A stretch of 64,000 bases of DNA from Synergistaceae bacterium (GTDB lineage: Bacteria; Synergistota; Synergistia; Synergistales; Aminobacteriaceae), in contig JAFSSM010000056.1 of the NCBI GenBank assembly GCA_017451025.1, positions 29,148 to 93,147 on the forward strand, in the 5' to 3' direction. The notes beneath the pieces were generated by a model. That model worked only from the letters and a program-made list of their open reading frames with translations. It did no database searches and had not been told where the DNA came from. The stretch's first letter is position 1. Each line of letters starts with the position of its first letter. Made by a program: the position numbers and the translations under genes. This document shows positions 1-64,000 of this stretch, piece after piece.

Positions 1-35
1 CTCTATTGCTATTATCTCTAAGTAAGTCTTACGTA

Positions 36-47
36 GGGGGGGGGGGG
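36..47. repeat. 12-bp poly-G tract
   Basis: An uninterrupted run of twelve G lies about 10 bp downstream of the ldh stop codon, within the 56 bp of non-coding sequence at the window edge. On the ldh transcript it is poly-C. Such tracts are prone to slippage and to sequencing error. Nothing else is recognisable in bases 1-56. Confidence 0.6.
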
Positions 48-56
48 ACTAATATT

Positions 57-1004
57 TTACAGAACATCGCTGATTACCTCGCGGAGAACTTGGGCACTCT
101 CCCTAAGTTTTCTCTGTTCAGCAACGTCAAGCCTAACAGGCATCAAGTCCTCTATCCCGTCCTTCCCGACAATCGAGGGCATACTCAGAGCAACATCTTC
201 AACTCCGTAAACGTCCTTCATGATGCTGGAGACAGCCAGAACGGATTTCTCGTCCCTGATTATTGCCTCGCATATGCGCCTGACAGCCATTGCTATACCG
301 TAATACGTAGCGTGCTTGCGACGAATTATCTCGTAGGCACTGTTTCTGACGCTGTCCTCAATTTCACGCGAGGCTTCCTCAAAATGCGTATGTCCCCTCA
401 TCTTGCAGAAATCGTACAGCGGAACTCCTGAGACATTTGCGCTCGACCAGGCCGCAAATTCACTGTCCCCGTGTTCACCGATTATGTAGGCATGAATGCT
501 TCTGCTGTCCACACCGAGATGCTCGCTCAGAAGATATTTCAGGCGTGCGGTGTCGAGTACAGTCCCGGAACCGATGACTCTTTTTGTGGGAAGGCCGCTG
601 TACTTGGCCGCAACGTATGTGAGAATGTCCACCGGATTGGCAACAACAAGCATTATTCCCTTGCACTGACGCTTCGCGAACTCTGGCATTATTGACTTGA
701 AGATGTCTACGTTCTTCCTCACGAGGTCAAGGCGAGTCTCTCCGGGCTTCTGGTTTGCTCCGGCGGTAACGACGATTATTGCGGCATCGTGTGCGTCGTC
801 GTAATCTCCGGCGTATATCTGCATCGGCTTGGCGAGAGGCATTCCGTGTCCGATGTCGAGGGCCTCTCCTTCTGCGCGTTCACGGTCAACGTCAACAAGT
901 ACCATCTCGGAGAACAGTCCGCTCTGCATCAGTGCGAAAGCACTTGCACTACCGACGAAGCCGCAGCCGATTATCGCTACCTTGCGCAAATTTACGCCGG
1001 GCAT
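57..1004 (-). CDS. ldh: L-lactate dehydrogenase
   Basis: NAD-dependent L-lactate dehydrogenase of 315 aa, a normal length; a cytoplasmic enzyme interconverting pyruvate and lactate. Seen: the Rossmann loop GCGFVGS (residues 13-19), an acidic VDVD strand end favouring NAD, the substrate loop AGANQKPGETR with Gln85 at the position that separates lactate (Gln) from malate (Arg) dehydrogenases, DTAR with Arg154, and IGEHGDSE with catalytic His178. The start ATG has GAGAGG upstream and lies 13 nt inside the end of pepA, so the two are co-transcribed. By known family rules the Gln argues against malate dehydrogenase. Confidence 0.92.
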   Translation of the reverse strand: MPGVNLRKVAIIGCGFVGSASAFALMQSGLFSEMVLVDVDRERAEGEALDIGHGMPLAKPMQIYAGDYDDAHDAAIIVVTAGANQKPGETRLDLVRKNVDIFKSIMPEFAKRQCKGIMLVVANPVDILTYVAAKYSGLPTKRVIGSGTVLDTARLKYLLSEHLGVDSRSIHAYIIGEHGDSEFAAWSSANVSGVPLYDFCKMRGHTHFEEASREIEDSVRNSAYEIIRRKHATYYGIAMAVRRICEAIIRDEKSVLAVSSIMKDVYGVEDVALSMPSIVGKDGIEDLMPVRLDVAEQRKLRESAQVLREVISDVL

Positions 1005-2467
1005 TCCGCAAACCTCTCCGCAACTTCAAGGCACGTCCTCACTCCGAAAGCACTTGCTCCCTTTGCGTAAACTCCGTATTCCTTGTCGTTGAAGTCCGTA
1101 CCCGCAATGTCCATGTGTGCCCACGCAATATTTTCACCTACAAACTCCTTCAGGAAAAGTGCCGCAAATATCGCGCCGCCGTACCGGTTTCCGCTGTTCA
1201 CCAGGTCAGCATACGGAGACTTCAGGGATTCAGAGATGTGCTCGTCTTCAAGCGGGAGCCTCCAGAACGGCTCGCCCCTCTTCTCCGAAGCAGCAAGAAC
1301 TTTAGCCGCAAGTTCGTCGTCGTTCGAGAAGAGTCCTGCACGGTATTTACCGAGAGCTACCATACATGCACCGGTAAGCGTTGCCATGTCGATAATCGCG
1401 TCTGGTTTAAGCTCGCTCGCAACACACAGCGCATCCGCAAGTACTAATCTTCCTTCAGCGTCGGTGTTGTTGATCTCGATGGTCTTTCCGTTGCGCGCGG
1501 TGATTATGTCGTCGGGCCTGTAGGCACTCCCTGAAGGCATATTCTCAGCACACGACATAATGCCGTGAACTTCAACGTTCAGGCCAAGTTCCGCAACGCC
1601 CTTCATGATTCCCAGAACATTGCACGCTCCGGTCTTGTCGCCCTTCATCGTGAGCATAAAGTTATCAGGCTTGATGTTGAGGCCGCCGCTGTCGAAAGTT
1701 ATTCCCTTTCCCACAAAAACAATTTTCTTTGTCTTTGCGGGATTCGCTGGCTTATAGGCCAAGTGAATCAGTCTCGGGGGATTCTTTGAGCCGCTTCCGA
1801 CTGCGAGAAGTGCTCCGGCCTTTTCTGCCTTGAGTCTCTCTTCGTCCCAAACCTCACACGATAGTCCGTATTCTTTCGCCAGAGATTCGGCCTTCTCCGC
1901 CATAGTCTGCGGACATATTGCACAGCCCGGCTCGTTGGCGATGTCACGCGAATACTTCTGTGCTTCCGCAAAAATTAAGCCCTTCGCAAAATCACCGTCG
2001 ATGTCCGTGAAAACTTCTTTTAGCGCAAAAGGCTCGTAATCTTCCTTCTTGGCCTTGTACTTGTCGAAAACGTAACCGCATAATCCTGCAGCCTCGCCAA
2101 GCGCGAAAGCTAAGTCCTCACGTTCAAGATGACCGAGCGGAACTAACACGGATTTAGCGCGGTTCTTTCCTGCAGACCTGAGACCTCGCGAAAGTGCATC
2201 GCGTATACGGCTCAGTGTCGGTTTTTCGCCAAGTCCGCCGAGATACAGCGTACCTTCAACCATAGGAACACGCAGAAGACTCCCGGTTTTGCCGGTGAAG
2301 TCCTTGCGTGAAATTAGCGAGGCTATGGTTTCCTTGAGGCCCTCTATCTCTGAAACTAGATTATCCAGACTTTCGGGAAGAAGAGGAGATTTTTTGCAAT
2401 AATCTTCTCCAAGAAGAATTAGAACTCCATCAGCTGGAGTATCTTTCTCCCAACGCTTAATTTGCAT
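992..2467 (-). CDS. pepA: Leucyl aminopeptidase (M17 family)
   Basis: Cytosolic metallo-aminopeptidase of 491 aa that removes N-terminal residues from peptides. Seen: the M17 signature NTDAEGRL, the metal-binding segment GKGITFDSGG, and the second half with LADALCVA. The N-terminal third is the divergent M17 regulatory domain, the C-terminal two thirds the catalytic domain. The start codon overlaps the last 11 nt of rpmB and the 3' end overlaps ldh, so rpmB-pepA-ldh looks like one transcript. It suits an organism living on peptides, together with the peptide importer at 6-12 kb. Confidence 0.93.
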   Translation of the reverse strand: MQIKRWEKDTPADGVLILLGEDYCKKSPLLPESLDNLVSEIEGLKETIASLISRKDFTGKTGSLLRVPMVEGTLYLGGLGEKPTLSRIRDALSRGLRSAGKNRAKSVLVPLGHLEREDLAFALGEAAGLCGYVFDKYKAKKEDYEPFALKEVFTDIDGDFAKGLIFAEAQKYSRDIANEPGCAICPQTMAEKAESLAKEYGLSCEVWDEERLKAEKAGALLAVGSGSKNPPRLIHLAYKPANPAKTKKIVFVGKGITFDSGGLNIKPDNFMLTMKGDKTGACNVLGIMKGVAELGLNVEVHGIMSCAENMPSGSAYRPDDIITARNGKTIEINNTDAEGRLVLADALCVASELKPDAIIDMATLTGACMVALGKYRAGLFSNDDELAAKVLAASEKRGEPFWRLPLEDEHISESLKSPYADLVNSGNRYGGAIFAALFLKEFVGENIAWAHMDIAGTDFNDKEYGVYAKGASAFGVRTCLEVAERFAECPA

Positions 2468-2660
2468 TTACAGCACGCTTCACGTAGCCGGACTTGAGGC
2501 ACTTGGTGCAAACGCGTACCTTCATGGTTGTTCCGTCTCCGCAGTCAACTTTGACGCTCTGAAGGTTGATCATCCAGCGGCGGCGTGTATGACGGTTTGA
2601 GTGACTCACAGCATTTCCGGCTACAGGCCCGCGCCCGCAGCATTCACAAAATTTAGCCAT
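2457..2660 (-). CDS. rpmB: 50S ribosomal protein L28
   Basis: L28 of the large ribosomal subunit, 67 aa. Seen: an N-terminal CxxC (CECC) and a C-terminal CTKC, the zinc-binding C+ form of L28, with the typical basic segment NRHTRRRW between them. A strong AGGAGG site lies 10-15 nt upstream of ATG and an extended -10 promoter sits about 45 nt upstream. First gene of the rpmB-pepA-ldh group; placing ribosomal protein, peptidase and dehydrogenase together is unusual but the overlaps are clear. Confidence 0.96.
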   Translation of the reverse strand: MAKFCECCGRGPVAGNAVSHSNRHTRRRWMINLQSVKVDCGDGTTMKVRVCTKCLKSGYVKRAVNAN

Positions 2661-2705
2661 AATATATTAATCCTCCTGTATATGTGAAAAATTTATGATT
2701 GGGTA

Positions 2706-2714
2706 ATTATAGCA
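2706..2714 (-). promoter_or_regulatory. Extended -10 promoter of rpmB
   Basis: On the minus strand the sequence is TGCTATAAT, a perfect extended -10. The start codon of rpmB is about 45 nt downstream. No good -35 hexamer is seen; the -35 region falls inside the ilvD terminator hairpin. Confidence 0.65.
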
Positions 2715-2715
2715 A

Positions 2716-2744
2716 ATACCCTCCTGAATAGCTCAGAAGGGTAT
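2716..2744 (-). terminator. Hairpin after ilvD
   Basis: Inverted repeat ATACCCT/AGGGTAT with an inner CTGA/TCAG stem, 5 bp beyond the ilvD stop. Only a short T tract (TTT) follows, so termination strength is uncertain. It separates ilvCD from rpmB. Confidence 0.6.
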
Positions 2745-2749
2745 TATGT

Positions 2750-4417
2750 TTATTCGAGGATTGCTCCTTTGTCTGCACTGGTTACCAGTTTGGCGTAACG
2801 TGCAAGGTACCCCGTCTTAATCTTAGGCTCATTCGGCACCCAGCCTTCACGCCTTCTCGCAAGCTCCTCATCTGAAACTTTCAGCGTTATGCTGTAATTG
2901 TTAATGTCGATTGCGATGATGTCTCCCTCGTGCACAAGCCCGATGTTGCCGCCGCTCGCCGCCTCTGGTGAGACATGCCCGATACTCGCACCCCTAGTTG
3001 CTCCCGAGAACCTTCCGTCAGTAATGAGTGCAACGCTCGTATCAAGTCCCATTCCGCAGATCGCGCTGGTCGGGTTGAGCATCTCCCGCATACCCGGCCC
3101 GCCCTTCGGACCTTCATAGCGAATCACTACTACATCACCCGGATTAATCTTCTGTGCGTAGATTGCCGCAATTGCCTCGTCCTCAGAGTCAAACACTCTC
3201 GCCGGGCCTTCATGCTTCATCATTTCGGGAGCTACTGCCGAACGTTTAACCACGCACCCGTCCGGCGCAAGGTTGCCCTTCAGCACAGCTATTCCGCCGG
3301 TCTGCGAATATGGGTTGTCGATGGGACGGATTATCTCTGTGTCCAGAATCTCACAGCCCGCAATGTTCTCCGCTACCGTCTTTCCTGTCGCAGTGAGAAG
3401 CGTAGTGTTGATGAGTCCCTTCTTGGCCAGCTCGTTCATCACGGCGTAAACTCCGCCAGCACGGTCGAGGTCCTCCATGAAGGTATCTCCTGCAGGGGCT
3501 AAGTGGCAGAGGTTCGGTGTGCGCTCGCTGATTGCGTTTGCGTGTGAGAGGTCAATAGTTACGCCCGCTTCATGTGCGATTGCGGGAAGGTGAAGCATTG
3601 TGTTAGTTGAGCAGCCCAACGCCATATCTACGGCCTCTGCGTTGTTGAAGGCTTCGGCGGTCATTATGTCGCGCGGACGTATGTTCTTCTTCACCAGCTC
3701 CATAATCTTCATGCCCGTCAACTTCGCCAGACGAATACGTGCAGACAGAGGAGCAGGAATTGTTCCGTTTCCGCGAAGGGACATTCCAATTGCTTCGGTC
3801 AGGCAGTTCATGGAGTTGGCTGTGTACATTCCAGAACACGAACCGCACGACGGACATGCATTCTCCGTGTAATCGTCAACCCCTGCTTCGTCGAGCTTCC
3901 CTGCATGGTACGCACCGACTGCCTCGAACATGTGGCTTAGGCACGTTCTGCGTCCGTCCTTGAGGTGTCCCGCGAGCATCGGTCCTCCAGCACAGAAGAT
4001 AGCCGGAATGTTCAGCCTTGCCGCCGCCATCAAGAGACCTGGAACGTTCTTATCACAGTTGGGAATCATTACGAGGCCGTCGAACTGATGCGCAATAGCC
4101 ATAGCCTCAGTTGAGTCCGCCACCAAATCGCGCGACACGAGAGAGTACTTCATTCCGACATGGCCCATCGCTATACCGTCGCACACAGCAATTGCCGGGA
4201 ACATCATCGGCGTTCCGCCCGCCGCGTAAATCCCTTCCTTGACGGCCTGAGCGATTTTGTCCAGATGCATGTGGCCGGGCACTACCTCGCTGAAGGAACT
4301 AACAACGCCGATTATCGGACGCTCTATCTCCTCTTTCGTGAGGCCAAGTGCATAAAGCAGGCTGACGTTCGGAGTGCGTTCAACACCGGCCTTGATGTTA
4401 TCACTTCGACACGTCAT
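2750..4417 (-). CDS. ilvD: Dihydroxy-acid dehydratase
   Basis: Fe-S dependent dehydratase of 555 aa that makes 2-keto acids in valine, isoleucine and leucine synthesis. Seen: CDKNVPG, the cysteine-rich [16 protein letters not shown] segment, and the C-terminal signature [10 protein letters not shown], all in the order and spacing of the IlvD/Edd family. Length and start ([11 protein letters not shown]) are normal for IlvD rather than 6-phosphogluconate dehydratase. The start overlaps the 3' end of ilvC by 17 nt, indicating translational coupling. Both genes act in consecutive pathway steps. Confidence 0.96.
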
Positions 4418-5420
4418 CGAGGCCGCCGCCGTCCTTCCACAGCATTTGTTCGCGTAACTCCTTGCCGATTACTTCCATCGGGTGCTTCGCAAGCTGGTCG
4501 CGCTTCGAGTTGAAGAATGTCCTGCCGTTCTTGTTCTCGGCTATCCAGCGTCCCGCAAACGTTCCGTCCTGAATGTCCTGAAGCACCTTGCGCATATTCG
4601 CCTTGATTTCGTCGTGAGGAAGTACGCGAGGACCTGAAACGTATTCGCCGAACTCTGCCGTGTCGGAGATTGAGTAGTTCATCGCGGCAACTCCGCCCCT
4701 GTTCACCAGGTCGATGATTAACTTCATCTCATGGATGCACTCGAAGTATGCGTTGACGGGGTCATATCCTGCCTCACAGAGAACCTCAAACCCGCACTGC
4801 ATAAGGTCAACGACTCCTCCGCAAAGAACGGTCTGTTCGCCGAAGAGGTCGGTCTCTGTCTCCTGCTGCATTGTTGTCTCGAGGACACCTGCACGTGCTC
4901 CGCCGATGCCCGCAATGTACGCTAAGGCTGTGTCTAAGCACTTGCCCGAAGCATCCTGCTCGACAGCAACAAGGCACGGAACACCCTTACCCGCAACGTA
5001 CTGTGAACGAACTGTGTGGCCGGGACCTTTGGGAGCTGCCATGAACACATCAACGCCCTTCGGTGCAACTATCTGCTTGTAGCGGATGTTGAAGCCGTGC
5101 GCAAATGCTATCGTCTTGCCTTCGGTGAGGTAGGGGAGCATTTCGGTACGGTACATGTCCGCCTGCTTCTCGTCGTTGATGAGGATCATGATGATGTCGG
5201 CGGCCTTCGTTGCCTCGCTGACGGTCATAACCGTAAATCCGTCCTTCTCGGCGACTGGCCAGGACTTTCCGCCCTTGTACAGTCCGACGATTACATCACA
5301 GCCCGAATCTCTGAGGTTCATTGCGTGGGCGTGGCCCTGTGAACCGTAACCGATAATAGCAATTTTTCTGCCGGTGAGTTTGCCTAGATCGCAGTCCTTC
5401 TCGTAATAAACGCGTGCCAT
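4401..5420 (-). CDS. ilvC: Ketol-acid reductoisomerase, class I
   Basis: NAD(P)H-dependent enzyme of 339 aa that isomerises and reduces acetohydroxy acids, supplying IlvD. Seen: the Rossmann motif [13 protein letters not shown] near residue 25, the conserved [10 protein letters not shown] segment, and [16 protein letters not shown] in the knotted helical domain. The short class I length fits. An AAAGGAGA site precedes ATG. It is the first gene of the ilvC-ilvD pair; no acetolactate synthase or leucine genes are in the window. Confidence 0.96.
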
Positions 5421-5465
5421 AAAAAATTATGTCTCCTTTGTTGTGAAAAGTTTCAAGATTTGCTT

Positions 5466-5474
5466 ATTGTAGCA
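5466..5474 (-). promoter_or_regulatory. Extended -10 promoter of ilvC
   Basis: Minus-strand TGCTACAAT lies about 46 nt upstream of the ilvC start. No convincing -35 box. No leader peptide or T-box was recognised in the 125 bp between ilvC and the nuclease remnant. Confidence 0.5.
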
Positions 5475-5545
5475 GAGTTTAGAATTTGTGAGTGTACCTT
5501 ATGTTTCAGCAGGGCAGTAATATACTTACACAAGGAGGCGGAAAA

Positions 5546-6277
5546 ATGAACACTAGCGGCTTATTGAGCAGGATTGCAGAAATTTGCGCAGAAATACGCA
5601 CCAGCACAGGATAAAACCTTTAACATCTTCAGGATTCTCAACGTAGAGACAGACGAGAGGAAAATCTGCAGAGTTGATATTTCGTTCCGGAAACTTTTTG
5701 TGCGAGACGTGCTGAAGGCAGCCATACCTGACTAGAACGGGAACAATGCCGTCCGACGATAGCCTTGCGGACATGGACAGAGGGAAAATAGCCTGCCTGT
5801 CGTTCCATGAGGACATAATTACGTGGCTTGAGGAGTGCGCTAAAATTTCCAGCAATGGCAGAGTGAGCGGAGTACTTGAGCAGTTAGCGGAGACGATCGG
5901 GAAAATCACGACAGCTCACATTATGGAGGGACAGGAGATTATGGACACAGCAAAGGAAATAGTCAGCTCTACGGAGAACAGAACGGGATATGAACCTTAC
6001 GATATAGCGAAAGGGGATGGAAAAGCCTGACATATAGACATCCACGATGTAACGGCCTCGACATTATAATTGGTGACGCAGAAATTGACGGAGTATATGT
6101 CTCGTACTGTCCGGCTGAAGGCTACAATGGTGAAGATTTTGCGGCCGAAATGGAGAAGGCAGAAATTCAGCGCAACAGCCTTGACGCAGGAAAGCTACAG
6201 CCGGATTTCCCTTACTGAGAGACTTTGCGGAACTTTGCGCGGACAAGATAGAGGCTTTCCTCAACATGAAATTCTAG
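5546..6277 (+). pseudogene. Remnant of PD-(D/E)XK nuclease-superfamily gene
   Basis: A decayed gene in at least four pieces. It opens with ATG after AAGGAGG (22 codons, ending EICAEIRTSTG), shifts frame into DKTFNIFRILNVETDE, stops at TAG near 5735, resumes at 5746 with SLADMDRGKIACLSFHEDI and TWLEECAK, and continues in further frames to LLRDFAELCADKIEAF and TAG at 6277. The FNIFRIL opening and the SFHEDIITWLEEC segment resemble the beginning and C-terminal half of PDDEXK_4-type proteins, whose role is mostly unknown. The catalytic middle is missing, so no active product is expected. The family call is from memory of its motifs. Confidence 0.6.
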
Positions 6278-6291
6278 AAATTTTCTGACAG

Positions 6292-6300
6292 TGTTAAAAT
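6292..6300 (+). promoter_or_regulatory. Extended -10 promoter of the peptide ABC operon
   Basis: TGTTAAAAT lies about 38 nt upstream of the proposed dppB start, after the end of the nuclease remnant. No good -35 box is visible. Confidence 0.4.
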
Positions 6301-6337
6301 TTTCCCATCATTAATTTTCGCAATGAGGTGATCCAAA

Positions 6338-7255
6338 ATTCGCAGATACATTTTCAGGAGAGTAGTATCAAGTCTGCTCACCCTCTTTGTCGTAATTACG
6401 TTGACTTTTTTCATGATGCACATGATTCCGGGCGGACCGTTCACCGACGAAAAAGCTATCCCTTCCTTCGTCCTCGAAAAGATGAACGACCGTTACGGCC
6501 TCAACGATCCCCTTCACACTCAATACTTCCGTTATTTGTTCAACGTTCTGCATATGGATTTAGGGCCTTCGTACAGATATGAAGGCTTAAGCGTCAACGA
6601 GCTTATTGCGCAGAATTTCCCTGTCTCCGCAATGGTTGGAGGAATTGCGTTAGTGCTGGCCCTGCTCGTCGGAATACCTACAGGAATAATTTCTGCACTG
6701 AAGCGCGGGCATTGGCAGGACAGGCTCGCAATGATCCTCGCGACTCTCGGCGTAACTGTCCCCAGCTTCGTGATTGCTGCACTGTTCGTGTACGTCTTCG
6801 CGTGGCGGCTCGGCTGGGTTACTGTCGGCTTCTGGGAGGGAACATCGACGGCAATTCTCCCGGCGATAACTCTTGCGGGGTATCCTGCGGCGTTCATCTC
6901 GAGGCTTGTGCGTTCGGGAATGCTTGAAGTACTTGGTCAGGATTACATCAGGACTGCACGCGCAAAAGGATTACGTGAGCGTTCGGTGGTGTATGTTCAC
7001 GCGCTGAAGAACGCGATAATTCCCGTAATAACCTATCTCGGACCGCTGACCGCCGGAATCTTGACGGGAAGTTTCGTCGTTGAACAGGTCTTCGGTGTGC
7101 CGGGACTGGGTACGTTTTTCGTTACGAGCATAACGAACCGCGATTACACAACCATAATGGGCGTAACTATCTTCTACAGCGCGCTATTGGTCGGCTTCAA
7201 CCTGCTGGCTGATGTCTGCCTGGCAATAGCAGACCCGCGAATTAAGCTGAGGTGA
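6338..7255 (+). CDS. dppB: Peptide ABC transporter permease, DppB/OppB type
   Basis: Inner-membrane permease, 305 aa with the start proposed here. Seen: an N-terminal RRYIFRR plus TLFVVITLTFFMMHMIPGGP typical of DppB/OppB, six predicted membrane segments, and the EAA-like loop DYIRTARAKGL that contacts the ATPase. The first ATG/GTG/TTG in frame is TTG at 6401, which would cut through the first membrane helix. The frame stays open to 6332, and ATT at 6338 lies 7 nt after GAGGTG, so I use ATT. A one-base error at 6333-6338 would instead permit GTG at 6328. First gene of dppBCDF. Confidence 0.85.
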   Translation: MRRYIFRRVVSSLLTLFVVITLTFFMMHMIPGGPFTDEKAIPSFVLEKMNDRYGLNDPLHTQYFRYLFNVLHMDLGPSYRYEGLSVNELIAQNFPVSAMVGGIALVLALLVGIPTGIISALKRGHWQDRLAMILATLGVTVPSFVIAALFVYVFAWRLGWVTVGFWEGTSTAILPAITLAGYPAAFISRLVRSGMLEVLGQDYIRTARAKGLRERSVVYVHALKNAIIPVITYLGPLTAGILTGSFVVEQVFGVPGLGTFFVTSITNRDYTTIMGVTIFYSALLVGFNLLADVCLAIADPRIKLR

Positions 7256-7261
7256 TTCACT

Positions 7262-8173
7262 ATGTATGACCCTGAATTATTTATGCCCCTGCCCGCTGAG
7301 GAAAAATCCTCTGCGGAAATCCCGAGACCTTCAAGAACTTATTGGCAGGATGTGCGCGCCAGGCTCATGAAAGACCCGCTCGCTGTGCTTGGCCTGATTG
7401 TGATAGTGATTATTCTGGCTATGGCAATTTTCGGGCCGGTGTTTTCGCAGTATGAGTATGATGCTCAGGACTTCATGGTGAGCAATGAACCGCCGAGCTT
7501 TGAGCACTGGTTCGGTACGGACATGTTCGGACGGGACTTGTTCGTGCGCGTGATGTACGGAGCGAGAATTTCTCTTGCTGTCGGATTCCTGGCAAGCATG
7601 ATAAGCCTGTGCATAGGGGTAATTTACGGCGGAATTTCTGGCTTCGCTGGCGGAAAGATAGATAACGTCATGATGAGCATCGTCGATGTGATTTACAGCG
7701 TCCCGACGATGATTTACGTGATTCTGTTGATGGTTGTGGTCGGTCCGGGACTGAAGAGCATATTCATCACGCTTGGCATATCTTACTGGGCACCGATGGC
7801 CAGAATTATCCGCGCGGAAGTTCTCAGGCTGAAGAGTGAGGAGTTTATTTTGGCGGCAAGGGTGCTCGGAGCTTCGCCCTCACGGATTCTTTTCCGCCAT
7901 CTTATCCCAAATGCAATGGGTCCTGTACTGGTTACTCTGACGTTCTCAATTCCCGGTGCGATATTCACGGAAGCGTTCTTGTCGTTCGTGGGCTTGGGAG
8001 TCAGTGCACCAATGGCTAGCTGGGGAGTGTTAAGCTCTGACTCTGTGGGGTCTCTGCCGGTTTATCCGTGGCAGTTGTTCTTTCCTGCGGGTGCAATATC
8101 AATCACGATACTGGCCTTCAACTTTCTGGGCGACGGCCTGAGAGATGCACTAGACCCGAAACTGAGGAAGTGA
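7262..8173 (+). CDS. dppC: Peptide ABC transporter permease, DppC/OppC type
   Basis: Second membrane subunit of the peptide importer, 303 aa. Seen: a cytoplasmic N-terminal extension, the first membrane helix at about residues 40-65, the conserved HWFGTDMFGRDLFVRVMYG segment of OppC_N proteins, and the EAA loop EEFILAARVLGAS. The C-terminal DGLRDALDPKLRK is typical of the family. It starts 6 nt after dppB and ends 5 nt before dppD, so the subunits are co-translated. Confidence 0.93.
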   Translation: MYDPELFMPLPAEEKSSAEIPRPSRTYWQDVRARLMKDPLAVLGLIVIVIILAMAIFGPVFSQYEYDAQDFMVSNEPPSFEHWFGTDMFGRDLFVRVMYGARISLAVGFLASMISLCIGVIYGGISGFAGGKIDNVMMSIVDVIYSVPTMIYVILLMVVVGPGLKSIFITLGISYWAPMARIIRAEVLRLKSEEFILAARVLGASPSRILFRHLIPNAMGPVLVTLTFSIPGAIFTEAFLSFVGLGVSAPMASWGVLSSDSVGSLPVYPWQLFFPAGAISITILAFNFLGDGLRDALDPKLRK

Positions 8174-8178
8174 TTAGC

Positions 8179-9135
8179 ATGAATGACGAAATACTTACCG
8201 TAAAAAATCTGCACACTTCGTTCATGACTGGAGCAGGAGAAGTTAAGGCGGTTGACGGAGTGAGTTTTAGTGTTAAGCGCGGCGAGGTTCTCGGAATTGT
8301 CGGAGAGTCCGGGAGCGGGAAGAGTGCGTCGATGTTGTCAGTGATGGGGCTTGCTGGAGAAAATGCCAGAGTTTGGGCTGAACGCACAGCCTTCAAGGGT
8401 AAGGAGCTTACTCCTGAGACTGTGAAGGCTCTGCGCGGAAAGAATATCGCTATGATCTTCCAGGACCCGATGACCAGTTTGAACCCCGTGCTTACCGTTG
8501 GCTACCAGCTCAGAGAATCACTTCGCCGCCACAACTGGCAGGGAGATATTCACGCACGCTGTGTTGATGTGCTTGAACGGGTAGGGATTGTCCCGGCGGA
8601 GGAGAGGCTGAAGCAATATCCTCACGAGTTCAGCGGCGGACAGCGTCAGCGCATAATGATAGCGATGGCGATAATCTGCAATCCCGACCTGCTTATCGCG
8701 GACGAACCGACAACTGCTCTTGATGTTACTGTTCAGGCACAAATTCTCGGACTTCTCACAGAACTGCGGAAGGCTTCGGGAATGTCGATGATACTTATCA
8801 CGCACGACTTGGGGGTAATTGCCGGAGAGGCTGACCGTGTGCTGGTGATGTATGGCGGCAAAATTATGGAGGAAGGAACGAGAAGGGAGATATTCTACGC
8901 TCCTGCTCACCCCTACACGAAGGGACTGTTGCGATCTGTGCCGAATCCGGAGCGGCCAAGTGAGAGGCTGATACCGATTGAGGGACAGCCGCCGGACCTG
9001 CTGAATCCACCGAAGGGATGTCCTTACGTCAAGAGATGTCCGCAGGCAATGAGGATATGCCTTGAGCACAAGCCTGAAGCAAAAGTTCTTAGCGGTACGC
9101 ACAAAACTTCATGTTTCTTGGAGGTGAAAGAATGA
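8179..9135 (+). CDS. dppD: Peptide ABC transporter ATPase, DppD/OppD type
   Basis: Cytoplasmic ATPase of 318 aa that powers the importer. Seen: Walker A GESGSGKS, signature FSGGQRQRIMIA, Walker B LLIADEPTTALD, the switch His in ITHDLG, and a C-terminal oligopeptide-transporter domain with CPYVKRCPQAMRIC cysteines like those that bind Fe-S in several DppD proteins. The ATG after GAGGAAG is chosen because upstream codons overlap dppC and precede the NLHTSF strand. It overlaps dppF by ATGA. Confidence 0.93.
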   Translation: MNDEILTVKNLHTSFMTGAGEVKAVDGVSFSVKRGEVLGIVGESGSGKSASMLSVMGLAGENARVWAERTAFKGKELTPETVKALRGKNIAMIFQDPMTSLNPVLTVGYQLRESLRRHNWQGDIHARCVDVLERVGIVPAEERLKQYPHEFSGGQRQRIMIAMAIICNPDLLIADEPTTALDVTVQAQILGLLTELRKASGMSMILITHDLGVIAGEADRVLVMYGGKIMEEGTRREIFYAPAHPYTKGLLRSVPNPERPSERLIPIEGQPPDLLNPPKGCPYVKRCPQAMRICLEHKPEAKVLSGTHKTSCFLEVKE

Positions 9136-10073
9136 CCATGCTCGAAGTACAGAACCTCTCGAAGTATTTTGCTGTTCCTGCGGGAGTCGTTCACTCGGTT
9201 GAAGATGTGAGCTTCTCGGTTGAACGCGGAGAGACTCTCGGTCTTGTCGGAGAGTCCGGGTGCGGAAAGACCACAACGGGCCGCACGATAATCCGCATTT
9301 ACGAGCCTACAGCCGGAAAAATAATCTTTGACGGTCAGGACATCACGAGCCTTACCCCGAGAGAGATGCTGCCTTTCAGGAAACGTATGCAGATGATCTT
9401 TCAGGACCCTTACGCTTCACTGAACCCCAGAATGACAGTCGGGGATATTGTCCGTGAACCGATGGTAATTCACGGCATCCCTAAAGACGAACACTCAGAC
9501 AGAGTCGCGCACCTTTTGCGGCTTGTAGGTCTCAATTCGGAACAGGCAGGGCGTTATCCCCACGAGTTCAGCGGCGGACAAAGACAGAGGATCGGAATTG
9601 CGCGTGCACTTGCGGTTGAACCGGAGCTGATAATCTGCGATGAACCGATTTCTGCTCTGGACGTGTCGATTCAGGCTCAAATCGTGAATATGCTCGAGGA
9701 CCTGCAGAAGTCTCTGGGCTTGACTTACATATTCATTGCGCATGATTTGTCGATGGTTCGGCACATCAGCTCGCGCGTCGCAGTAATGTATCTTGGCCGT
9801 ATAGTCGAGCTTGCGGAGAGCGGGGAACTCTACACTAACCCCAAGCACCCCTACACGGTCTCTCTGCTGTCGTCGATACCGATACCAGATCCCGACAAGT
9901 CAGACTCTCGTGAGCACATACCGTTGCAGGGCGAAATTCCGAGTGCTCTTAACCCGCCGTCAGGGTGTGCGTTCAGGACGAGATGCCCGAAGGCGCGGCC
10001 TGAGTGTGCGGCTCTTAACGCAGTATTACGGGACACAGGGAACGGGCATTTATGCGCTTGTCCGTTTGTGTAA
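9132..10073 (+). CDS. dppF: Peptide ABC transporter ATPase, DppF/OppF type
   Basis: Partner ATPase of DppD, 313 aa. Seen: Walker A GESGCGKT, Q-loop MIFQDPYASLNPRM, signature FSGGQRQRIGIA, Walker B LIICDEPISALD, and the C-terminal cysteine cluster CAFRTRCPKARPEC. The ATG at 9132 follows GAGGTGAAAG and overlaps the dppD stop as ATGA; a longer reading from 9111 would lie inside dppD. DppD and DppF normally form a heterodimer on DppB/DppC. Confidence 0.93.
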   Translation: MTMLEVQNLSKYFAVPAGVVHSVEDVSFSVERGETLGLVGESGCGKTTTGRTIIRIYEPTAGKIIFDGQDITSLTPREMLPFRKRMQMIFQDPYASLNPRMTVGDIVREPMVIHGIPKDEHSDRVAHLLRLVGLNSEQAGRYPHEFSGGQRQRIGIARALAVEPELIICDEPISALDVSIQAQIVNMLEDLQKSLGLTYIFIAHDLSMVRHISSRVAVMYLGRIVELAESGELYTNPKHPYTVSLLSSIPIPDPDKSDSREHIPLQGEIPSALNPPSGCAFRTRCPKARPECAALNAVLRDTGNGHLCACPFV

Positions 10074-10093
10074 AAATAAAGGAGGAATTTATT

Positions 10094-11680
10094 ATGATGC
10101 GCAAAATCTTTCTGGCAGTACTTGCTGTTGCGGCGTGGGCTTGTGCCTCGTTCGCAAGCGAGATAGTCTACAACTTAGGGGCTGACCCCCGAACGATTGA
10201 CCCCGCCCTCAACAACGCACTCGACGGTGCAAACGTCATCGTGAATATCTTTGACGGACTTGTACGCTTAGGCCAAGACGACAAGCCCGAACCAGCCTGT
10301 GCGGAATCGTGGAAAGTCTCGGACGACGGAATGACCTGGACGTTTTACCTCCGCGACAGCCTGAAGTGGGCTGACGGTGAACCGCTTACCGCTTCGCAGT
10401 TCAAGGACGGATTTCTTCGCGCGGTCAACCCCGAAACAGGTTCGCCCTATGCGTACTATGGATTCTTCATCAAAAACGCTGAGGCATTCTACAACGGCAC
10501 GGCTAAGTCCGAAGACGTGGGACTCTCTGCTCCTGACGACAAGACATTCGTGATTCAGCTTGAGCACAAAAATCCGCTGATGCTCGAGTATATGGCCTTC
10601 CCGCTGTTCCTGCCCTCAAGAATGGACATCATCAGCGAATCCCCCAGAGCTTGGGCGGCACGTCCCGATACCCTCATCTCAAACGGAGCCTTCAAGCTGG
10701 AGAGCTGGAGGCACGGCGACGGAGGCGAAATGATTCTCGTCAAGAATCCCCACTACTGGGACGCGGAGAACGTCAAGGCTGACCGTCTGCGCTTCGTGTT
10801 CATCAACGACGAAAACACATCTTACGCGGCATTCAAGGCCGGACGCATCGACTACATGGGCAACATTCCCTCACAGCTCCTGCCGATGCTCCTCCAGAGG
10901 GGCGAGGCTAAATCATTCCCTGCTCTCGGAACCGGCTACTGCGACTTCAACGTTACACGCAAACCTTTCGATGACCCGAGAGTCAGACGTGCTTTCACGC
11001 TGGCGATTGACCGCAGAATTATAGTCGAGAAGATTACGCGCGGAGGACAGAAACCAGCAACAGGCTTTGTGTGCGACGCTGTGCCAGGAACTTCGGACGC
11101 TAAGGATTTTCGTGATGAGGGCGGAGCATTTCTGCCGGAGAGGGCTGACATTGATGAGGCACGGAAACTTCTCGCTGAAGCAGGGTACCCGGACGGAAAA
11201 GGCTTCCCGAAAGTCAGCTACAAGTACAACTCAAACGCTGGCAACAAGCAAATGGCCGAAGCCCTTCAAGGAATGTGGAAACAGGTGCTCGGCGTTGAAG
11301 TGGAACTGCTCAATGAGGAGTGGAAGGTGTTTATCGAGACGCGTAACAGGATGGATTACGACATTGCCCGCGACGCGTGGATAATGGACTTCTTTGACGC
11401 TGGGAGCATTCTTGAGCTGTGCATAACCGGTTCAGCGCAGAACAACACGGGCTACAGCAACCCGAAGTTCGACGAGGCGATGAGGAATGCCGCCGGAGAA
11501 TCCGACAGGGTGAAGCGCATAAACTTCATGCACGAGGCCGAAAAGATTCTCATGGAGGACTTGCCGGTTGCGCCGATATACTTCTACACTTCGGCGGTGC
11601 TGCAGAGCAAAAGAGTTACGGGCATACATCGTTCACCGCTTGGGTACGTGTTCTTCAGGAACGCGGAAATAGCGCAGTAA
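10094..11680 (+). CDS. Peptide-binding protein of the ABC importer
   Basis: Periplasmic binding protein of 528 aa, SBP_bac_5 family (OppA/MppA-like). Seen: a signal peptide MRKIFLAVLAVAAWACASFA, then EIVYNLGADPRTIDPALNN, the start of mature OppA-type proteins, and conserved WTFYLRDSLKWADGEPLTA. A near-perfect AAAGGAGGAATTTATT precedes ATG. It closes the dpp operon 20 nt after dppF. The ligand is probably oligopeptides, from OppA-like features and context, but specificity cannot be read from sequence. Confidence 0.9.
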   Translation: MMRKIFLAVLAVAAWACASFASEIVYNLGADPRTIDPALNNALDGANVIVNIFDGLVRLGQDDKPEPACAESWKVSDDGMTWTFYLRDSLKWADGEPLTASQFKDGFLRAVNPETGSPYAYYGFFIKNAEAFYNGTAKSEDVGLSAPDDKTFVIQLEHKNPLMLEYMAFPLFLPSRMDIISESPRAWAARPDTLISNGAFKLESWRHGDGGEMILVKNPHYWDAENVKADRLRFVFINDENTSYAAFKAGRIDYMGNIPSQLLPMLLQRGEAKSFPALGTGYCDFNVTRKPFDDPRVRRAFTLAIDRRIIVEKITRGGQKPATGFVCDAVPGTSDAKDFRDEGGAFLPERADIDEARKLLAEAGYPDGKGFPKVSYKYNSNAGNKQMAEALQGMWKQVLGVEVELLNEEWKVFIETRNRMDYDIARDAWIMDFFDAGSILELCITGSAQNNTGYSNPKFDEAMRNAAGESDRVKRINFMHEAEKILMEDLPVAPIYFYTSAVLQSKRVTGIHRSPLGYVFFRNAEIAQ

Positions 11681-11763
11681 ACTTTACATGCCCTCAAAGA
11701 TAACGTAAAATTTTGACGCTTCATTATCCCAATAATCTTAATATTCAGGAGATGTTATTTTCC

Positions 11764-12531
11764 ATGAAGAAACTGTTAGTAGTTGCTGTTATGCTTCTCG
11801 CCGTTTGTTCCTGCGCTTTCGCCGAAACTGACTCCGAATACGTCAAGGCTAAGGGCGTTCTCGTTGTCGGCATCACCGACTTCAAACCTATGGACTACAA
11901 GAACGAAGCGGGCGAGTGGATCGGTTTCGACGCGGACCTTGCGAGGGCATTCGCTGAGAGTCTGGGCGTAAAGGTAGAGTTCCAGGAGATCGAGTGGAAC
12001 AACAAGATTCTCGAGCTTGACGGCAAAAATATTGATTGCGTGTGGAACGGAATGACCCTCACCCCCGAAGTGAAGGAGTCAATGCTCTGCTCCAACCCTT
12101 ACTGCAACAACGCGCAGATCGTAGTCGTCCCGCTCGTGAAGGCTGACGAATACTCAAACGTTGACGCGATAAAGGAGCTGAACTTCGCAGTTGAGCACGG
12201 CAGTGCAGGCAACGAGCAGGCCACAGCATACGGCTTCAAGACGACTGAAGTTCAGGACCAGGCCAGCGCACTCATGGAGGTAGCTTCCGGCACGGCGGAC
12301 GCGGCAATCATCGACTCACTGATGGCGGCGGCAATGGTCGGCAAGGGCACGGGCTATGAAGCTCTGACTTATACGGTAGCACTCAACAGCGAGGAATACG
12401 GTGTAGGCTTCAGGAAGGGATCAGACCTTGCGTACATGCTCAACGCATTTTTCGAGGCCGGGTATGCTGACGGAAGCATTCAGAACACTGCGATGAAGTA
12501 CGGCATCCAGGCAGCACTTATCACGAAATAA
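11764..12531 (+). CDS. Amino-acid ABC transporter substrate-binding protein
   Basis: Family 3 periplasmic binding protein of 255 aa. Seen: a signal peptide MKKLLVVAVMLLAVCSCAFA, then GVLVVGITDFKPMDYKN and WIGFDADLARAFAE, the classic start of polar amino-acid binding proteins, and the VWNGMTLTPEVKE segment contacting the ligand. The ATG at 11764 begins the signal peptide; AGGAG lies 12 nt before it, and an in-frame ATG at 11752 is possible. First gene of a binding protein-permease-ATPase operon. Ligand not determinable. Confidence 0.9.
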   Translation: MKKLLVVAVMLLAVCSCAFAETDSEYVKAKGVLVVGITDFKPMDYKNEAGEWIGFDADLARAFAESLGVKVEFQEIEWNNKILELDGKNIDCVWNGMTLTPEVKESMLCSNPYCNNAQIVVVPLVKADEYSNVDAIKELNFAVEHGSAGNEQATAYGFKTTEVQDQASALMEVASGTADAAIIDSLMAAAMVGKGTGYEALTYTVALNSEEYGVGFRKGSDLAYMLNAFFEAGYADGSIQNTAMKYGIQAALITK

Positions 12532-12535
12532 CTTG

Positions 12536-13222
12536 ATGGAGACATTTCTTCACCAGCTCCCTATAGTCGTAAACGCATTGAACGTAGGGTTTGTTCAGAC
12601 CTTGAAGCTCTTTGCGGTTACGCTTCTGGGAGCTTTTCCTTTGGGGCTGTTAATTGCGTTCGGGTCTCTCTCGAAAATCCGGGCGGTTAGTATGTTCACG
12701 AGCTTCATCATCTGGATAATTCGCGGGACTCCTCTGATGATTCAGCTGTTGATCGTCTACTACTTTCCTGGCTTAGTCCTGCATAATCCCATTTGGGGCG
12801 GCGGAGAACAGGGAAGGTTTCTCGCGGCATCGCTGGCATTCATCATCAACTACTCGTGCTACTTTTCGGAGATATACAGGGGCGGAATTTTGAGTGTGCC
12901 TGTCGGACAGACTGAGGCCGGACTTGTTCTCGGAATGACGAAGCGGCAGATATTCTTCAACGTTACGCTGCTGCAGATGATAAAGCGCATAGTTCCGCCG
13001 ATCTCGAACGAGATTATCACCCTCGTGAAGGATACAGCACTTGCGAGAATAATAGCACTGCAGGAAATTATCTGGGCAGGGCAGGCGTTCATGAAGGGGT
13101 CTCACGGAATTTCCGGAGCAATCTGGCCGCTGTTTTTCACGGCGTTCTACTATCTGGTGTTCAACGGGATAGTTACGGTGCTATTGGCCAGGCTAGAGAG
13201 AAAGCTCGACTATTTCCGCTAG
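12536..13222 (+). CDS. Amino-acid ABC transporter permease
   Basis: Inner-membrane permease of 228 aa, HisM/GlnP type. Seen: five hydrophobic segments, the loop WIIRGTPLMIQLLIVYY, and the EAA motif GQTEAGLVLGMTKRQIF that docks the ATPase. It starts 4 nt after the binding protein; a TTG at 12533 directly before ATG is also possible. The ATPase follows after 18 nt. Confidence 0.92.
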   Translation: METFLHQLPIVVNALNVGFVQTLKLFAVTLLGAFPLGLLIAFGSLSKIRAVSMFTSFIIWIIRGTPLMIQLLIVYYFPGLVLHNPIWGGGEQGRFLAASLAFIINYSCYFSEIYRGGILSVPVGQTEAGLVLGMTKRQIFFNVTLLQMIKRIVPPISNEIITLVKDTALARIIALQEIIWAGQAFMKGSHGISGAIWPLFFTAFYYLVFNGIVTVLLARLERKLDYFR

Positions 13223-13240
13223 AGAGGAGAGGAATCAATT

Positions 13241-14014
13241 ATGCCAGTTCTTGAAGTCAGGAATATACGCAAGACTTTCGGAAGGACGGAAGTCCTCAAG
13301 GGTATAGATTTCTCGCTCGACAAGGGAGAAGCACTTTCCGTGATAGGTTCATCGGGTAGCGGAAAGACTACGCTTTTGCGGTGCCTGAATTTCCTTGAGC
13401 GGCCTGATGCCGGAAGTATTACGGTGAACGGAGAAGTATTGCTTGACTGTGCTGATGCTTCGACGCTGAGGGAGTCTGAGATTCGGAGGAAGAGGCTGCA
13501 TTTCGGGCTGGTGTTCCAGTCGTTCAACTTGTTTCCGCAGTACACGGCACTGGAGAATGTGCTTCTTGCGCCGAGACTTCTGGCGAAGGAGAATCACGAA
13601 CAGTTTGCGGACAAGGAGAGGCTTAACGCTGAGGCTAGGGAGCTTTTTGCGGATATAGGGCTGTCTGACAGGATGAATAATTATCCGCACCAGTTATCCG
13701 GCGGCCAGCAGCAGAGGGTAGCGATTGCGCGGGCGTTAATCATGCACCCGGACATTCTGTGCTTTGACGAGCCGACGAGTGCGCTTGATCCGGAACTTAC
13801 GGGTGAAGTCCTGAAGGTGATACGGAAGCTGTCTGAACAGAACACGACGATGATAATCGTGACTCACGAGATGGAGTTTGCGCGGGATGTTGCGGACAAA
13901 GTCATCTTTATGGACGGCGGGGTAATCTGTGAGCAAGGTAATCCTCGTGAGGTGTTTTCTCACCCGAAGGAAGAGCGCACGAAGCAATTTTTGTCGCGTT
14001 ACAGCCAGAATTAG
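13241..14014 (+). CDS. Amino-acid ABC transporter ATPase
   Basis: GlnQ/HisP-type ATPase of 257 aa. Seen: Walker [11 protein letters not shown]-loop [18 protein letters not shown], signature [12 protein letters not shown], Walker [15 protein letters not shown] and switch [15 protein letters not shown]. An insert of about 15 residues after the Q-loop ([18 protein letters not shown]) is slightly longer than usual. GAGAGGAGAGG precedes ATG. Last gene of the amino-acid importer operon, followed by a terminator. Confidence 0.93.
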
Positions 14015-14022
14015 GATTAGTA

Positions 14023-14052
14023 ACGACCTACGGAAAACCGCGGGTCGTTTTT
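14023..14052 (+). terminator. Rho-independent terminator of the amino-acid ABC operon
   Basis: Stem ACGACC/GGTCGT with an inner CGG/CCG pair around an AAAA loop, followed by TTTTT. It begins 8 nt after the ATPase stop codon. Confidence 0.85.
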
Positions 14053-14058
14053 GTCGAT

Positions 14059-14720
14059 TTATATCTTTTTACACAAACGGATGTACAAGCGTTTTGCAAA
14101 AGGGTATATACATGAAGGTATGACCGTAGGAGCAATTGAATGAGGCCCGTCGATGATTTCCAGCACAAATGGGCTGAAAATTGACCTGAATAGTTTGGAT
14201 CTCACCAGTGAAGAAAGACGTGAAAAACTCTGCCATTTTTCTCCTGACACAGCTTAGGAAGGTATTCGATGTTTGTGGTGTTCATGACTTTTTCCTGAAA
14301 ATTGCTGCCAATAAGCCCTGAATTGTTCTCAACTTCATTAAGCAGCTCCAGCATGTATTGAGTCTTCACAATCATATGCTCGGTTACGAATGATTTATTC
14401 ATCATTTTGCGTGTATTCGGCAGGATTCTCGTTATAGTGTCGAAGTATTCATGGTGAAAGTTGTTTTTCATGTCGAATATGGGCTTTGAAGAAGCGTCAT
14501 CAAAAAGTTTAATGGTTTTCAACGGAATAGTGTTGCTGTCCCAGATAAGATAATATTCATCGTCCGTGAACCTCACGAATAGCATCTTTATGAACTGCTG
14601 GACATACCACCCGGCACGGTTCGGATTTTATCTGTTCGCAGAGAGTAAAGTTCCCTAAATCACTTAATTCAGAGCATGAGGTGGTGTGCTTGCCGTGTCA
14701 ATTATGGGCTCATTTCCCAT
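14059..14720 (-). pseudogene. Remnant of a glycosyltransferase-like (DUF6492-type) gene
   Basis: The start is intact: AAAGGAG then ATG at 14720 (MGNEPIIDTASTPPHALN), but it stops after 18 codons. A second frame gives VVCPAVHKDAIREV; the longest piece (14202-14585) contains YLIWDSNTIPLKTI, FHHEYFDTITRILP and FVTEHMIV. A third frame runs to 14059. The DSNTIPL, HxEYFDT and EHM motifs resemble DUF6492-like proteins tied to surface glycans; that match is from memory. With several frame breaks no full product is made. It lies between two transport operons. Confidence 0.45.
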
Positions 14721-14752
14721 TTTGTCAAGACTCCTTTCATGGATGTTTAGTG

Positions 14753-14761
14753 ATTATATCA
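14753..14761 (-). promoter_or_regulatory. Extended -10 in front of the glycosyltransferase remnant
   Basis: Minus-strand TGATATAAT, whose TGA is also the nikO stop codon, lies about 33 nt upstream of the remnant's ATG. It may read only the remnant. Confidence 0.45.
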
Positions 14762-15451
14762 CAACATCGCATACCTCAAAGGCAACTCAAGACCATTAGC
14801 CTCCAGAATTTCCCTGTCAGTAAATAGATCAGGTAGTTTACCTTCAGCCGCAACAACTCCGTCACTCAAAATAACTGCCCTCGTGCAAATATCTAGTGCC
14901 ATATCCAAATCATGAGTCGCAAGCAGAATTGTCCTCTCAGTCTCACGCAAAAAGTTTATCACCCGTCTCCTCGCTCTAGGGTCTAATCCAGCAGAAGGTT
15001 CATCCAGTGCCAGAATTTCCGGCTCACGCACAAGTACCCCCGCGAACGACACTATGCGCTTCTCCCCCCCCGAAAGCCTGTGCGGAGGCCTCTGCGCAAG
15101 ATGAGCTATCCCCAAACTCTCAAGCATTCTCACCGCACGTTCATGTGCCTTACTCACGCTCATTCCCCCTGCTACAAGTGAAAACGCCACATCTTCAAGC
15201 ACACTCGGCATCAGCAATTCATCGTCCGCATCCTGAAACGTCAACCCTACATTCGCCGCCTTCCCCCCGAAAGTTATTCCTCCCTCCTTAACTTCAAGAG
15301 CACCAGCAATCAGCAGAAGCAATGTCGATTTCCCTGAACCGTTCGCTCCGACAAGCGCAACCTTCTCGCCGTCATTCACTCTGAACGTTACGCCACGAAG
15401 TGCCTCGTGCCCGTCGGGATACCTGTAGCGCAAATCCTTGACTTCTAGCAA
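14759..15451 (-). CDS. nikO: Nickel/cobalt ECF importer ATPase
   Basis: ATPase of an energy-coupling-factor metal importer, 230 aa. Seen: Walker A GANGSGKST, signature LSGGEKRIVSFA, Walker B ILALDEPSAGLD, and switch ATHDLDMAL, with the short Q-loop FQDADDELL typical of CbiO/NikO. It overlaps the permease gene by 7 nt. Nickel rather than cobalt is favoured because the operon has NikK- and NikL-like genes and no CbiN, but this is inference. Confidence 0.88.
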   Translation of the reverse strand: MLEVKDLRYRYPDGHEALRGVTFRVNDGEKVALVGANGSGKSTLLLLIAGALEVKEGGITFGGKAANVGLTFQDADDELLMPSVLEDVAFSLVAGGMSVSKAHERAVRMLESLGIAHLAQRPPHRLSGGEKRIVSFAGVLVREPEILALDEPSAGLDPRARRRVINFLRETERTILLATHDLDMALDICTRAVILSDGVVAAEGKLPDLFTDREILEANGLELPLRYAML

Positions 15452-16011
15452 GCAGCCTCACCCTTTCTGTCCTGCATAAATCCCTTAAACCCTCCGCGCA
15501 GCTCTACAGCCTGTGTCATCCGCTCTGACCGGTTAGCACTCCGGATAAGCACCGAGCCGAGAACATACGCAAAAATCTTCAGCCTCATCATCAGTCCGGC
15601 ATCAGGTGCCCGCAATTTCGCGGAGACCAGCGCGCTATCCAGACTGTCGCGCAGGATAAATATCCCCCTGACCGTCAGGATAACCAGCACACGGAATTTC
15701 TCAGGCATAGCCAGCGAATACACAGCACCCAGCCCAAGCGGAAATACCAGTGCCGCAAACACAACGTATATTATGTTCACGCGCCAAGCTATCACCATCC
15801 CCATCATGAGCCCTTCACGTAAATCCGGCCAAGTCAGCGCAAGGGTGATAACCATCAATGCGTTAATGACGTTCAGCTTCAGTATGTACGGGAGCGGAAA
15901 TTTCTTCCGGCAGAGCAAAATCACGGGCAGTATCGACTCTGCAAGAAGAACATAAAGCGAACTGCTCACCGAAACAGCAAAAGCGTAGCACAGTGCACAG
16001 AAAATCATCAT
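15445..16011 (-). CDS. nikQ: Nickel/cobalt ECF importer transmembrane protein
   Basis: CbiQ/NikQ-type T-component of 188 aa. Seen: four to five hydrophobic segments and the coupling-helix regions with LRAPDAGLMMRL and RSERMTQAVELRGG, which correspond to the A-R-G type motifs bound by the ATPase. I choose ATG at 16011, which overlaps the nikM stop (ATGATGA); the longer reading from 16044 lies inside nikM. It is shorter than most CbiQ proteins (about 225-260 aa), mainly at the N terminus. Confidence 0.83.
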   Translation of the reverse strand: MMIFCALCYAFAVSVSSSLYVLLAESILPVILLCRKKFPLPYILKLNVINALMVITLALTWPDLREGLMMGMVIAWRVNIIYVVFAALVFPLGLGAVYSLAMPEKFRVLVILTVRGIFILRDSLDSALVSAKLRAPDAGLMMRLKIFAYVLGSVLIRSANRSERMTQAVELRGGFKGFMQDRKGEAAC

Positions 16012-16595
16012 GACAGAAACTCCGGAGCGGCCTTCTTCAGCCACGCAACAAGGAATGCCGTAACAGCCCCCTCAATTAGCGCAACAGGTATGTGTGCAAC
16101 AGCGAGAATTTTTGCGGCATTCACGAACCCCGAATCACTCAACGCTAGGCATATTCCCGCAAAAACTGCCGCAAGCATTACTCCGGAAACTCCGGCGATG
16201 AACGCCATCGCCAGACTTCCGCGTTCACGTACAGCCCGCCCGAAAACACCATAGACCGCCAGCGCAGAACCCGCCATCACCATAGTGTTCACACCCAGAA
16301 CGAGAAGCCCTCCGAACCCGAACAGCAGGGCCTGAAGCATCAGAGCAGCGAGCACAGCCGGAAACACAGCCCAGCCCAGAATAATACCCATAGGCGCAAT
16401 CAGGAGCAGGTGAGCAGAGCCCGGCCCGATCTTCACGTGAACCAGCGAAGCCAGAAAGAACGCCGACGCAAGCAGAGCAGTCCTCACGATTTTTGCGGGG
16501 TCAGTGCGTTTAAGCCCGACTCCGACTCCCGCGCAAGTTACCGCCCATCCAGCAATCAGGACTCCGCCGGACAAAATTCCTTCACTTATGTGCAT
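16008..16595 (-). CDS. nikM: Nickel/cobalt ECF importer substrate-binding membrane protein
   Basis: S-component of 195 aa. Seen: the invariant N terminus MHISEGILSGG, where Met1 and His2 coordinate the metal in known CbiM/NikM proteins, a further His in VHVKIGPGSAHLLL, and about six membrane helices. The start overlaps the 3' end of nikL. The unmodified MH start makes the start codon certain. Confidence 0.9.
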   Translation of the reverse strand: MHISEGILSGGVLIAGWAVTCAGVGVGLKRTDPAKIVRTALLASAFFLASLVHVKIGPGSAHLLLIAPMGIILGWAVFPAVLAALMLQALLFGFGGLLVLGVNTMVMAGSALAVYGVFGRAVRERGSLAMAFIAGVSGVMLAAVFAGICLALSDSGFVNAAKILAVAHIPVALIEGAVTAFLVAWLKKAAPEFLS

Positions 16596-17025
16596 TGTGC
16601 TTCACCCTCACTATCATTGCTATGTTGAAGAGCAGGCTCACACCCAGAATTGCACGTATGAGCATCTCAGGCCGTGCGTCATCTTTCCTAGCTAACCCCT
16701 CACCCCTAGCCCCTAACCCCTCATCCCTAACCCCTACGCTCGCCGTGCACTGGTGGCCTTCCTCGTCGCGCACAATTACTCTCCATTCGCCCGGACAGTC
16801 CGGCACAAACGCAAAGCGTCCCTCTTCGTCCGTCCTGCCTGTCTGAACCGCAAACTTTTCATCGCGGGGCGAGAACACTCGCGCTTCACGGTAGCTCATC
16901 TTTTCGCCGTCAGAGTAGAAGAACTCCAGAGCAACAGCCTTCAAGCCAGAATGACGGTAGCCCGTGCCGTGAGCGTAAGCCTGACACGCACACAGCACGA
17001 GCATTAACGCTAGAAATTTCCTCAT
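16582..17025 (-). CDS. nikL: NikL-like accessory component of the metal importer
   Basis: Membrane-anchored protein of 147 aa. Seen: a signal peptide ending AQAYA or YAH, a periplasmic Ig-like domain (AVALEFFYSDGEKMSYREA, GRTDEEGRFAFVPDCPGEW), a repeat-derived linker RDEGLGARGEGLAR, and one C-terminal membrane helix. This domain plan matches NikL proteins, which accompany NikM in nickel ECF systems. The linker is encoded by six heptamers at 16693-16736. It overlaps nikK by 4 nt and nikM by 14 nt. Name from layout and context; sequence conservation in this family is weak. Confidence 0.65.
   Translation of the reverse strand: MRKFLALMLVLCACQAYAHGTGYRHSGLKAVALEFFYSDGEKMSYREARVFSPRDEKFAVQTGRTDEEGRFAFVPDCPGEWRVIVRDEEGHQCTASVGVRDEGLGARGEGLARKDDARPEMLIRAILGVSLLFNIAMIVRVKHNAHK
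16693..16736. repeat. Heptamer repeat inside nikL
   Basis: Six head-to-tail heptamers of the form TAACCCC/TCACCCC/TAGCCCC. Because 3 x 7 = 21, the array stays open in frame and encodes a seven-residue repeat (RDEGLGA, RGEGLAR) between the periplasmic domain and the membrane helix. Confidence 0.85.
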
Positions 17026-17798
17026 TTGACCTCGAACAGCAGGAACGCACGCAGATTCAGGTGGTCATAGTCGCCTTCGACTCCTGGAAGTCCTGCCTGA
17101 ACTGCCCTTATCCCCCACCAGCCCGGAGCAGTAATTTTCACGTGAGCAAGTCCGTTCTCCGCTTCGGTGTAATACGCATAAGTGTTCTCGTACTCCGTAA
17201 CGAATCCGTCATACGTTGCCCAGACAGGACCGGTGTATGGCTGGCCGTTGAGGAGTATCTTTACGTCGAAGTAGCTTCCTGTTTTTGCGCCGGCGGGGTT
17301 AGTGACGGGGATAATCTCCAGCGGATGGCCGAGTACCTGCGCAAATTCTGTGTCTTTACTTGATGTGTTGAAGATAGCTTTGGCGTATTTGTCGTACTTG
17401 TTTGCGGAAATTACCTTGAGGCCCTTAGCTTCTAGGTCTTTGCGTGAGCCGGACTTTCCGCCTTCGTTCGTAACACACCACGATTCTCCGTCCTTAGTCG
17501 CAACGAGCATAATTGAGTGCGATAAATCCTTCGGGGTAACGGTGAAATCGATGCACAGCTCCGAATCGTTGCCGGTGAGTTCGGACGTGATGAGCTTTCC
17601 GTCCTCAATGATACCGGCCTTTACGCGCGAGAGTATCTCTACTTCTTCGGGCACTATGAATTTGTGCGCAGACTGAACCGTAACGTGGAAGGGTTCTCCG
17701 GACTTCATTGCTTTGTCTCTGGCCTTAATGGTCAGTTCATGGGAAAAAGCCGGTGTGATGAACGCAAAGAATATTGCGAGAGCGATTATGCGTCTCAT
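17022..17798 (-). CDS. nikK: DUF4198 periplasmic protein, NikK-like
   Basis: Secreted protein of 258 aa. Seen: signal peptide MRRIIALAIFFAFITPAFS, mature start HELTIKARD, and the DUF4198 pattern of beta-rich segments ending GYxxHLNLRAF-like (YDHLNLRAFLLFEV). The His directly after the cleavage site is common in metal-handling proteins of this kind. ATG at 17798 is chosen for the signal peptide, with GAGGGGG upstream. First gene of nikKLMQO; probably delivers or senses the metal in the periplasm. Confidence 0.7.
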   Translation of the reverse strand: MRRIIALAIFFAFITPAFSHELTIKARDKAMKSGEPFHVTVQSAHKFIVPEEVEILSRVKAGIIEDGKLITSELTGNDSELCIDFTVTPKDLSHSIMLVATKDGESWCVTNEGGKSGSRKDLEAKGLKVISANKYDKYAKAIFNTSSKDTEFAQVLGHPLEIIPVTNPAGAKTGSYFDVKILLNGQPYTGPVWATYDGFVTEYENTYAYYTEAENGLAHVKITAPGWWGIRAVQAGLPGVEGDYDHLNLRAFLLFEVK

Positions 17799-17969
17799 GA
17801 AAAAAATTCCCCCTCGAAAAAATTTGTGGACGGGAGGAATAATAACACTCTTAATCACGAAAATGTTACGCGCTAATTACACATTAAGCCCCACAAAAAA
17901 TAAGCGCATACTTACTAAAAATTTCAGCCGCGTAAAAATAGATGCCGCAAAGATTTAGAGGTGATTTCT

Positions 17970-17995
17970 GTAGTTGTAAAAGTAGTTGTAAAAAT
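17970..17995 (+). repeat. Dispersed repeat copy 1 (GTAGTTGTAAA pair)
   Basis: GTAGTTGTAAAA followed by GTAGTTGTAAAAAT, then TGCTGCC a few bases on. The same 26 bp with one mismatch occurs at 56869-56894. It lies between nikK and the lpxB 3' end; the rest of this 216-bp gap (17799-18014) holds the nikK leader and nothing else recognised. Confidence 0.7.
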
Positions 17996-18014
17996 CGTCT
18001 GTGCTGCCATTTTT

Positions 18015-19151
18015 TCAAGCCTGCTGCTCCGTTATAGCGGTCATTACACACTCAGCCCAAAACTTCGCCGCGTGTTCCTGTCCCATCGAACTGCGAGCCT
18101 CGTGTAATGATGAATCTATCTCGTTCCTTCTGGTTTCGTCAGCAAGGTAGCGTTCAAGTTCAGACACTATGCGCTCAGGATTAGCAGCATCACACAAGAG
18201 CTCGGGGTACACCTGCTTTCCGGTCAGCATGTTCGGAATCGAAATGTGCTTAACGTGAACAAGACGTTTAAGGATTGCGTAAGTGAGTCTCTTCATGTTG
18301 TAGATGACGACCATGTACCGGCCAAGAAGCATTGCCTCAACCGCAACAGTACCTGACACTCCCGCAACAGCGCGTGAGCCGAGCATAAGCTCCCTGCCCT
18401 CGCCCTCCCACAGATCAAAGCCTGAAGAGATTACACGTTCACGCAAAATTTCAGCAAGTTCCGCGCTAAGTCCTGGTGCAGATGAAAACACCGGACGATA
18501 ACCCTTTCTCCTGAGCATCCCTGCAGTTCCCAGCAGAATATCAAGGTGATAGTTTATGTCGTAGCGTCTGCTTCCTGGCATGAGCGCAATAACTTTATCC
18601 TGCCCGAAGCGTTCGCGGAATGTTTCAGGGACTTTCACGCCCGACAGTTCATGAACGAGAGGGTGTGCCTTCCAGAATGAATTAACTCCGTGCTCTATGA
18701 GGAATTTGTGTTCGAACGAGAACAGCGGCAGGCACAAATCATAGTCCCTCTTGAGATTCTTGACCCTTCCTGCACGCCAAGCCCACACTGTCGGCGGAAT
18801 AAGGGATATTATCTTGCCGGTGTAGCCTGCTTTTCTGAGGGAACGGGCAAGCACCAGGTGAAAGTCGGGGCTGTCGATCAGGACTGCGGCATCAGGATTG
18901 ACGCGCATAAGTTCACGGGTAATTTCGTCCTTCAGCCTGAAGATTCGCGGCAGGGCAGGAATAACTTCAACTATGCCCATCAATTTTAGCTGTTCATAGC
19001 TCCACTTGGCCGAACCTCCGGCATTTTCTCCGTTAGGGCCGAGCATTCCCCACACATGGATATTCCCGTCAATCCTGAGAAGCTCCCTCACAAAATCTCC
19101 GGCGTAAATATCTCCGCTGACCTCTCCGCACGACACAAATACATTCTTCAT
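18015..19151 (-). CDS. lpxB: Lipid-A-disaccharide synthase
   Basis: GT19 glycosyltransferase of 378 aa that joins UDP-diacylglucosamine and lipid X to form the lipid A disaccharide at the inner membrane. Seen: the N-terminal SCGEVSGDIYAGDFV (family GExSGD), IDSPDFHLVLA, PPTVWAWRAGRVK, LMPGSRRYDI and SGTVAVEAML (SGTATLE-like), in normal order. It shows the cell has an LPS outer membrane. It is a single gene between two convergently arranged transcripts, with a terminator upstream closing the glucarate operon. Confidence 0.94.
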   Translation of the reverse strand: MKNVFVSCGEVSGDIYAGDFVRELLRIDGNIHVWGMLGPNGENAGGSAKWSYEQLKLMGIVEVIPALPRIFRLKDEITRELMRVNPDAAVLIDSPDFHLVLARSLRKAGYTGKIISLIPPTVWAWRAGRVKNLKRDYDLCLPLFSFEHKFLIEHGVNSFWKAHPLVHELSGVKVPETFRERFGQDKVIALMPGSRRYDINYHLDILLGTAGMLRRKGYRPVFSSAPGLSAELAEILRERVISSGFDLWEGEGRELMLGSRAVAGVSGTVAVEAMLLGRYMVVIYNMKRLTYAILKRLVHVKHISIPNMLTGKQVYPELLCDAANPERIVSELERYLADETRRNEIDSSLHEARSSMGQEHAAKFWAECVMTAITEQQA

Positions 19152-19215
19152 TGCTGGTTATACTTTCCTAATGTCTAAACTCTTTGATTGAAACGTAGTC
19201 AATATACGCTGAAAG

Positions 19216-19221
19216 ATTATA
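19216..19221 (-). promoter_or_regulatory. Candidate -10 of lpxB
   Basis: Minus-strand TATAAT, preceded by AAGC, about 65 nt upstream of lpxB. A TTGACT lies closer to the gene but has no good -10 partner. Confidence 0.35.
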
Positions 19222-19261
19222 GCTTATCACCGGTAAAAAATACGTTTAAGACTCCCTGAAG

Positions 19262-19294
19262 AAAAAATCAGCCCCCCAGCAGCGGCCGGAGGGC
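19262..19294 (-). terminator. Terminator of the glucarate operon
   Basis: Minus-strand stem GCCCTCC/GGGGGGC around a GC-rich loop, followed by TGATTTTTT, 10 nt beyond the gudD stop. Confidence 0.8.
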
Positions 19295-19304
19295 AAACAT
19301 TCAG

Positions 19305-20645
19305 CTACCTGACTAAACACGGTTTCTTGCTGTCGAACTTCCAGTTGGGAATGAGATACTGCATCGCCTCCGCGTCGTTCCTGTCGTGAGAAGGCAGCTT
19401 GTTGTAGAGCGCATTAGCTTCCTCGAGACGCTTCATGTTCAGCGTAACTCCGAGACCAGGCTTCTCCGGAACTTCAAGATACCCGCCAGCGATTCTCGGG
19501 GCATCCTCAAGCAAATTCTGCCCGTCCTGCCAAATCCAATGTGTATCGAGTGCCGTCGGGTGTCCCGGTGCCGCCGCTCCTACCTGTGCGAACGCCGCAA
19601 GGGTGATGTCGAAGTGGTTGTTGCTGTGGCTTCCCCACGTAAGGCCCCAGTCGTTGAGGAGCTGTGCGATTCTGATAGAGCCGCCGAAGCCCCAGAAGTG
19701 CGGGTCAGCCAGAACAATATCCACCGCCTTCAACGCCGCCGAGTGGTAGAACTGCCGCCAGTCTGTAGCGATCATGTTCGTAGCAACGGGAAGGTGCACG
19801 GCATTCTTGAACTCCGCCATGATTTCGCGGCTGGAATACCCTGCTTCAGGCCCGCAGGGGTCCTCAATGTACGTCAGGACATCCTCGAGAGGCTTGCACA
19901 GTTCTATTGCTTCAGCGAGACTCCACGCACCATTAGGGTCAATGTTTATGCGTCCGTTCGGAAATGCCTTCTTGAGTGCACACACTGCCTTCATCTCTTC
20001 GCTCCCTGTTAGAACTCCGCCCTTGAGCTTGAAATTCCTGAAGCCGTATTTTTCGTGAAGGCACTGTGCCTGTGCAACGATTGCGTCAGGCGTGAGCATC
20101 TCCTTTCTGCGCATTCTGAACCACGCATCGGAGCTTGATGATTCGTCGAGGTAGGGTAGAGCTTTTGCCTTCTCCTTGTCGCTGACGTAGAACAGGTAGC
20201 CGAGAGTCTCTACCTTGTCGCGCTGTTTGCCGTCGCCCAGAAGGTCGCACATCTGCAGTCCCATGAACTGCCCCAGCAAATCCAGCAGTGCACACTCAAT
20301 CGCCCATTCAGCTTTGACGACAAATTTCAGCTTGGAGATGTCGAGGGTCTGGATGCCTTCGCCGTCATCCTCTTTTGCCCTCTTCGTGTGCTTGTGGATT
20401 GAGTCCAGAATGCCCCTGTACTTACCGACGGGCTGCCCCACTACGAGAGACTCGCACGCTCTCAGTGCCTCGCAGGTGTAATCCCCGCCGTGAATTTCGC
20501 CTATTCCCTGATGGCCTGCATTGTCCTCGAGAATAACTATGTTGCGCGTGAAGAACGGTGCGTGTGCTCCGCTCAGGGTCATTAACATTGAGTCATACCC
20601 CGCAACGGGAACGACCTTCATACTTGTTACTGTTGGTGTTGACAT
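19305..20645 (-). CDS. gudD: Glucarate dehydratase
   Basis: Enolase-superfamily enzyme of 446 aa, the same length as the E. coli enzyme, converting D-glucarate (and usually L-idarate) to 5-keto-4-deoxyglucarate. Seen: AGYDSMLMTLSGAHAPFFTR, the KxK catalytic pair in FKLKGG, metal ligands in DPNGAWS and EDPC, TNMIATDWRQ, and SHSNNHFDI with the catalytic His. ATG at 20645 follows GAGGTG by 9 nt; the upstream in-frame GTG is part of that site. Last gene of an operon with a Tct transporter, suggesting uptake of sugar diacids. Confidence 0.93.
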   Translation of the reverse strand: MSTPTVTSMKVVPVAGYDSMLMTLSGAHAPFFTRNIVILEDNAGHQGIGEIHGGDYTCEALRACESLVVGQPVGKYRGILDSIHKHTKRAKEDDGEGIQTLDISKLKFVVKAEWAIECALLDLLGQFMGLQMCDLLGDGKQRDKVETLGYLFYVSDKEKAKALPYLDESSSSDAWFRMRRKEMLTPDAIVAQAQCLHEKYGFRNFKLKGGVLTGSEEMKAVCALKKAFPNGRINIDPNGAWSLAEAIELCKPLEDVLTYIEDPCGPEAGYSSREIMAEFKNAVHLPVATNMIATDWRQFYHSAALKAVDIVLADPHFWGFGGSIRIAQLLNDWGLTWGSHSNNHFDITLAAFAQVGAAAPGHPTALDTHWIWQDGQNLLEDAPRIAGGYLEVPEKPGLGVTLNMKRLEEANALYNKLPSHDRNDAEAMQYLIPNWKFDSKKPCLVR

Positions 20646-20669
20646 TATTATTTTCACCTCACTGATTTA

Positions 20670-21851
20670 TTACCACTTAATGCTCATAAGTTCGTCATAG
20701 TGCGACAACACTTCATTGCGGACTCTTGCGGCGTAAGCAGCGTGATACTCTTTCGGCAGAAGAGGGTGTGCCATCGATACATTAAGGTACATTAGCCTTG
20801 CGTAGCCGGCAATCTTTGACTCCAGACTCTCAGCCTTCGCGGTGTCGCCGCCGTAATACGCATCAATCATGAATTTCCAGAACTCCCGCATTTCCCGGTA
20901 GGTCAGGCCGACGAAGCCCATATCGTCGTCAGAATGCTTTGTGCTCTCGCCGACAAGGTTCAGGACAAAATATGTGTGTATCAGGTCAAGCAACGGGTTT
21001 CCGCGTCCGGAGTCCCCTAAATCTATAAGCATAAGCTCACCATTGGACTCCATAATGTTCTTAGGGTGATAGTCGCCGTGAATAAAATGATTCTGTTCGG
21101 GGATCGCGTTATAGAGTGCGTGCATCTTCGCGATCTCGTCGGGAGTGAAGTCGTCCGCAAGTTTGTCGACTATCTCGTGCAGTTTTGGCGAGACTCTGGG
21201 CATAACTATTTCAGGTACATCGATAGAATGAAGCTGTTTCAGGAGAAGCCCTGCACCCTTCGCGAGTTCCGGCAGTCTTTCGGGATTTGCCCTTATGCGT
21301 TCGGAAAGCGTCCCGGCGTTCAGTATCTCGCAAACAGTTCCGTAGTTCTCTCCGCACTTCACTGTGTTAAACGCAATCGCGCAAGGTATGCCCAACAGAA
21401 AGGCTTTACGGTTTGCTTCACGTTCTGCTTCGATTGTCTCAAGCGTAACGCCGTGCCTGAAGACCTTTATCATCTCGTCTTGGGTCAGACGGTAAACTTT
21501 TCCGTTGGCACCTTCGCCCAAGAGTTCACAGCCTTCTACTGATACTTCGCGCAGTTTCTTGTGAACATCGAGCAGTTCAGTGAAACCCGTTACGCTGAAA
21601 ATATCGTAGACTTCGCTCGAGACATTCAGCACGGGTAAGGGCCTGTTGATTTTCTTGCGCACCTTCAGGAGAACGCGAAGCCCCGCCGATGAGATGTAGC
21701 CTAACTTGTCTGCGTCAAACTGCACTTTTGCGGCTTCGGGATTCTGCAACAGCGCATCCATAATCTGAGTCTCGGTTTCACCTGCACTGTTTGAGTCTAT
21801 TTTTCCCTCCAGAAAGATTGTCAGGGTATCATCATTAAGTTCTGTCCTCAT
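20670..21851 (-). CDS. STAS domain fused to APH-like kinase
   Basis: A 393-aa fusion. Residues 1-100 form a STAS domain like anti-sigma-factor antagonists; LGYISSAGLRVLL (50-62) has the Ser pair (54/55) where such domains are phosphorylated. Residues 108-393 are an aminoglycoside-phosphotransferase-like kinase: Gly-loop GEGANGKVY (112-120), Lys in MIKVF, catalytic HGDYHPKNIM and metal-binding LIDLGDSG. The kinase half resembles the TIGR02172 paralogue group. Target unknown; it could be the attached STAS Ser or a small molecule. It starts 3 nt after the tyrosine phosphatase gene. Confidence 0.72.
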   Translation of the reverse strand: MRTELNDDTLTIFLEGKIDSNSAGETETQIMDALLQNPEAAKVQFDADKLGYISSAGLRVLLKVRKKINRPLPVLNVSSEVYDIFSVTGFTELLDVHKKLREVSVEGCELLGEGANGKVYRLTQDEMIKVFRHGVTLETIEAEREANRKAFLLGIPCAIAFNTVKCGENYGTVCEILNAGTLSERIRANPERLPELAKGAGLLLKQLHSIDVPEIVMPRVSPKLHEIVDKLADDFTPDEIAKMHALYNAIPEQNHFIHGDYHPKNIMESNGELMLIDLGDSGRGNPLLDLIHTYFVLNLVGESTKHSDDDMGFVGLTYREMREFWKFMIDAYYGGDTAKAESLESKIAGYARLMYLNVSMAHPLLPKEYHAAYAARVRNEVLSHYDELMSIKW

Positions 21852-21854
21852 CGC

Positions 21855-22742
21855 TCACCTCTCGAGAAATTTTGCCTTCAGGGACTCGATATCGCCTTCG
21901 GTGATGCCAAGATCCTTAACGATATACCCCACTGGTGAGCCGTAATTCTCCTTGAGCCAAGATAGCACTGTGTTCATTGTCTTGGGTGTTACCTCGTCGA
22001 GAACGAGCATGTACTTTTCCATGTCCGACTCAGGTATGCCGTAAGACTGCAGCATTTTGCGCTGTTGGGCTATCAGGTCTGCGTTGAACGTGTTAGTCAG
22101 CATGTAATCGTTCAAGATAGTATCCTCACTCACACCGAGAGCTGAGAGTATCAGCATGGCCGCGCATCCTGTACGGTCTTTGCCCTGCGTGCAGTGGAAC
22201 AGCAGAGAACGTCCCTCCGGCAAATCCAGAAGTTCACCGAAAAATTCACGGTATGCCTTCTTGCCGTAATCATCAGCGAGAAAATTAACGTACATATCAT
22301 ATGAGACAAGCCCGCTGTCAGCAATCTGCATCATTCTTTCCGCCGCAGTACCCTCCATCGCCAATTTCTGCTCAAGTTCACGCTCGAACAGCTCCTCGTT
22401 GATTACGCGGAGGTTGACATACTTCACTCCCTCAATAACCGGGTCAGGTTTGGGTGCAATTTCGTAACTCATCCGGAAGTCTGCGATAACGGCCAAGTGA
22501 TAATCTCGTGTCAGCTTGTTCACGTCCTCGCTGGAAATTGTGTTGAGGGCCGCCGTACGAAGCAGGACTCCGTGCTTCACCGTCCGGCCGTCTGATGCGG
22601 TGTAGCCTCCAAGTTCACGGGCATTGCCCACGCTGTCAAGGCCGATGCTCTGGTTTGCTGGCGACGAATCAGAATCCGCACCGCACCCTGAAAGGCCGAC
22701 CAGACACAACAACAGCGACAATATTATTGTGATGTACTTCAA
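21855..22742 (-). CDS. Lipoprotein tyrosine-protein phosphatase
   Basis: Membrane-anchored phosphatase of 295 aa. Seen: signal sequence with lipobox LSGC (Cys20), then NARELGGYTASDGRTVKHG, the opening of Y_phosphatase3 proteins, RTAAL, the aspartate region IADFR, and the P-loop HCTQGKDRTG with nucleophile Cys184 and Arg190. Lipidation places it outside the inner membrane, so its substrates should be periplasmic or surface exposed. Start is TTG with AAGGAG 9 nt upstream. Located between tctC and the STAS-kinase. Confidence 0.82.
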   Translation of the reverse strand: MKYITIILSLLLCLVGLSGCGADSDSSPANQSIGLDSVGNARELGGYTASDGRTVKHGVLLRTAALNTISSEDVNKLTRDYHLAVIADFRMSYEIAPKPDPVIEGVKYVNLRVINEELFERELEQKLAMEGTAAERMMQIADSGLVSYDMYVNFLADDYGKKAYREFFGELLDLPEGRSLLFHCTQGKDRTGCAAMLILSALGVSEDTILNDYMLTNTFNADLIAQQRKMLQSYGIPESDMEKYMLVLDEVTPKTMNTVLSWLKENYGSPVGYIVKDLGITEGDIESLKAKFLER

Positions 22743-22766
22743 GAATTTGTACTCCTTAAAAGATTA

Positions 22767-22811
22767 CCCCCCTTTGCTTCTCCCCTAAGTTAGGGGGGAT
22801 TGTGAGGGGGG
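22767..22811. repeat. G/C-run palindromic element between tctC and phosphatase
   Basis: C6 at 22767-22772 and G6 at 22806-22811 flank the perfect palindrome CCCCTAAGTTAGGGG (22782-22796), so the RNA can form a nested hairpin. No T run follows on the operon strand, so it may slow rather than stop transcription or protect the upstream mRNA. Confidence 0.6.
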
Positions 22812-22833
22812 TCTTAACTTAAACTAAGTTCCC

Positions 22834-23775
22834 TTACTCCGCGAACTGGTCGGCTATCGTCTTGAACGTGTTGAAGTATTCGGCATCATGCTTCTCGCTG
22901 TCCGCCGCGCTCAGGTAATACGGCATCATCTCTACCTTCCTGATTGCCTCGAGGCACTCCGGCTTCTTGTGCATCTCCTGAACGATATTCTCATACCACG
23001 CGATTACTTCATCAGGAGTTTCTTTCGGGAAATAGAACGAGAAATCGCAGTCAGGATATACGAGGTCGATTCCCTGCTCCCTGAATGTAGGAATGTCCTT
23101 GATGAGCTCGTATCTCTCTGCGCTTGGAACTCCGAGTGCGATGAACTGTCCGCTCTCCAGATAGTCCTTGCAGTTGATGTACGCGCCGGGCATCATGTCT
23201 ACCTGTCCTGAGAGCATTCCGACAATCTTATCTGAGTTCGAGCCGTAGTCCACAAGGTCAAGCTGAATCCCCGCAAGCTCCTGGAACTTCAGAATCTCGT
23301 AGTATGTGTACGCTCCGACTTCTGTGCAGGCTACAAGTTCGCCGGGCTTCTCCTTAGCGGCCTTGATGAACTCCTCGAGGTTCTTGTACTTCTTGGGGTT
23401 CACGTAGAACTGCTGTGCAGGGTCCTTCGCGAACGTCGGGCCAAGTTTGAACGCCGTGTAGTTGTAGTCCGTAATTCCGGCTACGTTTGCGACGTTGACG
23501 AGGTTGTGGCCGTACAGGAACGTGTGGCCGTCCGGAGCAGCACTCCTCACCTGGTCGGCGGCGATTGATCCGGCTGCACCGTTGGCGTTCACGACGATGA
23601 AGTCGCAACCTGAAAGTTCCTTCGCGTACTGTGCGAAAACGCGCGCGCTAAGGTCTGTGTTTCCGCCTGCACCGGCAGGAACGATGATTGATACTGTGGT
23701 AGTGGGCTTCCACTCCGCGAATGCACACGACACAACCGCGAGCACAACTGCTACTGCTAATAATACTTTCTTCAT
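22834..23775 (-). CDS. tctC: Tripartite tricarboxylate transporter binding protein
   Basis: Periplasmic solute-binding protein of 313 aa, Bug/TctC family. Seen: signal peptide ending SCAFA, then VSIIVPAGAGGNTDLSARV (the family's PxxxGGxxD motif), NANGAAGSIAADQVRSA, and the DVMPG-like VDMMPGAYINCKDYLESG. TAAGGAG precedes ATG. In this operon it probably captures a dicarboxylate sugar acid for TctA/TctB, judged from gudD downstream. Confidence 0.92.
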   Translation of the reverse strand: MKKVLLAVAVVLAVVSCAFAEWKPTTTVSIIVPAGAGGNTDLSARVFAQYAKELSGCDFIVVNANGAAGSIAADQVRSAAPDGHTFLYGHNLVNVANVAGITDYNYTAFKLGPTFAKDPAQQFYVNPKKYKNLEEFIKAAKEKPGELVACTEVGAYTYYEILKFQELAGIQLDLVDYGSNSDKIVGMLSGQVDMMPGAYINCKDYLESGQFIALGVPSAERYELIKDIPTFREQGIDLVYPDCDFSFYFPKETPDEVIAWYENIVQEMHKKPECLEAIRKVEMMPYYLSAADSEKHDAEYFNTFKTIADQFAE

Positions 23776-23818
23776 TGTTACAGCTCCTTACTGTATATTT
23801 TTCCCCGCGAACGGGTTT

Positions 23819-24211
23819 TTACTCATAATCTATGCGCTCAATCTTGAAGATTACAGGCCGCGTTCCGTCTGAACAGCACGTTATCATGACGTTTTCGTCC
23901 CTCATCCAGCCCTTCATGATTGAGCCTCCCTGAAGCCCCGTGTAGATATACCGCGAAAATGCGTCCCACGCCTCCGAACAATGCGGCATCTTCGGTCCGC
24001 CCGCTACTGTGTCAGGGTCAGCATCCGTATGAACGAGACTCCCAAGCCCCATGTGCCAGAAGTGATCTTGTTCATCATCACGGTAAAACTCAAACTCGTC
24101 GCCGACATTGTAGCACGGGCATTCGCCGGACTCCGGGTCTGCGCAGTACCTGGCCTGAAGGTCAGGGTACAGCTTCTTATCTATCACAGTCAGCTTCACC
24201 TTATGCTTCAT
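23819..24211 (-). CDS. TIGR04076 family protein
   Basis: Small cytoplasmic protein of 130 aa. Seen: MKHKVKLTVIDKKLYPDL, Cys residues in YCADPESGECPCYNVGDEF, MPHCSEAWDAFSRYI, and the C-terminal CCSDGTRPVIFKIERI, which match TIGR04076 proteins as I recall them. No function is established for the family; conserved cysteines hint at metal or redox chemistry. It sits between tctA (5 nt upstream) and tctC, an uncommon insertion in a Tct operon. Confidence 0.7.
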   Translation of the reverse strand: MKHKVKLTVIDKKLYPDLQARYCADPESGECPCYNVGDEFEFYRDDEQDHFWHMGLGSLVHTDADPDTVAGGPKMPHCSEAWDAFSRYIYTGLQGGSIMKGWMRDENVMITCCSDGTRPVIFKIERIDYE

Positions 24212-24216
24212 GATAA

Positions 24217-25716
24217 TTACGCCTTCTTTTCCGCGCGTGAAGCCTTAAATTCCTTGTAGACCGACCACAGAATTACCGCAACAGCTATCCCGAAGAACAC
24301 ACAGAAGATAGGACGCTGGAAGAATGCTCCGAACGTCTTGAACCTCTGAAGTCCTCTGCGCAGGTATTCTTCTGTCATTCTGCCAATCAGGAAGCACAGA
24401 ACGAACGGTGTCGTCGGCAGCCTGAACTTGTGGTAAAGATAGCCTATCACTCCGAACACAACGATTGACTGCACGTCGAATATCCTGTTGTTGGTGGCGT
24501 AAGCTCCCACTGCGCACAGAACAAGTATCAACGGAAGAAGAATGTGCTTCGGTACTTTGAGAACCTGGACGAACGCCTTGATGCACGTCCACTCGACGAT
24601 AAGCATGATTAACGCGCAGATCATACATGCCGCAAAAATTCCGTACACGACATCAGCATTCTTGACGAAGAGCAGAGGTCCGGCACTCAGTCCGTGAATC
24701 AGGAACCCGCCGAGCATCATTGCGGTAACTCCGTCGCCGGGAATGCCCAGAACCAGAAGAGGGATTAACGCTCCGCCGATTGTTGCGTTGTTTGCGCACT
24801 CGGTCGCTACGATGCCTTCAGGGTCTCCCTGCCCGAATGTCTCAGGGTGTTTGCTCATGTTCTTGGCCGTAACATAAGCGAGCATTCCCGAAGTTGAACC
24901 GCCTATGCCTGGCAGAATGCCTATTCCTGTTCCGATTAACGCCGCCCTGATTGCTCCGGGTGTCCACTTGAACAGTTCCGCAATGCTGAAGCCGAATCCC
25001 TTAACCTTCTTGACGGGAATGGTCTTCACTCCTCCGCCGATGGTCTCCGCGCTCACCAGAATATCAGCTACCGCGAAAATTCCGATTAACGTTGTGAGGG
25101 TGTTGAAGCCTCCGCGCATTTCAGGGATGCCGAAAGTGAAGCGTGCAGTTCCGTCAATCGGAGCAAGTCCCACGAGCGCGAACACCAGTCCGAGCATTCC
25201 TGCAAGAAGTCCCTTGACCATATTTCCGGCAGAGAGAATTGCTACCATCGTCAACGCGAAGAAGCATATTCCGAAGTTGTCGGGGAACGAGAATTTGAGT
25301 GCAACGTCAGCAAGCCACGGTGCAAAGAACGTAAGGATGATGAACGAGAATATTGACCCCAAGAACGAGAACACTATACCTACACCCAACGCGCGCATAG
25401 CTTCGCCCTTCTGCGCCATAGGGTAGCCGTCGAAGGTTGTTGCGATTGACGATGCAGTGCCGGGCATGTTGAGGAGGATTGCGGAGATTAGACCGCCGGA
25501 AATTCCGCCGATATACACCGCAACAAGCACATTCATTCCGAGCGACGAACTCATGCTGAACGTGAGGGGCAGGAACAGCGCGACGGCCATTGAGGCACTG
25601 AGTCCGGGAATTGACCCGAAGATTATTCCGACAGCAACTCCGGCAATCATGAGGAGAAGGGAAGTCGGTTCGCAGACACGTAACGCGGCAGCACCGAGCT
25701 GTGATAATGCGTCCAT
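24217..25716 (-). CDS. tctA: Tripartite tricarboxylate transporter large permease
   Basis: Large membrane subunit of 499 aa with about 12 hydrophobic segments. Seen: the TctA signatures GIIFGSIPGLSASMAVALFL near the N terminus and IGTGIGILPGIGGSTSGMLA in the middle, plus GIPGDGVTAMMLGGF. ATG at 25716 follows AGGAGGTG; the longer GTG reading starts inside that site. It forms a secondary transporter with TctB and TctC. Confidence 0.93.
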   Translation of the reverse strand: MDALSQLGAAALRVCEPTSLLLMIAGVAVGIIFGSIPGLSASMAVALFLPLTFSMSSSLGMNVLVAVYIGGISGGLISAILLNMPGTASSIATTFDGYPMAQKGEAMRALGVGIVFSFLGSIFSFIILTFFAPWLADVALKFSFPDNFGICFFALTMVAILSAGNMVKGLLAGMLGLVFALVGLAPIDGTARFTFGIPEMRGGFNTLTTLIGIFAVADILVSAETIGGGVKTIPVKKVKGFGFSIAELFKWTPGAIRAALIGTGIGILPGIGGSTSGMLAYVTAKNMSKHPETFGQGDPEGIVATECANNATIGGALIPLLVLGIPGDGVTAMMLGGFLIHGLSAGPLLFVKNADVVYGIFAACMICALIMLIVEWTCIKAFVQVLKVPKHILLPLILVLCAVGAYATNNRIFDVQSIVVFGVIGYLYHKFRLPTTPFVLCFLIGRMTEEYLRRGLQRFKTFGAFFQRPIFCVFFGIAVAVILWSVYKEFKASRAEKKA

Positions 25717-25728
25717 TATGTGCACCTC

Positions 25729-26220
25729 CTAGAGCGTAAACATTCCTGCGGGCAGGACTATCTTGAAGCCGTACCTGAACAGGAAGAAGACTATGAACAC
25801 GAAAAGCACGTCGATAACTGCGTAGAGCAGGATATTTTTTGCCGAGCGTCTGTCGTCGGGAGCGAGCACCACAATCTGGAGGAACAGGTAGCCCAGCGTT
25901 GAGAGTATGAACCCGACGGGAGCGAGGATGTTCACGTAAATAACGACGAGCACGAGCGAGGCCAGGACTCTCTTGTAGTCCGATGTGTCGGCGGGCATGG
26001 CTTCGGCTTTTGCAGCGTTGGCTTTGAAGTTCTTTAGCGCGGAAAACAACAGCATTAGCGCGAGAACGACAATGAGGGTCCCGATGACCATAGGCATAAA
26101 GTCCGGGCCGATTTTCATTACGCGGGACTTTGGGAGCTGCTTGGCGAGATAAATAGTTAAGCCTCCGAGAGCTGTGTAGAAGAGGCCGACTATTATGTCG
26201 CCGTATTTCCTGAAGAACAA
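25729..26220 (-). CDS. tctB: Tripartite tricarboxylate transporter small permease
   Basis: Small membrane subunit of 163 aa with four hydrophobic segments and the TctB opening GLFYTALGGLTIYLAKQLP followed by GPDFMPMVIG. Start is TTG, with GGAAGG upstream. First gene of the operon, followed 12 nt later by tctA. The protein family is variable but order and topology are standard. Confidence 0.85.
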   Translation of the reverse strand: MFFRKYGDIIVGLFYTALGGLTIYLAKQLPKSRVMKIGPDFMPMVIGTLIVVLALMLLFSALKNFKANAAKAEAMPADTSDYKRVLASLVLVVIYVNILAPVGFILSTLGYLFLQIVVLAPDDRRSAKNILLYAVIDVLFVFIVFFLFRYGFKIVLPAGMFTL

Positions 26221-26283
26221 GGTTACAGCACTTCCTTCCTGAAAATATTATGTTTGTGATTGGGAAAAATGGAATTGGGAATT

Positions 26284-26292
26284 ATTATAACA
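26284..26292 (-). promoter_or_regulatory. Extended -10 promoter of the tct-gud operon
   Basis: Minus-strand TGTTATAAT about 65 nt upstream of tctB, in the 110-bp gap after the PLP enzyme gene. No clear -35 or operator was found. Confidence 0.55.
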
Positions 26293-26330
26293 GGTTGAAA
26301 AATATCACGTGTCCGTAAAACTTTTGACGC

Positions 26331-27257
26331 TCAAGTAATATCTATGATGCTGTCAAAAAATAGCGGTGTACCTCCTGTGTGAATGAACAATATATTTTTG
26401 CCGGAAATATCATGCTCTTCAATGTAACTGCACATTCCAGTAAATGCTTTGCCGGTGTATGTTGGGTCTAGGGGTATACCGTTGAGCCTGAGCATTATCT
26501 TTATTGTGTTGAGCACTTCCTCGTCGTAGAGGCCGTAACCTCCGCGCAAATATTTTCCTGTAATGTCAAGCTCATCAACATTAATTTCCCCAAAAGCTGC
26601 CAGATACCTGCAGGCTGACTCTACAGCCGAAAGTTCGGGGCGAGCTATGCTTATGCCCGTAATGTTTTCCTCACCGCAAAGTTCATGTTTACCGGCAATC
26701 AGTCCCGCAATAGTCATTCCGGTGCCGACCGGCAGAAAGATATGCTGAAACTTTATCCCTGTCTCCTCCTGCCAGCCAGCTATCTCATGATATGCCCGGT
26801 AATATGCACAAACAGGTACAGCCTCATTCCCGCGTCCGTACTTGTCGCCGTTGACGTAATAGGGCTTCAACCCTTCCGCCTCGCACCGGCGCATTACTCC
26901 TTCAACGGTTTCGGCGACATTTTCGCGCGTGCAGTAGGTGAACTTTGCCCCGCATATTCCGGCTATAGTTCTGTTGAAGGTGTGAGGTCTGCTTCCGTCA
27001 GCTTCGGACGGTGAAACAATATGCACTCTTCCTTCAGGCAGGAACATACCGGCCAAGTTCGCAATTGCCCGCACAAGATTCGACCGTGCACTCCCGTAGC
27101 CTATTATGCAGCCCCTGCCTTTTGCCTTCATGTCCCTGAAAAACTCTAAGGCTATGCGTACTTTGTTCCCGCCGAACGAAAACGGCAGGAGATCTTCGCG
27201 CATAATGTAGAGGCTGTTGCGGCAAGGATATTTGAGCTTGTGGATTACGCTTTTCAT
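26331..27257 (-). CDS. PLP-dependent D-cysteine desulfhydrase/ACC deaminase family enzyme
   Basis: Fold-type II PLP enzyme of 308 aa. Seen: REDLLPFSFGGNKVR with the Schiff-base Lys, YGSARSNLVRAIA (family GxxxSNH-like but with Arg), the phosphate-binding LPVGTGMTIAGL, and HTGGTPLFF near the C terminus. These define the D-cysteine desulfhydrase/1-aminocyclopropane-1-carboxylate deaminase group; the exact substrate is open. Its ATG overlaps the stop of the ATP-grasp gene (ATGA), so the pair likely acts in one pathway, perhaps making an amino-acid conjugate. Confidence 0.78.
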   Translation of the reverse strand: MKSVIHKLKYPCRNSLYIMREDLLPFSFGGNKVRIALEFFRDMKAKGRGCIIGYGSARSNLVRAIANLAGMFLPEGRVHIVSPSEADGSRPHTFNRTIAGICGAKFTYCTRENVAETVEGVMRRCEAEGLKPYYVNGDKYGRGNEAVPVCAYYRAYHEIAGWQEETGIKFQHIFLPVGTGMTIAGLIAGKHELCGEENITGISIARPELSAVESACRYLAAFGEINVDELDITGKYLRGGYGLYDEEVLNTIKIMLRLNGIPLDPTYTGKAFTGMCSYIEEHDISGKNILFIHTGGTPLFFDSIIDIT

Positions 27258-28300
27258 TTTTGGACACTAAGCGTTGTGATAGCAATATCCTTCTGCGCAA
27301 TAACTCCCGGCTTCGCAGTAAAAAGCTCATCCCTGACAGATTCGCCCCGCATCCACTTCACAATTGCAAGCGGAAAATTCACACCCGCCGCGTGGCTGAA
27401 AGGATAGCCTCCTCCAAACCGCGCATTCATCTCCAGAATGTACACGTCCTCACCCGACAGGAAAATATCTACGTCGAGATTGCCTATGTGCCCGGTTATT
27501 GCCGATAACTTCATGAGAGCTTCACGTATAACCGGCTCGTCAACAATTTCTGCACAGTCGGTCTCCCCCGAACGCATAGCCAGTTTCTTGCGAATAACGA
27601 GGCCCTTGTGATTGCCGTCAAAGTCGTGGTAAATATCCGCCCCGTACTCCTGTCCCTCTATACATTCCTGAATCAATATGCTGTGCTCGATGTCTGAGGC
27701 TGATTCGTATTTCAGGTAGGAACACGAAATTTCCCGCTTTGCCTTCTGGAACAGCACATGCAGTTCTTCAGGAGTATCTGCCCTGTAGATTGAGAGGGAA
27801 CCCATCCCCCAGCGGGGCTTGATGACCACCGGACAGGTTATGTCGGGCGCGTCAGGGTCAAGCCATGTCCTCGCAACAGGAAAACCATGCTCCTTGAGGA
27901 AGGAGTATGCGGCCAGTTTGTCGTTGCATGTCCTGACGAACGCAGAATCAGAGACCAGCAGCTTTGTACCTATTGCCTCAAATTTTGCGCGGTTGTCGGC
28001 CAGAACCGGAATATCTATATCGAACAGTGGAATGATTAGGGAAATGTGATTTGCCTTGCAGTAATTGAGGAGGAAGGGGATGTATTCGTCGCTGTAGATT
28101 AATGGTGTAACTATGGATTTGTCGGCGGCCTGAAGTGCCGGAGAAAGAGGAGTACTGTTTGCGGCATGAACTTCTCCGCGACCGTTGAGTGCCTGCTGGA
28201 AATACTTTACGAGGTACGTTCTGCGTCCTGCCGAAGTAAGAAGAATATTAAGGGCACAATTCGGGCTGAGGGCTGAGGGCTGAGGGCTGATTATAACCAA
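27254..28300 (-). CDS. ATP-grasp ligase
   Basis: ATP-grasp enzyme of about 348 aa related to carbamoyl-phosphate-synthase-like ligases. Seen: NILLTSAGRRTYLVKYF, LIIPLFDIDIPVLADNR, VIKPRWGMGSLSIYRA (ATP-binding Lys), and the metal-binding YILEMNARFGGGYPFSHAAG. Amino acids or peptides are plausible substrates. The start is a problem: the only ATG/GTG/TTG in frame is TTG at 28300, which lies upstream of the predicted transcription start. The conserved protein begins at NILL; the codon before it is CTT and the next candidate is ATT. Confidence 0.75.
   Translation of the reverse strand: MVIISPQPSALSPNCALNILLTSAGRRTYLVKYFQQALNGRGEVHAANSTPLSPALQAADKSIVTPLIYSDEYIPFLLNYCKANHISLIIPLFDIDIPVLADNRAKFEAIGTKLLVSDSAFVRTCNDKLAAYSFLKEHGFPVARTWLDPDAPDITCPVVIKPRWGMGSLSIYRADTPEELHVLFQKAKREISCSYLKYESASDIEHSILIQECIEGQEYGADIYHDFDGNHKGLVIRKKLAMRSGETDCAEIVDEPVIREALMKLSAITGHIGNLDVDIFLSGEDVYILEMNARFGGGYPFSHAAGVNFPLAIVKWMRGESVRDELFTAKPGVIAQKDIAITTLSVQK
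28263..28290. repeat. (GGGCTGA)4 tandem heptamer
   Basis: Four perfect GGGCTGA units on the plus strand, between the -10 box and the first conserved codon of the ATP-grasp gene. The transcription start predicted from the promoter falls inside the array. Confidence 0.9.
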
Positions 28301-28319
28301 ATTCTTGCATTTCTGTCAA
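28290..28319 (-). promoter_or_regulatory. Sigma-70 promoter of the ATP-grasp/PLP operon
   Basis: Minus-strand TTGACA (28319-28314), 18-bp spacer, TATAAT (28295-28290): both hexamers are perfect consensus. The expected start of RNA is near 28283. Confidence 0.75.
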
Positions 28320-28348
28320 GCTCCATTCTTCAAAATGATTATGCTCTG

Positions 28349-28357
28349 AATTATAGC
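28349..28357 (-). promoter_or_regulatory. Extended -10 upstream of the ATP-grasp gene
   Basis: Minus-strand TGCTATAAT 54 bp upstream of the consensus promoter; may be a second start for the same operon. Confidence 0.4.
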
Positions 28358-28363
28358 ATAAGC

Positions 28364-28387
28364 CGCCCGGTTCAGACTTAAGCCGGG
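28364..28387 (-). terminator. Hairpin after the flavin reductase gene
   Basis: GCCCGG/CCGGGC stem with a 12-nt loop, 14 nt beyond the stop codon. No T run follows on the minus strand, so it may be a weak terminator. Confidence 0.5.
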
Positions 28388-28400
28388 CAGTTTTGCATCA

Positions 28401-29021
28401 CTAGCGTATGAAGTTCGTGAACACTATCTCCTCGTGCACAGGCTCAGGCACTCCCGCCTTCTTCCCTGCCTCAAAGCATTTCAGCATATACGCCATGTTC
28501 TCACCCAGCGTTCTCATCGTCTGCATACCCTCCAAGTCCTTGCGCACATCTTCCGGCGTAAATCCGTGAACCTGATTCCAGTACTGCGACGAAACTACCG
28601 GCATGTTCATTATCGTGAAATACTTGTTGAGACGGTCAAAAGCAGCAGTTGCTCCCGCTCTTCTGCACGACACCACACACGCCGCAGGTTTCCCCTGCAA
28701 TTTCTCACCGCCAGAGAAAAACAGCCTGTCCAAAAATGCACACAGACTCCCTGCAGGCCCGGCATAATACACCGGCGAACCGACTACCAGCCCGTCAAAT
28801 TCATCAAGCCGTCCCGTAAGCTCGCGCACACTGTCGTTGAACACACAATGCCCAAGCTGCTGGCACTTGAAACACGCAATACATCCCTGCATGGCCTTCT
28901 TGCCTATCCAGAATATCTCCGTCTCGATGCCGTTCTTGTTGAGAGTCGTAGCAACTTCACTTAGGGCCGTAAACGTACAACCTTTTTCGTTCGGACTGCC
29001 ATTAATCAGCAAAACTTTCAT
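28401..29021 (-). CDS. NADPH-dependent FMN reductase-like flavoprotein
   Basis: Flavodoxin-fold oxidoreductase of 206 aa. Seen: LLINGSPNEKGCTFTAL (phosphate-binding NGSPxxxxxT), CIACFKCQQLGHCVFND, a CxxCxxC-type segment common in the iron-sulfur flavoprotein-like group, and GSPVYYAGPAGSLCAFLDR at the flavin edge. GAGGGG precedes ATG. It stands alone and diverges from the threonine ammonia-lyase gene. Electron partner and substrate are unknown. Confidence 0.83.
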   Translation of the reverse strand: MKVLLINGSPNEKGCTFTALSEVATTLNKNGIETEIFWIGKKAMQGCIACFKCQQLGHCVFNDSVRELTGRLDEFDGLVVGSPVYYAGPAGSLCAFLDRLFFSGGEKLQGKPAACVVSCRRAGATAAFDRLNKYFTIMNMPVVSSQYWNQVHGFTPEDVRKDLEGMQTMRTLGENMAYMLKCFEAGKKAGVPEPVHEEIVFTNFIR

Positions 29022-29072
29022 TGATTTTTTACCCCTCTTTGTGATTCTGAATGCCTATATTTTAGCGCGGGT

Positions 29073-29081
29073 TGCTATAAT
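29073..29081 (+). promoter_or_regulatory. Extended -10 promoter of the threonine ammonia-lyase operon
   Basis: TGCTATAAT, 32 nt upstream of the leader ORF and 58 nt upstream of the lyase start. Confidence 0.6.
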
Positions 29082-29112
29082 ATGCCCATTATCAGAATTG
29101 GAGATGGTTATT

Positions 29113-29145
29113 ATGAATAAGTTTGACAGGGGTCAATTATGCTGA
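29113..29145 (+). CDS. Ten-codon leader ORF
   Basis: MNKFDRGQLC, with GGAG upstream of its ATG. Its last codons contain the ATG of the lyase gene and its TGA overlaps that gene (ATGCTGA), in a different frame. The lyase itself has only a weak AGGGG site, so ribosomes finishing the leader could re-initiate. No run of regulatory amino-acid codons is present, so classical attenuation is unlikely. Confidence 0.45.
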   Translation: MNKFDRGQLC

Positions 29146-30344
29146 CCCTCGATAAAGTTTATACTGCCGCATATATCCTCAGAGAGTGTGCGCGCAAAAC
29201 TGATTTGATTGCTGCCCCAAACCTCAGCGAAAATCACAACCTATACCTCAAAACCGAGAACTTGCAGGTTACGGGGAGCTTCAAGCTCAGAGGCGCATAC
29301 TACAAGATTTCACAGCTGACAGACGAGGAAAAATCGCGCGGCATAGTTGCATGTTCCGCCGGCAATCACGCTCAGGGAGTCGCGATGTCGGCATCACGCA
29401 GGGGCACCACCGCAACAATCTGTATGCCCGATTCCGCGCCGGTCATGAAGGTTGACAGCACACGCAGGCTCGGCGCAAACGTTGAACTGGTCAAGGGCGC
29501 ATACGATGATGCTCATGACAGGGCGGTCCAGCTCGTCGAGGAGACTGGTGCAACGTTCATTCACCCGTACGATGATGATTACGTCATTGCGGGCCAGGCA
29601 ACGATAGGACTGGAGATTCTCGACCAGCTGGAGGACGTTGAAGCAATTATCGTCCCGATTGGCGGCGGCGGACTCATTTCGGGGATAGCTTTTGCCGTGA
29701 AGAGCCTCAAGCCCGGCGTAAAAGTCTATGGCGTTCAGGCCGCAGGTGCTCCGTCAATGTTCAACTCCTTCAAGGCAGGACAGAGACAGACTCTCGAAAG
29801 CGTCTCGACGTTCGCCGACGGAATAGCGGTCAAGAATCCCGGCGAGAACACCTACGAGATAATCAGCAAATACGTGGACGATATTGTGTGCGTCTCGGAG
29901 GACGAGATAGCCGCCGCAATTCTGGCACTCATCGAAAAGCAAAAACTCATTGCTGAAGGTGCAGGTGCTGTTCCTGTGGCCGCCGCAATGTTCCACAAGC
30001 TCCCGATCGAGGGGAAAAAGGCAGTGTGCGTAGTTTCTGGAGGAAACATCGACGTAAACATACTCTCGCGCGTAATCACCAGAGGACTCATGATGACCGG
30101 GCGCAACGTCAACCTGACGATTGAGCTTGTCGATAAGCCCGGACAGCTCCAGCAGGTCAGCGAGATTATTGCGTCTTGCGGTGCTAACGTCGTGTCGGTC
30201 TACTACGATCACGGAGATACAAACATGGCGATTAATTCATGCTTCCTGAAGCTGGCACTTGAAACGCTGAATGCTTCACAGATAGACACAATCAAGAGTG
30301 AGCTTGCGAAGGCGGGCTTCAGAATCGTAACGGAAAGGGTGTAA
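29139..30344 (+). CDS. tdcB: Threonine ammonia-lyase with ACT domain
   Basis: PLP enzyme of 401 aa that deaminates threonine (and serine) to 2-oxobutyrate. Seen: KTENLQVTGSFKLRGAYYK with the PLP Lys, CSAGNHAQGVA, the PLP-phosphate loop PIGGGGLISGIA, and a C-terminal ACT domain from about residue 325 (NLTIELVDKPGQLQQVSEII). The single ACT domain and length match the catabolic-type enzyme of many anaerobes. It could also supply isoleucine synthesis with ilvC/ilvD. It leads an operon with the M23 peptidase and glyQS. Confidence 0.9.
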   Translation: MLTLDKVYTAAYILRECARKTDLIAAPNLSENHNLYLKTENLQVTGSFKLRGAYYKISQLTDEEKSRGIVACSAGNHAQGVAMSASRRGTTATICMPDSAPVMKVDSTRRLGANVELVKGAYDDAHDRAVQLVEETGATFIHPYDDDYVIAGQATIGLEILDQLEDVEAIIVPIGGGGLISGIAFAVKSLKPGVKVYGVQAAGAPSMFNSFKAGQRQTLESVSTFADGIAVKNPGENTYEIISKYVDDIVCVSEDEIAAAILALIEKQKLIAEGAGAVPVAAAMFHKLPIEGKKAVCVVSGGNIDVNILSRVITRGLMMTGRNVNLTIELVDKPGQLQQVSEIIASCGANVVSVYYDHGDTNMAINSCFLKLALETLNASQIDTIKSELAKAGFRIVTERV

Positions 30345-30356
30345 GGGAGAAGAGAT

Positions 30357-31745
30357 ATGCGTAAAATCATAACGGCAATTATATTTATGCTGGCGTTGTC
30401 GGCTTCGGCACTGGCAGCAAATGCGAAATGGGAAACTATGAGCTTTACTGATGATATTTCTGCGGGGATCGAGGCATTGAACAAATATTGCCTGACCCAC
30501 GACGTGAAACTTGAGGATGTTCTTTGGGCGAACCAGACGGAAGAATCTGCGCTCAAGTCTGGAATGACGATACTGCTTCCCAAGAATCAGGCGGATATGC
30601 TCGCAATCTGGCAGCATTCGGGTGCGTGGAAACCTACTGCTCTTGTGCCGGTAACGTCAGAGGCGGCGGCGAAACGCGCGATGAACTCGGGTAAATCTGA
30701 GCCTGAGGCCAAGCCTGCACCAATTTCGTTGACCGCGATTGCCAAGACCGAAGCGGCGGCTAAACCCGCAGAGACTCCGGCTCCGGCGGTGAAGGCATCA
30801 TCAGCAGCGGAAGCACCGGCCCCTGCCAAAAAACAGCAGGCTTCTCCTTCACAGGCTATTGCACAGATGACCAATGAGAAGCCCGAAATTCAGGCTGCAT
30901 CTGACTCCGCGAAAAAAGCACAGCCCCAAACTCAGCCGGTAAAGATTACGAATATTCCCCAGAATCAAAAGGCGAAATCCTCTGCGAAAAAACAGCAGGC
31001 TTCCCCCGCAAAAGTTATCGCACAGACGGCCAAGCCCGACAAGATTCTTACGGCCAAGAAGAAATCACCTCAGCAGGAGATTCCCGGCCTGATGGATCCG
31101 ATAATCATTCTTTCGCCCAATGGAGACCCCACCAACGGACCGATGAGGCTGATAATTTCCGGCGACAAGGTTGAAGTCGTGAAGCTCCCCCAGAATGCCG
31201 TACCCAAGAAGCCCAGCATCGCAGACGCAAGCGAACCCTTCACTTCCAGTTACAGCTATCTGCCTTACTATAATTTGACGGGTAAACAGCGCAGTAATAT
31301 CTTGACCAACCTCAATAATTTCACGTCCCTCAACGGAAAAATGATGTGGCCGGTTGACGGCAAAATCTCCTCGCCGTTCGGAAAATGGCGCGGCAAACAC
31401 AAGCATGAAGGAATTGATATTCCCATGCCTGCCGGAACTCCGATAAGAGCCGCCAAAAATGGAGTAGTGGCAAGGACCGGCAATAACTCAACAATGGGAT
31501 TCAGAGGCTACGGAAATTTCGTCATGCTGGATCACGGCGGCGGAGTCAGGACTTTCTATGCGCACTGCTCGAGCGTTGCAGTCCAGCAGGGACAGAGAAT
31601 TATGCAGGGACAGATTATCGGTTACGTCGGCAGTACCGGACGTTCAACGGCGAATCACCTGCACTTCGAGGTCAGAATCAACGACGCAAAGGTAAATCCT
31701 GTCCCGTATCTGGCAGGAAATACACACCTTGCATCCCACAAGTAG
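30357..31745 (+). CDS. M23 family cell-wall endopeptidase
   Basis: Secreted protein of 462 aa. Seen: signal peptide ending ALAAN, a LysM-like stretch ([24 protein letters not shown]) at residues 45-85, a long Ala/Lys/Pro-rich linker with two related blocks ([13 protein letters not shown] and [13 protein letters not shown]), and a C-terminal M23 domain: [32 protein letters not shown] and HLHFEVRIN, carrying the zinc His/Asp and catalytic His. Probably cuts or remodels peptidoglycan in the periplasm. It lies 12 nt after tdcB and 14 nt before glyQ. Confidence 0.88.
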
Positions 31746-31759
31746 GAAGGAGAAATACT

Positions 31760-32659
31760 GTGAACTTTCAGGAAATATACTTCAGGCTCCAGAATTTCTG
31801 GGCAAGGCATGACTGCGTAATACAGCAGCCTTACGATATAGAGGTAGGCGCGGGAACAATGAACCCCGCAACTGCTCTCCGTGTGCTTGGCCCGGAGCCG
31901 TGGAGAGTTGCTTACGTTGAGCCGTCAAGGAGACCGTCGGACGGACGTTACGGCAAAAATCCCAACAGGCTGCAGCATTATTACCAGTATCAGGTAATCA
32001 TAAAGCCCGCTCCGGCGAATATTCAGGAGCTTTACATTGAGAGCCTTGCTTCGCTGGGAATTGACCCGATGGAGCACGATATTCGCTTCGTCGAGGACGA
32101 CTGGGAGAACCCTTCAACTGGTGCTTGGGGCTTGGGCTGGGAAGTGTGGCTTGACGGAATGGAGATTACGCAGTTCACATATTTCCAGCAGCTCGGAGGT
32201 ATCGACATGGAGAGTGTCCCTGCGGAAATAACCTACGGCCTCGAGCGAATCGCAATGTACGTCCAGAAAGTTGATAACGTCTACTCTTTGAAGTGGGCGG
32301 GCAATGTAACGTACGGCGATGTGCATCTTCAGGGAGAAATCGAGCACTCATTCTACAACTTCGAGGACGCTGATACGGATATGCTGTTCCAGTTATTTGC
32401 GATGTACGAGGCAGAGGCAGGACGCATTCTCGACAAGGGGCGCGTACTTCCTGCGTATGATTATGTCCTGAAGAGTTCCCACACGTTCAACCTTCTGGAT
32501 GCCAGAAACGCAATCAGCGTAACCGAACGCACAGGGTATATTTCCCGAGTGAGAGCATTGGCGTGCAGATGTGCGGCGGCTTACCGTGCACAACGCGAGG
32601 CAATGAACTTCCCGTTAATGCCGAAGTTCGACACAACCACAGGAAAATATTTCGACTAG
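31760..32659 (+). CDS. glyQ: Glycyl-tRNA synthetase alpha subunit
   Basis: Catalytic subunit of the bacterial heterotetrameric glycyl-tRNA synthetase, 299 aa. Seen: the family opening [47 protein letters not shown] (motif 2 of class II) and [29 protein letters not shown] precedes a GTG start. The beta subunit follows after 12 nt. Confidence 0.97.
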
Positions 32660-32671
32660 GAGGTAATCGTT

Positions 32672-34750
32672 ATGCCAATAAAGAACGTATTGCTTGAGAT
32701 AGGCACAGAGGAGATACCTTCGAGATTTATTCCTGATGCCATGAAGTCCCTGAAGGAACGCGCAGAAGCATCGTTGTCATCGAACAGGCTGGCTTTCACC
32801 GAAGTGAAGACTTACGCAACGCCCCGAAGATTTGCAGTGATTATTACGAACGTAAGCGACACCCAGACGGAACAGATCGAGGAGTTCAAGGGGCCTGCAC
32901 TGGCCGCAGCATATGATCAGAACGGACTACCGACGAAGGCAGCACTTGGCTTTGCGAAGAGCAGGGGAATCGACGTGAAGGACCTCACCGAGACTGAGGT
33001 TAAGGGCGTGAAATATTTGGCGGCAGTTATCCGTCACGAGAGCAAGCCCGCGCTGGAAGTCCTGCCCGAAATTCTCGAAGGGCTGATTGCTGGCCTGACT
33101 TTCCCGAAGAGCATGTACTGGGATAATTCGGGAGTAAGATTTGCGCGCCCTGTGCGCTGGATAGTGGCACTCGCGGACAAAAAAGTTATTCCGCTGACGT
33201 TCGGGACTGTTGCCAGCGGAAGGATGACCTCCGGACATCGCTTTATGGGCCGGAAGGAAATCGAGATAGCTGATGCGGAGGAATACCTTGACCGTCTCTA
33301 CGATAACAACGTAATTCTTGACCAGGAGAAACGTCTTCAGAAGATGCGCACATCAATAGCGAATCTCCAGAAGGATTTTGACGGCAACTATGAGGTCGAA
33401 ATGGACGCGGGCATTCTTGAGGAGAATCTTTACCTCGTGGAGTATCCTGTGCCGTTTATCGGGAGCTTCGAGAAGAAATATCTAGAGATACCCGAAGAAG
33501 TGCTCACCACCTCGATGAAGAAGAACCAGAAATATTTAGCAGTCAGGAACCGCGACAAAAAAGGAAGGCTCGCGAATTACTTTGTGGGAGTAAGCAATAA
33601 TCTTGTTGCCAACATGGGAATTATCCGTGAGGGCAACGAGCGCGTGCTCAAAGCGAGACTTGAGGATGCGGCGTTTTTCTGGGAAGAGGACAGGAAGATT
33701 CCGCTTGCATCGTTCGTTGAACGGTTGAAGGCTGTAACTTACCAGGAGAAGCTGGGCAGTGTTTACGATAAGGTTATGCTGACGCGAAAACTTGCTCTCT
33801 GGCTGTGCAGAACTTACGGCGAGGACGATATAGCGTCGCTTGTGGACAGAGCTGCATATTTGTCGAAGGCAGACCTGGTTACATCGATGGTGTTCGAGTT
33901 CCCGGAGCTTCAGGGAGTTATGGGCAGGGAATACGCGAAATGCTCTGACGAAGACCCGCGCGTGGCTCTTGCGCTTCACGAACAGTACCTGCCTGCGTTT
34001 GCGGGCGACAAGATTCCGACGGACGACGTAGGGGCGATTCTCGGAATAGCCGAGCGTGTGCACATAATCACTGCCTGCCACAAAGTCGGGCTTGAGCCTA
34101 CAGGATCACAAGACCCTTATGCGCTGAGGCGTGCGGCAAGGTGCATCAACGAGATACTTTTTGCCCGCAAGTACAACTTCGACATATCGGCAGCTGTCGG
34201 TGAATCCTGCAAGATTAATGAAATTGGCGAGGATATCAAGGCAAAGATACTAGAGTTCATTCGTCAGAGATTGTTGATCCAGCTCAAGGAACGCGGCTTC
34301 TCGCACGAACTTGCTACTCTCGGCGTAAATGTCTCTGCGGGAGTACCGTACCAGGCATTGCGTCTGATTGAGACGCTTAACGGCGTAAAGACTGAGGAGT
34401 GGTTCGGTGCGCTGGCGAACTCTGCGGTGAGGGTCAAGAACATTCTGGCCAAGAACGCAAAGGATGTTCCTGCTTCTGAGCCAGACGAAGCAATTATGGC
34501 CGTAGATGCAGAGCGCGAGCTTTTGGCGGAAGTTAAGAGGCTCGGTCCTGCGGTGAACGAGGCGGTCAAAGTTTACGACTGGGCAGGTCTGGCAAAGATG
34601 CTTGCGGAACTGTCGCCGGTTATCGGGAAATTCTTTGACGGAGTTATGGTAATGGACAAGGACGAAGCAGTCAGGAACAACAGGCTTGCGCTTCTGGGTA
34701 AGTGCAACGCTCTGCTGATGACCGCCGGAGACTTGAGCATAATGGCATAA
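32672..34750 (+). CDS. glyS: Glycyl-tRNA synthetase beta subunit
   Basis: tRNA-recognition subunit, 692 aa. Seen: the opening LLEIGTEEIPSRFIPDA, GRKEIEI-type GHRFMG segment, PEEVLTTSMKKNQKYLAV, the HD-like region ADLVTSMVFEFPELQGVMG, and GLEPTGSQDPYALRRAA. Length and order are normal. AGGAGGTAA precedes ATG. Last gene of the operon; a strong terminator follows. Confidence 0.97.
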   Translation: MPIKNVLLEIGTEEIPSRFIPDAMKSLKERAEASLSSNRLAFTEVKTYATPRRFAVIITNVSDTQTEQIEEFKGPALAAAYDQNGLPTKAALGFAKSRGIDVKDLTETEVKGVKYLAAVIRHESKPALEVLPEILEGLIAGLTFPKSMYWDNSGVRFARPVRWIVALADKKVIPLTFGTVASGRMTSGHRFMGRKEIEIADAEEYLDRLYDNNVILDQEKRLQKMRTSIANLQKDFDGNYEVEMDAGILEENLYLVEYPVPFIGSFEKKYLEIPEEVLTTSMKKNQKYLAVRNRDKKGRLANYFVGVSNNLVANMGIIREGNERVLKARLEDAAFFWEEDRKIPLASFVERLKAVTYQEKLGSVYDKVMLTRKLALWLCRTYGEDDIASLVDRAAYLSKADLVTSMVFEFPELQGVMGREYAKCSDEDPRVALALHEQYLPAFAGDKIPTDDVGAILGIAERVHIITACHKVGLEPTGSQDPYALRRAARCINEILFARKYNFDISAAVGESCKINEIGEDIKAKILEFIRQRLLIQLKERGFSHELATLGVNVSAGVPYQALRLIETLNGVKTEEWFGALANSAVRVKNILAKNAKDVPASEPDEAIMAVDAERELLAEVKRLGPAVNEAVKVYDWAGLAKMLAELSPVIGKFFDGVMVMDKDEAVRNNRLALLGKCNALLMTAGDLSIMA

Positions 34751-34801
34751 GCTGTGAGAAAAACTGTCTGAGAGCGGACTAATATGCTCCGGACAAATTA
34801 A

Positions 34802-34833
34802 GCCCCGCGCAGTCTAACACGCAGGGCTTTTTT
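34802..34833 (+). terminator. Rho-independent terminator of glyS
   Basis: Stem GCCCCGCG/CGCAGGGC followed by TTTTTT, about 50 nt after the glyS stop. The convergent LRR gene ends just beyond and could share the hairpin. Confidence 0.85.
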
Positions 34834-34839
34834 GTATGG

Positions 34840-37800
34840 CTAATGCTTTCGCGGAAACTTAAACGCTATCAGCGCAAGAATTACTGCCGGAATGATTGAC
34901 GGGTTAATCCTGGAACTGCAGCCCCCCATCAGAAGCGCAATAATCAGCTTCGTCAAGTAAATGCTGAACGGAGTACCAGAATTGAGCAGGCCGGCAAACA
35001 CAAACTCCTTCACGCCAAATTTATCCAGTTTGCCGCCGGATAATTCCCAAAGGCTTACCACTCCGTTTAGGATGAACGAACTCCTCACCTGTCCGGCCCC
35101 CGATACTTCCGAGTCATTCAGTGCCTCGATAACATAGTCATCAAACCCTTTTCCCTGAACTTCAGCCCATACATCATCGGGCAGAGTGTACGTGAAATAC
35201 ACAGCCTTGTAGCTTGTATCAACGCTCACTGTCGGCAAATTCAGGATTACTTCCCTGTCGTTGCTGGCGAAGTACTGCTTCATCGCCTCCGTAGGTTCGC
35301 GCGGATCGCCTAATCCCTCCTGCGTCAAATATTTCAACTCGCTGACATCGATTCCGAAATCGTCGGCTATAAGCTGTGCAAGTGCAGGGTTAATTCTCGA
35401 CAGGGGATCTGTGTCCTTGACATAACGCCCTCTCACCACCGTAATAACTCCTGTATTCGTACCAGTCAGCGAAGTAGCAATATATACCCTTCTGTTCGCC
35501 GGGACTGAATATATCCTGTTGAGGTTTTCGTCAAGCACAACAAAAGTTCCTCCGCCGAACTCATCCGACGTGTATTCTTGGGTGACCAAGTGTACGACCA
35601 GATTTTCCCGGGCGTTAATGTCTATGCTCATACCGAGCATCTCTATCTGTTCTCCGGGCTGTACATCATTGCTGAACGTGCACTGAACTACATATACTCC
35701 GTCTCCTGTCCCTGACTCTGTGATGGGCAGAAGTGCCGCACCATAGGCTCCAGTCTGGGCCAGAATTTCGCAGTCCGCAGGAGTAAAGTTCCATGTTCCA
35801 GGCAGGGCAATATCTGCGAACGAGTGCACATCCCCCGCAGTAACATCATCCCCTTTGCGTGCCCAGTTAGGCCATTCGGCGGCTACTTTCTCTGCAAGCT
35901 CAGGAGTAAGCGTGAAATCCGTTGTGCATCTCCCCGCAGGAGTGTAAATCTCAAGCGGTATACGCAGACGATAATCCGAAGTGTTGACCCCTGCCTGCGC
36001 ACAAGATGCCGCAATCAGAACCAGGCCAAGCACAGCAAAAAATCTCTTCTTCTTCGTGAATGCACAAATAGCCAGCAGTGCCGCCAGACCGAACCCGGCC
36101 TCACACCCTCCGCTGCTTCCTCCTGATGAAGCCTCCTCATTTGCCGAAGAGCCGCCCGAAGGTACAGTAACTACGCTCCTGTTCACTTGGCCCGCCGGAA
36201 GTTTTACCGCGAGGTATGCCTGCATACTTTCGGGGACAGAAGTAATTTCCCTGTAAGCCTCGTCCAAGAATACATACTCAGCACTTCCCTCGAGGCTCTG
36301 CACCGAAATACCATCCCCCACAGAAACATCATTGCCGAATACGCACATAAGCACGTACACTCCTTCTGCGGCAGGCCTGACCTCAGGGAGCTTGAACAGG
36401 ATATTTCTTCCCGAGCCGACTCCGTCAAGTTCACTCTCTGATGGTGTCCATGCCTCAGAGGTAATTATGCTGTGGAAAGTTCTGGCTGTTGCTCCGGGGA
36501 ATGCCTTAGTCAGAGCACTTACCAGGCCGTCATCGAGCGGAGTATTCGCGTACCAGAAACTGCCTCTTGCCGGAACGTAGAAGTGCAGTGAAGGCATACC
36601 GATAAACACGTTCATTGTTCCGGAGACTGCCGCACCCGTATAGCCGGTGTTGTACTGGTAGACGACGTGATGAGGTCTCGCGGCGAAAAGCGCGTCGCTT
36701 CCGGAAACCAGCGAAGCAATTTCCTGGCCTGTGCTGTCGTAAGCGGAGAGGGTCTCCACGTTTTCGAGGCTGCCCCCGACATATTCTGCAAGGTTCATTG
36801 CGTAGGGATAATCATTGCGCCCGGAAGGTACGACGTACAGGGTTTCGAAGTCGTTATCACAGCTGAGGGTGAGAAGTTCGCTGTTGTTTTTGAGGTCTAA
36901 GGCAGCTATATCGTTGCTGGCACAGTCCAGAATGAGCAGGGAAGAATTGCTGCTGAGGTCGAGTTCCTGCAGAAGGTTGAAAGTGCAGACAAGCTCGAGG
37001 AGGTTTGTGCTGCGGCTTACATCAAGTTCTGTGAGAAGGCATCCTTCGCAGTGAAGGGAGATTAGCTCGGGATTTGCGCTGAGATTCAGGACGCTTATCG
37101 GATTATTTGCGCAGGCCAGAGTGTCGAGGAGAGGGTTATTCGTAACGTCCAATTCTGTTATTTTGTTTTCGAAGCACATCAGCGTTTGGAGCAGGGGATT
37201 ATTGGCGACGTTAAGCTCCTTCAGGCTGTTGTTGTAACAGGTGAAGACGGCAAGTTCTTTGTTTTCGCTGACATCAATAGCTTTGAGCTGGTTTGTCCCG
37301 CACCAAAAATCTGCGAGTTTCGGACATCTGCTCAGGTCCAGCTCTGGAATTTCGTTTGAGTAGCAGTAGAGAGTTTCAAGAGAAGGTTTTTCGCCGAGCG
37401 TCAGCGAAGTGATTCTGTTGTCGCAGCACGAAATTATGTCCATGCTCGTGTTTCTGCTGAGATCCAGCGTCGTAATTCTGTTGTTGTCGCACAAAAGTCT
37501 CTCAAGCAGAGGATTACGGCTTGTGTCCAGCTCCGTTATTTGGTTGTTGTAACAGGCGAGCATCTTCAACACGCGGTTATCCCTGACATCAATAGCTTCC
37601 AGCCTGTTGTTCTGACAGAGAAGTTCGGTCAATATCGAGTTGCTGTTCACGTCAATAGCCTGGAGGTCGTTGCTGTAGCACGAAAGCTCCATAAGTTCGG
37701 GACATCCGGAAACATCGAGCGCACCAAGCCTGTTGTCGTAACAGTGCAGGATATTGATTGCGCTTTCTGTTCCGAGTATCAGTGAAGATAGATTATTGTT

Positions 37801-38136
37801 GTAGCAGTGGAGTATGCGGAGAGAAGTATTCTTGCTGACATCGAGAGTTTCCAGCTGGTTAAGCGAACAGTCGAGAGCCTGAAGGTTCGGGAAATTCTCA
37901 ATGCCTTTCAGCGATTCGATGTTAAGGCCGGGTAAATCAATGATGAAATCCACGCTCGAGGCTTCTTCTGTGCTGAGGATGTTATTGCTGTCAGCGTCAA
38001 ACTTCAGCATAACATATCCCCTAAAAGTGCTGTCAGGAAAATTTTCTGCGTCAATCGGGACATCTGCCCGCGCGCACAAGCACCCCAACAAAACCGCAAA
38101 AAGACAACCGACGGATACTGCAGCGAATTTCTTCAT
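34840..38136 (-). CDS. Leucine-rich repeat surface protein, apparent fusion of two CTERM proteins
   Basis: A 1098-aa exported protein. In order: signal peptide; an EF-hand-like loop FDADSNNILSTEEA; about eighteen 21-residue leucine-rich repeats with a regular Cys (LxxLDVSxNxxLxxLxC) to about residue 430; a beta domain with GVYVLMCVFGNDVSVGD; an internal Synergist-CTERM-like tail GGCEAGFGLAALLAICAF plus KKKR near residue 690; a second signal-like stretch FFAVLGLVLIAASCAQA; a second beta domain with related GVYVVQCTFSNDVQPGE; and a terminal tail GGCSSRINPSI...KFPRKH. Each half therefore resembles a full secreted protein. AGGAGG precedes ATG. Probably surface adhesion; ligand unknown. Confidence 0.82.
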   Translation of the reverse strand: MKKFAAVSVGCLFAVLLGCLCARADVPIDAENFPDSTFRGYVMLKFDADSNNILSTEEASSVDFIIDLPGLNIESLKGIENFPNLQALDCSLNQLETLDVSKNTSLRILHCYNNNLSSLILGTESAINILHCYDNRLGALDVSGCPELMELSCYSNDLQAIDVNSNSILTELLCQNNRLEAIDVRDNRVLKMLACYNNQITELDTSRNPLLERLLCDNNRITTLDLSRNTSMDIISCCDNRITSLTLGEKPSLETLYCYSNEIPELDLSRCPKLADFWCGTNQLKAIDVSENKELAVFTCYNNSLKELNVANNPLLQTLMCFENKITELDVTNNPLLDTLACANNPISVLNLSANPELISLHCEGCLLTELDVSRSTNLLELVCTFNLLQELDLSSNSSLLILDCASNDIAALDLKNNSELLTLSCDNDFETLYVVPSGRNDYPYAMNLAEYVGGSLENVETLSAYDSTGQEIASLVSGSDALFAARPHHVVYQYNTGYTGAAVSGTMNVFIGMPSLHFYVPARGSFWYANTPLDDGLVSALTKAFPGATARTFHSIITSEAWTPSESELDGVGSGRNILFKLPEVRPAAEGVYVLMCVFGNDVSVGDGISVQSLEGSAEYVFLDEAYREITSVPESMQAYLAVKLPAGQVNRSVVTVPSGGSSANEEASSGGSSGGCEAGFGLAALLAICAFTKKKRFFAVLGLVLIAASCAQAGVNTSDYRLRIPLEIYTPAGRCTTDFTLTPELAEKVAAEWPNWARKGDDVTAGDVHSFADIALPGTWNFTPADCEILAQTGAYGAALLPITESGTGDGVYVVQCTFSNDVQPGEQIEMLGMSIDINARENLVVHLVTQEYTSDEFGGGTFVVLDENLNRIYSVPANRRVYIATSLTGTNTGVITVVRGRYVKDTDPLSRINPALAQLIADDFGIDVSELKYLTQEGLGDPREPTEAMKQYFASNDREVILNLPTVSVDTSYKAVYFTYTLPDDVWAEVQGKGFDDYVIEALNDSEVSGAGQVRSSFILNGVVSLWELSGGKLDKFGVKEFVFAGLLNSGTPFSIYLTKLIIALLMGGCSSRINPSIIPAVILALIAFKFPRKH

Positions 38137-38177
38137 GTACACTACCTCCTAATTTTCATGCAACGATGGATATGCAC

Positions 38178-38186
38178 ATTGTATCA
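38178..38186 (-). promoter_or_regulatory. Extended -10 promoter of the LRR gene
   Basis: Minus-strand TGATACAAT about 42 nt upstream of the LRR gene start, in the 98-bp gap after flhB. Confidence 0.5.
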
Positions 38187-38234
38187 GCAAATCTATTCAT
38201 GCTGTCATAACTTTTGGAGGTAATAGTGCGTAAA

Positions 38235-39311
38235 TTATGAAGCTCTCAGCTTGTACACAAACGCCAGCACCTCAGCAACTCCCTTGTACAGGTCTTCAGG
38301 AATCTCGTCGCCCACTTCTACGTTCTCGTAGAGTGCCCACGCCAGCGGCTTGTTCTCAATCACCGGAATCAGATTAGCGTGTGCAATATCACGTATGCGC
38401 TTGGCCAGGTAATCCCCTCCTTTTGCGATAACTACCGGTGCTCCCATAATTTCCCTGTTGTACTGCAGAGCTACGGCTATGTGCGTCGGGTTCGTGATTA
38501 CCACATCGGCCTTCGGAACATCCTGCATCATTCTCTGCTTTGCCATCTCGCGCTGTTTCTGGCGAATCTTCTGCTTTACTTGGGGGTCTCCCTCCATCTG
38601 CTTGTACTCGTCCTTGACTTCCTTCTTGCTCATCTTGATTGAGTTCTCGAAGTCCCATTTTTGATACCAGTAATCCGCAAACGCCATCACCAGAAGCATC
38701 AGCGCAAGCCTCATCGCTAAATTCCAGAGCATGTCCCAGAACTGTCCCGCACCAATTTTCAAGGGCATCTGCATAGTCTTTGAGGTTAGGGGAAGATAAT
38801 TGCGGATTGCGGTGTAAATCATTACGGCGAAGATAGATGCCTTGAGCAATCCCTTCATAAGTTCCACGCACGAACGCATAGATATAATCTTCTTCATGCC
38901 GGTAAACGGATTCAGGCGGTCGAAGTGCGGCCCGAAAGGTTCTCCGGTCATGGCGAAGCCCACCTGAGCAATAACGGTACATGTCGAGAACAGGACGACG
39001 AGTCCTCCGAGAGGGAGCCACGCGGCGAAATAACGCTTTATTGCTTCCCACGCGACGAACGCAAACCATCCGTCTTGAAGAATAGTTCTGTCGCCAATTG
39101 CCTGGAACATGAACCGGATTAACCCCGTGAGAGTTCTCCAGGTCATTGCGCCGAGCATCGCCAGGCCAAGAAGGGCAGTGATTATCGCTACGGCGGCGTT
39201 CAAGTCTTTGCTGACGCACACACGTCCTTCTTCGCGGACTTTCTCGCGCTTGTGAGGAGTGGCTTCTTCTGTACGTTCCTCGCCGAAAAATTGCAGATTA
39301 AAGTGCATCAT
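38235..39311 (-). CDS. flhB: Flagellar export apparatus protein FlhB
   Basis: Substrate-specificity switch of the flagellar type III export gate, 358 aa. Seen: the opening FNLQFFGEERTEEATPHKR, four membrane helices between about residues 35 and 210, and the cytoplasmic domain with the self-cleavage motif NPTH (DVVITNPTHIAVAL), then VIENKPLAWALY. The intact NPTH predicts normal autocleavage. Last flagellar gene of this operon, separated from fliR by the ankyrin insertion. Confidence 0.96.
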   Translation of the reverse strand: MMHFNLQFFGEERTEEATPHKREKVREEGRVCVSKDLNAAVAIITALLGLAMLGAMTWRTLTGLIRFMFQAIGDRTILQDGWFAFVAWEAIKRYFAAWLPLGGLVVLFSTCTVIAQVGFAMTGEPFGPHFDRLNPFTGMKKIISMRSCVELMKGLLKASIFAVMIYTAIRNYLPLTSKTMQMPLKIGAGQFWDMLWNLAMRLALMLLVMAFADYWYQKWDFENSIKMSKKEVKDEYKQMEGDPQVKQKIRQKQREMAKQRMMQDVPKADVVITNPTHIAVALQYNREIMGAPVVIAKGGDYLAKRIRDIAHANLIPVIENKPLAWALYENVEVGDEIPEDLYKGVAEVLAFVYKLRAS

Positions 39312-39328
39312 ATAACTACCCCCAAGTA

Positions 39329-41087
39329 TTATAAGAAGCAGCAGACCGCCAACGAATACGAACCCTCATAATTTATATTCGCCCCGCAGCAGTCTCTGGC
39401 TGTCCTGCCGTTATTGTCCTTGAGCTTTGAGTAGGCTCCGGCTTTCAGCAGGTCCGTTACAATATCCGTGTAATTTCTTTGCACTGCAAGTATCAACGCG
39501 GTAAGGCCGTCTATGCTTTTGACATTTACTTTTGCTCCGGCCTTGAGCAATGTACTCACGCCTGAGTACGCGTATTTTTCAGTCGAGTTTGCAGCTGCCT
39601 GCATCAAGGCAGTGAAACCATATTTATCCTGCACATTTATATCTGCTCCAGCTTTGAGCAACACTTCCACAATCTTGGAATTGTAAGAGGCATAAAAAAT
39701 AGGAGTTTCACCGTTGCTATTCCTCACATTGACATTAGCTCTTGCTCTAATTAACGTGTTCACTATCTCAACATCTGAATTATAGTAACGTACCGCTTGA
39801 TGTATGGGTGTCATGCCTTCATCATCCCTGACATTAACTTTTGCTCCGGCCCTGATAAGTGCATTTATAATTTTAATATTCCCGGCACCTATTGCACAAA
39901 AGATAGGGAAATCCCCATTTTTATTGGGAATGTTTACATCTGCTCCAGCCCTGATGAGCAAATCTACCGCTTCAGCATTATCAAAATATGTAGCCCTAAA
40001 GACAGGAGTTTCACCGTCACCATCTCTGACATTCACCTTTGCCCCGGCTTTCAGCAAGCAGTCCATTACCTGTGTTTGTTTTGCCGCATAAAATACAGGA
40101 GACATGCCATATTTATCTTTATAGTTCACATCTGCACCCGCTTTGACTAAGGCTTTCACGGCTTCGATATTCTCAATGTTAATTAACAATGGAGTATCAC
40201 CGTTTTGGGCCTTGACGTTGGGATTTGCTCCGGCTTTCAGAAGCATCACAATAATATCTGTATCGTCCGTAAAGAGAAGTGGAGAATTAGAGTCTGGATT
40301 GATTACTGCTCCATGTTGCAGAAATGTGTTTACTATATCCTTCCTGCCCCAAAATGCCGCAAGAGAAAGAGGAGTGTTGCGGTTTTCATCCACTACATTG
40401 ACATCAGCACCTGATTTAACAAGATAGTTCACGATTTCCTCATTATGCGCATTAACGCTTGCAGGGGTTTTGTTCCCGATAAATCTGTCCCAGAAATCGC
40501 CTTACACTTTGAGATGAACCAAGACCATTTTTGACGCTGATGTACTCGCTTGACGCCCGGCTTAGTGCCATTGTCAGGGCATTTCCGCCTGTTTGGGATT
40601 TAGCTTTGATGTCCGCTCCGGAAGACAATAATAATTTAAGGCACTCCAAGTTATCCATAAGCATTATTGGTGTCATTCCTCGATGGTCATGTATGTTTAC
40701 GTATGCTCCCTGCTTAATCAGGAAGCGTACAATATCGGGTTTAGGATTCCTGTTTAACGAGTAGGCAAGCAAAGCGTATTCAACAACTGCTCCGCGTTTA
40801 ATGAAATCCTGAATAGCAACAATAGTTATATCAGAGTCTTCGAGGTCGATGAAAAATTTCTGTTGAGTGCTGGAATTGTAATACTTAGAATAATAATCAT
40901 AATAATATTTAGCACTCTCAACGGCCAGGTCTGTGAGAAAATCCTGAACCGCATCTTGTTCAAGTGCCCATTTGCCCAGATTTATGGCAAAATTGATGAG
41001 TTCTCTAGTAAAGCCATGGGCGGCTTGCACAAATATAAACGACATACAAAGAATTAGCACAATGCAGCGAGTAAATTTTTTCCCCAT
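39329..41087 (-). pseudogene. Secreted ankyrin-repeat protein, frameshifted
   Basis: Two frames make one ankyrin protein. The 5' part (41087 to 40452) has a signal peptide (CIVLILCMSFIFVQAAHG) and early repeats ending SSQSVRRFLGQIY. The 3' part (to 39329) carries about nine repeats of the NTPLSLAAF / LLKAGADVN type. The 3' frame is open upstream of its GTG at 40432 through NAHNEEIVNYLVKSGADVN, continuing the repeat, so one indel between about 40452 and 40506 splits the gene. A GAGGAA before that GTG leaves independent translation possible. It sits between fliR and flhB. Confidence 0.68.
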
Positions 41088-41125
41088 AGCAAAACAACAT
41101 CCCTTCATCGCAAATCTGCAGATGT

Positions 41126-41920
41126 TTACATGACTTGCCGCCAAACACGAATTACGCTCAACGCAAACTCAATCCAGTGCTCAAACTGGCGATACACCAA
41201 ATCCATCGACAGCGGCAGAACAACAGACAGCACCAGAAATCCCAGCATGACCTTCACCGGCAATCCCACTACAAAGATATTCATCTGCGGAACTGTCCGC
41301 GCCAGAAATCCCAGCCCAATATCCGAGAGCACAAGAGCACAATAGAACGGTACAACTATTCTTATTCCCAGCATGAACAAGCTCTGAAGCCACACACCAA
41401 GCTCCATATTCCCCGACGGAAAAAGCGAAATCTGCCCCGGCGGTACCAGCTTCAAGCTCTCAATCACTGCCTGAACCATCAATAAATGCCCGTTCCAGCG
41501 AAAATACAGCCACATTGCCACAAAGAAGTTCAGCTGTCCGAGCAGCGTTGTCTCGCTCTGCGTAGTCGGGTCCATCACCTGCGCCATCGAAAAGCCCATC
41601 GCCGTACCGGTTTGTTCTCCCGCAACCCGCAGTGCAAACACTGGCAGCGCAGATACAAACCCAAGCGCAACACCTACCAGAAGTTCGCGCAGGCACACCG
41701 CCGCAATAAATATCACCTCGTCGAAATATATCATCGGGATCGTCTCGGTCTTGATTATCCCGACTGAACACACGGAGAGCATAACCGCGAAAAGGTACCT
41801 GTACGGTGTCGGGGGCATTGTTGAAGTGAATACCGGCGAAGAAAAAACTAGGCCTACATACCTCAAGTGCAGGAGCATGTAGACCGCCAATAACTGGGAA
41901 GGAAGTTCAAGGCCGCGCAT
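41126..41920 (-). CDS. fliR: Flagellar export apparatus protein FliR
   Basis: Core membrane protein of the export gate, 264 aa with six membrane helices. Seen: LRYVGLVFSSPVF near the N terminus, LRELLVGVALGFVSALPVFAL, RVAGEQTGTAMGFSMAQVMDP (split here at family-conserved GEQTG and MAQVMDP), and the C-terminal helices with QMNIFVVGLPVKVMLGF. Forms the FliPQR ring. It is separated from fliQ by an LprI-like gene. Confidence 0.95.
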   Translation of the reverse strand: MRGLELPSQLLAVYMLLHLRYVGLVFSSPVFTSTMPPTPYRYLFAVMLSVCSVGIIKTETIPMIYFDEVIFIAAVCLRELLVGVALGFVSALPVFALRVAGEQTGTAMGFSMAQVMDPTTQSETTLLGQLNFFVAMWLYFRWNGHLLMVQAVIESLKLVPPGQISLFPSGNMELGVWLQSLFMLGIRIVVPFYCALVLSDIGLGFLARTVPQMNIFVVGLPVKVMLGFLVLSVVLPLSMDLVYRQFEHWIEFALSVIRVWRQVM

Positions 41921-41947
41921 TGTATTACTCGAAGATGACCTCGAACT

Positions 41948-42436
41948 TCATCGAGGCAAGCCGGCGGAGTTCAGCCGCGTCGAGTGTTTGATGACTGTGA
42001 ACGTATCCGGGAGCAAACGGCAGCGCATACCATCACATCGACCCGTCTTCTCATCATAGAGTACTTTCGGATTCAGACTCGTACTGAAGAAATCTTCAGG
42101 TCCATACTTCTCCAGCACCTCACACAGCAATTCAGCACCGGACTTCTGCATCGCCTGAGTCGTTGCTGTCTTCGCGTGCTCGTCCTGCTGTGCCTTCACA
42201 ACCCCGCCCGCATTGGCATCACGTACATTCCTCACCCATTCTCGTTGTGATGTCCTCAGGCCGTCATATGCATCTTTCGACAGACTGCCCTTCGCGTCGC
42301 TCAAGGCCTGCCGCAATTCCGCATCTGTTGCAGCAAATTCCGAGTCCTTCAGGAGTTCTCTATACTCCTCCTCGTTCAACGCAAACGCAGGACTCGCCAT
42401 CAGTACACACATCACCGCGCACAACAGCTTCTTCAT
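41948..42436 (-). CDS. LprI/DUF1311-like secreted protein
   Basis: Exported protein of 162 aa. Seen: signal peptide MKKLLCAVMCVLMASPAFA, a helical domain with DAELRQALSDAKGSLSKDAYDGLRTSQREWVRN, matching the LprI/DUF1311 pattern (xLxxxQRxWxxxRD), and a C-terminal part with two cysteine pairs (CDGMRC). LprI proteins of other bacteria include lysozyme inhibitors, so protection of the wall is possible but untested here. ATG at 42436 with AGGAAGG is used; longer reading lies in fliQ. An unexpected guest between fliQ and fliR. Confidence 0.65.
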   Translation of the reverse strand: MKKLLCAVMCVLMASPAFALNEEEYRELLKDSEFAATDAELRQALSDAKGSLSKDAYDGLRTSQREWVRNVRDANAGGVVKAQQDEHAKTATTQAMQKSGAELLCEVLEKYGPEDFFSTSLNPKVLYDEKTGRCDGMRCRLLPDTFTVIKHSTRLNSAGLPR

Positions 42437-42450
42437 GAAAGCACACCTTC

Positions 42451-42726
42451 CTACTGAATGAAGCGTTCGAGCTGTCCGAGAATTTCGCGGGTCATTACCA
42501 GCATTTTCGTACCGATCCACGGGGACAGCAGGACTATGCACGCAAATACCGCAAGAATTTTCGGGATAAAGATTAGCGTCTGTTCCTGAATTGACGTTGC
42601 GGTCTGAAGTATACCTATGAAGAGACCGACTATCATTGCCGTCAAAAGTATCGGCAGCGTTACGGAAATCATCGTCCAGATCGCTCCGCTCAGTATGTCA
42701 AACAGACTCAAATTCGTTACGGGCAT
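42451..42726 (-). CDS. fliQ: Flagellar export apparatus protein FliQ
   Basis: Small gate protein of 91 aa with two membrane helices. Seen: ISVTLPILLTAMIVGLFIGI and LQTATSIQEQTLIFIPK, the signature of FliQ, with the second helix LAVFACIVLLSPWIG. It follows fliP after 16 nt. Confidence 0.95.
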   Translation of the reverse strand: MPVTNLSLFDILSGAIWTMISVTLPILLTAMIVGLFIGILQTATSIQEQTLIFIPKILAVFACIVLLSPWIGTKMLVMTREILGQLERFIQ

Positions 42727-42742
42727 TTTCGCTCACTCCTCC

Positions 42743-43543
42743 TTACGGGACATTAGTAAAACTCTTCAGCACACTCATCACCACGAGATTCCAGCCGTCA
42801 GCCATCACGAACAGCAATATCTTGAACGGAAGGGAAATCATCATCGGCGGAAGCATCATCATTCCCATTGCGAGAAGCACACTCGACACAACCATATCCA
42901 CGACCAGGAACGGAATGTATATCACCACTCCCATCTGGAAGGCCGTCTTGAGTTCGCTCATCATGAACGCAGGAATCAGCACCCGCGTATCCACTTCGGA
43001 CTGGTTTGCGGGACGTGGAGATTCTGACATGGAAATTATCAGCGACAATTCTTCCTGCCGGGTGTACCTGAACATAAACTCACGCACCGGCTTAATCGAG
43101 TTGTCCCATGCTTCTTGTGCCGTGATATTCCCCGAAAGATAAGGCTCGAGGCCGTTGGTGTAGATCTGATTCCAAGTGGGATACATCGTGAACATCGTCA
43201 GGAAGAGCGACAGCCCGGCGATTACCTGCTGGGGCGGAGACTGCTGGAGACCTATTGCACGCTGTACAAACCCAAGCACAATAATTATCCGCGTGAAACT
43301 CGTAACCATCAAGAGAATTGCGGGTACGAGGCTCAACACGGTCATCAGCGCGAGAATCTGGAGGGTCAAGGCCACGTCTCGCGGCGAGTCTGCCTGAGTT
43401 ACTCCGAGCGTCAATGCCGGAAGAGTGATAGTGCTGGAAATCTGGGGGCTTCTCGGAGGATTGAGGCTTACTGCTCCGAAGGCGGCACCGGCCAGGAGCA
43501 CGAGAATTAAGCTAGCTGTGATTATTCGCTTCAAGCCAGTCAT
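42743..43543 (-). CDS. fliP: Flagellar export apparatus protein FliP
   Basis: Gate protein of 266 aa with a cleavable signal peptide and four membrane helices. Seen: LTLQILALMTVLSLVPAILL, TSFTRIIIVLGFVQRAIG, QSPPQQVIAGLSLFLTMF, the periplasmic RYTRQEEL and DTRVLIPAFMMSELKTAF, and the C-terminal MGMMMLPPMMISLPFKILLF. Overlaps fliO by 32 nt. Confidence 0.96.
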   Translation of the reverse strand: MTGLKRIITASLILVLLAGAAFGAVSLNPPRSPQISSTITLPALTLGVTQADSPRDVALTLQILALMTVLSLVPAILLMVTSFTRIIIVLGFVQRAIGLQQSPPQQVIAGLSLFLTMFTMYPTWNQIYTNGLEPYLSGNITAQEAWDNSIKPVREFMFRYTRQEELSLIISMSESPRPANQSEVDTRVLIPAFMMSELKTAFQMGVVIYIPFLVVDMVVSSVLLAMGMMMLPPMMISLPFKILLFVMADGWNLVVMSVLKSFTNVP

Positions 43544-43790
43544 TATAGCTCCACCTGCCCAATAAGCATGTTCCGCCCGGCCCTACGGTGAAGGCTATTA
43601 CGTCCGGCCCGCATTTGACCACAAAAAATATATCCCTGCCGGTCAAGCGCAGGGACGATAATATTTCTGTGCCTCCCGTGCCGTTAAGCTGGGGGTTGTG
43701 CTTCCTGGCATATCTCACCAGAAAATACGCACACACTGACATTGCGATTAATGTTGCTGCGGCCCGTAAAAGATAGGCCGACATGCTCAC
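43512..43790 (-). CDS. fliO: Flagellar biosynthesis protein FliO
   Basis: Short protein of 92 aa: one N-terminal membrane helix (LIAMSVCAYFLVRYAR) and a small cytoplasmic domain with LSSLRLTGRDIFFVVKCGPD, the usual FliO pattern. FliO helps assemble the FliP ring. Sequence is poorly conserved; the call rests on helix position and its place before fliP. Confidence 0.75.
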   Translation of the reverse strand: MSMSAYLLRAAATLIAMSVCAYFLVRYARKHNPQLNGTGGTEILSSLRLTGRDIFFVVKCGPDVIAFTVGPGGTCLLGRWSYNDWLEANNHS

Positions 43791-43802
43791 GCTCTCTATG
43801 AT

Positions 43803-44165
43803 TTATGACAGCACCTTTGTTATGGCCTCGATGACGCGTTCGGGCTGGAACGGCTTCACGATGAAGTCATTTGCTCCGGCCTGAATCGCCTCAATAACCA
43901 TTGGCTGCTGGCCCATTGCGGAAACCATGACTATCTTGACGCTCGGGTCTATGGCCTTGATGGCTTTTACCGCATCGATGCCGTTCATCTCCGGCATAGT
44001 TATATCCATTGTGATGATGTCGGGCTTGTACTTCTGGAAGGCGGCTACTCCTGCCTTTCCGTTTTCGGCCTCAGCGACAACCTCGAAATCGTTTTTTGTC
44101 AGAATGTCCTTTAACATCATGCGCATAAACGCCGCGTCATCGACGATTAAAACCTTTTTGCCCAT
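43803..44165 (-). CDS. cheY: Chemotaxis response regulator CheY
   Basis: Single-domain receiver of 120 aa that binds the motor switch when phosphorylated. Seen: acidic pair Asp9/Asp10 in VLIVDDAAFMR, phospho-acceptor Asp54 in ITMDITMPEMNG, Ser82 in MVSAMGQ and Lys104 in FIVKPF. GGAGGAG precedes ATG, and the gene has its own extended -10 promoter in the 144-bp gap after fliY. Position within the fli operon is typical. Confidence 0.93.
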   Translation of the reverse strand: MGKKVLIVDDAAFMRMMLKDILTKNDFEVVAEAENGKAGVAAFQKYKPDIITMDITMPEMNGIDAVKAIKAIDPSVKIVMVSAMGQQPMVIEAIQAGANDFIVKPFQPERVIEAITKVLS

Positions 44166-44218
44166 TCTGGAAACTCCTCCGTAATGTGATTAGATTGTTG
44201 TCTGGAAATTATGAGTGC

Positions 44219-44227
44219 ATTATAACA
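44219..44227 (-). promoter_or_regulatory. Extended -10 promoter of cheY
   Basis: Minus-strand TGTTATAAT about 54 nt upstream of cheY, suggesting a second entry point into the flagellar operon for cheY-fliOPQR-flhB. Confidence 0.5.
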
Positions 44228-44309
44228 CGAAAACCGACGAAATTTTTTCATGCATCCGCTACGCACTGAATTTTTCACGCAAACAACTGAAATATGACAC
44301 TGCTTTAAA

Positions 44310-45365
44310 CTACGAAGCTGCACGCGCCGCTCCGCCGGGCACTATGTCCGTTATGCGCACACCAAAATTCTCGTCGATAACCACTACTTCGCCGTGCGCT
44401 ATCAGCTTTCCGTTCACAAGAATATCTACAGGTTCTCCGGCCATCTTGTCCAGTTCAACGACCGCTCCTGTTGTCAGAGCAAGTATCTCCGAGACGCTCT
44501 TTCTGGCTTTGCCCAGCTCAACAGTAACCCTAACAGGAATATCAGCAATCAGGTCTATCGGACTCGGAGCACCGCCGGAACTTCCGCCTCCTAATGGCTG
44601 AAATGCTGCCGGCCTCACATCTACAGCAGGGCCCGGATTCTGCCGTCCTCCTCCCATAATTCCTCCTCCTCCCATCGGGGTATTTGCGGGTGCAGGTTCC
44701 GGAGGCCTGCCTCCTCCGCGCATTACGTTCGAGATGTCCAGCGCGTCGTCAAGCGTAAGGCATGTCCATATGTTAAACGGTTTCAGTCCGTCAATTACTA
44801 CGTTTACCGGGCTGATCCACAGTTTTGCAGTCGAAGGTTCGACCGCAATTGCGTCCCAGTTCTCTTCGGCGAGAAGGCCGCTGCTGTTTTCGGGCATAAG
44901 CCTTCGGTTCCCCATAAGTCCGCTAAGGCTCGTGAAGGCAGAGCCTACTACCTGGCTCAACCCTTCCTGCGCGGCGTTCCAGTGAAGATCGCTCGGCTCC
45001 GGCAATGGCGAACCGCCGCCGCCCATCATCAGATCAGCGAGGGTCAATGCTCCGGCCTGTTCAACAACCATCGACAGCGGCTTATCCTCGAAACCGCCGA
45101 ACGTGCTCGAAAATATGAACGGAAGTTCCGAGAACTTGGCCGTAAATTCTGACTGAGGCATAATCTCGTAGGCGTTTACGTTCGTCGTAACGTTCTTGCC
45201 AGCCAGCATGTTGATTACGCTGTTCTCAGAATTGGCAAACGTGTCCGCAATTTTTGCGAGCTGTTCCGAATCTGCTTCGGAAATTTCGTCCATATTTCCC
45301 AGATCATAGCCTCCGCCGGATAGCAGGGCGTTTATCTCATCAGGGCTTAATATGTCATCAGGCAT
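44310..45365 (-). CDS. fliY: Flagellar motor switch protein FliY/FliN
   Basis: Switch protein of 351 aa. Seen: an N-terminal LSPDEINALLSGG like the CheY-binding end of FliM, a CheC-like middle region (about residues 45-210), a Gly/Pro-rich linker (GGGRPPEPAPANTPMGGGG), and a C-terminal SpoA/FliN domain with DIPVRVTVELGKARKSVSEI and GEVVVIDENFGVRITDI. The joined CheC-FliN layout is called FliY. Start shares a base with the fliM stop (TAATG). Confidence 0.9.
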   Translation of the reverse strand: MPDDILSPDEINALLSGGGYDLGNMDEISEADSEQLAKIADTFANSENSVINMLAGKNVTTNVNAYEIMPQSEFTAKFSELPFIFSSTFGGFEDKPLSMVVEQAGALTLADLMMGGGGSPLPEPSDLHWNAAQEGLSQVVGSAFTSLSGLMGNRRLMPENSSGLLAEENWDAIAVEPSTAKLWISPVNVVIDGLKPFNIWTCLTLDDALDISNVMRGGGRPPEPAPANTPMGGGGIMGGGRQNPGPAVDVRPAAFQPLGGGSSGGAPSPIDLIADIPVRVTVELGKARKSVSEILALTTGAVVELDKMAGEPVDILVNGKLIAHGEVVVIDENFGVRITDIVPGGAARAAS

Positions 45366-46387
45366 TACTTATTGTCTCCTTTCAGGGCTTCTGCGTCTAT
45401 CAACGGCACATCCTGAGAAAGTACCTGCGTGATTTCAACTGCGTTGTTCCCGTTGAGCGTGCCGGGACGTGCCTTGAAGCGTACCTGATTCCCGACGCGT
45501 ACATCGATGTGCGAGTCCTTCAGTTCGTCGAGGCGTATTACGTCGCCGACCTGGAGGGCGTATACATCAGCAAGCGATAACACAGTGTGCCCAAGTTCCA
45601 TAGCCATCGGCATCTTGATCTGCATCACTGATTTGTTGAGCCATGTGCGCATTTCGTCGTCGGCCTTGTGGCTTGTCGAGGCGAACCATTGCTGTGATGA
45701 CAGCCTGTCCATTATCGGCTCAATCAGGAAATACGGGAAGCACAAACTCACCATGCCCTCAACGTCCGAGACCCTCAGCTTCATGATTACGACGAGCACC
45801 ATATCGCTTGGCGAGCATATCTGCACGAAGAACGGGTTGCTCTCCATGCTCTCGAACCTGAAACGTACGTCTACAACGGTGCTCCAAGAATCTTCCAGAA
45901 GCTCAAGTATTCGCATGATTACGCGCTCGATTACGGTCTTCTCAATGTCCGTAAGTTCTCTGACATTGCCGGAAAATGTACCTCTGCCGCCGAGCATTCG
46001 GTCTATTATTGTGAAGACAAGGGCAGGATTTATCTCCATGAGCATACTTCCCTCGAAGGGGTGCATCTCGATCAGGCCGATAACTGTGGGCTGAACCATA
46101 TAGTTCACGAACTCTTCGTAGGCGAGCTGTTCCACAGAAGCAATTTCCGCCGACACGATGGAGCGTATCAGTGTAGACAGCACCGTAGTCATCTGGCGGG
46201 CAAAGGACTCGTGAATCATCTGGATTGCGCGGAGCTGATCCTTGCTGAATTTGTCGGGACGCTTGAAGTCGTAGACCTTGAGCTTTGCGTACTCGTCGGC
46301 CTTAGCGGAAATCTCCTCAATGCTTGTTCCGCTGGAGATCGACTTCATTAATGCGTCGATGGCATCTTGTGATAATACGTCAGGCAT
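45365..46387 (-). CDS. fliM: Flagellar motor switch protein FliM
   Basis: C-ring protein of 340 aa. Seen: N-terminal CheY-binding helix LSQDAIDALMKSI, the middle domain with ESFARQMTTVLSTLIR, IEMHPFEGSMLMEINPAL and DRMLGGRG, and a C-terminal SpoA domain ending near GNQVRFKARPGTLNGN. Length and order are normal. Precedes fliY and follows fliL by 8 nt. Confidence 0.95.
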   Translation of the reverse strand: MPDVLSQDAIDALMKSISSGTSIEEISAKADEYAKLKVYDFKRPDKFSKDQLRAIQMIHESFARQMTTVLSTLIRSIVSAEIASVEQLAYEEFVNYMVQPTVIGLIEMHPFEGSMLMEINPALVFTIIDRMLGGRGTFSGNVRELTDIEKTVIERVIMRILELLEDSWSTVVDVRFRFESMESNPFFVQICSPSDMVLVVIMKLRVSDVEGMVSLCFPYFLIEPIMDRLSSQQWFASTSHKADDEMRTWLNKSVMQIKMPMAMELGHTVLSLADVYALQVGDVIRLDELKDSHIDVRVGNQVRFKARPGTLNGNNAVEITQVLSQDVPLIDAEALKGDNK

Positions 46388-46394
46388 TTTTCAC

Positions 46395-46850
46395 CTACTG
46401 AAGTATCATGCTCTCGAACAGTACGTTCACTATCGGTGCCTCGCCCCCGACATCAGGAAGCATTCTGTTCAGCGAACGCTTGATGTCCCCCGCGAACTGC
46501 AATGCTCCCTCTGCGCTGGTCAGGTCATCGTAAACTCTGTCCTTAATGAGCATGAATATTTCGCTCCGTATCCTGTTCATCCAGCCGGGAGTCTGAACCA
46601 GTGCCGACGCGCCTTCCTTCTCTATAAGCTCAAGGGAGAGCGTGCAGTCGAGAACATGCCTTCCTGCTCCGGCTAAGTTGCTGGTGAACTGACCGATCGA
46701 GACTATCGGGCCGGGATTCTGGATAATTCTTCCTGTGCCGATCTCGTTTGTGTCTTTGGGTGCCATTGTACGGCCAAGAATGAGTCCTCCGCCGAAGCCT
46801 GCTCCGAACATTACGAGTCCTACTATTGCGAAAATCAGTATACGTTTCAT
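46395..46850 (-). CDS. fliL: Flagellar basal-body protein FliL
   Basis: Motor-associated membrane protein of 151 aa. Seen: one N-terminal helix (ILIFAIVGLVMFGAGFGGGL), then a periplasmic domain with FTSNLAGAGRHVLDCTLSLEL and the C-terminal RSLNRMLPDVGGEAPIVNVLF, which ends like FliL (V..V.F..F.IQ). Stabilises stators in other bacteria. It follows the HicB insertion by 45 nt. Confidence 0.88.
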   Translation of the reverse strand: MKRILIFAIVGLVMFGAGFGGGLILGRTMAPKDTNEIGTGRIIQNPGPIVSIGQFTSNLAGAGRHVLDCTLSLELIEKEGASALVQTPGWMNRIRSEIFMLIKDRVYDDLTSAEGALQFAGDIKRSLNRMLPDVGGEAPIVNVLFESMILQ

Positions 46851-46895
46851 TTATGTATGTCTGTCCTCCTAAAGTGAGTGATAATGTCTCTGCGC

Positions 46896-47159
46896 TTAAC
46901 TGACATGTGCGAGCAGTTCTTCTTTCTCTATAAGAGCTTCGTCAACCGGCACATCTATAGGCTCCACAATCAGCAAAGGGTGCGGTATCTTCTGGCCGTC
47001 TTCCCTGTAAATATCAGCCATTTCACCGGCAACTTCAAGCAATAATTCCTTGCACTCCTCAATATCTTTGCCTGAGGTCAGGACATTCGGCCACTCCAAA
47101 AGCTGACCCATATATCCGAAGCCTTCCTCAAGTTTCCTGTAACACGCCGTAAACTGCAT
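46896..47159 (-). CDS. HicB-like antitoxin domain protein (orphan)
   Basis: Small protein of 87 aa. Seen: MQFTACYRKLEEGFGYMG, then LLEWPNVLTSGKDIEECKE, the HicB opening and helix that usually bind and block HicA. No HicA toxin (a small dsRBD-like protein with a conserved His) is adjacent on either side. The start overlaps the stop of the PHP remnant (TGATG). It may be an orphan regulator or a relic of a toxin pair. Lies inside the flagellar operon. Confidence 0.7.
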   Translation of the reverse strand: MQFTACYRKLEEGFGYMGQLLEWPNVLTSGKDIEECKELLLEVAGEMADIYREDGQKIPHPLLIVEPIDVPVDEALIEKEELLAHVS

Positions 47160-47617
47160 CAATCGTTCCATCCTCTGATAAAGTTATGCACCATCTCAGC
47201 GTCAGTGTTCAGCACAAGCATTACCCTGTAGTTATCCACGCAGTTCAAGCGGGCTTCCGGTTTCATGAATGAGCAGACCTTGCTGTTTTTCATGCACTCG
47301 ATGAGATTGCTGGTGTTGCGTTCTCTTACTGCGTCCTCGTAGCACACAGTGTGTATTCCCGCAATCGCGTAGTCCAGCCTGTCCAAGTCCTTCTGTCCGA
47401 GCGAGAGGCTTCCGTTGCCGTAAAGCTCTCTGGGGATCACCGACAAATTGCAGAAATATATCCTGTCGACTGTTCCAGGAATGCCCGGTGCATGTTCAGT
47501 TATCCCTAGCATGTCCAGATTCTTTTCGCTTGCGGCAAAAGCCATCTCCCTTATCGTGCCGTAAGCATGGCCGCTCGCTATCGTGTGCGTGTGAAGGTCA
47601 GCAGCTATCCTCATCAT
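47159..47617 (-). pseudogene. PHP-domain phosphoesterase with internal deletions
   Basis: The start is a good YcdX-like PHP protein: MRIAADLHTHTIASGHAYG, LDMLGITEHAPGIPG, and VIPREL. It then skips a block and resumes at NGSLSLGQKDLDRLDYAIAG and NTSNLIECMKNS, skips another, and ends with KPEARLNCVDNYR and LNTDA. About 150 aa replace the usual 240 or so, with GHPDD-type metal ligands lost, so activity is unlikely although the frame is open. Coupled to motB by ATGA. Confidence 0.65.
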
Positions 47618-48342
47618 CGTTTCGGGTACTGCGACAAAAACACTATCTCTACTCTGCGGTTCAGTGCCCTATGTTCGCCGCTGTCGTTCGGAACTATCGG
47701 CTGTGCAGAACTGAATCCCACCGCCTGCAGCTTCGTCGGGTCAAATCCTCCAGCACTCTCCATGTATGACGCAACCGCCGCCGCCCTCATTGAGCTTAGG
47801 CCCCAGTTATCACGGTAAATTCCTCCGTTGAGACGGCCCGAGTCCGTGTGCCCCTCGATCGACGCAAACGGAACATGATCCTTCACCAGCTCCGAAATCT
47901 TGTACAGCGCACGCATTCCCTCCGGCCTCAAATCAGCACGGCCCGGCTGGAACAGGAACTGATCGCTTATCGACACCGCCACTCCCCGCTGATTTATCGA
48001 CACCTGAATATCACGCGTCAGATTCTCAGAGCGCAAATAGCTGTTCAGCGTGTAGGCCACATGACGAGTGTCAAGCTCTACTCGCTCGCTCGCACCGGGT
48101 GTTGTCCCAACTTCTCCGCTCTTGTTGGGGTCCTGCGACTCCTCTGTCGTAACTCCGCCCCGCAGGACTCCCAAAGAACCCCTCAGCGAAATTAAAGCCT
48201 TCTGGAATTTCTGGGAGTCTATCGAGGACATAGCGAACAGCAATATGAAGAAGCACAGGATAAGCGTAACCATGTCCCCGTAAGTTCCCATGTAGAACGG
48301 TGCAGAAAGTCCGGGTTCTTCAGGCTTTTTCTGGCGCGCCAT
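47614..48342 (-). CDS. motB: Flagellar motor stator protein MotB
   Basis: Stator subunit of 242 aa. Seen: a single helix GDMVTLILCFFILLFAMSS with the proton-carrying Asp near its start, a linker, and an OmpA-like peptidoglycan-binding domain (FQPGRADLRPEGMRALYKI, SIEGHTDSGR, LNRRVEIVF). It lies 3 nt after motA. Hydrophobic residues and one Asp suggest proton rather than sodium driving, which is not certain. Confidence 0.94.
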   Translation of the reverse strand: MARQKKPEEPGLSAPFYMGTYGDMVTLILCFFILLFAMSSIDSQKFQKALISLRGSLGVLRGGVTTEESQDPNKSGEVGTTPGASERVELDTRHVAYTLNSYLRSENLTRDIQVSINQRGVAVSISDQFLFQPGRADLRPEGMRALYKISELVKDHVPFASIEGHTDSGRLNGGIYRDNWGLSSMRAAAVASYMESAGGFDPTKLQAVGFSSAQPIVPNDSGEHRALNRRVEIVFLSQYPKR

Positions 48343-48345
48343 CTA

Positions 48346-49119
48346 TTAGCCCTCCTCCTGGTTGAAGGCTTCACGCATTGCGGGAGGCAGATATACCTTC
48401 AGCTTCTCTTCAACTATGCGCGGGTTCTCGCCGGCCTGAATCGCAAGTATTCCCTCAACCATAAGCTCCATCGACTTCACTTCCTGAGCAGAACGTGCCG
48501 CCAGCTTCTTGCTGATGGGAGAACCGAACATGTTAGCCATCATTGAACCGTACATCGTCGTGATAAGTGCAACCGCCATTCCAGGACCAAGCGCGTTGAC
48601 GTCCTGAAGGTTTCCTAACATTGCGATTAGTCCGATAAGCGTACCGATCATTCCGAACGACGGCGCAAATTCCGTAAGGTTGTCGAAAACCGCCTTGTTC
48701 GCGCTGTGCCTGTCCTCGAAAACGCCTATTTCCGTATCAAGTATTGCCCTCACAAGTTCAGGGTCAGTGCCGTCAACTACGAGCTGTATTGCCTTGCGCA
48801 TAAAATCGCTGTCAACTTCCGCAACATCAGCTTCAAGCGAAAGCAGTCCTTCACGTCTGGCCTTCTCCGCGAAGCTGACTATCATCTGCACCATCCCGAC
48901 AAGGTCCGGCTCCTTGAACATAAAGACGTTCTTCATACAGCCGCCAATTGCCTTGAGACGGTCGCCGGGGTTGGAAATGACCGTAGCTCCGATTGCTCCG
49001 CCGATCGTTATCATCAGCGACGGGACATCGAAATATGCTCCGATGTTTCCGCCGGAAGCCATTGATGCAACAACCAGAATCCATGTTGCGAGAAATCCTA
49101 TAAGACTCGTTAAATCCAA
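48346..49119 (-). CDS. motA: Flagellar motor stator protein MotA
   Basis: Stator subunit of 257 aa with four membrane helices. Seen: GGNIGAYFDVPSLMITIGGA, the cytoplasmic loop with KARREGLLSLEAD, APSFGMIGTLIGLIAML and GPGMAVALITTMYGSMMAN. Start is TTG with GAGGTGAG upstream. It follows flbD by 21 nt. Confidence 0.95.
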   Translation of the reverse strand: MDLTSLIGFLATWILVVASMASGGNIGAYFDVPSLMITIGGAIGATVISNPGDRLKAIGGCMKNVFMFKEPDLVGMVQMIVSFAEKARREGLLSLEADVAEVDSDFMRKAIQLVVDGTDPELVRAILDTEIGVFEDRHSANKAVFDNLTEFAPSFGMIGTLIGLIAMLGNLQDVNALGPGMAVALITTMYGSMMANMFGSPISKKLAARSAQEVKSMELMVEGILAIQAGENPRIVEEKLKVYLPPAMREAFNQEEG

Positions 49120-49140
49120 AACATACTCACCTCTGCCGTA

Positions 49141-49362
49141 TTATTCCTTTGCTTCGTCGGCAGTGTTGGCGACTATGCACGTGTACCCTGCCGCTCTCCT
49201 GAAGGCGATTATCTTTTTGTAGACATCCTTGACCTTCTCCTTCACTACATACCTGTGCCCGTTCAGCAGGCGCAGAACAGTATCCGGCGTTACGTCGATG
49301 GTCTCGATCATGTCCGAGTTCAGCAAAAATGCCTCGCCGTTCAAGCGGTGTACTTCAATCAT
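49141..49362 (-). CDS. flbD: Flagellar protein FlbD
   Basis: Short protein of 73 aa found upstream of motA in many bacteria. Seen: MIEVHRLNGEAFLLNSDMIE, then TPDTVLRLLNGHRYVV and the helix VKDVYKKIIAFRR. ATG at 49362 is used rather than the TTG nine bases upstream. First gene of the flagellar operon on this strand; exact role is unclear. Confidence 0.88.
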   Translation of the reverse strand: MIEVHRLNGEAFLLNSDMIETIDVTPDTVLRLLNGHRYVVKEKVKDVYKKIIAFRRAAGYTCIVANTADEAKE

Positions 49363-49436
49363 GTGCAACAACGCCAGCCCTTCATTGTGAGATTGTATGC
49401 GTGAAAAATTATGTTCTCTGACAATTTGATTGGTAT

Positions 49437-49442
49437 ATTATA
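49437..49442 (-). promoter_or_regulatory. Candidate -10 of the flagellar operon
   Basis: Minus-strand TATAAT about 75 nt upstream of flbD, in the 164-bp divergent gap. No sigma-28-type consensus was recognised. Confidence 0.35.
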
Positions 49443-49526
49443 CGATTTTGGAGGCAAAAAGCGATAAAATAATCACACCAAAATTTTCATAAACATTATT
49501 TTGCCGGAGGTGTATTTTCTAATACC

Positions 49527-50909
49527 ATGTCCGAAAACGTTCATGATTTGCAGAATAAAATAGACTTCCTCGTCAGCGGAGGAGCGTTGAAGTTCCTGAC
49601 CGACTTTCTCAACGAAGGCGGCATAAAGGCACTTATCGCTGAGCCTAACGACGCAGGAACCCTAAACGTTATTGACGCGGCAGGAATTGTCCCGGAGGGC
49701 CTGACCGTCAAAGATGAAGCCTCTTCCCTTTTCGCTAAGGGAGTTGCTCACGAAGCATATGAGCTTGATTTTGCGGAGGGCGGCAAGACTTGGCCCGGAG
49801 TAATCAGAATCAGGGGTTCTCAGTGGGAAGTGTTTATCCTCATGAAGGATAAGCCCGCCAACCCCAAAGCACTGCTCGAAGAACTGAAGCCCTATGCCGG
49901 GTTGCTGCGTTTGTGGGAGACGTTCAAGAACATTTCATCGACCGAAAAGAAATTGTCGCGGCTGTCCTACATGATACTCGCCACAAAGAGCACGCTTGCC
50001 TCAATTTTTGAGCCGATGCCGCTTCAGTATTTCGCGTCATTCTTAACGGACGTGTTGCAGGAAAGTCTTTTCCCGAAGTCAATAGTGATTCTCAAGGACG
50101 AAGGAAGCTACTTGACCGTCTTCAACGGCAGAGCGGACAACATTCCGGAACGTTCAGGGATATACGCTTCGCAGATTCTCCCGCCCGCTCCCGTGATTGT
50201 GCGCAGAGATTCTCCTGCTGAAGTTGTGCTGCCGGTTGCCGAAGGAGACAGCAGACTCTTCTGCCTGATGCAGTGGGACGAACTCCCTGATGACCAGACC
50301 ATGAACTTCCTGGAGCTTCTCGGTAATCTTGCAGTCCGTGCAATCGCCATCAACAATTTGCGCACACAGTCCAGGCAGGCAGAGGCCAGCATATCCAGCG
50401 AAGAGTTTACGGTGCTCTCATTGACGAACGTCCTTAAAGTCCTGAAGAGCGCGGACAGCAGGGAAAAATTCTGCTCACTCCTTGCGGACATATTCGCAGA
50501 GCAGTCCAGAATGAGCACATGCGTTTTTGCGGCATGGAACGCTTCACGCAAGGGCTACACCATCGCCGAGCACAGGTCAGGCCACCTCAAGGCCAGCGCA
50601 GACACTACGCTTCTGCCGTCGTCGTCCGGGCCTCTGCCTTCCTCCAGCATCAGCGAGGCATACTATGACTTGGCCGGAGGAAAATCTCCCGACTCGGTGT
50701 TCAAGTCGTGGGGACTTGCCGGGTGTCCGTGGAAGGCCGCTATGTCCGAAGCAAAGTACCTGTTCCCCGTTTGCGACGACAATTCCCTTGCCGGAATTAT
50801 TGCGCTCGGCTCAGGACGCGAAGGCAAAGCCGCACTCGATCGTTCGCAGTTAGCTTCGTTGCAGCTTATTGCTCAGTTTGCCGCCTATGAGTTCAAACGA
50901 TTTGAGTAG
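49527..50909 (+). CDS. Uncharacterised protein with GAF-like halves
   Basis: A 460-aa cytoplasmic protein with no signal or membrane helix. I recognise no named family. An N-terminal part has ligand-sensor-like content (LNVIDAAGIVPEGLTV, GVIRIRGSQWEVFILM); residues about 150-275 and 300-460 each look like GAF-type alpha/beta domains (helix, strand, then FPVCDDNSLAGIIALGSG). No kinase, cyclase or DNA-binding motif is visible. GGAGGTG lies 14 nt before ATG. It is divergent from the flagellar operon and 1 nt from dxs. It may be a sensor scaffold. Confidence 0.5.
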   Translation: MSENVHDLQNKIDFLVSGGALKFLTDFLNEGGIKALIAEPNDAGTLNVIDAAGIVPEGLTVKDEASSLFAKGVAHEAYELDFAEGGKTWPGVIRIRGSQWEVFILMKDKPANPKALLEELKPYAGLLRLWETFKNISSTEKKLSRLSYMILATKSTLASIFEPMPLQYFASFLTDVLQESLFPKSIVILKDEGSYLTVFNGRADNIPERSGIYASQILPPAPVIVRRDSPAEVVLPVAEGDSRLFCLMQWDELPDDQTMNFLELLGNLAVRAIAINNLRTQSRQAEASISSEEFTVLSLTNVLKVLKSADSREKFCSLLADIFAEQSRMSTCVFAAWNASRKGYTIAEHRSGHLKASADTTLLPSSSGPLPSSSISEAYYDLAGGKSPDSVFKSWGLAGCPWKAAMSEAKYLFPVCDDNSLAGIIALGSGREGKAALDRSQLASLQLIAQFAAYEFKRFE

Positions 50910-50910
50910 T

Positions 50911-52725
50911 ATGCGATTCTTAAAGCCAGGCTTCACCAGAGAAGACCTGCTTCACATTGATGAAGAGATGCTGCCCGTGCTGGCAAAGGAGGTACGGGCA
51001 GTTATTGTAGACACCGTAAAGCAGAACGGAGGGCATCTCGGCTCATCGCTGGGAGTAGTGGAGCTGACGATAGCTATGCTCAGGAAATTTGACCCGTTCA
51101 ACGACAGGATAATTTTCGACGTTGGGCACCAGTCCTATCCGTACAAGATTCTGACGGACAGGTTCGACCAGTTCCACACGCTCCGGCTCAAGGACGGACT
51201 GTCGGGTTTCCCCCGACGCAGCGAGAGTCCCGCCGACCACTTCAACACCGGGCACAGCAGCACATCGATTTCTGCGGCACTGGGTTACGCGAAGGCCAGG
51301 GATTTGCTCGGCGAAAAGCGGCACGTTATCGCGTTTATCGGTGATGCATCGCTGATTAACGGCCTTGCGTTCGAGGCGTTGAACTACGTGCAGGACACCC
51401 ACACGAAATTAATCATCGTCCTGAACGACAACAAGCACTCCATCAGCGACCCTATCGGCGGATTCTCGACGATGCTGGCCCGGCTTTCGGCAAACACTCT
51501 TTACCGCAGGCTCAAGAATGCCGTCAAGCGCAGAGTGAGGGGCAAGGCGGCCAAATACCTTGAGCGCGCGCGGGACCACATCAAGAATCTCCTGAAGCCC
51601 GCCAACATGTTCGAGGAACTGGGCATAAAGTACTGGGGGCCTTTCGACGGACACAACATAAGCAACGCCGAAGAAATATTCGAGCTGGCCAAGAACTATG
51701 ACCGCCCTGTAATCCTGCACTTCACCACGAAGAAGGGCAAAGGAGTACCGGAAGCAGAAGCTAACCCGACGAAATTCCACCAGGTTGCACCGGCAGGAGA
51801 AGCGAAGGGCAGGACGTGGAGCGAAGCGGCGAGCGAAATTGCCGAAGAGATAGCCCGCAGGGACGAGCGCATTGTGTGTTTCACGGCGGCGATGTCAACA
51901 GGAGTAAAGCTCGAACATTTTGCGAAGGATTTTCCCCGCAGATTCTTTGACGTTGGAATTGCGGAAAGTCATATGCTGACGATGGCCGCAGGTCTGGCCG
52001 CCGGAGGAATGCGTCCCTGGGTGTTTATTTACTCGACGTTCCTGCAGAGGGCGATGGATCAGCTCATGCACGATATTGCGCTCCAAAATTTGCCGGTTGT
52101 GCTGATGGTGGACAGGGCAGGGCTTGCTGGGTCGGACGGAGATACTCACCAGGGACTGCTCGATATTTCGTGGGGAAGGGCAATCCCGAATTTGGAGATA
52201 TATGCTCCGTGCGATGAATCCTCGCTGCGAAATGCAATGCTCAATGCTTCAAATCATAACGGCCCGACACTGATTCGCTATCCAAGAGGCTTAATTCCTA
52301 GTGAGAATATTTCGCCCGGCGATAACTCACCAGTTGTTCAGGTATGCGACGGAAATTTGTGGGCATTGCTCGGGAACGGTGCGACGGTCAGCACAATGAT
52401 TGAGGCCCGAAATTTGGCGGGACGCGAGGGATTGTGCGTTCCGGCGGTGTATGACGTTCGGAGGATTAAGCCTCTTGACGTTGAGACGCTGGACGAAATT
52501 ATGACGCGCTACAGCCTGCTGGCAGTCCTCGAGGAAAACTACATGCCTGGAGGATTGGGCGAAGCTGTGGCCGCAAGAATCGCAGATAAAAATTCCGGGA
52601 CGAGGCTTGTGCGGTTTGGAGTGCCTGATGTCTGCGTCAAGCACGCAACCCAGACAGAACAGCGGGAGCTTTACGGCCTGACTGCACAGAACGTAATCGC
52701 CAGGTGCAAAAAATTTCTTCCATGA
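50911..52725 (+). CDS. dxs: 1-deoxy-D-xylulose-5-phosphate synthase
   Basis: Thiamine-diphosphate enzyme of 604 aa, first step of the non-mevalonate isoprenoid pathway. Seen: GGHLGSSLGVVELTIAML, FDVGHQSYPYKILTDR, GHSSTSISAALGYA, the TPP motif GDASLINGLAFEALN with LNDNKHSIS, DVGIAESHMLTMAAG with the catalytic Glu, and DRAGLAGSDGDTHQGLLD. I choose ATG at 50911, directly after the upstream stop; an earlier ATG at 50887 is possible. Overlaps tlyA by ATGA. Confidence 0.96.
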   Translation: MRFLKPGFTREDLLHIDEEMLPVLAKEVRAVIVDTVKQNGGHLGSSLGVVELTIAMLRKFDPFNDRIIFDVGHQSYPYKILTDRFDQFHTLRLKDGLSGFPRRSESPADHFNTGHSSTSISAALGYAKARDLLGEKRHVIAFIGDASLINGLAFEALNYVQDTHTKLIIVLNDNKHSISDPIGGFSTMLARLSANTLYRRLKNAVKRRVRGKAAKYLERARDHIKNLLKPANMFEELGIKYWGPFDGHNISNAEEIFELAKNYDRPVILHFTTKKGKGVPEAEANPTKFHQVAPAGEAKGRTWSEAASEIAEEIARRDERIVCFTAAMSTGVKLEHFAKDFPRRFFDVGIAESHMLTMAAGLAAGGMRPWVFIYSTFLQRAMDQLMHDIALQNLPVVLMVDRAGLAGSDGDTHQGLLDISWGRAIPNLEIYAPCDESSLRNAMLNASNHNGPTLIRYPRGLIPSENISPGDNSPVVQVCDGNLWALLGNGATVSTMIEARNLAGREGLCVPAVYDVRRIKPLDVETLDEIMTRYSLLAVLEENYMPGGLGEAVAARIADKNSGTRLVRFGVPDVCVKHATQTEQRELYGLTAQNVIARCKKFLP

Positions 52726-53513
52726 AGGATAAAGAACGTCTCGACAAGCTCATTCTCGAACTTGGCCTGACTGATTCCCGCGCTAAGGCCCAAGCCTTAA
52801 TCATGGCGGGCAATGTCCGGGTAAACGGTCAAGTAGTTACGAAGGCAGGCTCAATGCTTCCGCGTGAAGCGAGCATCTCAGTTGAGGGAGTCCGTCAATG
52901 GGCAGGAAGAGGAGCGCACAAACTTCTTGGAGCGTTCGATGTTTTCCCGATTAACGTTGAGGGGAAAGTCTGCGCTGACTTCGGAGCATCAACCGGAGGA
53001 TTTACCGATGTGCTGCTCTCAAAAGGAGCATCAAGAGTCTACGCAGTTGACGTAGGTTACGGGCAATTAATCTGGCGGCTGGCAAACGACCCCAGAGTGG
53101 TAGTTATGGACAGAACCAACGCAAGATACCTGACGCATAAAGATTTTCCTGAACAGGTGGAATTTGCCTCGTGTGATGTGTCGTTCATATCGCTGAAGCT
53201 GATTCTGCCTGTCCTGGATGACGTAGTGAAGGATGAGGCTGTTGTGCTGATAAAGCCCCAGTTTGAGGCAGGACGCGGTAGGATTGCGAAGGGAGTTGTT
53301 CGCGACAAGGCAATACATGCCGAAATTTTGAGGGATATGCTTAAGTTCATAGATGAAGCTACCGGGTTCGGAATTGCCGGGCTGAGTTATTCGCCCATTC
53401 GCGGGCCGGAAGGGAACATAGAGTTTTTATGCTATATTACGCACGGCACTGTGAATACGGGTTATGACATTGATGCTATAGTGAACAGCGCACACGATAA
53501 ATTTGGGAGTTGA
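52722..53513 (+). CDS. tlyA: TlyA family rRNA 2'-O-methyltransferase
   Basis: S4-FtsJ type protein of 263 aa. Seen: an N-terminal S4 RNA-binding domain (RLDKLILELGLTDSRAKAQ), the SAM-binding FGASTGGFTDVLLS, the catalytic K-D-K-E arrangement with VSFISLKLILP and LIKPQFEAGR. TlyA proteins methylate 16S and 23S rRNA in several bacteria; many are misnamed haemolysin A. ATG at 52722 overlaps the dxs stop. A dxs-tlyA pairing is common. Confidence 0.92.
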   Translation: MKDKERLDKLILELGLTDSRAKAQALIMAGNVRVNGQVVTKAGSMLPREASISVEGVRQWAGRGAHKLLGAFDVFPINVEGKVCADFGASTGGFTDVLLSKGASRVYAVDVGYGQLIWRLANDPRVVVMDRTNARYLTHKDFPEQVEFASCDVSFISLKLILPVLDDVVKDEAVVLIKPQFEAGRGRIAKGVVRDKAIHAEILRDMLKFIDEATGFGIAGLSYSPIRGPEGNIEFLCYITHGTVNTGYDIDAIVNSAHDKFGS

Positions 53514-53523
53514 TTAATGATTG

Positions 53524-54654
53524 ATGACGCAGAAGGAATTTGTGGAGCTTTGTGCCGATGGCGATTACTGGAGTGTGAAAGGGGCGATAGAATCCGGGAT
53601 TGACCCTAATGAACCCGCAATCATCAACGGAATTTCTGTCGGGGCAATGTTCGTAGCGGCCTCATCAGGTAACTGCCACGCAGTCCGGGCACTTCTTGAG
53701 CACGGAGCAGGCAGTGCAGAAGGCTATGTAGCGGCGGTAATCGGCAGGAAAATGGAGATTGTGAGGTTCCTTTATAGAAGGCATGAGGACATAAACGCCC
53801 TGGACAGCGGCGGTACAAACGCACTGATTACGGCAACGACGATGAAGCGGCCCGAAATAGTCGAGGAGCTTCTTTATTATGAAGCAGACCCGAACGTCAA
53901 ATCGCAGGCAGGGCATACCGCACTGACATACTTGGCGATGATTGCGGCCAATGAAAAAAAACAAAATCCTGAAGAATACCATGTTGAAGGAGACATCGAA
54001 AAAATAGCTTCTCTGCTTCTTGAATACGATGCTGATTATCTGGAAGCCATGATGATAGCCATCAAGACAGATTTGTTCGATTTTGTTTTGGTACTGGTGA
54101 ACCGCAAAAAGAACCTAAATCTCCAGGATGAAGATGGCCGCAGTTTAGTGATGTTATCAGTGATGAACGGAGGAGGAATGATTCTTGATTACATGCTGGA
54201 TTTCGGAGCTGATCCTGACCTTCCCGACAATAAGGGACGCACGCCGTTGATGATAGCTGCAATTGACGAAGAGGCTGACCATCGAATTATAAATTCGCTT
54301 CTGAGGGCCGGAGCAGACATCGATGCACACGACAACAGAGGGATAACTCCGCTTATGTGGGCGGTTGTCGGTGCGGACAAGACACCCGGCGAGCTTCTGC
54401 CTGCACTGATTCGCACAGGAGGAGTCAGGGCTTCGGGCTGGGAGAAATGGTTTGCGTTTCTGTCGCTGTATAATGCCGCAAAACGAGGGCTTCAGCTTGA
54501 TATGGTAAGCAGGCTCATCAATGAAGGTGCTGATGTGAACGCTGTGGACAACAGGGGCATGAACGCCATGATGTACGCTCTGCTTGAAGGCGACGATGAA
54601 GTTGCTGACATTTTGGCGGAAGCAGGAGCAAAGATAAATTTTGACATGAATTAG
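53524..54654 (+). CDS. Ankyrin-repeat protein
   Basis: Cytoplasmic protein of 376 aa with no signal peptide. Seen: about eight ankyrin repeats, for example NGISVGAMFVAASSGNCHAV, GHTALTYLAMIAANE, DNKGRTPLMIAA, DNRGITPLMWAV and NRGMNAMMYALLEGDDEV. An insert of 30 residues (KKQNPEEYHVEGDIEKIA) breaks the fourth repeat. ATG at 53524 is used; TTG directly before it is possible. It is unrelated in domain plan to the secreted ankyrin remnant at 39-41 kb but shows a similar repeat consensus. Partner unknown. Confidence 0.85.
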   Translation: MTQKEFVELCADGDYWSVKGAIESGIDPNEPAIINGISVGAMFVAASSGNCHAVRALLEHGAGSAEGYVAAVIGRKMEIVRFLYRRHEDINALDSGGTNALITATTMKRPEIVEELLYYEADPNVKSQAGHTALTYLAMIAANEKKQNPEEYHVEGDIEKIASLLLEYDADYLEAMMIAIKTDLFDFVLVLVNRKKNLNLQDEDGRSLVMLSVMNGGGMILDYMLDFGADPDLPDNKGRTPLMIAAIDEEADHRIINSLLRAGADIDAHDNRGITPLMWAVVGADKTPGELLPALIRTGGVRASGWEKWFAFLSLYNAAKRGLQLDMVSRLINEGADVNAVDNRGMNAMMYALLEGDDEVADILAEAGAKINFDMN

Positions 54655-54667
54655 GGAGGAATAATTA

Positions 54668-55537
54668 TTGTTTAGGACAAAAGTAAAGCAATTGCTTTCA
54701 TCCTCTAAGCTGGGGGAGTTTGACCTGGTGATAGAGCCAAACAAGACGACAGGAGATTTTATTCTGGAGCTGCTGAAGTTCCGTGAATTGTTCTTCTTTC
54801 TTGCGTGGAAGGATATTTTGGTGAGGTATAAGCAGACCGTAGTGGGTGCGGCATGGAGCATAATCCGGCCATTGCTCAGCATGGTAGTGTTCACGGTGAT
54901 ATTCGGGCGTGTGGCCAAGCTCCCGACAGAAGGTACAGCACCGTACCCGATAATGGTGTTCTCCGCGCTGCTGCCCTGGCAGTATTTCGCCAACTCAATG
55001 CAGCAGAGCGCGGACTCAGTGCAGAGAGCAAGCGGAATGATCAGCAAGATATATTTTCCCAGACTGATACTTCCCACTTCGGCGGTACTAGTCTGCGTTG
55101 TGGACTTCCTGATTTCGTTTGCAATGCTGTGCGTCCTGATGGTCATCTACAAGTTCGTACCGTCGCCGTACATAGTTCTTTTGCCGGTGTTCTTCATCCC
55201 CGCAACGATGACTGCTCTCGGAGTCGGCTACTGGTTTGCGGCAGTCGGAGTCAGGTACAGGGATTTCCGCCACATAATGCCGTTCATCGTGCAGTTCGGA
55301 ATGTACGTGTCTCCTGTAGGATTTTCCAGCTCAGTTATTCCCGAAAGATGGCGATTAATCTACAGCCTTAACCCGATGGTCGGAGTGATTGACGGTTTTC
55401 GTTGGTGCATTCAGGGAACGGAAGTATCGCTTTATCCTCCTGCATTCGCTATCTCGATAATAACGTCGCTTGTGATTTTCTGGTACGGCCTGCGATTCTT
55501 CAGGAAGACCGAAAAATCCTTTGCGGACTTTATTTAG
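54668..55537 (+). CDS. wzm: Polysaccharide ABC exporter permease (Wzm-like)
   Basis: ABC-2 type permease of 289 aa with six membrane helices that exports O-antigen or teichoic-type polymers. Seen: the amphipathic segment RELFFFLAWKDILVRYKQTV, GAAWSIIRPLLSMVVFTVIF, PYPIMVFSALLPWQYFA and YSLNPMVGVIDGFRW. Start is TTG with GGGAGGAAT upstream. The ATPase follows 14 nt later. Confidence 0.9.
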   Translation: MFRTKVKQLLSSSKLGEFDLVIEPNKTTGDFILELLKFRELFFFLAWKDILVRYKQTVVGAAWSIIRPLLSMVVFTVIFGRVAKLPTEGTAPYPIMVFSALLPWQYFANSMQQSADSVQRASGMISKIYFPRLILPTSAVLVCVVDFLISFAMLCVLMVIYKFVPSPYIVLLPVFFIPATMTALGVGYWFAAVGVRYRDFRHIMPFIVQFGMYVSPVGFSSSVIPERWRLIYSLNPMVGVIDGFRWCIQGTEVSLYPPAFAISIITSLVIFWYGLRFFRKTEKSFADFI

Positions 55538-55551
55538 AGGAGGTAACGGCG

Positions 55552-56841
55552 ATGTTAGCACTCAAGATAGAGAACTTAGGCAAGAGGTACCTCCTGCATC
55601 ACCACAGGGAGACGAGAATTTACGACGTATTGGGAAATTTTGTGCACAGGCTCGGACGGAGAATCAGGCATCCATTCGCGGAAAGATCAATTCCTCAAGG
55701 GTCAGAGGAGTTCTGGGCACTGCGGAATTTGACGCTGGACATTGAGCAGGGCGAGCGCGTTGCGTTTGTCGGGCACAACGGAGCCGGAAAATCTACGCTC
55801 CTAAAACTGTTGAGCCGCATAACAGACCCGACGGAAGGCAGAATAGGGATTAAGGGAAGAGTAGCGAGTCTTCTGGAAGTAGGGACAGGATTTCACCCGG
55901 ACCTTACCGGCCGCGAGAACATTTACCTCAACGCCGCTATTCTGGGAATGCGTGTGCAAGAGATACGCAAGAACTTCAACGACATAGTTGAGTTCTCCGG
56001 CGTGGAGAAGTTCCTTGATACTCCGGTGAAGAGATATTCCAGCGGAATGTATGTGCGCTTGGCCTTCGCGATAGCGGCTCACCTCAGCTCCGAGATTCTG
56101 ATAGTGGATGAGGTTCTTGCTGTGGGAGATATGGAGTTCCAGAAAAAATGTATGGGCAAAATGGACGAGATAAGCCACAAAGAAGGCCGCACGATTCTGT
56201 TCGTCAGCCACAACATGGGAGCAGTTCTCCAGCTGTGCAACAGGGTAGTGTGCCTTGAGAGCGGGAAGCAGGTCTTCGACACGGTGAACGTGGTAGATGG
56301 CGTGCAAAAGTATATGTCGATGTCCCAGCGCAAGGCGAACGATGCAGAGTGGCACAACCCCGGCGACAAGTACGAGAACGAATACTTCAAGCCTCTGCGT
56401 TTCGGTCTGTACAATGCTAACGGCGAGGTGAACTTTGCCTCAGTCAGCCGCGAGGATGAGCTTTACGTGGAAATCGAGGGAATAGTGAAGAAGCCCGACG
56501 AAAAATTGTGCGTAGGGTATGCGCTTCACACGATAGAGGGTACGCTTCTGTACTGGACGTACCACAGCGACCAGGTAGGCAGTACCGACGAAATTCCGAC
56601 GCTTGACGGTCATGTGTGCCTGCGTTCGCGTGTGCCTCTTGAGCAGCTCAATTTGGGTGAGAAGCGTCTTGATTTGGCGATAAGAGTTTACGGCGGAGAC
56701 TGGATAGCCGTTCCTGGAGGGACTAAGCCGCTGTCGGTGTCATTCAATCTTGAAGGGCCTCTGAACAAATCGCCGTATTGTGTTTTGCGTAGAAGCGGAC
56801 CTATGGCAATAAATGCGGGCTGGAAGATTCGTGAAGCGTGA
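55552..56841 (+). CDS. wzt: Polysaccharide ABC exporter ATPase (Wzt-like)
   Basis: ATPase of 429 aa. Seen: Walker [28 protein letters not shown], the signature [12 protein letters not shown], Walker [13 protein letters not shown] and switch FVSHNMGAV; then a C-terminal Wzt_C-like beta domain from about residue 260 that in other species recognises the end of the O-polysaccharide. ATG follows AGAGGAGGTAA. With Wzm and Gmd it points to a surface glycan containing GDP-sugar-derived residues. Confidence 0.92.
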
Positions 56842-56868
56842 TTGCAGGCCGAACGAAGAGGTCTGCGT

Positions 56869-56894
56869 GTAGTTGTAAATGTAGTTGTAAAAAT
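56869..56894 (+). repeat. Dispersed repeat copy 2 (GTAGTTGTAAA pair)
   Basis: GTAGTTGTAAAT and GTAGTTGTAAAAAT, one mismatch from 17970-17995 and followed likewise by TGCTGCC. It lies 27 bp after the wzt stop. Confidence 0.7.
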
Positions 56895-56933
56895 GCTGCC
56901 GGTATCCCTCTGAAACTTGCGATAACCGACAGC
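56895..56933 (+). other. Hairpin between wzt and gmd
   Basis: GCTGCCGGTATC pairs with GATAACCGACAGC across a 14-nt loop with one mismatch and one bulge. No T run follows. It could moderate read-through into gmd or stabilise an mRNA end. Confidence 0.5.
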
Positions 56934-56966
56934 AAAACCATCTTATCATGTACGGAGAAATTAATC

Positions 56967-58061
56967 ATGAAGAAAGCATTAATCACTGGAGTAACAGGTC
57001 AGGACGGAGCATTTTTGACATCGTTCCTGCTGAAGAAAGGCTATGAAGTTCACGGACTGAAGCGCAGAAGCTCAATCTTCAACACTTCCAGAATCGACGA
57101 GTTCTACAAGGACCTCCACGAGGAAGGGCACAAATTTTTCCTGCATTACGGGGATATGACGGACTCGAGCAACCTGATTCGGATGGTGCAGACTATTCAG
57201 CCCGACGAAATCTATAACTTGGCCGCACAGAGCCACGTAAGGGTGTCTTTCGAGGAACCGGAATATACTGCGGACTCTGACGGGCTGGGAGCCCTCCGGC
57301 TTCTCGAGGCAGTAAGAATCTTGGGGCTTGAGGGTCAGACGAAATTCTATCAGGCATCGACAAGCGAGCTGTTCGGGAAAGTTCAGGAGACCCCCCAGAA
57401 AGAAACTACCCCGTTCTACCCGCGAAGCCCCTACGCCGCCGCAAAACTCTATGCCTACTGGATAACGGTGAACTACAGGGAAGCCTATAACATGTTCGCG
57501 TGCAACGGAATACTCTTCAACCATGAGTCAGAACTGAGGGGCGAGACGTTCGTTACGCGCAAAATTTCGAGGGCCGCCGCAAGAATCGCATTAGGTCTTC
57601 AGGAAAAAGTGTATCTCGGGAATCTCAACGCAAAACGTGATTGGGGACACGCTGAGGACTACGTAAAAGCTATGTGGATGATACTGCAGCAGGATAAGCC
57701 CGAAGATTTCGTGATAGCGACAGGCGAAACGCATTCGGTGCGTGAATTTGCGACGCTGGCTTTCCGCGAGGCAGGGATTATCCTAGAATGGCAGGGTGAA
57801 GGACTCAACGAGAAGGGCATAGACACCAGAAACGGGAAGGCTGTTGTTGAAGTTGACCCCCTGTATTTCCGTCCGACCGAAGTAGATTTGCTGCTGGGCG
57901 ATCCGTCTAAAGCTGAAAGTATGCTCGGCTGGAAAAGAAAAGTAACCTTCCCTGAACTGGTCAGAAGAATGGTGAAGTATGACCTGGAACTCTTCAGGAA
58001 AGATATTTTGATCAGGGATGCGGGCTACAAAGTAACCAGTGCACTCGAGGAAGGGCAATAG
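56967..58061 (+). CDS. gmd: GDP-mannose 4,6-dehydratase
   Basis: Extended short-chain dehydrogenase of 364 aa that turns GDP-mannose into GDP-4-keto-6-deoxymannose. Seen: NADP loop [44 protein letters not shown] with catalytic Thr and Glu, Tyr/Lys in [10 protein letters not shown], and [21 protein letters not shown] precedes ATG. The next enzyme (for GDP-fucose, rhamnose or perosamine) is not in the window. Confidence 0.94.
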
Positions 58062-58093
58062 CACACAAAAAAGTGCGGGCAGGGATTTATTAT

Positions 58094-60982
58094 TTATTCT
58101 GCATCATCACTGTCCGCAATAATTTCACCGTTGAACTCGCCTTTGCGGCACAAACTCTTGACCTTGCACCACTTGCACAAATCACAATCGTAATGGGGCG
58201 CAAATTCACCCTTAGCCAGAATCTTCACAGCACAGTCCATTGCGTACTCACCCTCACGAACACGAGCCTCGATATCTTGTCCGAACTTTTTGGACTTGTA
58301 CTGAGCGAATATTGCCTGCGCTTCACTATTGATTGACCCGGAAACAGCTCCGTCATCCAGACCGAGAATGTACACCCCTGCAAGACTGCACCCCTTGAAC
58401 GACTCAACCTCACTTCCGCTGAAAAGGGCCGCATACACCGAAAGCTGAAGCCCTGCCTCAAAATCTCCGTCATTGCCCTTGTCAGGATTCCTCCACCAAT
58501 ATGAAGCTGTATCCATTTTAGACTCGGAGTTTGAGCCGTTTCCTGTCTTGTAGTCCGCGATGAACGCCATGCGTGTACCGTGCGGATTGTCGAGTATCTC
58601 TATCCTGTCGCACTGTCCTAAAAACGTTATCCCGTCCTGCTCGTGCTGAAGGTGAGCGTCTGCTTCAAGCAGAATATCCCTGTGAGTCCAGCCGTCTTTA
58701 TGAAGTCCGTCAAGAATGCCTGCCTGAATAGCTATGAGCCTCTCCACACGGAACTTTATGCTCCCCAGTTTCCGCGCAAGCCTTGAGTCAGCAACAAGCC
58801 TGTGAAAATCCGAATATGTCTCGCTGGGATTCTTTTTGTCGGTCAGCTTCTGCCACTCCTGATGTGCTAACAGCGAGAATACATCGCCAGGAGCTTCCAT
58901 GTCCAGCCTGTAATTTCGCCAGACACACTCCCAATATTTATGGAGCATATTTCCCCACTCAGCAGACGACGCTAATTCCGAACTCTGCTCATAAATCTTG
59001 GCCTGCCTCTTCTGCCACCACAGGAACGGACACGCAAGCAGCTCGTGAATGTCGCTCGCACCCACTGAATTAGCTTCTTTCCTGATGACAGGTGAATAGC
59101 GTTCAGGCTTGTCCTTCGGGTCAATCTCCGGAAAAATAAATCCGTCCCCTCCCATCAGAATGCGTATGCCTTCTGCCGGATTAGAGGTGATTTCCCAGCC
59201 GGTCATGTCATCACGAAAATTCTGCATAAACGGTGATTCGGATAACGGCCTGCCCTTGTCGTCGAGCATAGGCCTGGAAATTATCGTGAGTTTTTCGCCG
59301 GTGTGAATTAACCGCCTGAAGAGTGCCTCGTTCTGCTGGGCTTTCTCTGCCGGCAGAAGCAGCCGTGACTCTATGTCGTTGAGCTTTTTGCGCTCGTCAA
59401 CATCCAGCAATGGCGACACGGCGATATTCCCCGACCATGAGCGTCCTGTTACGTCGGTCATTATCCAGACAGGGAACGACGCGAGCACCGGCGGACGGCC
59501 CGAAAATATTCTCACGGAGTTTGCAGTCTGAATCGGTGCGCGGGTGTTGGTGTTCCTGCACCATGTCTCAAGAAAATCATACGCACCATTCTCGCGGGCT
59601 AGGAGCTTCTCGTCCTGAACTGGCCCTAAGTCCGGCGTAAGCTCGTCTATGGCCAGGAATTTCTGTCCTACGGTCTCGATTGCGCTCGCCGTGAGCCTGA
59701 CTGCCTCGTCGAGTTCCGGTGCCTCCGAAGTCATGTCCGGACGGTCAAGCCACAAACCCGGAGTGTTCAGGAACTCGTTGAATGCCTTCATGATTCTGCG
59801 CGGGGTGCTGTTTACCGACATAACTTCGCAGAATTTCCGGATTGCCTTCAACGCTGTTAGTGCATCCGCAAATACCCCTTCATTATTTCCGGCCAAGTAC
59901 TCCTGCCAAGAATCAAGCCCTGTACGTCCTGCCCTGTATGCTTTCATCAACGGGAAGGCTGACCCTGCAAAACAATTCTGGGAGAGCAGCATAGCAGTAT
60001 CATACGGCGGAAAATCCTTGATGCTGAGGTTCGCCAGTGAGGTAATAATTTTTCCCGGCATAGTCTGGCTTATGGGAATACCGCTCATGAAATCATAAGG
60101 CACCCCGTAACGCCTGAATGCCTGAGCAAACGAATCTTCCCTGCCTTCCGTGAGCATAAGACCTATTGCGTCAAAACCGGGAAATTCTCCCAAATCCGGC
60201 CTTTCTCCTGCGGACCACAGGGCAAGAGTCCTAGCGATCATTTCCGGCTCAAGTCCAGGCTCGGAAATGTTAAGCTCAACAATTTTTCCAGACGAAGGCT
60301 TAGCGCGGACGTTTTTCCCGAACTGCGAGGCAGCATCTCCGAACCGTGCAATGTGTGCTTCGGGCTTGATGATAATAACTTCATGGCAGTGCTGGCCAAG
60401 TGCTTTGACAAGTTCGAGCTGGCTGTGGTTGAACGTCATGAATCCCGCAAAAATGAGCTGATAATCTTTTCCCCAGTCCTGATTTTCGGCGAGGGCTTCG
60501 AGCGACGCTGAACATATCTGCGCACTGTCGAGCAGGTTGTGTTCTCGCAGGTAGTCTATGTAATTCGAATACACTTCAGGCAGCAGGAACTCCGACGGGT
60601 TATCGCTTTCGGGGTTGCGCGCAAGTTTTTCCGGAGGGACAGCCTCATTGAGCAGTTCCCTTATGTCCGACGAGAGAACCTCGAGGAAGCCCGGCTTGCT
60701 GATTCCAGGAAGGGCATTGACTTTATCGCGGTATTTTCTTGATGTTCCGTCGAGAATTGACCGCAGAATCAGGAGGTGATCCGGCGGAGAAAAGACATAT
60801 CTGCGCGAAAGCCTGTTTATGTCCTCGTAAATATCTTCCCACGTCCACAAGCCTGGCTCTCTGAGAAAGAATTTGTCCTTTCTGGATGGAATAACTATGC
60901 GGAAATTTCCGGTGCGGTCTATGACCGAAATAATGCCCGCAAGTTCTCGGGAATTGCTGCAGGCGAAAATTTTTGTGCTCAT
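58094..60982 (-). CDS. AddB-like PD-(D/E)XK exonuclease subunit with iron-sulfur staple
   Basis: A 962-aa protein. The N-terminal two thirds resemble the inactive helicase-like part of AddB (LIFAGFMTFNHSQLELVKAL). The C-terminal third is a PD-(D/E)XK nuclease: ASDIHELLACPFLWW, GNMLHKYWE, ADYKTGNGS with the DxK pair, and GLQLSVYAALF. Cysteines in LLACPF and CKWCKVKSLC fit the C-C-x2-C-x5-C iron staple. AddB works with AddA in double-strand break repair; no addA is present here. The start overlaps the 61-aa gene as ATGA. Confidence 0.8.
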   Translation of the reverse strand: MSTKIFACSNSRELAGIISVIDRTGNFRIVIPSRKDKFFLREPGLWTWEDIYEDINRLSRRYVFSPPDHLLILRSILDGTSRKYRDKVNALPGISKPGFLEVLSSDIRELLNEAVPPEKLARNPESDNPSEFLLPEVYSNYIDYLREHNLLDSAQICSASLEALAENQDWGKDYQLIFAGFMTFNHSQLELVKALGQHCHEVIIIKPEAHIARFGDAASQFGKNVRAKPSSGKIVELNISEPGLEPEMIARTLALWSAGERPDLGEFPGFDAIGLMLTEGREDSFAQAFRRYGVPYDFMSGIPISQTMPGKIITSLANLSIKDFPPYDTAMLLSQNCFAGSAFPLMKAYRAGRTGLDSWQEYLAGNNEGVFADALTALKAIRKFCEVMSVNSTPRRIMKAFNEFLNTPGLWLDRPDMTSEAPELDEAVRLTASAIETVGQKFLAIDELTPDLGPVQDEKLLARENGAYDFLETWCRNTNTRAPIQTANSVRIFSGRPPVLASFPVWIMTDVTGRSWSGNIAVSPLLDVDERKKLNDIESRLLLPAEKAQQNEALFRRLIHTGEKLTIISRPMLDDKGRPLSESPFMQNFRDDMTGWEITSNPAEGIRILMGGDGFIFPEIDPKDKPERYSPVIRKEANSVGASDIHELLACPFLWWQKRQAKIYEQSSELASSAEWGNMLHKYWECVWRNYRLDMEAPGDVFSLLAHQEWQKLTDKKNPSETYSDFHRLVADSRLARKLGSIKFRVERLIAIQAGILDGLHKDGWTHRDILLEADAHLQHEQDGITFLGQCDRIEILDNPHGTRMAFIADYKTGNGSNSESKMDTASYWWRNPDKGNDGDFEAGLQLSVYAALFSGSEVESFKGCSLAGVYILGLDDGAVSGSINSEAQAIFAQYKSKKFGQDIEARVREGEYAMDCAVKILAKGEFAPHYDCDLCKWCKVKSLCRKGEFNGEIIADSDDAE

Positions 60983-61164
60983 TGTGATTTGCTGATTATG
61001 TTTATGAACTCGGACATCAGGCGGAAATCGTCCTGTTTGAGTTTCTTTCCGGCCTTGAACTTTTTCCAGTCCTCAAAGAGATTGCGTTTGCGCAGGAAGT
61101 TGACATGAGCCATATAGATAGCTTCCTGCCACTGTTCGGTGAATGATTTTGCCGGGTCTGGCAT
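60979..61164 (-). CDS. Small basic protein coupled to the AddB-like gene
   Basis: A 61-aa protein (MPDPAKSFTEQWQEAIYMAH start) with two predicted helices and a basic middle (NLFEDWKKFKAGKKLKQDDF). AGGAGG precedes ATG and its stop overlaps the nuclease start. No family recognised. The good ribosome site, charged composition and coupling argue for a real gene; a nuclease accessory role is only a guess. Confidence 0.5.
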   Translation of the reverse strand: MPDPAKSFTEQWQEAIYMAHVNFLRKRNLFEDWKKFKAGKKLKQDDFRLMSEFINIISKSQ

Positions 61165-61205
61165 GATAAAAACTGCCTCCTGTTAAAAATTTGGGGATTG
61201 GGGAA

Positions 61206-61211
61206 ATTATA
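61206..61211 (-). promoter_or_regulatory. Candidate -10 of the small protein/AddB-like operon
   Basis: Minus-strand TATAAT (context GTCGTATAAT) about 42 nt upstream of the 61-aa gene. No strong -35. Confidence 0.4.
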
Positions 61212-61221
61212 CGACATTTTG

Positions 61222-61271
61222 GCGTGAAAAAAGAAAGACTGCCAGAGTTACCGGTAACCCCCCTGACAGTC
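61222..61271 (-). terminator. Terminator of the icd-side transcript
   Basis: Stem GACTG/CAGTC with CAG/CTG and TTACCGGTAA inside, followed on the minus strand by TTTCTTTTTTC, 9 nt after the cyclophilin-like gene. Confidence 0.85.
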
Positions 61272-61279
61272 GATTATGT

Positions 61280-61696
61280 TTATTCTGCTGGAGCGAACGT
61301 AACCTCAATATCGCCTGTAGTCGAGAAAATTTCAGCTCCAGATTCTATATGACCGAGATGCTGCCGTCTGAATCTTTCACCGTTCTGCTTGTAGAGAATC
61401 ACCAGGCATCTTTGCGGCGGCCAGTAGATTATATCCCCTACGCTGTAGTTCGAAGCTGTCTGCTTTGTCTCTGGGAGCTTGCCGGACATGAAGAAGCACA
61501 TTTCGCGTTCGTAGAGGTCTTTCATCTTGACGGTGAAGGGCATCTGTGCGTAGAGTGCACGTGAAGCCGGATTATCTTCAAGTACAGCGTGGAGATTTTT
61601 TCCCTTGATTGCAACGATAATTTTCATCTCTTCAGCACAGACACTCCCGGCCAAGAGAGACAGCAGCAAAAGAAAAGCAGCTATCAGCCTCCGCAT
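61280..61696 (-). CDS. Cyclophilin-like fold secreted protein
   Basis: Exported protein of 138 aa. Seen: signal peptide RLIAAFLLLLSLLAGSVCA, then MKIIVAIKGKNLHAVLEDN, ALYAQMPFTVKMKD and the DIIYWPPQRCLVILYKQ strand region, matching the Cyclophilin_like pattern found in many anaerobes. No peptidyl-prolyl isomerase active site is evident. ATG at 61696 (MRRLIAAF) is used; it overlaps the upstream gene by 13 nt. Confidence 0.7.
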   Translation of the reverse strand: MRRLIAAFLLLLSLLAGSVCAEEMKIIVAIKGKNLHAVLEDNPASRALYAQMPFTVKMKDLYEREMCFFMSGKLPETKQTASNYSVGDIIYWPPQRCLVILYKQNGERFRRQHLGHIESGAEIFSTTGDIEVTFAPAE

Positions 61697-61965
61697 GAAC
61701 CTGTGCACCCTGCGCAGCCCATTCCGCAGCTGCCGGAACGCCACGCATTGATAACCGGCACAAATATTTCCATTATGGCGGGAATTTCGCTTACACCTTC
61801 GTCGTCTTCATAGAGATCAAGAACCTGCATAACCTCTTCAGGAGTCTCGTAACCTTCAAGAATGCTCTGCACTACGTCGCGAAGATATACATCCCTCTCT
61901 TTGCACACAGGAGTATCCGCAGGTGCGCGGCTCCAGTCAATTTTTTCTGCAACACGTTCTTCCAT
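61684..61965 (-). CDS. Uncharacterised 93-aa protein with Cys-rich tail
   Basis: Cytoplasmic-type protein. The first 75 residues form helices (VAEKIDWSRAPADTPVCKERDVYLR, here shortened, and SILEGYETPEEVMQVLDL); the end is CGMGCAGCTGSCGG with four Cys in C-x3-C-x2-C-x3-C spacing, suited to Fe-S or metal binding. No family recognised. GAGAGGTG precedes ATG. It follows the icd terminator and a promoter, and overlaps the cyclophilin-like gene. Confidence 0.55.
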   Translation of the reverse strand: MEERVAEKIDWSRAPADTPVCKERDVYLRDVVQSILEGYETPEEVMQVLDLYEDDEGVSEIPAIMEIFVPVINAWRSGSCGMGCAGCTGSCGG

Positions 61966-61980
61966 TATTACACCTCTCAC

Positions 61981-62019
61981 AAAAAAATTAACCCGCAAGA
62001 CCAGAAAGAGTCCTGCGGG
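61981..62019 (-). terminator. Rho-independent terminator of icd
   Basis: Minus-strand stem CCCGCA/TGCGGG extended by GAC/GTC, followed by TTAATTTTTTT, 18 nt beyond the icd stop. Confidence 0.8.
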
Positions 62020-62023
62020 CTGA

Positions 62024-62032
62024 ATTATACCA
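62024..62032 (-). promoter_or_regulatory. Extended -10 promoter before the icd terminator
   Basis: Minus-strand TGGTATAAT between the icd stop and the terminator stem. RNA starting here (near 62017) would begin with the hairpin itself and lead to the 93-aa gene. Confidence 0.45.
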
Positions 62033-62036
62033 GTTC

Positions 62037-63236
62037 TTACAGTTTCGCGGCGATTGCCTGGATGAACTGCTTGCTGTCCACTACCTGAGGAACTACGCCC
62101 TCGCAAAGTCCGGACAGGTCTTTTGTCATTACGCCGCCCTCAATCGTGGAGATAGTTGCTTTCTCCAGCTTGTCAGCGAACGCCACAAGGTCCTGGTTGC
62201 CGTCAAGTTCTCCGCGCTTTCTGAGTGCTCCGCTCCATGCGAAGATTGTTGCTACGGGGTTGGTGGAGGTCATCTTGCCCTCGTCGCGGTAACGGTAGAA
62301 GTGCTTTGTTACTGTTCCGTGAGCGGCCTCGTACTCGAAGTTGCCGTCCGGCGAGACAAGCACGGATGTCATCATTGCGAGTGATCCGAACGCTGTGCTG
62401 ACCATGTCGCTCATAACGTCGCCGTCGTAGTTCTTGCAGGCCCAGATGAATCCGCCCTCTGAACGCATAACGCGGGCAACTGCGTCGTCGATCAGCGTGT
62501 AGAAGTATGTGATTCCGGCGGCCTCGAACTTGGCCTTGTACTCTGCCTCAAAAATTTCCTGGAACAGGAGCTTGAATGTCTGGTCATACTGCTTGGAGAT
62601 TGTGTCTTTCGTGGCAAACCAGATGTCCTGTTTCGTCGAAAGTGCATACTCGAAGCATGAACGTGCAAAGCTCTTTATCGAGGTGTCCTTGTTGTACATG
62701 GACTGAAGAACGCCGGGGCACTCATACTCATAGACTGTCTCGCGGAAAGTTGTGCCGTTCTTGCCGGTGAAGAGAAGCTCTGCCTTGCCGGGTTCGGGTA
62801 CTCTGAACTCAGTTCCGCGATAAACGTCGCCGTAAGCATGACGTGCAATCGTGATGGGCTTCTTCCAGTTCTTGACGACCGGCTTGATGCAGCTGGTCAG
62901 GATGGGTGCGCGGAAGACTGTACCGTCAAGCACTGCACGGATTGTGCCGTTGGGGGACTTCCACATTTCGTGGAGGTTGTACTCCTCGACGCGCTGCTTG
63001 TTGGGGGTGATTGTTGCGCACTTTACGCCGACGTGATGCTTCTTGATGGCCTCTGCGGCTTCCCAAGTAATTTTGTCGCGTGTTTCGTCTCTCTTCGGCA
63101 AACCAAGATCGTAGTACTCCATGTTCAGGTCAACGAACGGAAGCAGCAGGTCGTCTTTGATGATCTGCCACAGAACGCGTGTCATTTCGTCGCCGTCCAT
63201 CTCAACGATGGGGTTTGCCATTTTAATCTTGCCCAT
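62037..63236 (-). CDS. icd: NADP-dependent isocitrate dehydrogenase
   Basis: Oxidative decarboxylase of 399 aa in the TCA cycle. Seen: the opening IVEMDGDEMTRVLWQIIKD, TITPNKQRVEEYNLHEMWKS, NGTIRAVLDGTVFRAPI, WKKPITIARHAYGDVYRGTE and GSLAMMTSVLVSPDG. These are the marks of the homodimeric type found in eukaryotes and some bacteria, not of E. coli Icd. It lies about 115 nt after the aconitase-family gene, on the same strand, a logical pair. Confidence 0.93.
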   Translation of the reverse strand: MGKIKMANPIVEMDGDEMTRVLWQIIKDDLLLPFVDLNMEYYDLGLPKRDETRDKITWEAAEAIKKHHVGVKCATITPNKQRVEEYNLHEMWKSPNGTIRAVLDGTVFRAPILTSCIKPVVKNWKKPITIARHAYGDVYRGTEFRVPEPGKAELLFTGKNGTTFRETVYEYECPGVLQSMYNKDTSIKSFARSCFEYALSTKQDIWFATKDTISKQYDQTFKLLFQEIFEAEYKAKFEAAGITYFYTLIDDAVARVMRSEGGFIWACKNYDGDVMSDMVSTAFGSLAMMTSVLVSPDGNFEYEAAHGTVTKHFYRYRDEGKMTSTNPVATIFAWSGALRKRGELDGNQDLVAFADKLEKATISTIEGGVMTKDLSGLCEGVVPQVVDSKQFIQAIAAKL

Positions 63237-63267
63237 GATGAATCGTTTCTCCCTTCAGAATTTATCA

Positions 63268-63355
63268 TTAGGGTTCAGGGTTAAGGGATATAGGGTTTAG
63301 GTGCAATCCTATTCCCTCTAATCCCTAACCCCTCACCCCTATTCCCTATTCCCTA
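63268..63355. repeat. Inverted arrays of heptamers between aconitase-family gene and icd
   Basis: Left arm of G-type units (TTAGGGT, TCAGGGT, TAAGGGA, then TATAGGGTTTAGG) and right arm of C-type units (ATCCCTA, ACCCCTC, ACCCCTA, TTCCCTA x2), so the RNA can fold back on itself. The last right-arm unit contains the aconitase-family stop codon. Confidence 0.8.
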
Positions 63356-64000
63356 CTTCTTGCCGTTGCGGTTGAAGTTGATCAGGCAGCCGGCCTTCAC
63401 GATTGTGCGCTCGTTCTCGGTCATCGGCTGGATGTAAAGCTCAACCTCATTTGCTTTGCCGCCCTTGATGACATATGCCTTGATGCTCTCGAGCTTGTTC
63501 TCGTCGAGTGCCTTCCTGATTCCAGGTACGTAGACGTAATCGCCTACCTCGAAGTCAGGCTGTCCCTTAAGATGGAACGGAAGCATACCCCAGTTCATGC
63601 AGTTCGAGCGGTAACGCTTTGTTGCGTACTCCTGCGTGATGTTGGCGAGTGCTCCGAGCACCCTCTGGCAGGAAGCGGCCTGCTCGCGTGCTGAGCCTTC
63701 GCCGGGCCTGTTGGCGTAAATCGTCGAACCGATCTCGATTGCCATCGGGTCAACGCCTTCCTGTCCAGGAATTGCCTTGATTGCCGCGTAGACTGCCGCC
63801 ATGTCGCCATGTGCGGGATTGATGCCCTTCTGCCTCTCGTACTCGACCTTCTGGACTTCCTTTGCCTTGCCGACGTACTCGGGGTCTCTGCGTGAAAGCG
63901 TGAACTCAGCAAGTCCGAGCGGGTTCGAACGGAAGGATGAAGTCTCGCCTGACGGGATAAGCTCGTCGGTGGTCGTAACATCGTCGAGAATCTTGGACAC
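63353..64000 (-). CDS. Aconitate hydratase family protein (3' part)
   Basis: The C-terminal 215 residues of a hydratase whose 5' part is outside the window. Seen: [41 protein letters not shown] (the swivel-domain GxGSSREQAA-type loop), and [16 protein letters not shown]. This matches the final domain of aconitases/hydratases of the AcnA-like branch; next to icd, aconitase is the likely role, though YbhJ-like hydratases are an alternative. Confidence 0.82.

What the first reader, a model, noticed from the sequence alone, without database searches (positions are those of the whole stretch)
35980..36135. Two CTERM-sorted surface proteins joined through a shared tail/signal segment
Inside the 1098-aa LRR protein the sequence runs GGCEAGFGLAALLAICAF, KKKR, then FFAVLGLVLIAASCAQA. 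The first stretch is a complete Synergist-CTERM-like sorting tail; the basic KKKR plus the next hydrophobic stretch is a complete signal peptide. The real C terminus has a second GGC tail ending in basic residues, and both halves carry a related beta domain (GVYVLMCVFGND and GVYVVQCTFSND). The codon before the second KKKR is ACG, one base from ATG. Two neighbouring paralogues seem to have fused without losing either signal. How a protein with an internal sorting tail is handled is unknown: it may be cut there into two products.
Basis: partly seen in the sequence, partly recalled or inferred. Interest (0 to 1): 0.78.

Follow-up and report, generated by a model that had tools for sequence, protein, structure and literature searches.

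The report
Bacterial surface polyprotein with built-in cuts
One bacterial gene encodes two likely surface proteins in a single unbroken reading frame, joined by a predicted anchoring tail and a second predicted export signal where the chain would be cut in two, and the same kind of joint recurs in unrelated gene pairs of its relatives.

Summary
Window ORF 34840-38136(-), 1098 aa, runs without a stop through GGC, helix, KKKR, helix, AQA. It is not a local accident. Its genome has four such ORFs; five of 43 genus genomes have ten. All 14 non-self proteins of the first database search carry the joint. Three other genomes keep the halves as adjacent genes. A midpoint-rooted tree puts separate forms outside a large fused clade, plus one further fusion. 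GGC and the Ala ending helix 2 are invariant in 16 aligned joints from four families. The window has no in-frame start codon at the joint. The genome encodes MrtS, the predicted Synerg-CTERM protease, and signal peptidase I. Joint-only profiles, each hit then read, found the same joint in unrelated pairs: CAP-CAP, Ig with LRR/lectin/papain, beta-helix, carboxypeptidase M14. My reading is a surface polyprotein cut twice, losing a hairpin of about 40 residues. Cleavage is predicted, not shown. Single fusions with internal sorting tails are known (HVO_0405, MXAN_5598). The repeated pairing of internal tail with internal signal peptide, in several families of one lineage, did not turn up in my paper searches.

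The parts
34840..38136 (-). Fused ORF, 1098 aa (stop 34840-34842, ATG 38134-38136)
38144..38150 (-). Shine-Dalgarno AGGAGGT of the ORF
38065..38136 (-). N-terminal signal peptide, aa 1-24 (...CARA|DVPID)
   Evidence: cleavage inferred from sequence
36817..37941 (-). Leucine-rich repeats (PF12799), about aa 66-440, borders approximate
36154..36366 (-). First copy of the shared beta module (GVYVLMCVFGND), about aa 591-661
36103..36111 (-). GGC motif of the internal sorting tail, aa 676-678; invariant in 15 of 15 fused proteins aligned
36055..36102 (-). Hydrophobic helix 1 of the internal tail, aa 679-694 (aa 694 = ACG codon)
36043..36054 (-). KKKR, predicted cytoplasmic turn shared by tail and signal peptide, aa 695-698
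35992..36042 (-). Hydrophobic helix 2, internal signal peptide ending AQA, aa 699-715; predicted signal peptidase I site after A715
34843..35991 (-). Predicted second product, aa 716-1098
35428..35703 (-). Second copy of the shared beta module (GVYVVQCTFSND), about aa 812-903
34843..34926 (-). Terminal GGC tail, aa 1071-1098 (divergent; not matched by TIGR04564)

Best explanation
The ORF encodes two likely surface proteins in one stop-free frame, and its middle segment (GGC, helix, KKKR, helix, AQA) is predicted to be cut twice, by the sorting protease MrtS and by signal peptidase I, so that one translation would yield two mature proteins. Shown here: the open frame, the anatomy of the joint, its retention in divergent copies, the separate-gene relatives, the same kind of joint in unrelated gene pairs, and genes for both proteases. 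Inferred: the N-terminal signal peptide exports the LRR half. Helix 1 stops transfer, with KKKR in the cytoplasm. Helix 2 restarts export, and signal peptidase I cuts after AQA. By analogy with MYXO-CTERM sorting, the GGC cysteine would be lipid-modified and MrtS would cut beside it, discarding a hairpin of about 40 residues. The second product would be anchored by its own GGC tail. The effect would be equal output and joint delivery of two partner proteins.
For: Four fused copies in this genome and ten in five of 43 genus genomes. All 14 non-self proteins are read-through. In 16 joints from the LRR family and three unrelated families, aligned without any site rule, the only invariant columns are GGC, one Gly, and the Ala at window aa 715, the predicted -1 residue (10 of 10 in the LRR family). 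In 15 aligned fused proteins the only invariant columns between P584 and D721 are G676, G677, C678 and G681. GGC to predicted site is 35-44 aa in 26 rows. Second genes of separate pairs begin with a signal peptide at the same place, and the first genes of those pairs match the window's N half. No Shine-Dalgarno precedes an in-frame start at the joint in 10 of 10 DNA loci, against 5 of 5 true first-gene starts. MrtS: 254 bits, cut-off 130, in 40 of 43 genus genomes; signal peptidase I present. Joints in unrelated families. An archaeal fusion with an internal sorting signal is cut at it (PMC7157517, passages).
Against: No cleavage, lipid or localisation data. The site picker accepts only small letters at -1 and -3, so finding a site in 26 of 26 rows is partly by rule. 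Strict sites (A at -1, A/S/V/C/G/T at -3) number 22 of 26, against a shuffled mean of 17.4, reached in 73 of 2000 shuffles; the mean score was reached in 7 of 2000. The motif support is moderate. Junction dN/dS is 0.23-0.69 in four CAP pairs, weaker than in the halves (0.10-0.19), and undefined in two. One of three separate second genes (G027) also lacks a Shine-Dalgarno, so its absence is not proof. The window's terminal tail is not recognised by TIGR04564, and the whole-protein score of the internal tail is under cut-off. P0025 has SNC for GGC. The AlphaFold2 models are weak at the joint.
Confidence: 0.65

Rival explanations
1. The middle segment is an uncut helical hairpin: the protein stays one chain, anchored in the membrane by two crossing helices, with both domains outside.
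For: Topology fits (helix, KKKR, helix), and the joined state has been kept through much divergence, as expected if the link itself matters. The cleavage-site statistics are only moderate.
Against: A plain hairpin needs neither an invariant GGC nor an invariant Ala at the end of helix 2 in 16 of 16 joints. Separate-gene relatives have the same signals at the same places.
Confidence: 0.2
2. The halves are made separately by internal translation initiation, and the missing stop codon matters little.
For: Two-gene forms overlap or abut with a start at this place. Nine of ten LRR-family joints hold some in-frame ATG/GTG/TTG. G041:C126 and G031:C26 keep an ATG. The four CAP joints have GGAG-like or AGGA stretches upstream of an in-frame start, near the Gly codons of the motif. 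G027's true second gene lacks a Shine-Dalgarno too.
Against: The window's own joint has no in-frame start before the end of KKKR, and none of the ten LRR-family loci has a Shine-Dalgarno there. Without a stop, translation of the first half runs on regardless.
Confidence: 0.09
3. The joint is a non-functional relic, or an assembly or sequencing artefact in metagenome-assembled genomes.
For: The eight named related records come from MAGs or uncultured isolates; G005:C47 has a frameshift about 100 aa after the joint.
Against: The joint is in 27 LRR-family sequences (26 rows plus G005:C47; some are fragments or near-duplicates), in 12 of 12 fused CAP-CAP clusters, one on a 169-kb contig, and in further families.
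Confidence: 0.06

Closest known systems
HVO_0405 of Haloferax volcanii (archaeosortase ArtA substrate)
   Same: A gene fusion with a tripartite sorting signal in the middle, cut there in an ArtA-dependent way (PMC7157517, passages read).
   Different: An archaeon, the PGF motif and ArtA instead of GGC and MrtS. It is described as one strain-specific fusion. The passages read mention no internal signal peptide or second sorting tail.
MXAN_5598 of Myxococcus xanthus (internal MYXO-CTERM)
   Same: A bacterial ORF with an internal Cys-type sorting motif; the authors propose gene fusion and processing of the N-terminal part (PMC11980579, passages read).
   Different: One named case (the paper says internal motifs are rare); its C-terminal part is an outer-membrane barrel with OmpA domains. 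Here the joint pairs the tail with a signal peptide and recurs in several families.
Synerg-CTERM proteins and MrtS (TIGR04564, NF040589; Haft 2024, paper not held, seen only as a reference entry)
   Same: GGC tail, hydrophobic stretch, basic end, MrtS in the genome.
   Different: The tail is normally terminal; here it is internal and doubles as the front end of a signal peptide.
FbcH cytochrome b/c1 precursor of Bradyrhizobium (recalled; no paper on it found)
   Same: Recalled as a bacterial precursor with an internal signal sequence cut by signal peptidase.
   Different: Respiratory proteins, no sorting tail (recalled).

Membership tests
Synerg-CTERM sorted protein (TIGR04564) | Match of the tail to the model over its cut-off (22.5 bits) | tested here: inconclusive
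   Internal tail 24.2 bits in the genome search, 19.3 in the whole-protein scan; terminal tail not matched in either
Synerg-CTERM sorted protein (TIGR04564) | Tail located at the C terminus | tested here: not met
   GGC at aa 676-678 of 1098
Synerg-CTERM sorted protein (TIGR04564) | MrtS encoded in the genome | tested here: met
   254 bits against a 130 cut-off; 40 of 43 genus genomes
Synerg-CTERM sorted protein (TIGR04564) | N-terminal signal peptide | tested here: met
   MKKFAAVSVGCLFAVLLGCLCARA|DVPID by sequence and hydropathy only
Internal-sorting-tail fusion, HVO_0405 / MXAN_5598 type | Tripartite signal inside one ORF, with domains on both sides | tested here: met
Internal-sorting-tail fusion, HVO_0405 / MXAN_5598 type | Relatives with the halves as separate genes | tested here: met
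   G014, G027, G041: second genes, first genes match the N half (34% over 650 aa, 28% over 128 aa on a cut contig, 36% over 643 aa)
Internal-sorting-tail fusion, HVO_0405 / MXAN_5598 type | Cleavage at the internal signal by the sorting enzyme | not testable with these tools
   needs protein work
Precursor with internal signal peptide | Basic n-region, hydrophobic core, small-x-small site inside the ORF | tested here: met
   (moderate against shuffles); Ala invariant in 16 of 16 aligned joints
Leucine-rich repeat protein | PF12799 over its cut-off | tested here: met
   62.9 bits against 27

The most novel reading that the evidence does not exclude
This Synergistota lineage repeatedly writes pairs of surface proteins as stop-free polyproteins, using one compact module (sorting tail plus signal peptide sharing a KKKR-type turn) that two membrane proteases cut out, giving equal and co-localised partner proteins without a second start codon.
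Probability: 0.5. Interest if true: 0.85.

Novelty: new variant of a known kind. Interest (0 to 1): 0.74.

Why it matters
From general knowledge: bacteria usually balance partner proteins through operons, and stop-free polyproteins are associated mainly with viruses. A lineage that repeatedly fuses sorted surface proteins through a removable hairpin would show how an internal sorting tail and an internal signal peptide are handled together. It offers natural substrates for asking whether MrtS-type proteases act on internal tails, since full-length and cut forms differ greatly in size.

Tried and rejected
Sequencing error or chance read-through: rejected because of many independent copies. Recent loss of an ATG at ACG: not supported, since the other fused loci have other codons there. 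Fused form as one clade: rejected by the AU test (p 4.9e-13), though the groups were named after a first tree had been seen. That first tree held a wrongly cut row (P0029); the second dropped P0015, P0028 and P0029 and counted P0024 as unknown. My first cleavage-site picker chose sites too early and was replaced; the second can return only small letters, so the rule-free alignment column is the better evidence. Fold of the C half: no PDB match at E <= 0.001, on a weak model. Literature: the listings, and the passages read, showed no description of internal Synerg-CTERM tails; the library lacks most subscription papers, Haft 2024 among them. FbcH is recalled only.

Full report
OBSERVATION. The window holds one ORF, 34840-38136(-), of 1098 aa from the ATG at 38136, with AGGAGGT upstream. 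Hydropathy gives an N-terminal signal peptide, a helix pair at aa 677-717 split by KKKR, and a terminal hydrophobic tail. Pfam finds leucine-rich repeats in the first half (62.9 bits, cut-off 27). Of the NCBIfam models the only sorting tail that matches is Synergist_CTERM (TIGR04564), at the internal GGC: 19.3 bits with the whole protein and 24.2 in the genome search, cut-off 22.5. The terminal GGC tail is not matched by that model. The halves share a beta module (30% over 94 aa, E 3e-9) and are not full paralogues.

RECURRENCE IN THE FAMILY. In the window's genome (G000, 2.35 Mb) four ORFs have the same joint: C42 (the window), C41, C46 and C20. Of 43 genomes of the genus, 14 have a match to the C half at E <= 1e-20. 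Ten loci in five genomes (G000 four, G039 two, G005 two, G033, G010) run through the joint without a stop; one of these, G005:C47, has a frameshift about 100 aa later. Three genomes (G014, G027, G041) have two adjacent genes instead. G021:C68 is cut by its contig end and cannot be classed; the other matches cover the C half without the joint. In the phylum search (185 genomes) 15 match, 14 of the genus plus G053, which has the C-terminal part only. At looser E-values some other genomes match by the tail alone. In the protein database all 14 non-self hits are read-through (that search scored only the 7995 best candidates and only lengths near the fused protein's). The C-half search (15 hits, one already seen) gave eight fused forms, two proteins that start with their own signal peptide (P0020, P0022), and five unclear or partial ones (P0016, P0023, P0024, P0026, P0027).

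TWO-GENE FORMS. In G014 the first gene ends ...RKGRNA, TAA, directly followed by ATG of the second. In G027 TAA, one base, ATG. In G041 the genes overlap in ATGATTAA, with AGGAG before the ATG, and the first tail reads SGC, not GGC. The first genes match the window's N half: 34% over 650 aa (G014), 28% over 128 aa (G027, contig-cut), 36% over 643 aa (G041). The second genes begin with a signal peptide where the fused proteins have helix 2. The cleaned tree of the C half (31 rows: 23 fused, 5 separate, 3 unknown; P0020 and P0022 classed by protein start alone) puts G041, G014 and P0020 apart from the rest (100/99) and shows a main clade of 22 fused and 3 unknown rows (89/93). P0025, fused with a different turn (KKVQAIRTKTK), sits with the separate forms G027 and P0022 (100/100; 96/93). 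One clade of fused forms is rejected (AU p 4.9e-13); at least two changes are needed. The root is midpoint only.

THE JOINT. In a rule-free alignment of ten LRR-family joints the invariant columns are GGC, a Gly, and A55 = window A715, the predicted -1 residue; with six joints of three unrelated families added, the same five columns stay invariant in 16 of 16. In 26 fused rows a rule-based picker, which accepts only small letters at -1 and -3, chose A (24) or G (2) at -1 and A 13, S 8, V 2, C 1, L 2 at -3; GGC to site is 35-44 aa. Strict sites number 22 of 26, shuffled mean 17.4, reached in 73 of 2000 shuffles; the mean score was reached in 7 of 2000. So the site is supported moderately by that test. 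GGC is kept in 25 of the 26 (P0025 has SNC). In 15 aligned fused proteins (some N-terminally incomplete) the only invariant columns between P584 and D721 are G676, G677, C678 and G681. In ten DNA loci no Shine-Dalgarno match of 4 or more letters precedes an in-frame start at the joint; the window has no such start at all. Five of five first-gene starts examined have one, and two of three separate second genes (G041, G014, not G027).

ENZYMES. The genome has one CPBP protein by Pfam PF02517. It is MrtS by NCBIfam (254 bits, cut-off 130), and 40 of 43 genus genomes have MrtS (the three without are 64-86% complete). Signal peptidase I is present (166.7 bits, cut-off 47).

BEYOND THE FAMILY. A profile of the joint alone, built only from ten LRR-family loci, was searched in the genus (the list was cut short). 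I fetched the nine other listed hits that had no stop and reached model position 51 or beyond, and one shorter hit. The nine run through the joint; the shorter one (G007:C17) is an ordinary terminal tail. The nine are four CAP-CAP fusions (G010, G028, G001, G004; CAP domain confirmed by Pfam in the two scanned, twice each), an Ig-domain protein (He_PIG; LRR only below cut-off) joined to one with LRR, C-type lectin, papain and lectin-like domains (G022; near copy in G039), a beta-helix pair (G011), and two that keep an ATG at the joint and may be overlapping genes (G031, G041). With a 16-row profile over 185 genomes, 17 hits scored 68-83 bits and the next 44.7; 16 of the 17 are rows of the profile itself, the other is the G039 near copy, and at most 34 candidates per genome were scored. 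A weaker hit, G157:C48 (36.2 bits), in another family of the order, is a 2045-aa ORF with signal peptide, internal joint and terminal GGC tail; it has Peptidase_M14 over cut-off and Big_2 just under. For CAP proteins, 25 of 43 genus genomes match; four are fused and the other 21 show only single-length hits. In the protein database 12 of 12 fused clusters (P0030-P0041) carry the joint and none has GGC in its last 60 residues, so the second product there would be untailed; P0095 (precomputed Pfam PF01841, PF26918) carries a joint too. Junction dN/dS in CAP pairs is 0.23-0.69 (four of six pairs defined), against 0.10-0.19 in the halves. CAP joints have GGAG-like or AGGA letters upstream of in-frame starts, near the Gly codons of the motif.

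MECHANISM. Inferred: export by the first signal peptide, stop-transfer at helix 1, KKKR inside, re-export by helix 2, signal peptidase cut after AQA, and cut beside the GGC cysteine by MrtS after lipid attachment, as proposed for MYXO-CTERM (PMC11980579, passages read). None of these steps is shown here. The AlphaFold2 models predict two short helices there at low confidence.

PRECEDENT AND NOVELTY. HVO_0405 is a gene fusion cut at an internal sorting signal (PMC7157517, passages). MXAN_5598 is proposed to be alike (PMC11980579, passages and reference list). Papers of the other searches were seen as listings only. So the principle is known from single cases; its repeated use together with an internal signal peptide, in several families of one lineage, is the new part as far as these searches reach. 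After checking I lowered the main confidence from 0.66 to 0.65 and raised the hairpin rival to 0.20, because the site picker's rule weakens its count.

Noticed in passing
L160, L161, L162, L165 (G010:C15, G028:C8, G001:C112, G004:C43): CAP-CAP tandem proteins fused through the same internal tail plus signal peptide; the second half has no terminal GGC tail.
   Followed up: yes
L199:1387-7521 (G157:C48): 2045-aa ORF of another Synergistota family with an internal GGC joint and a terminal GGC tail; Peptidase_M14 over cut-off, Big_2 just under.
   Followed up: partly
L201 (G022:C10), L167 (G039:C51): Ig-domain protein fused to one with LRR, C-type lectin, papain and lectin-like domains through the same joint.
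   Followed up: partly
L203 (G011:C4): 2200-aa ORF with a beta-helix region, an internal GGC joint and a terminal GGC tail.
   Followed up: partly
L164 (G041:C126) and L202 (G031:C26): Stop-free joints that keep an in-frame ATG: possible intermediates between two genes and a fusion.
   Followed up: partly
P0095: 714-aa protein (precomputed Pfam PF01841, PF26918) with an internal Synerg-CTERM-like joint.
   Followed up: no
L080 (G005:C47): Fused LRR-family ORF with a frameshift about 100 aa after the joint.
   Followed up: partly
G000:C7:188-262, C18:188-262, C55:122638-122712: Three Synergist_CTERM hits of identical score (33.4 bits); those on C7 and C18 lie at the same coordinates near their contig ends. 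They may be one repeated sequence split by assembly.
   Followed up: no
window 39329-40432 (-): Ankyrin-repeat-like protein beside an FlhB-like gene (38235-39311); names from reading the translations, no family search run.
   Followed up: no
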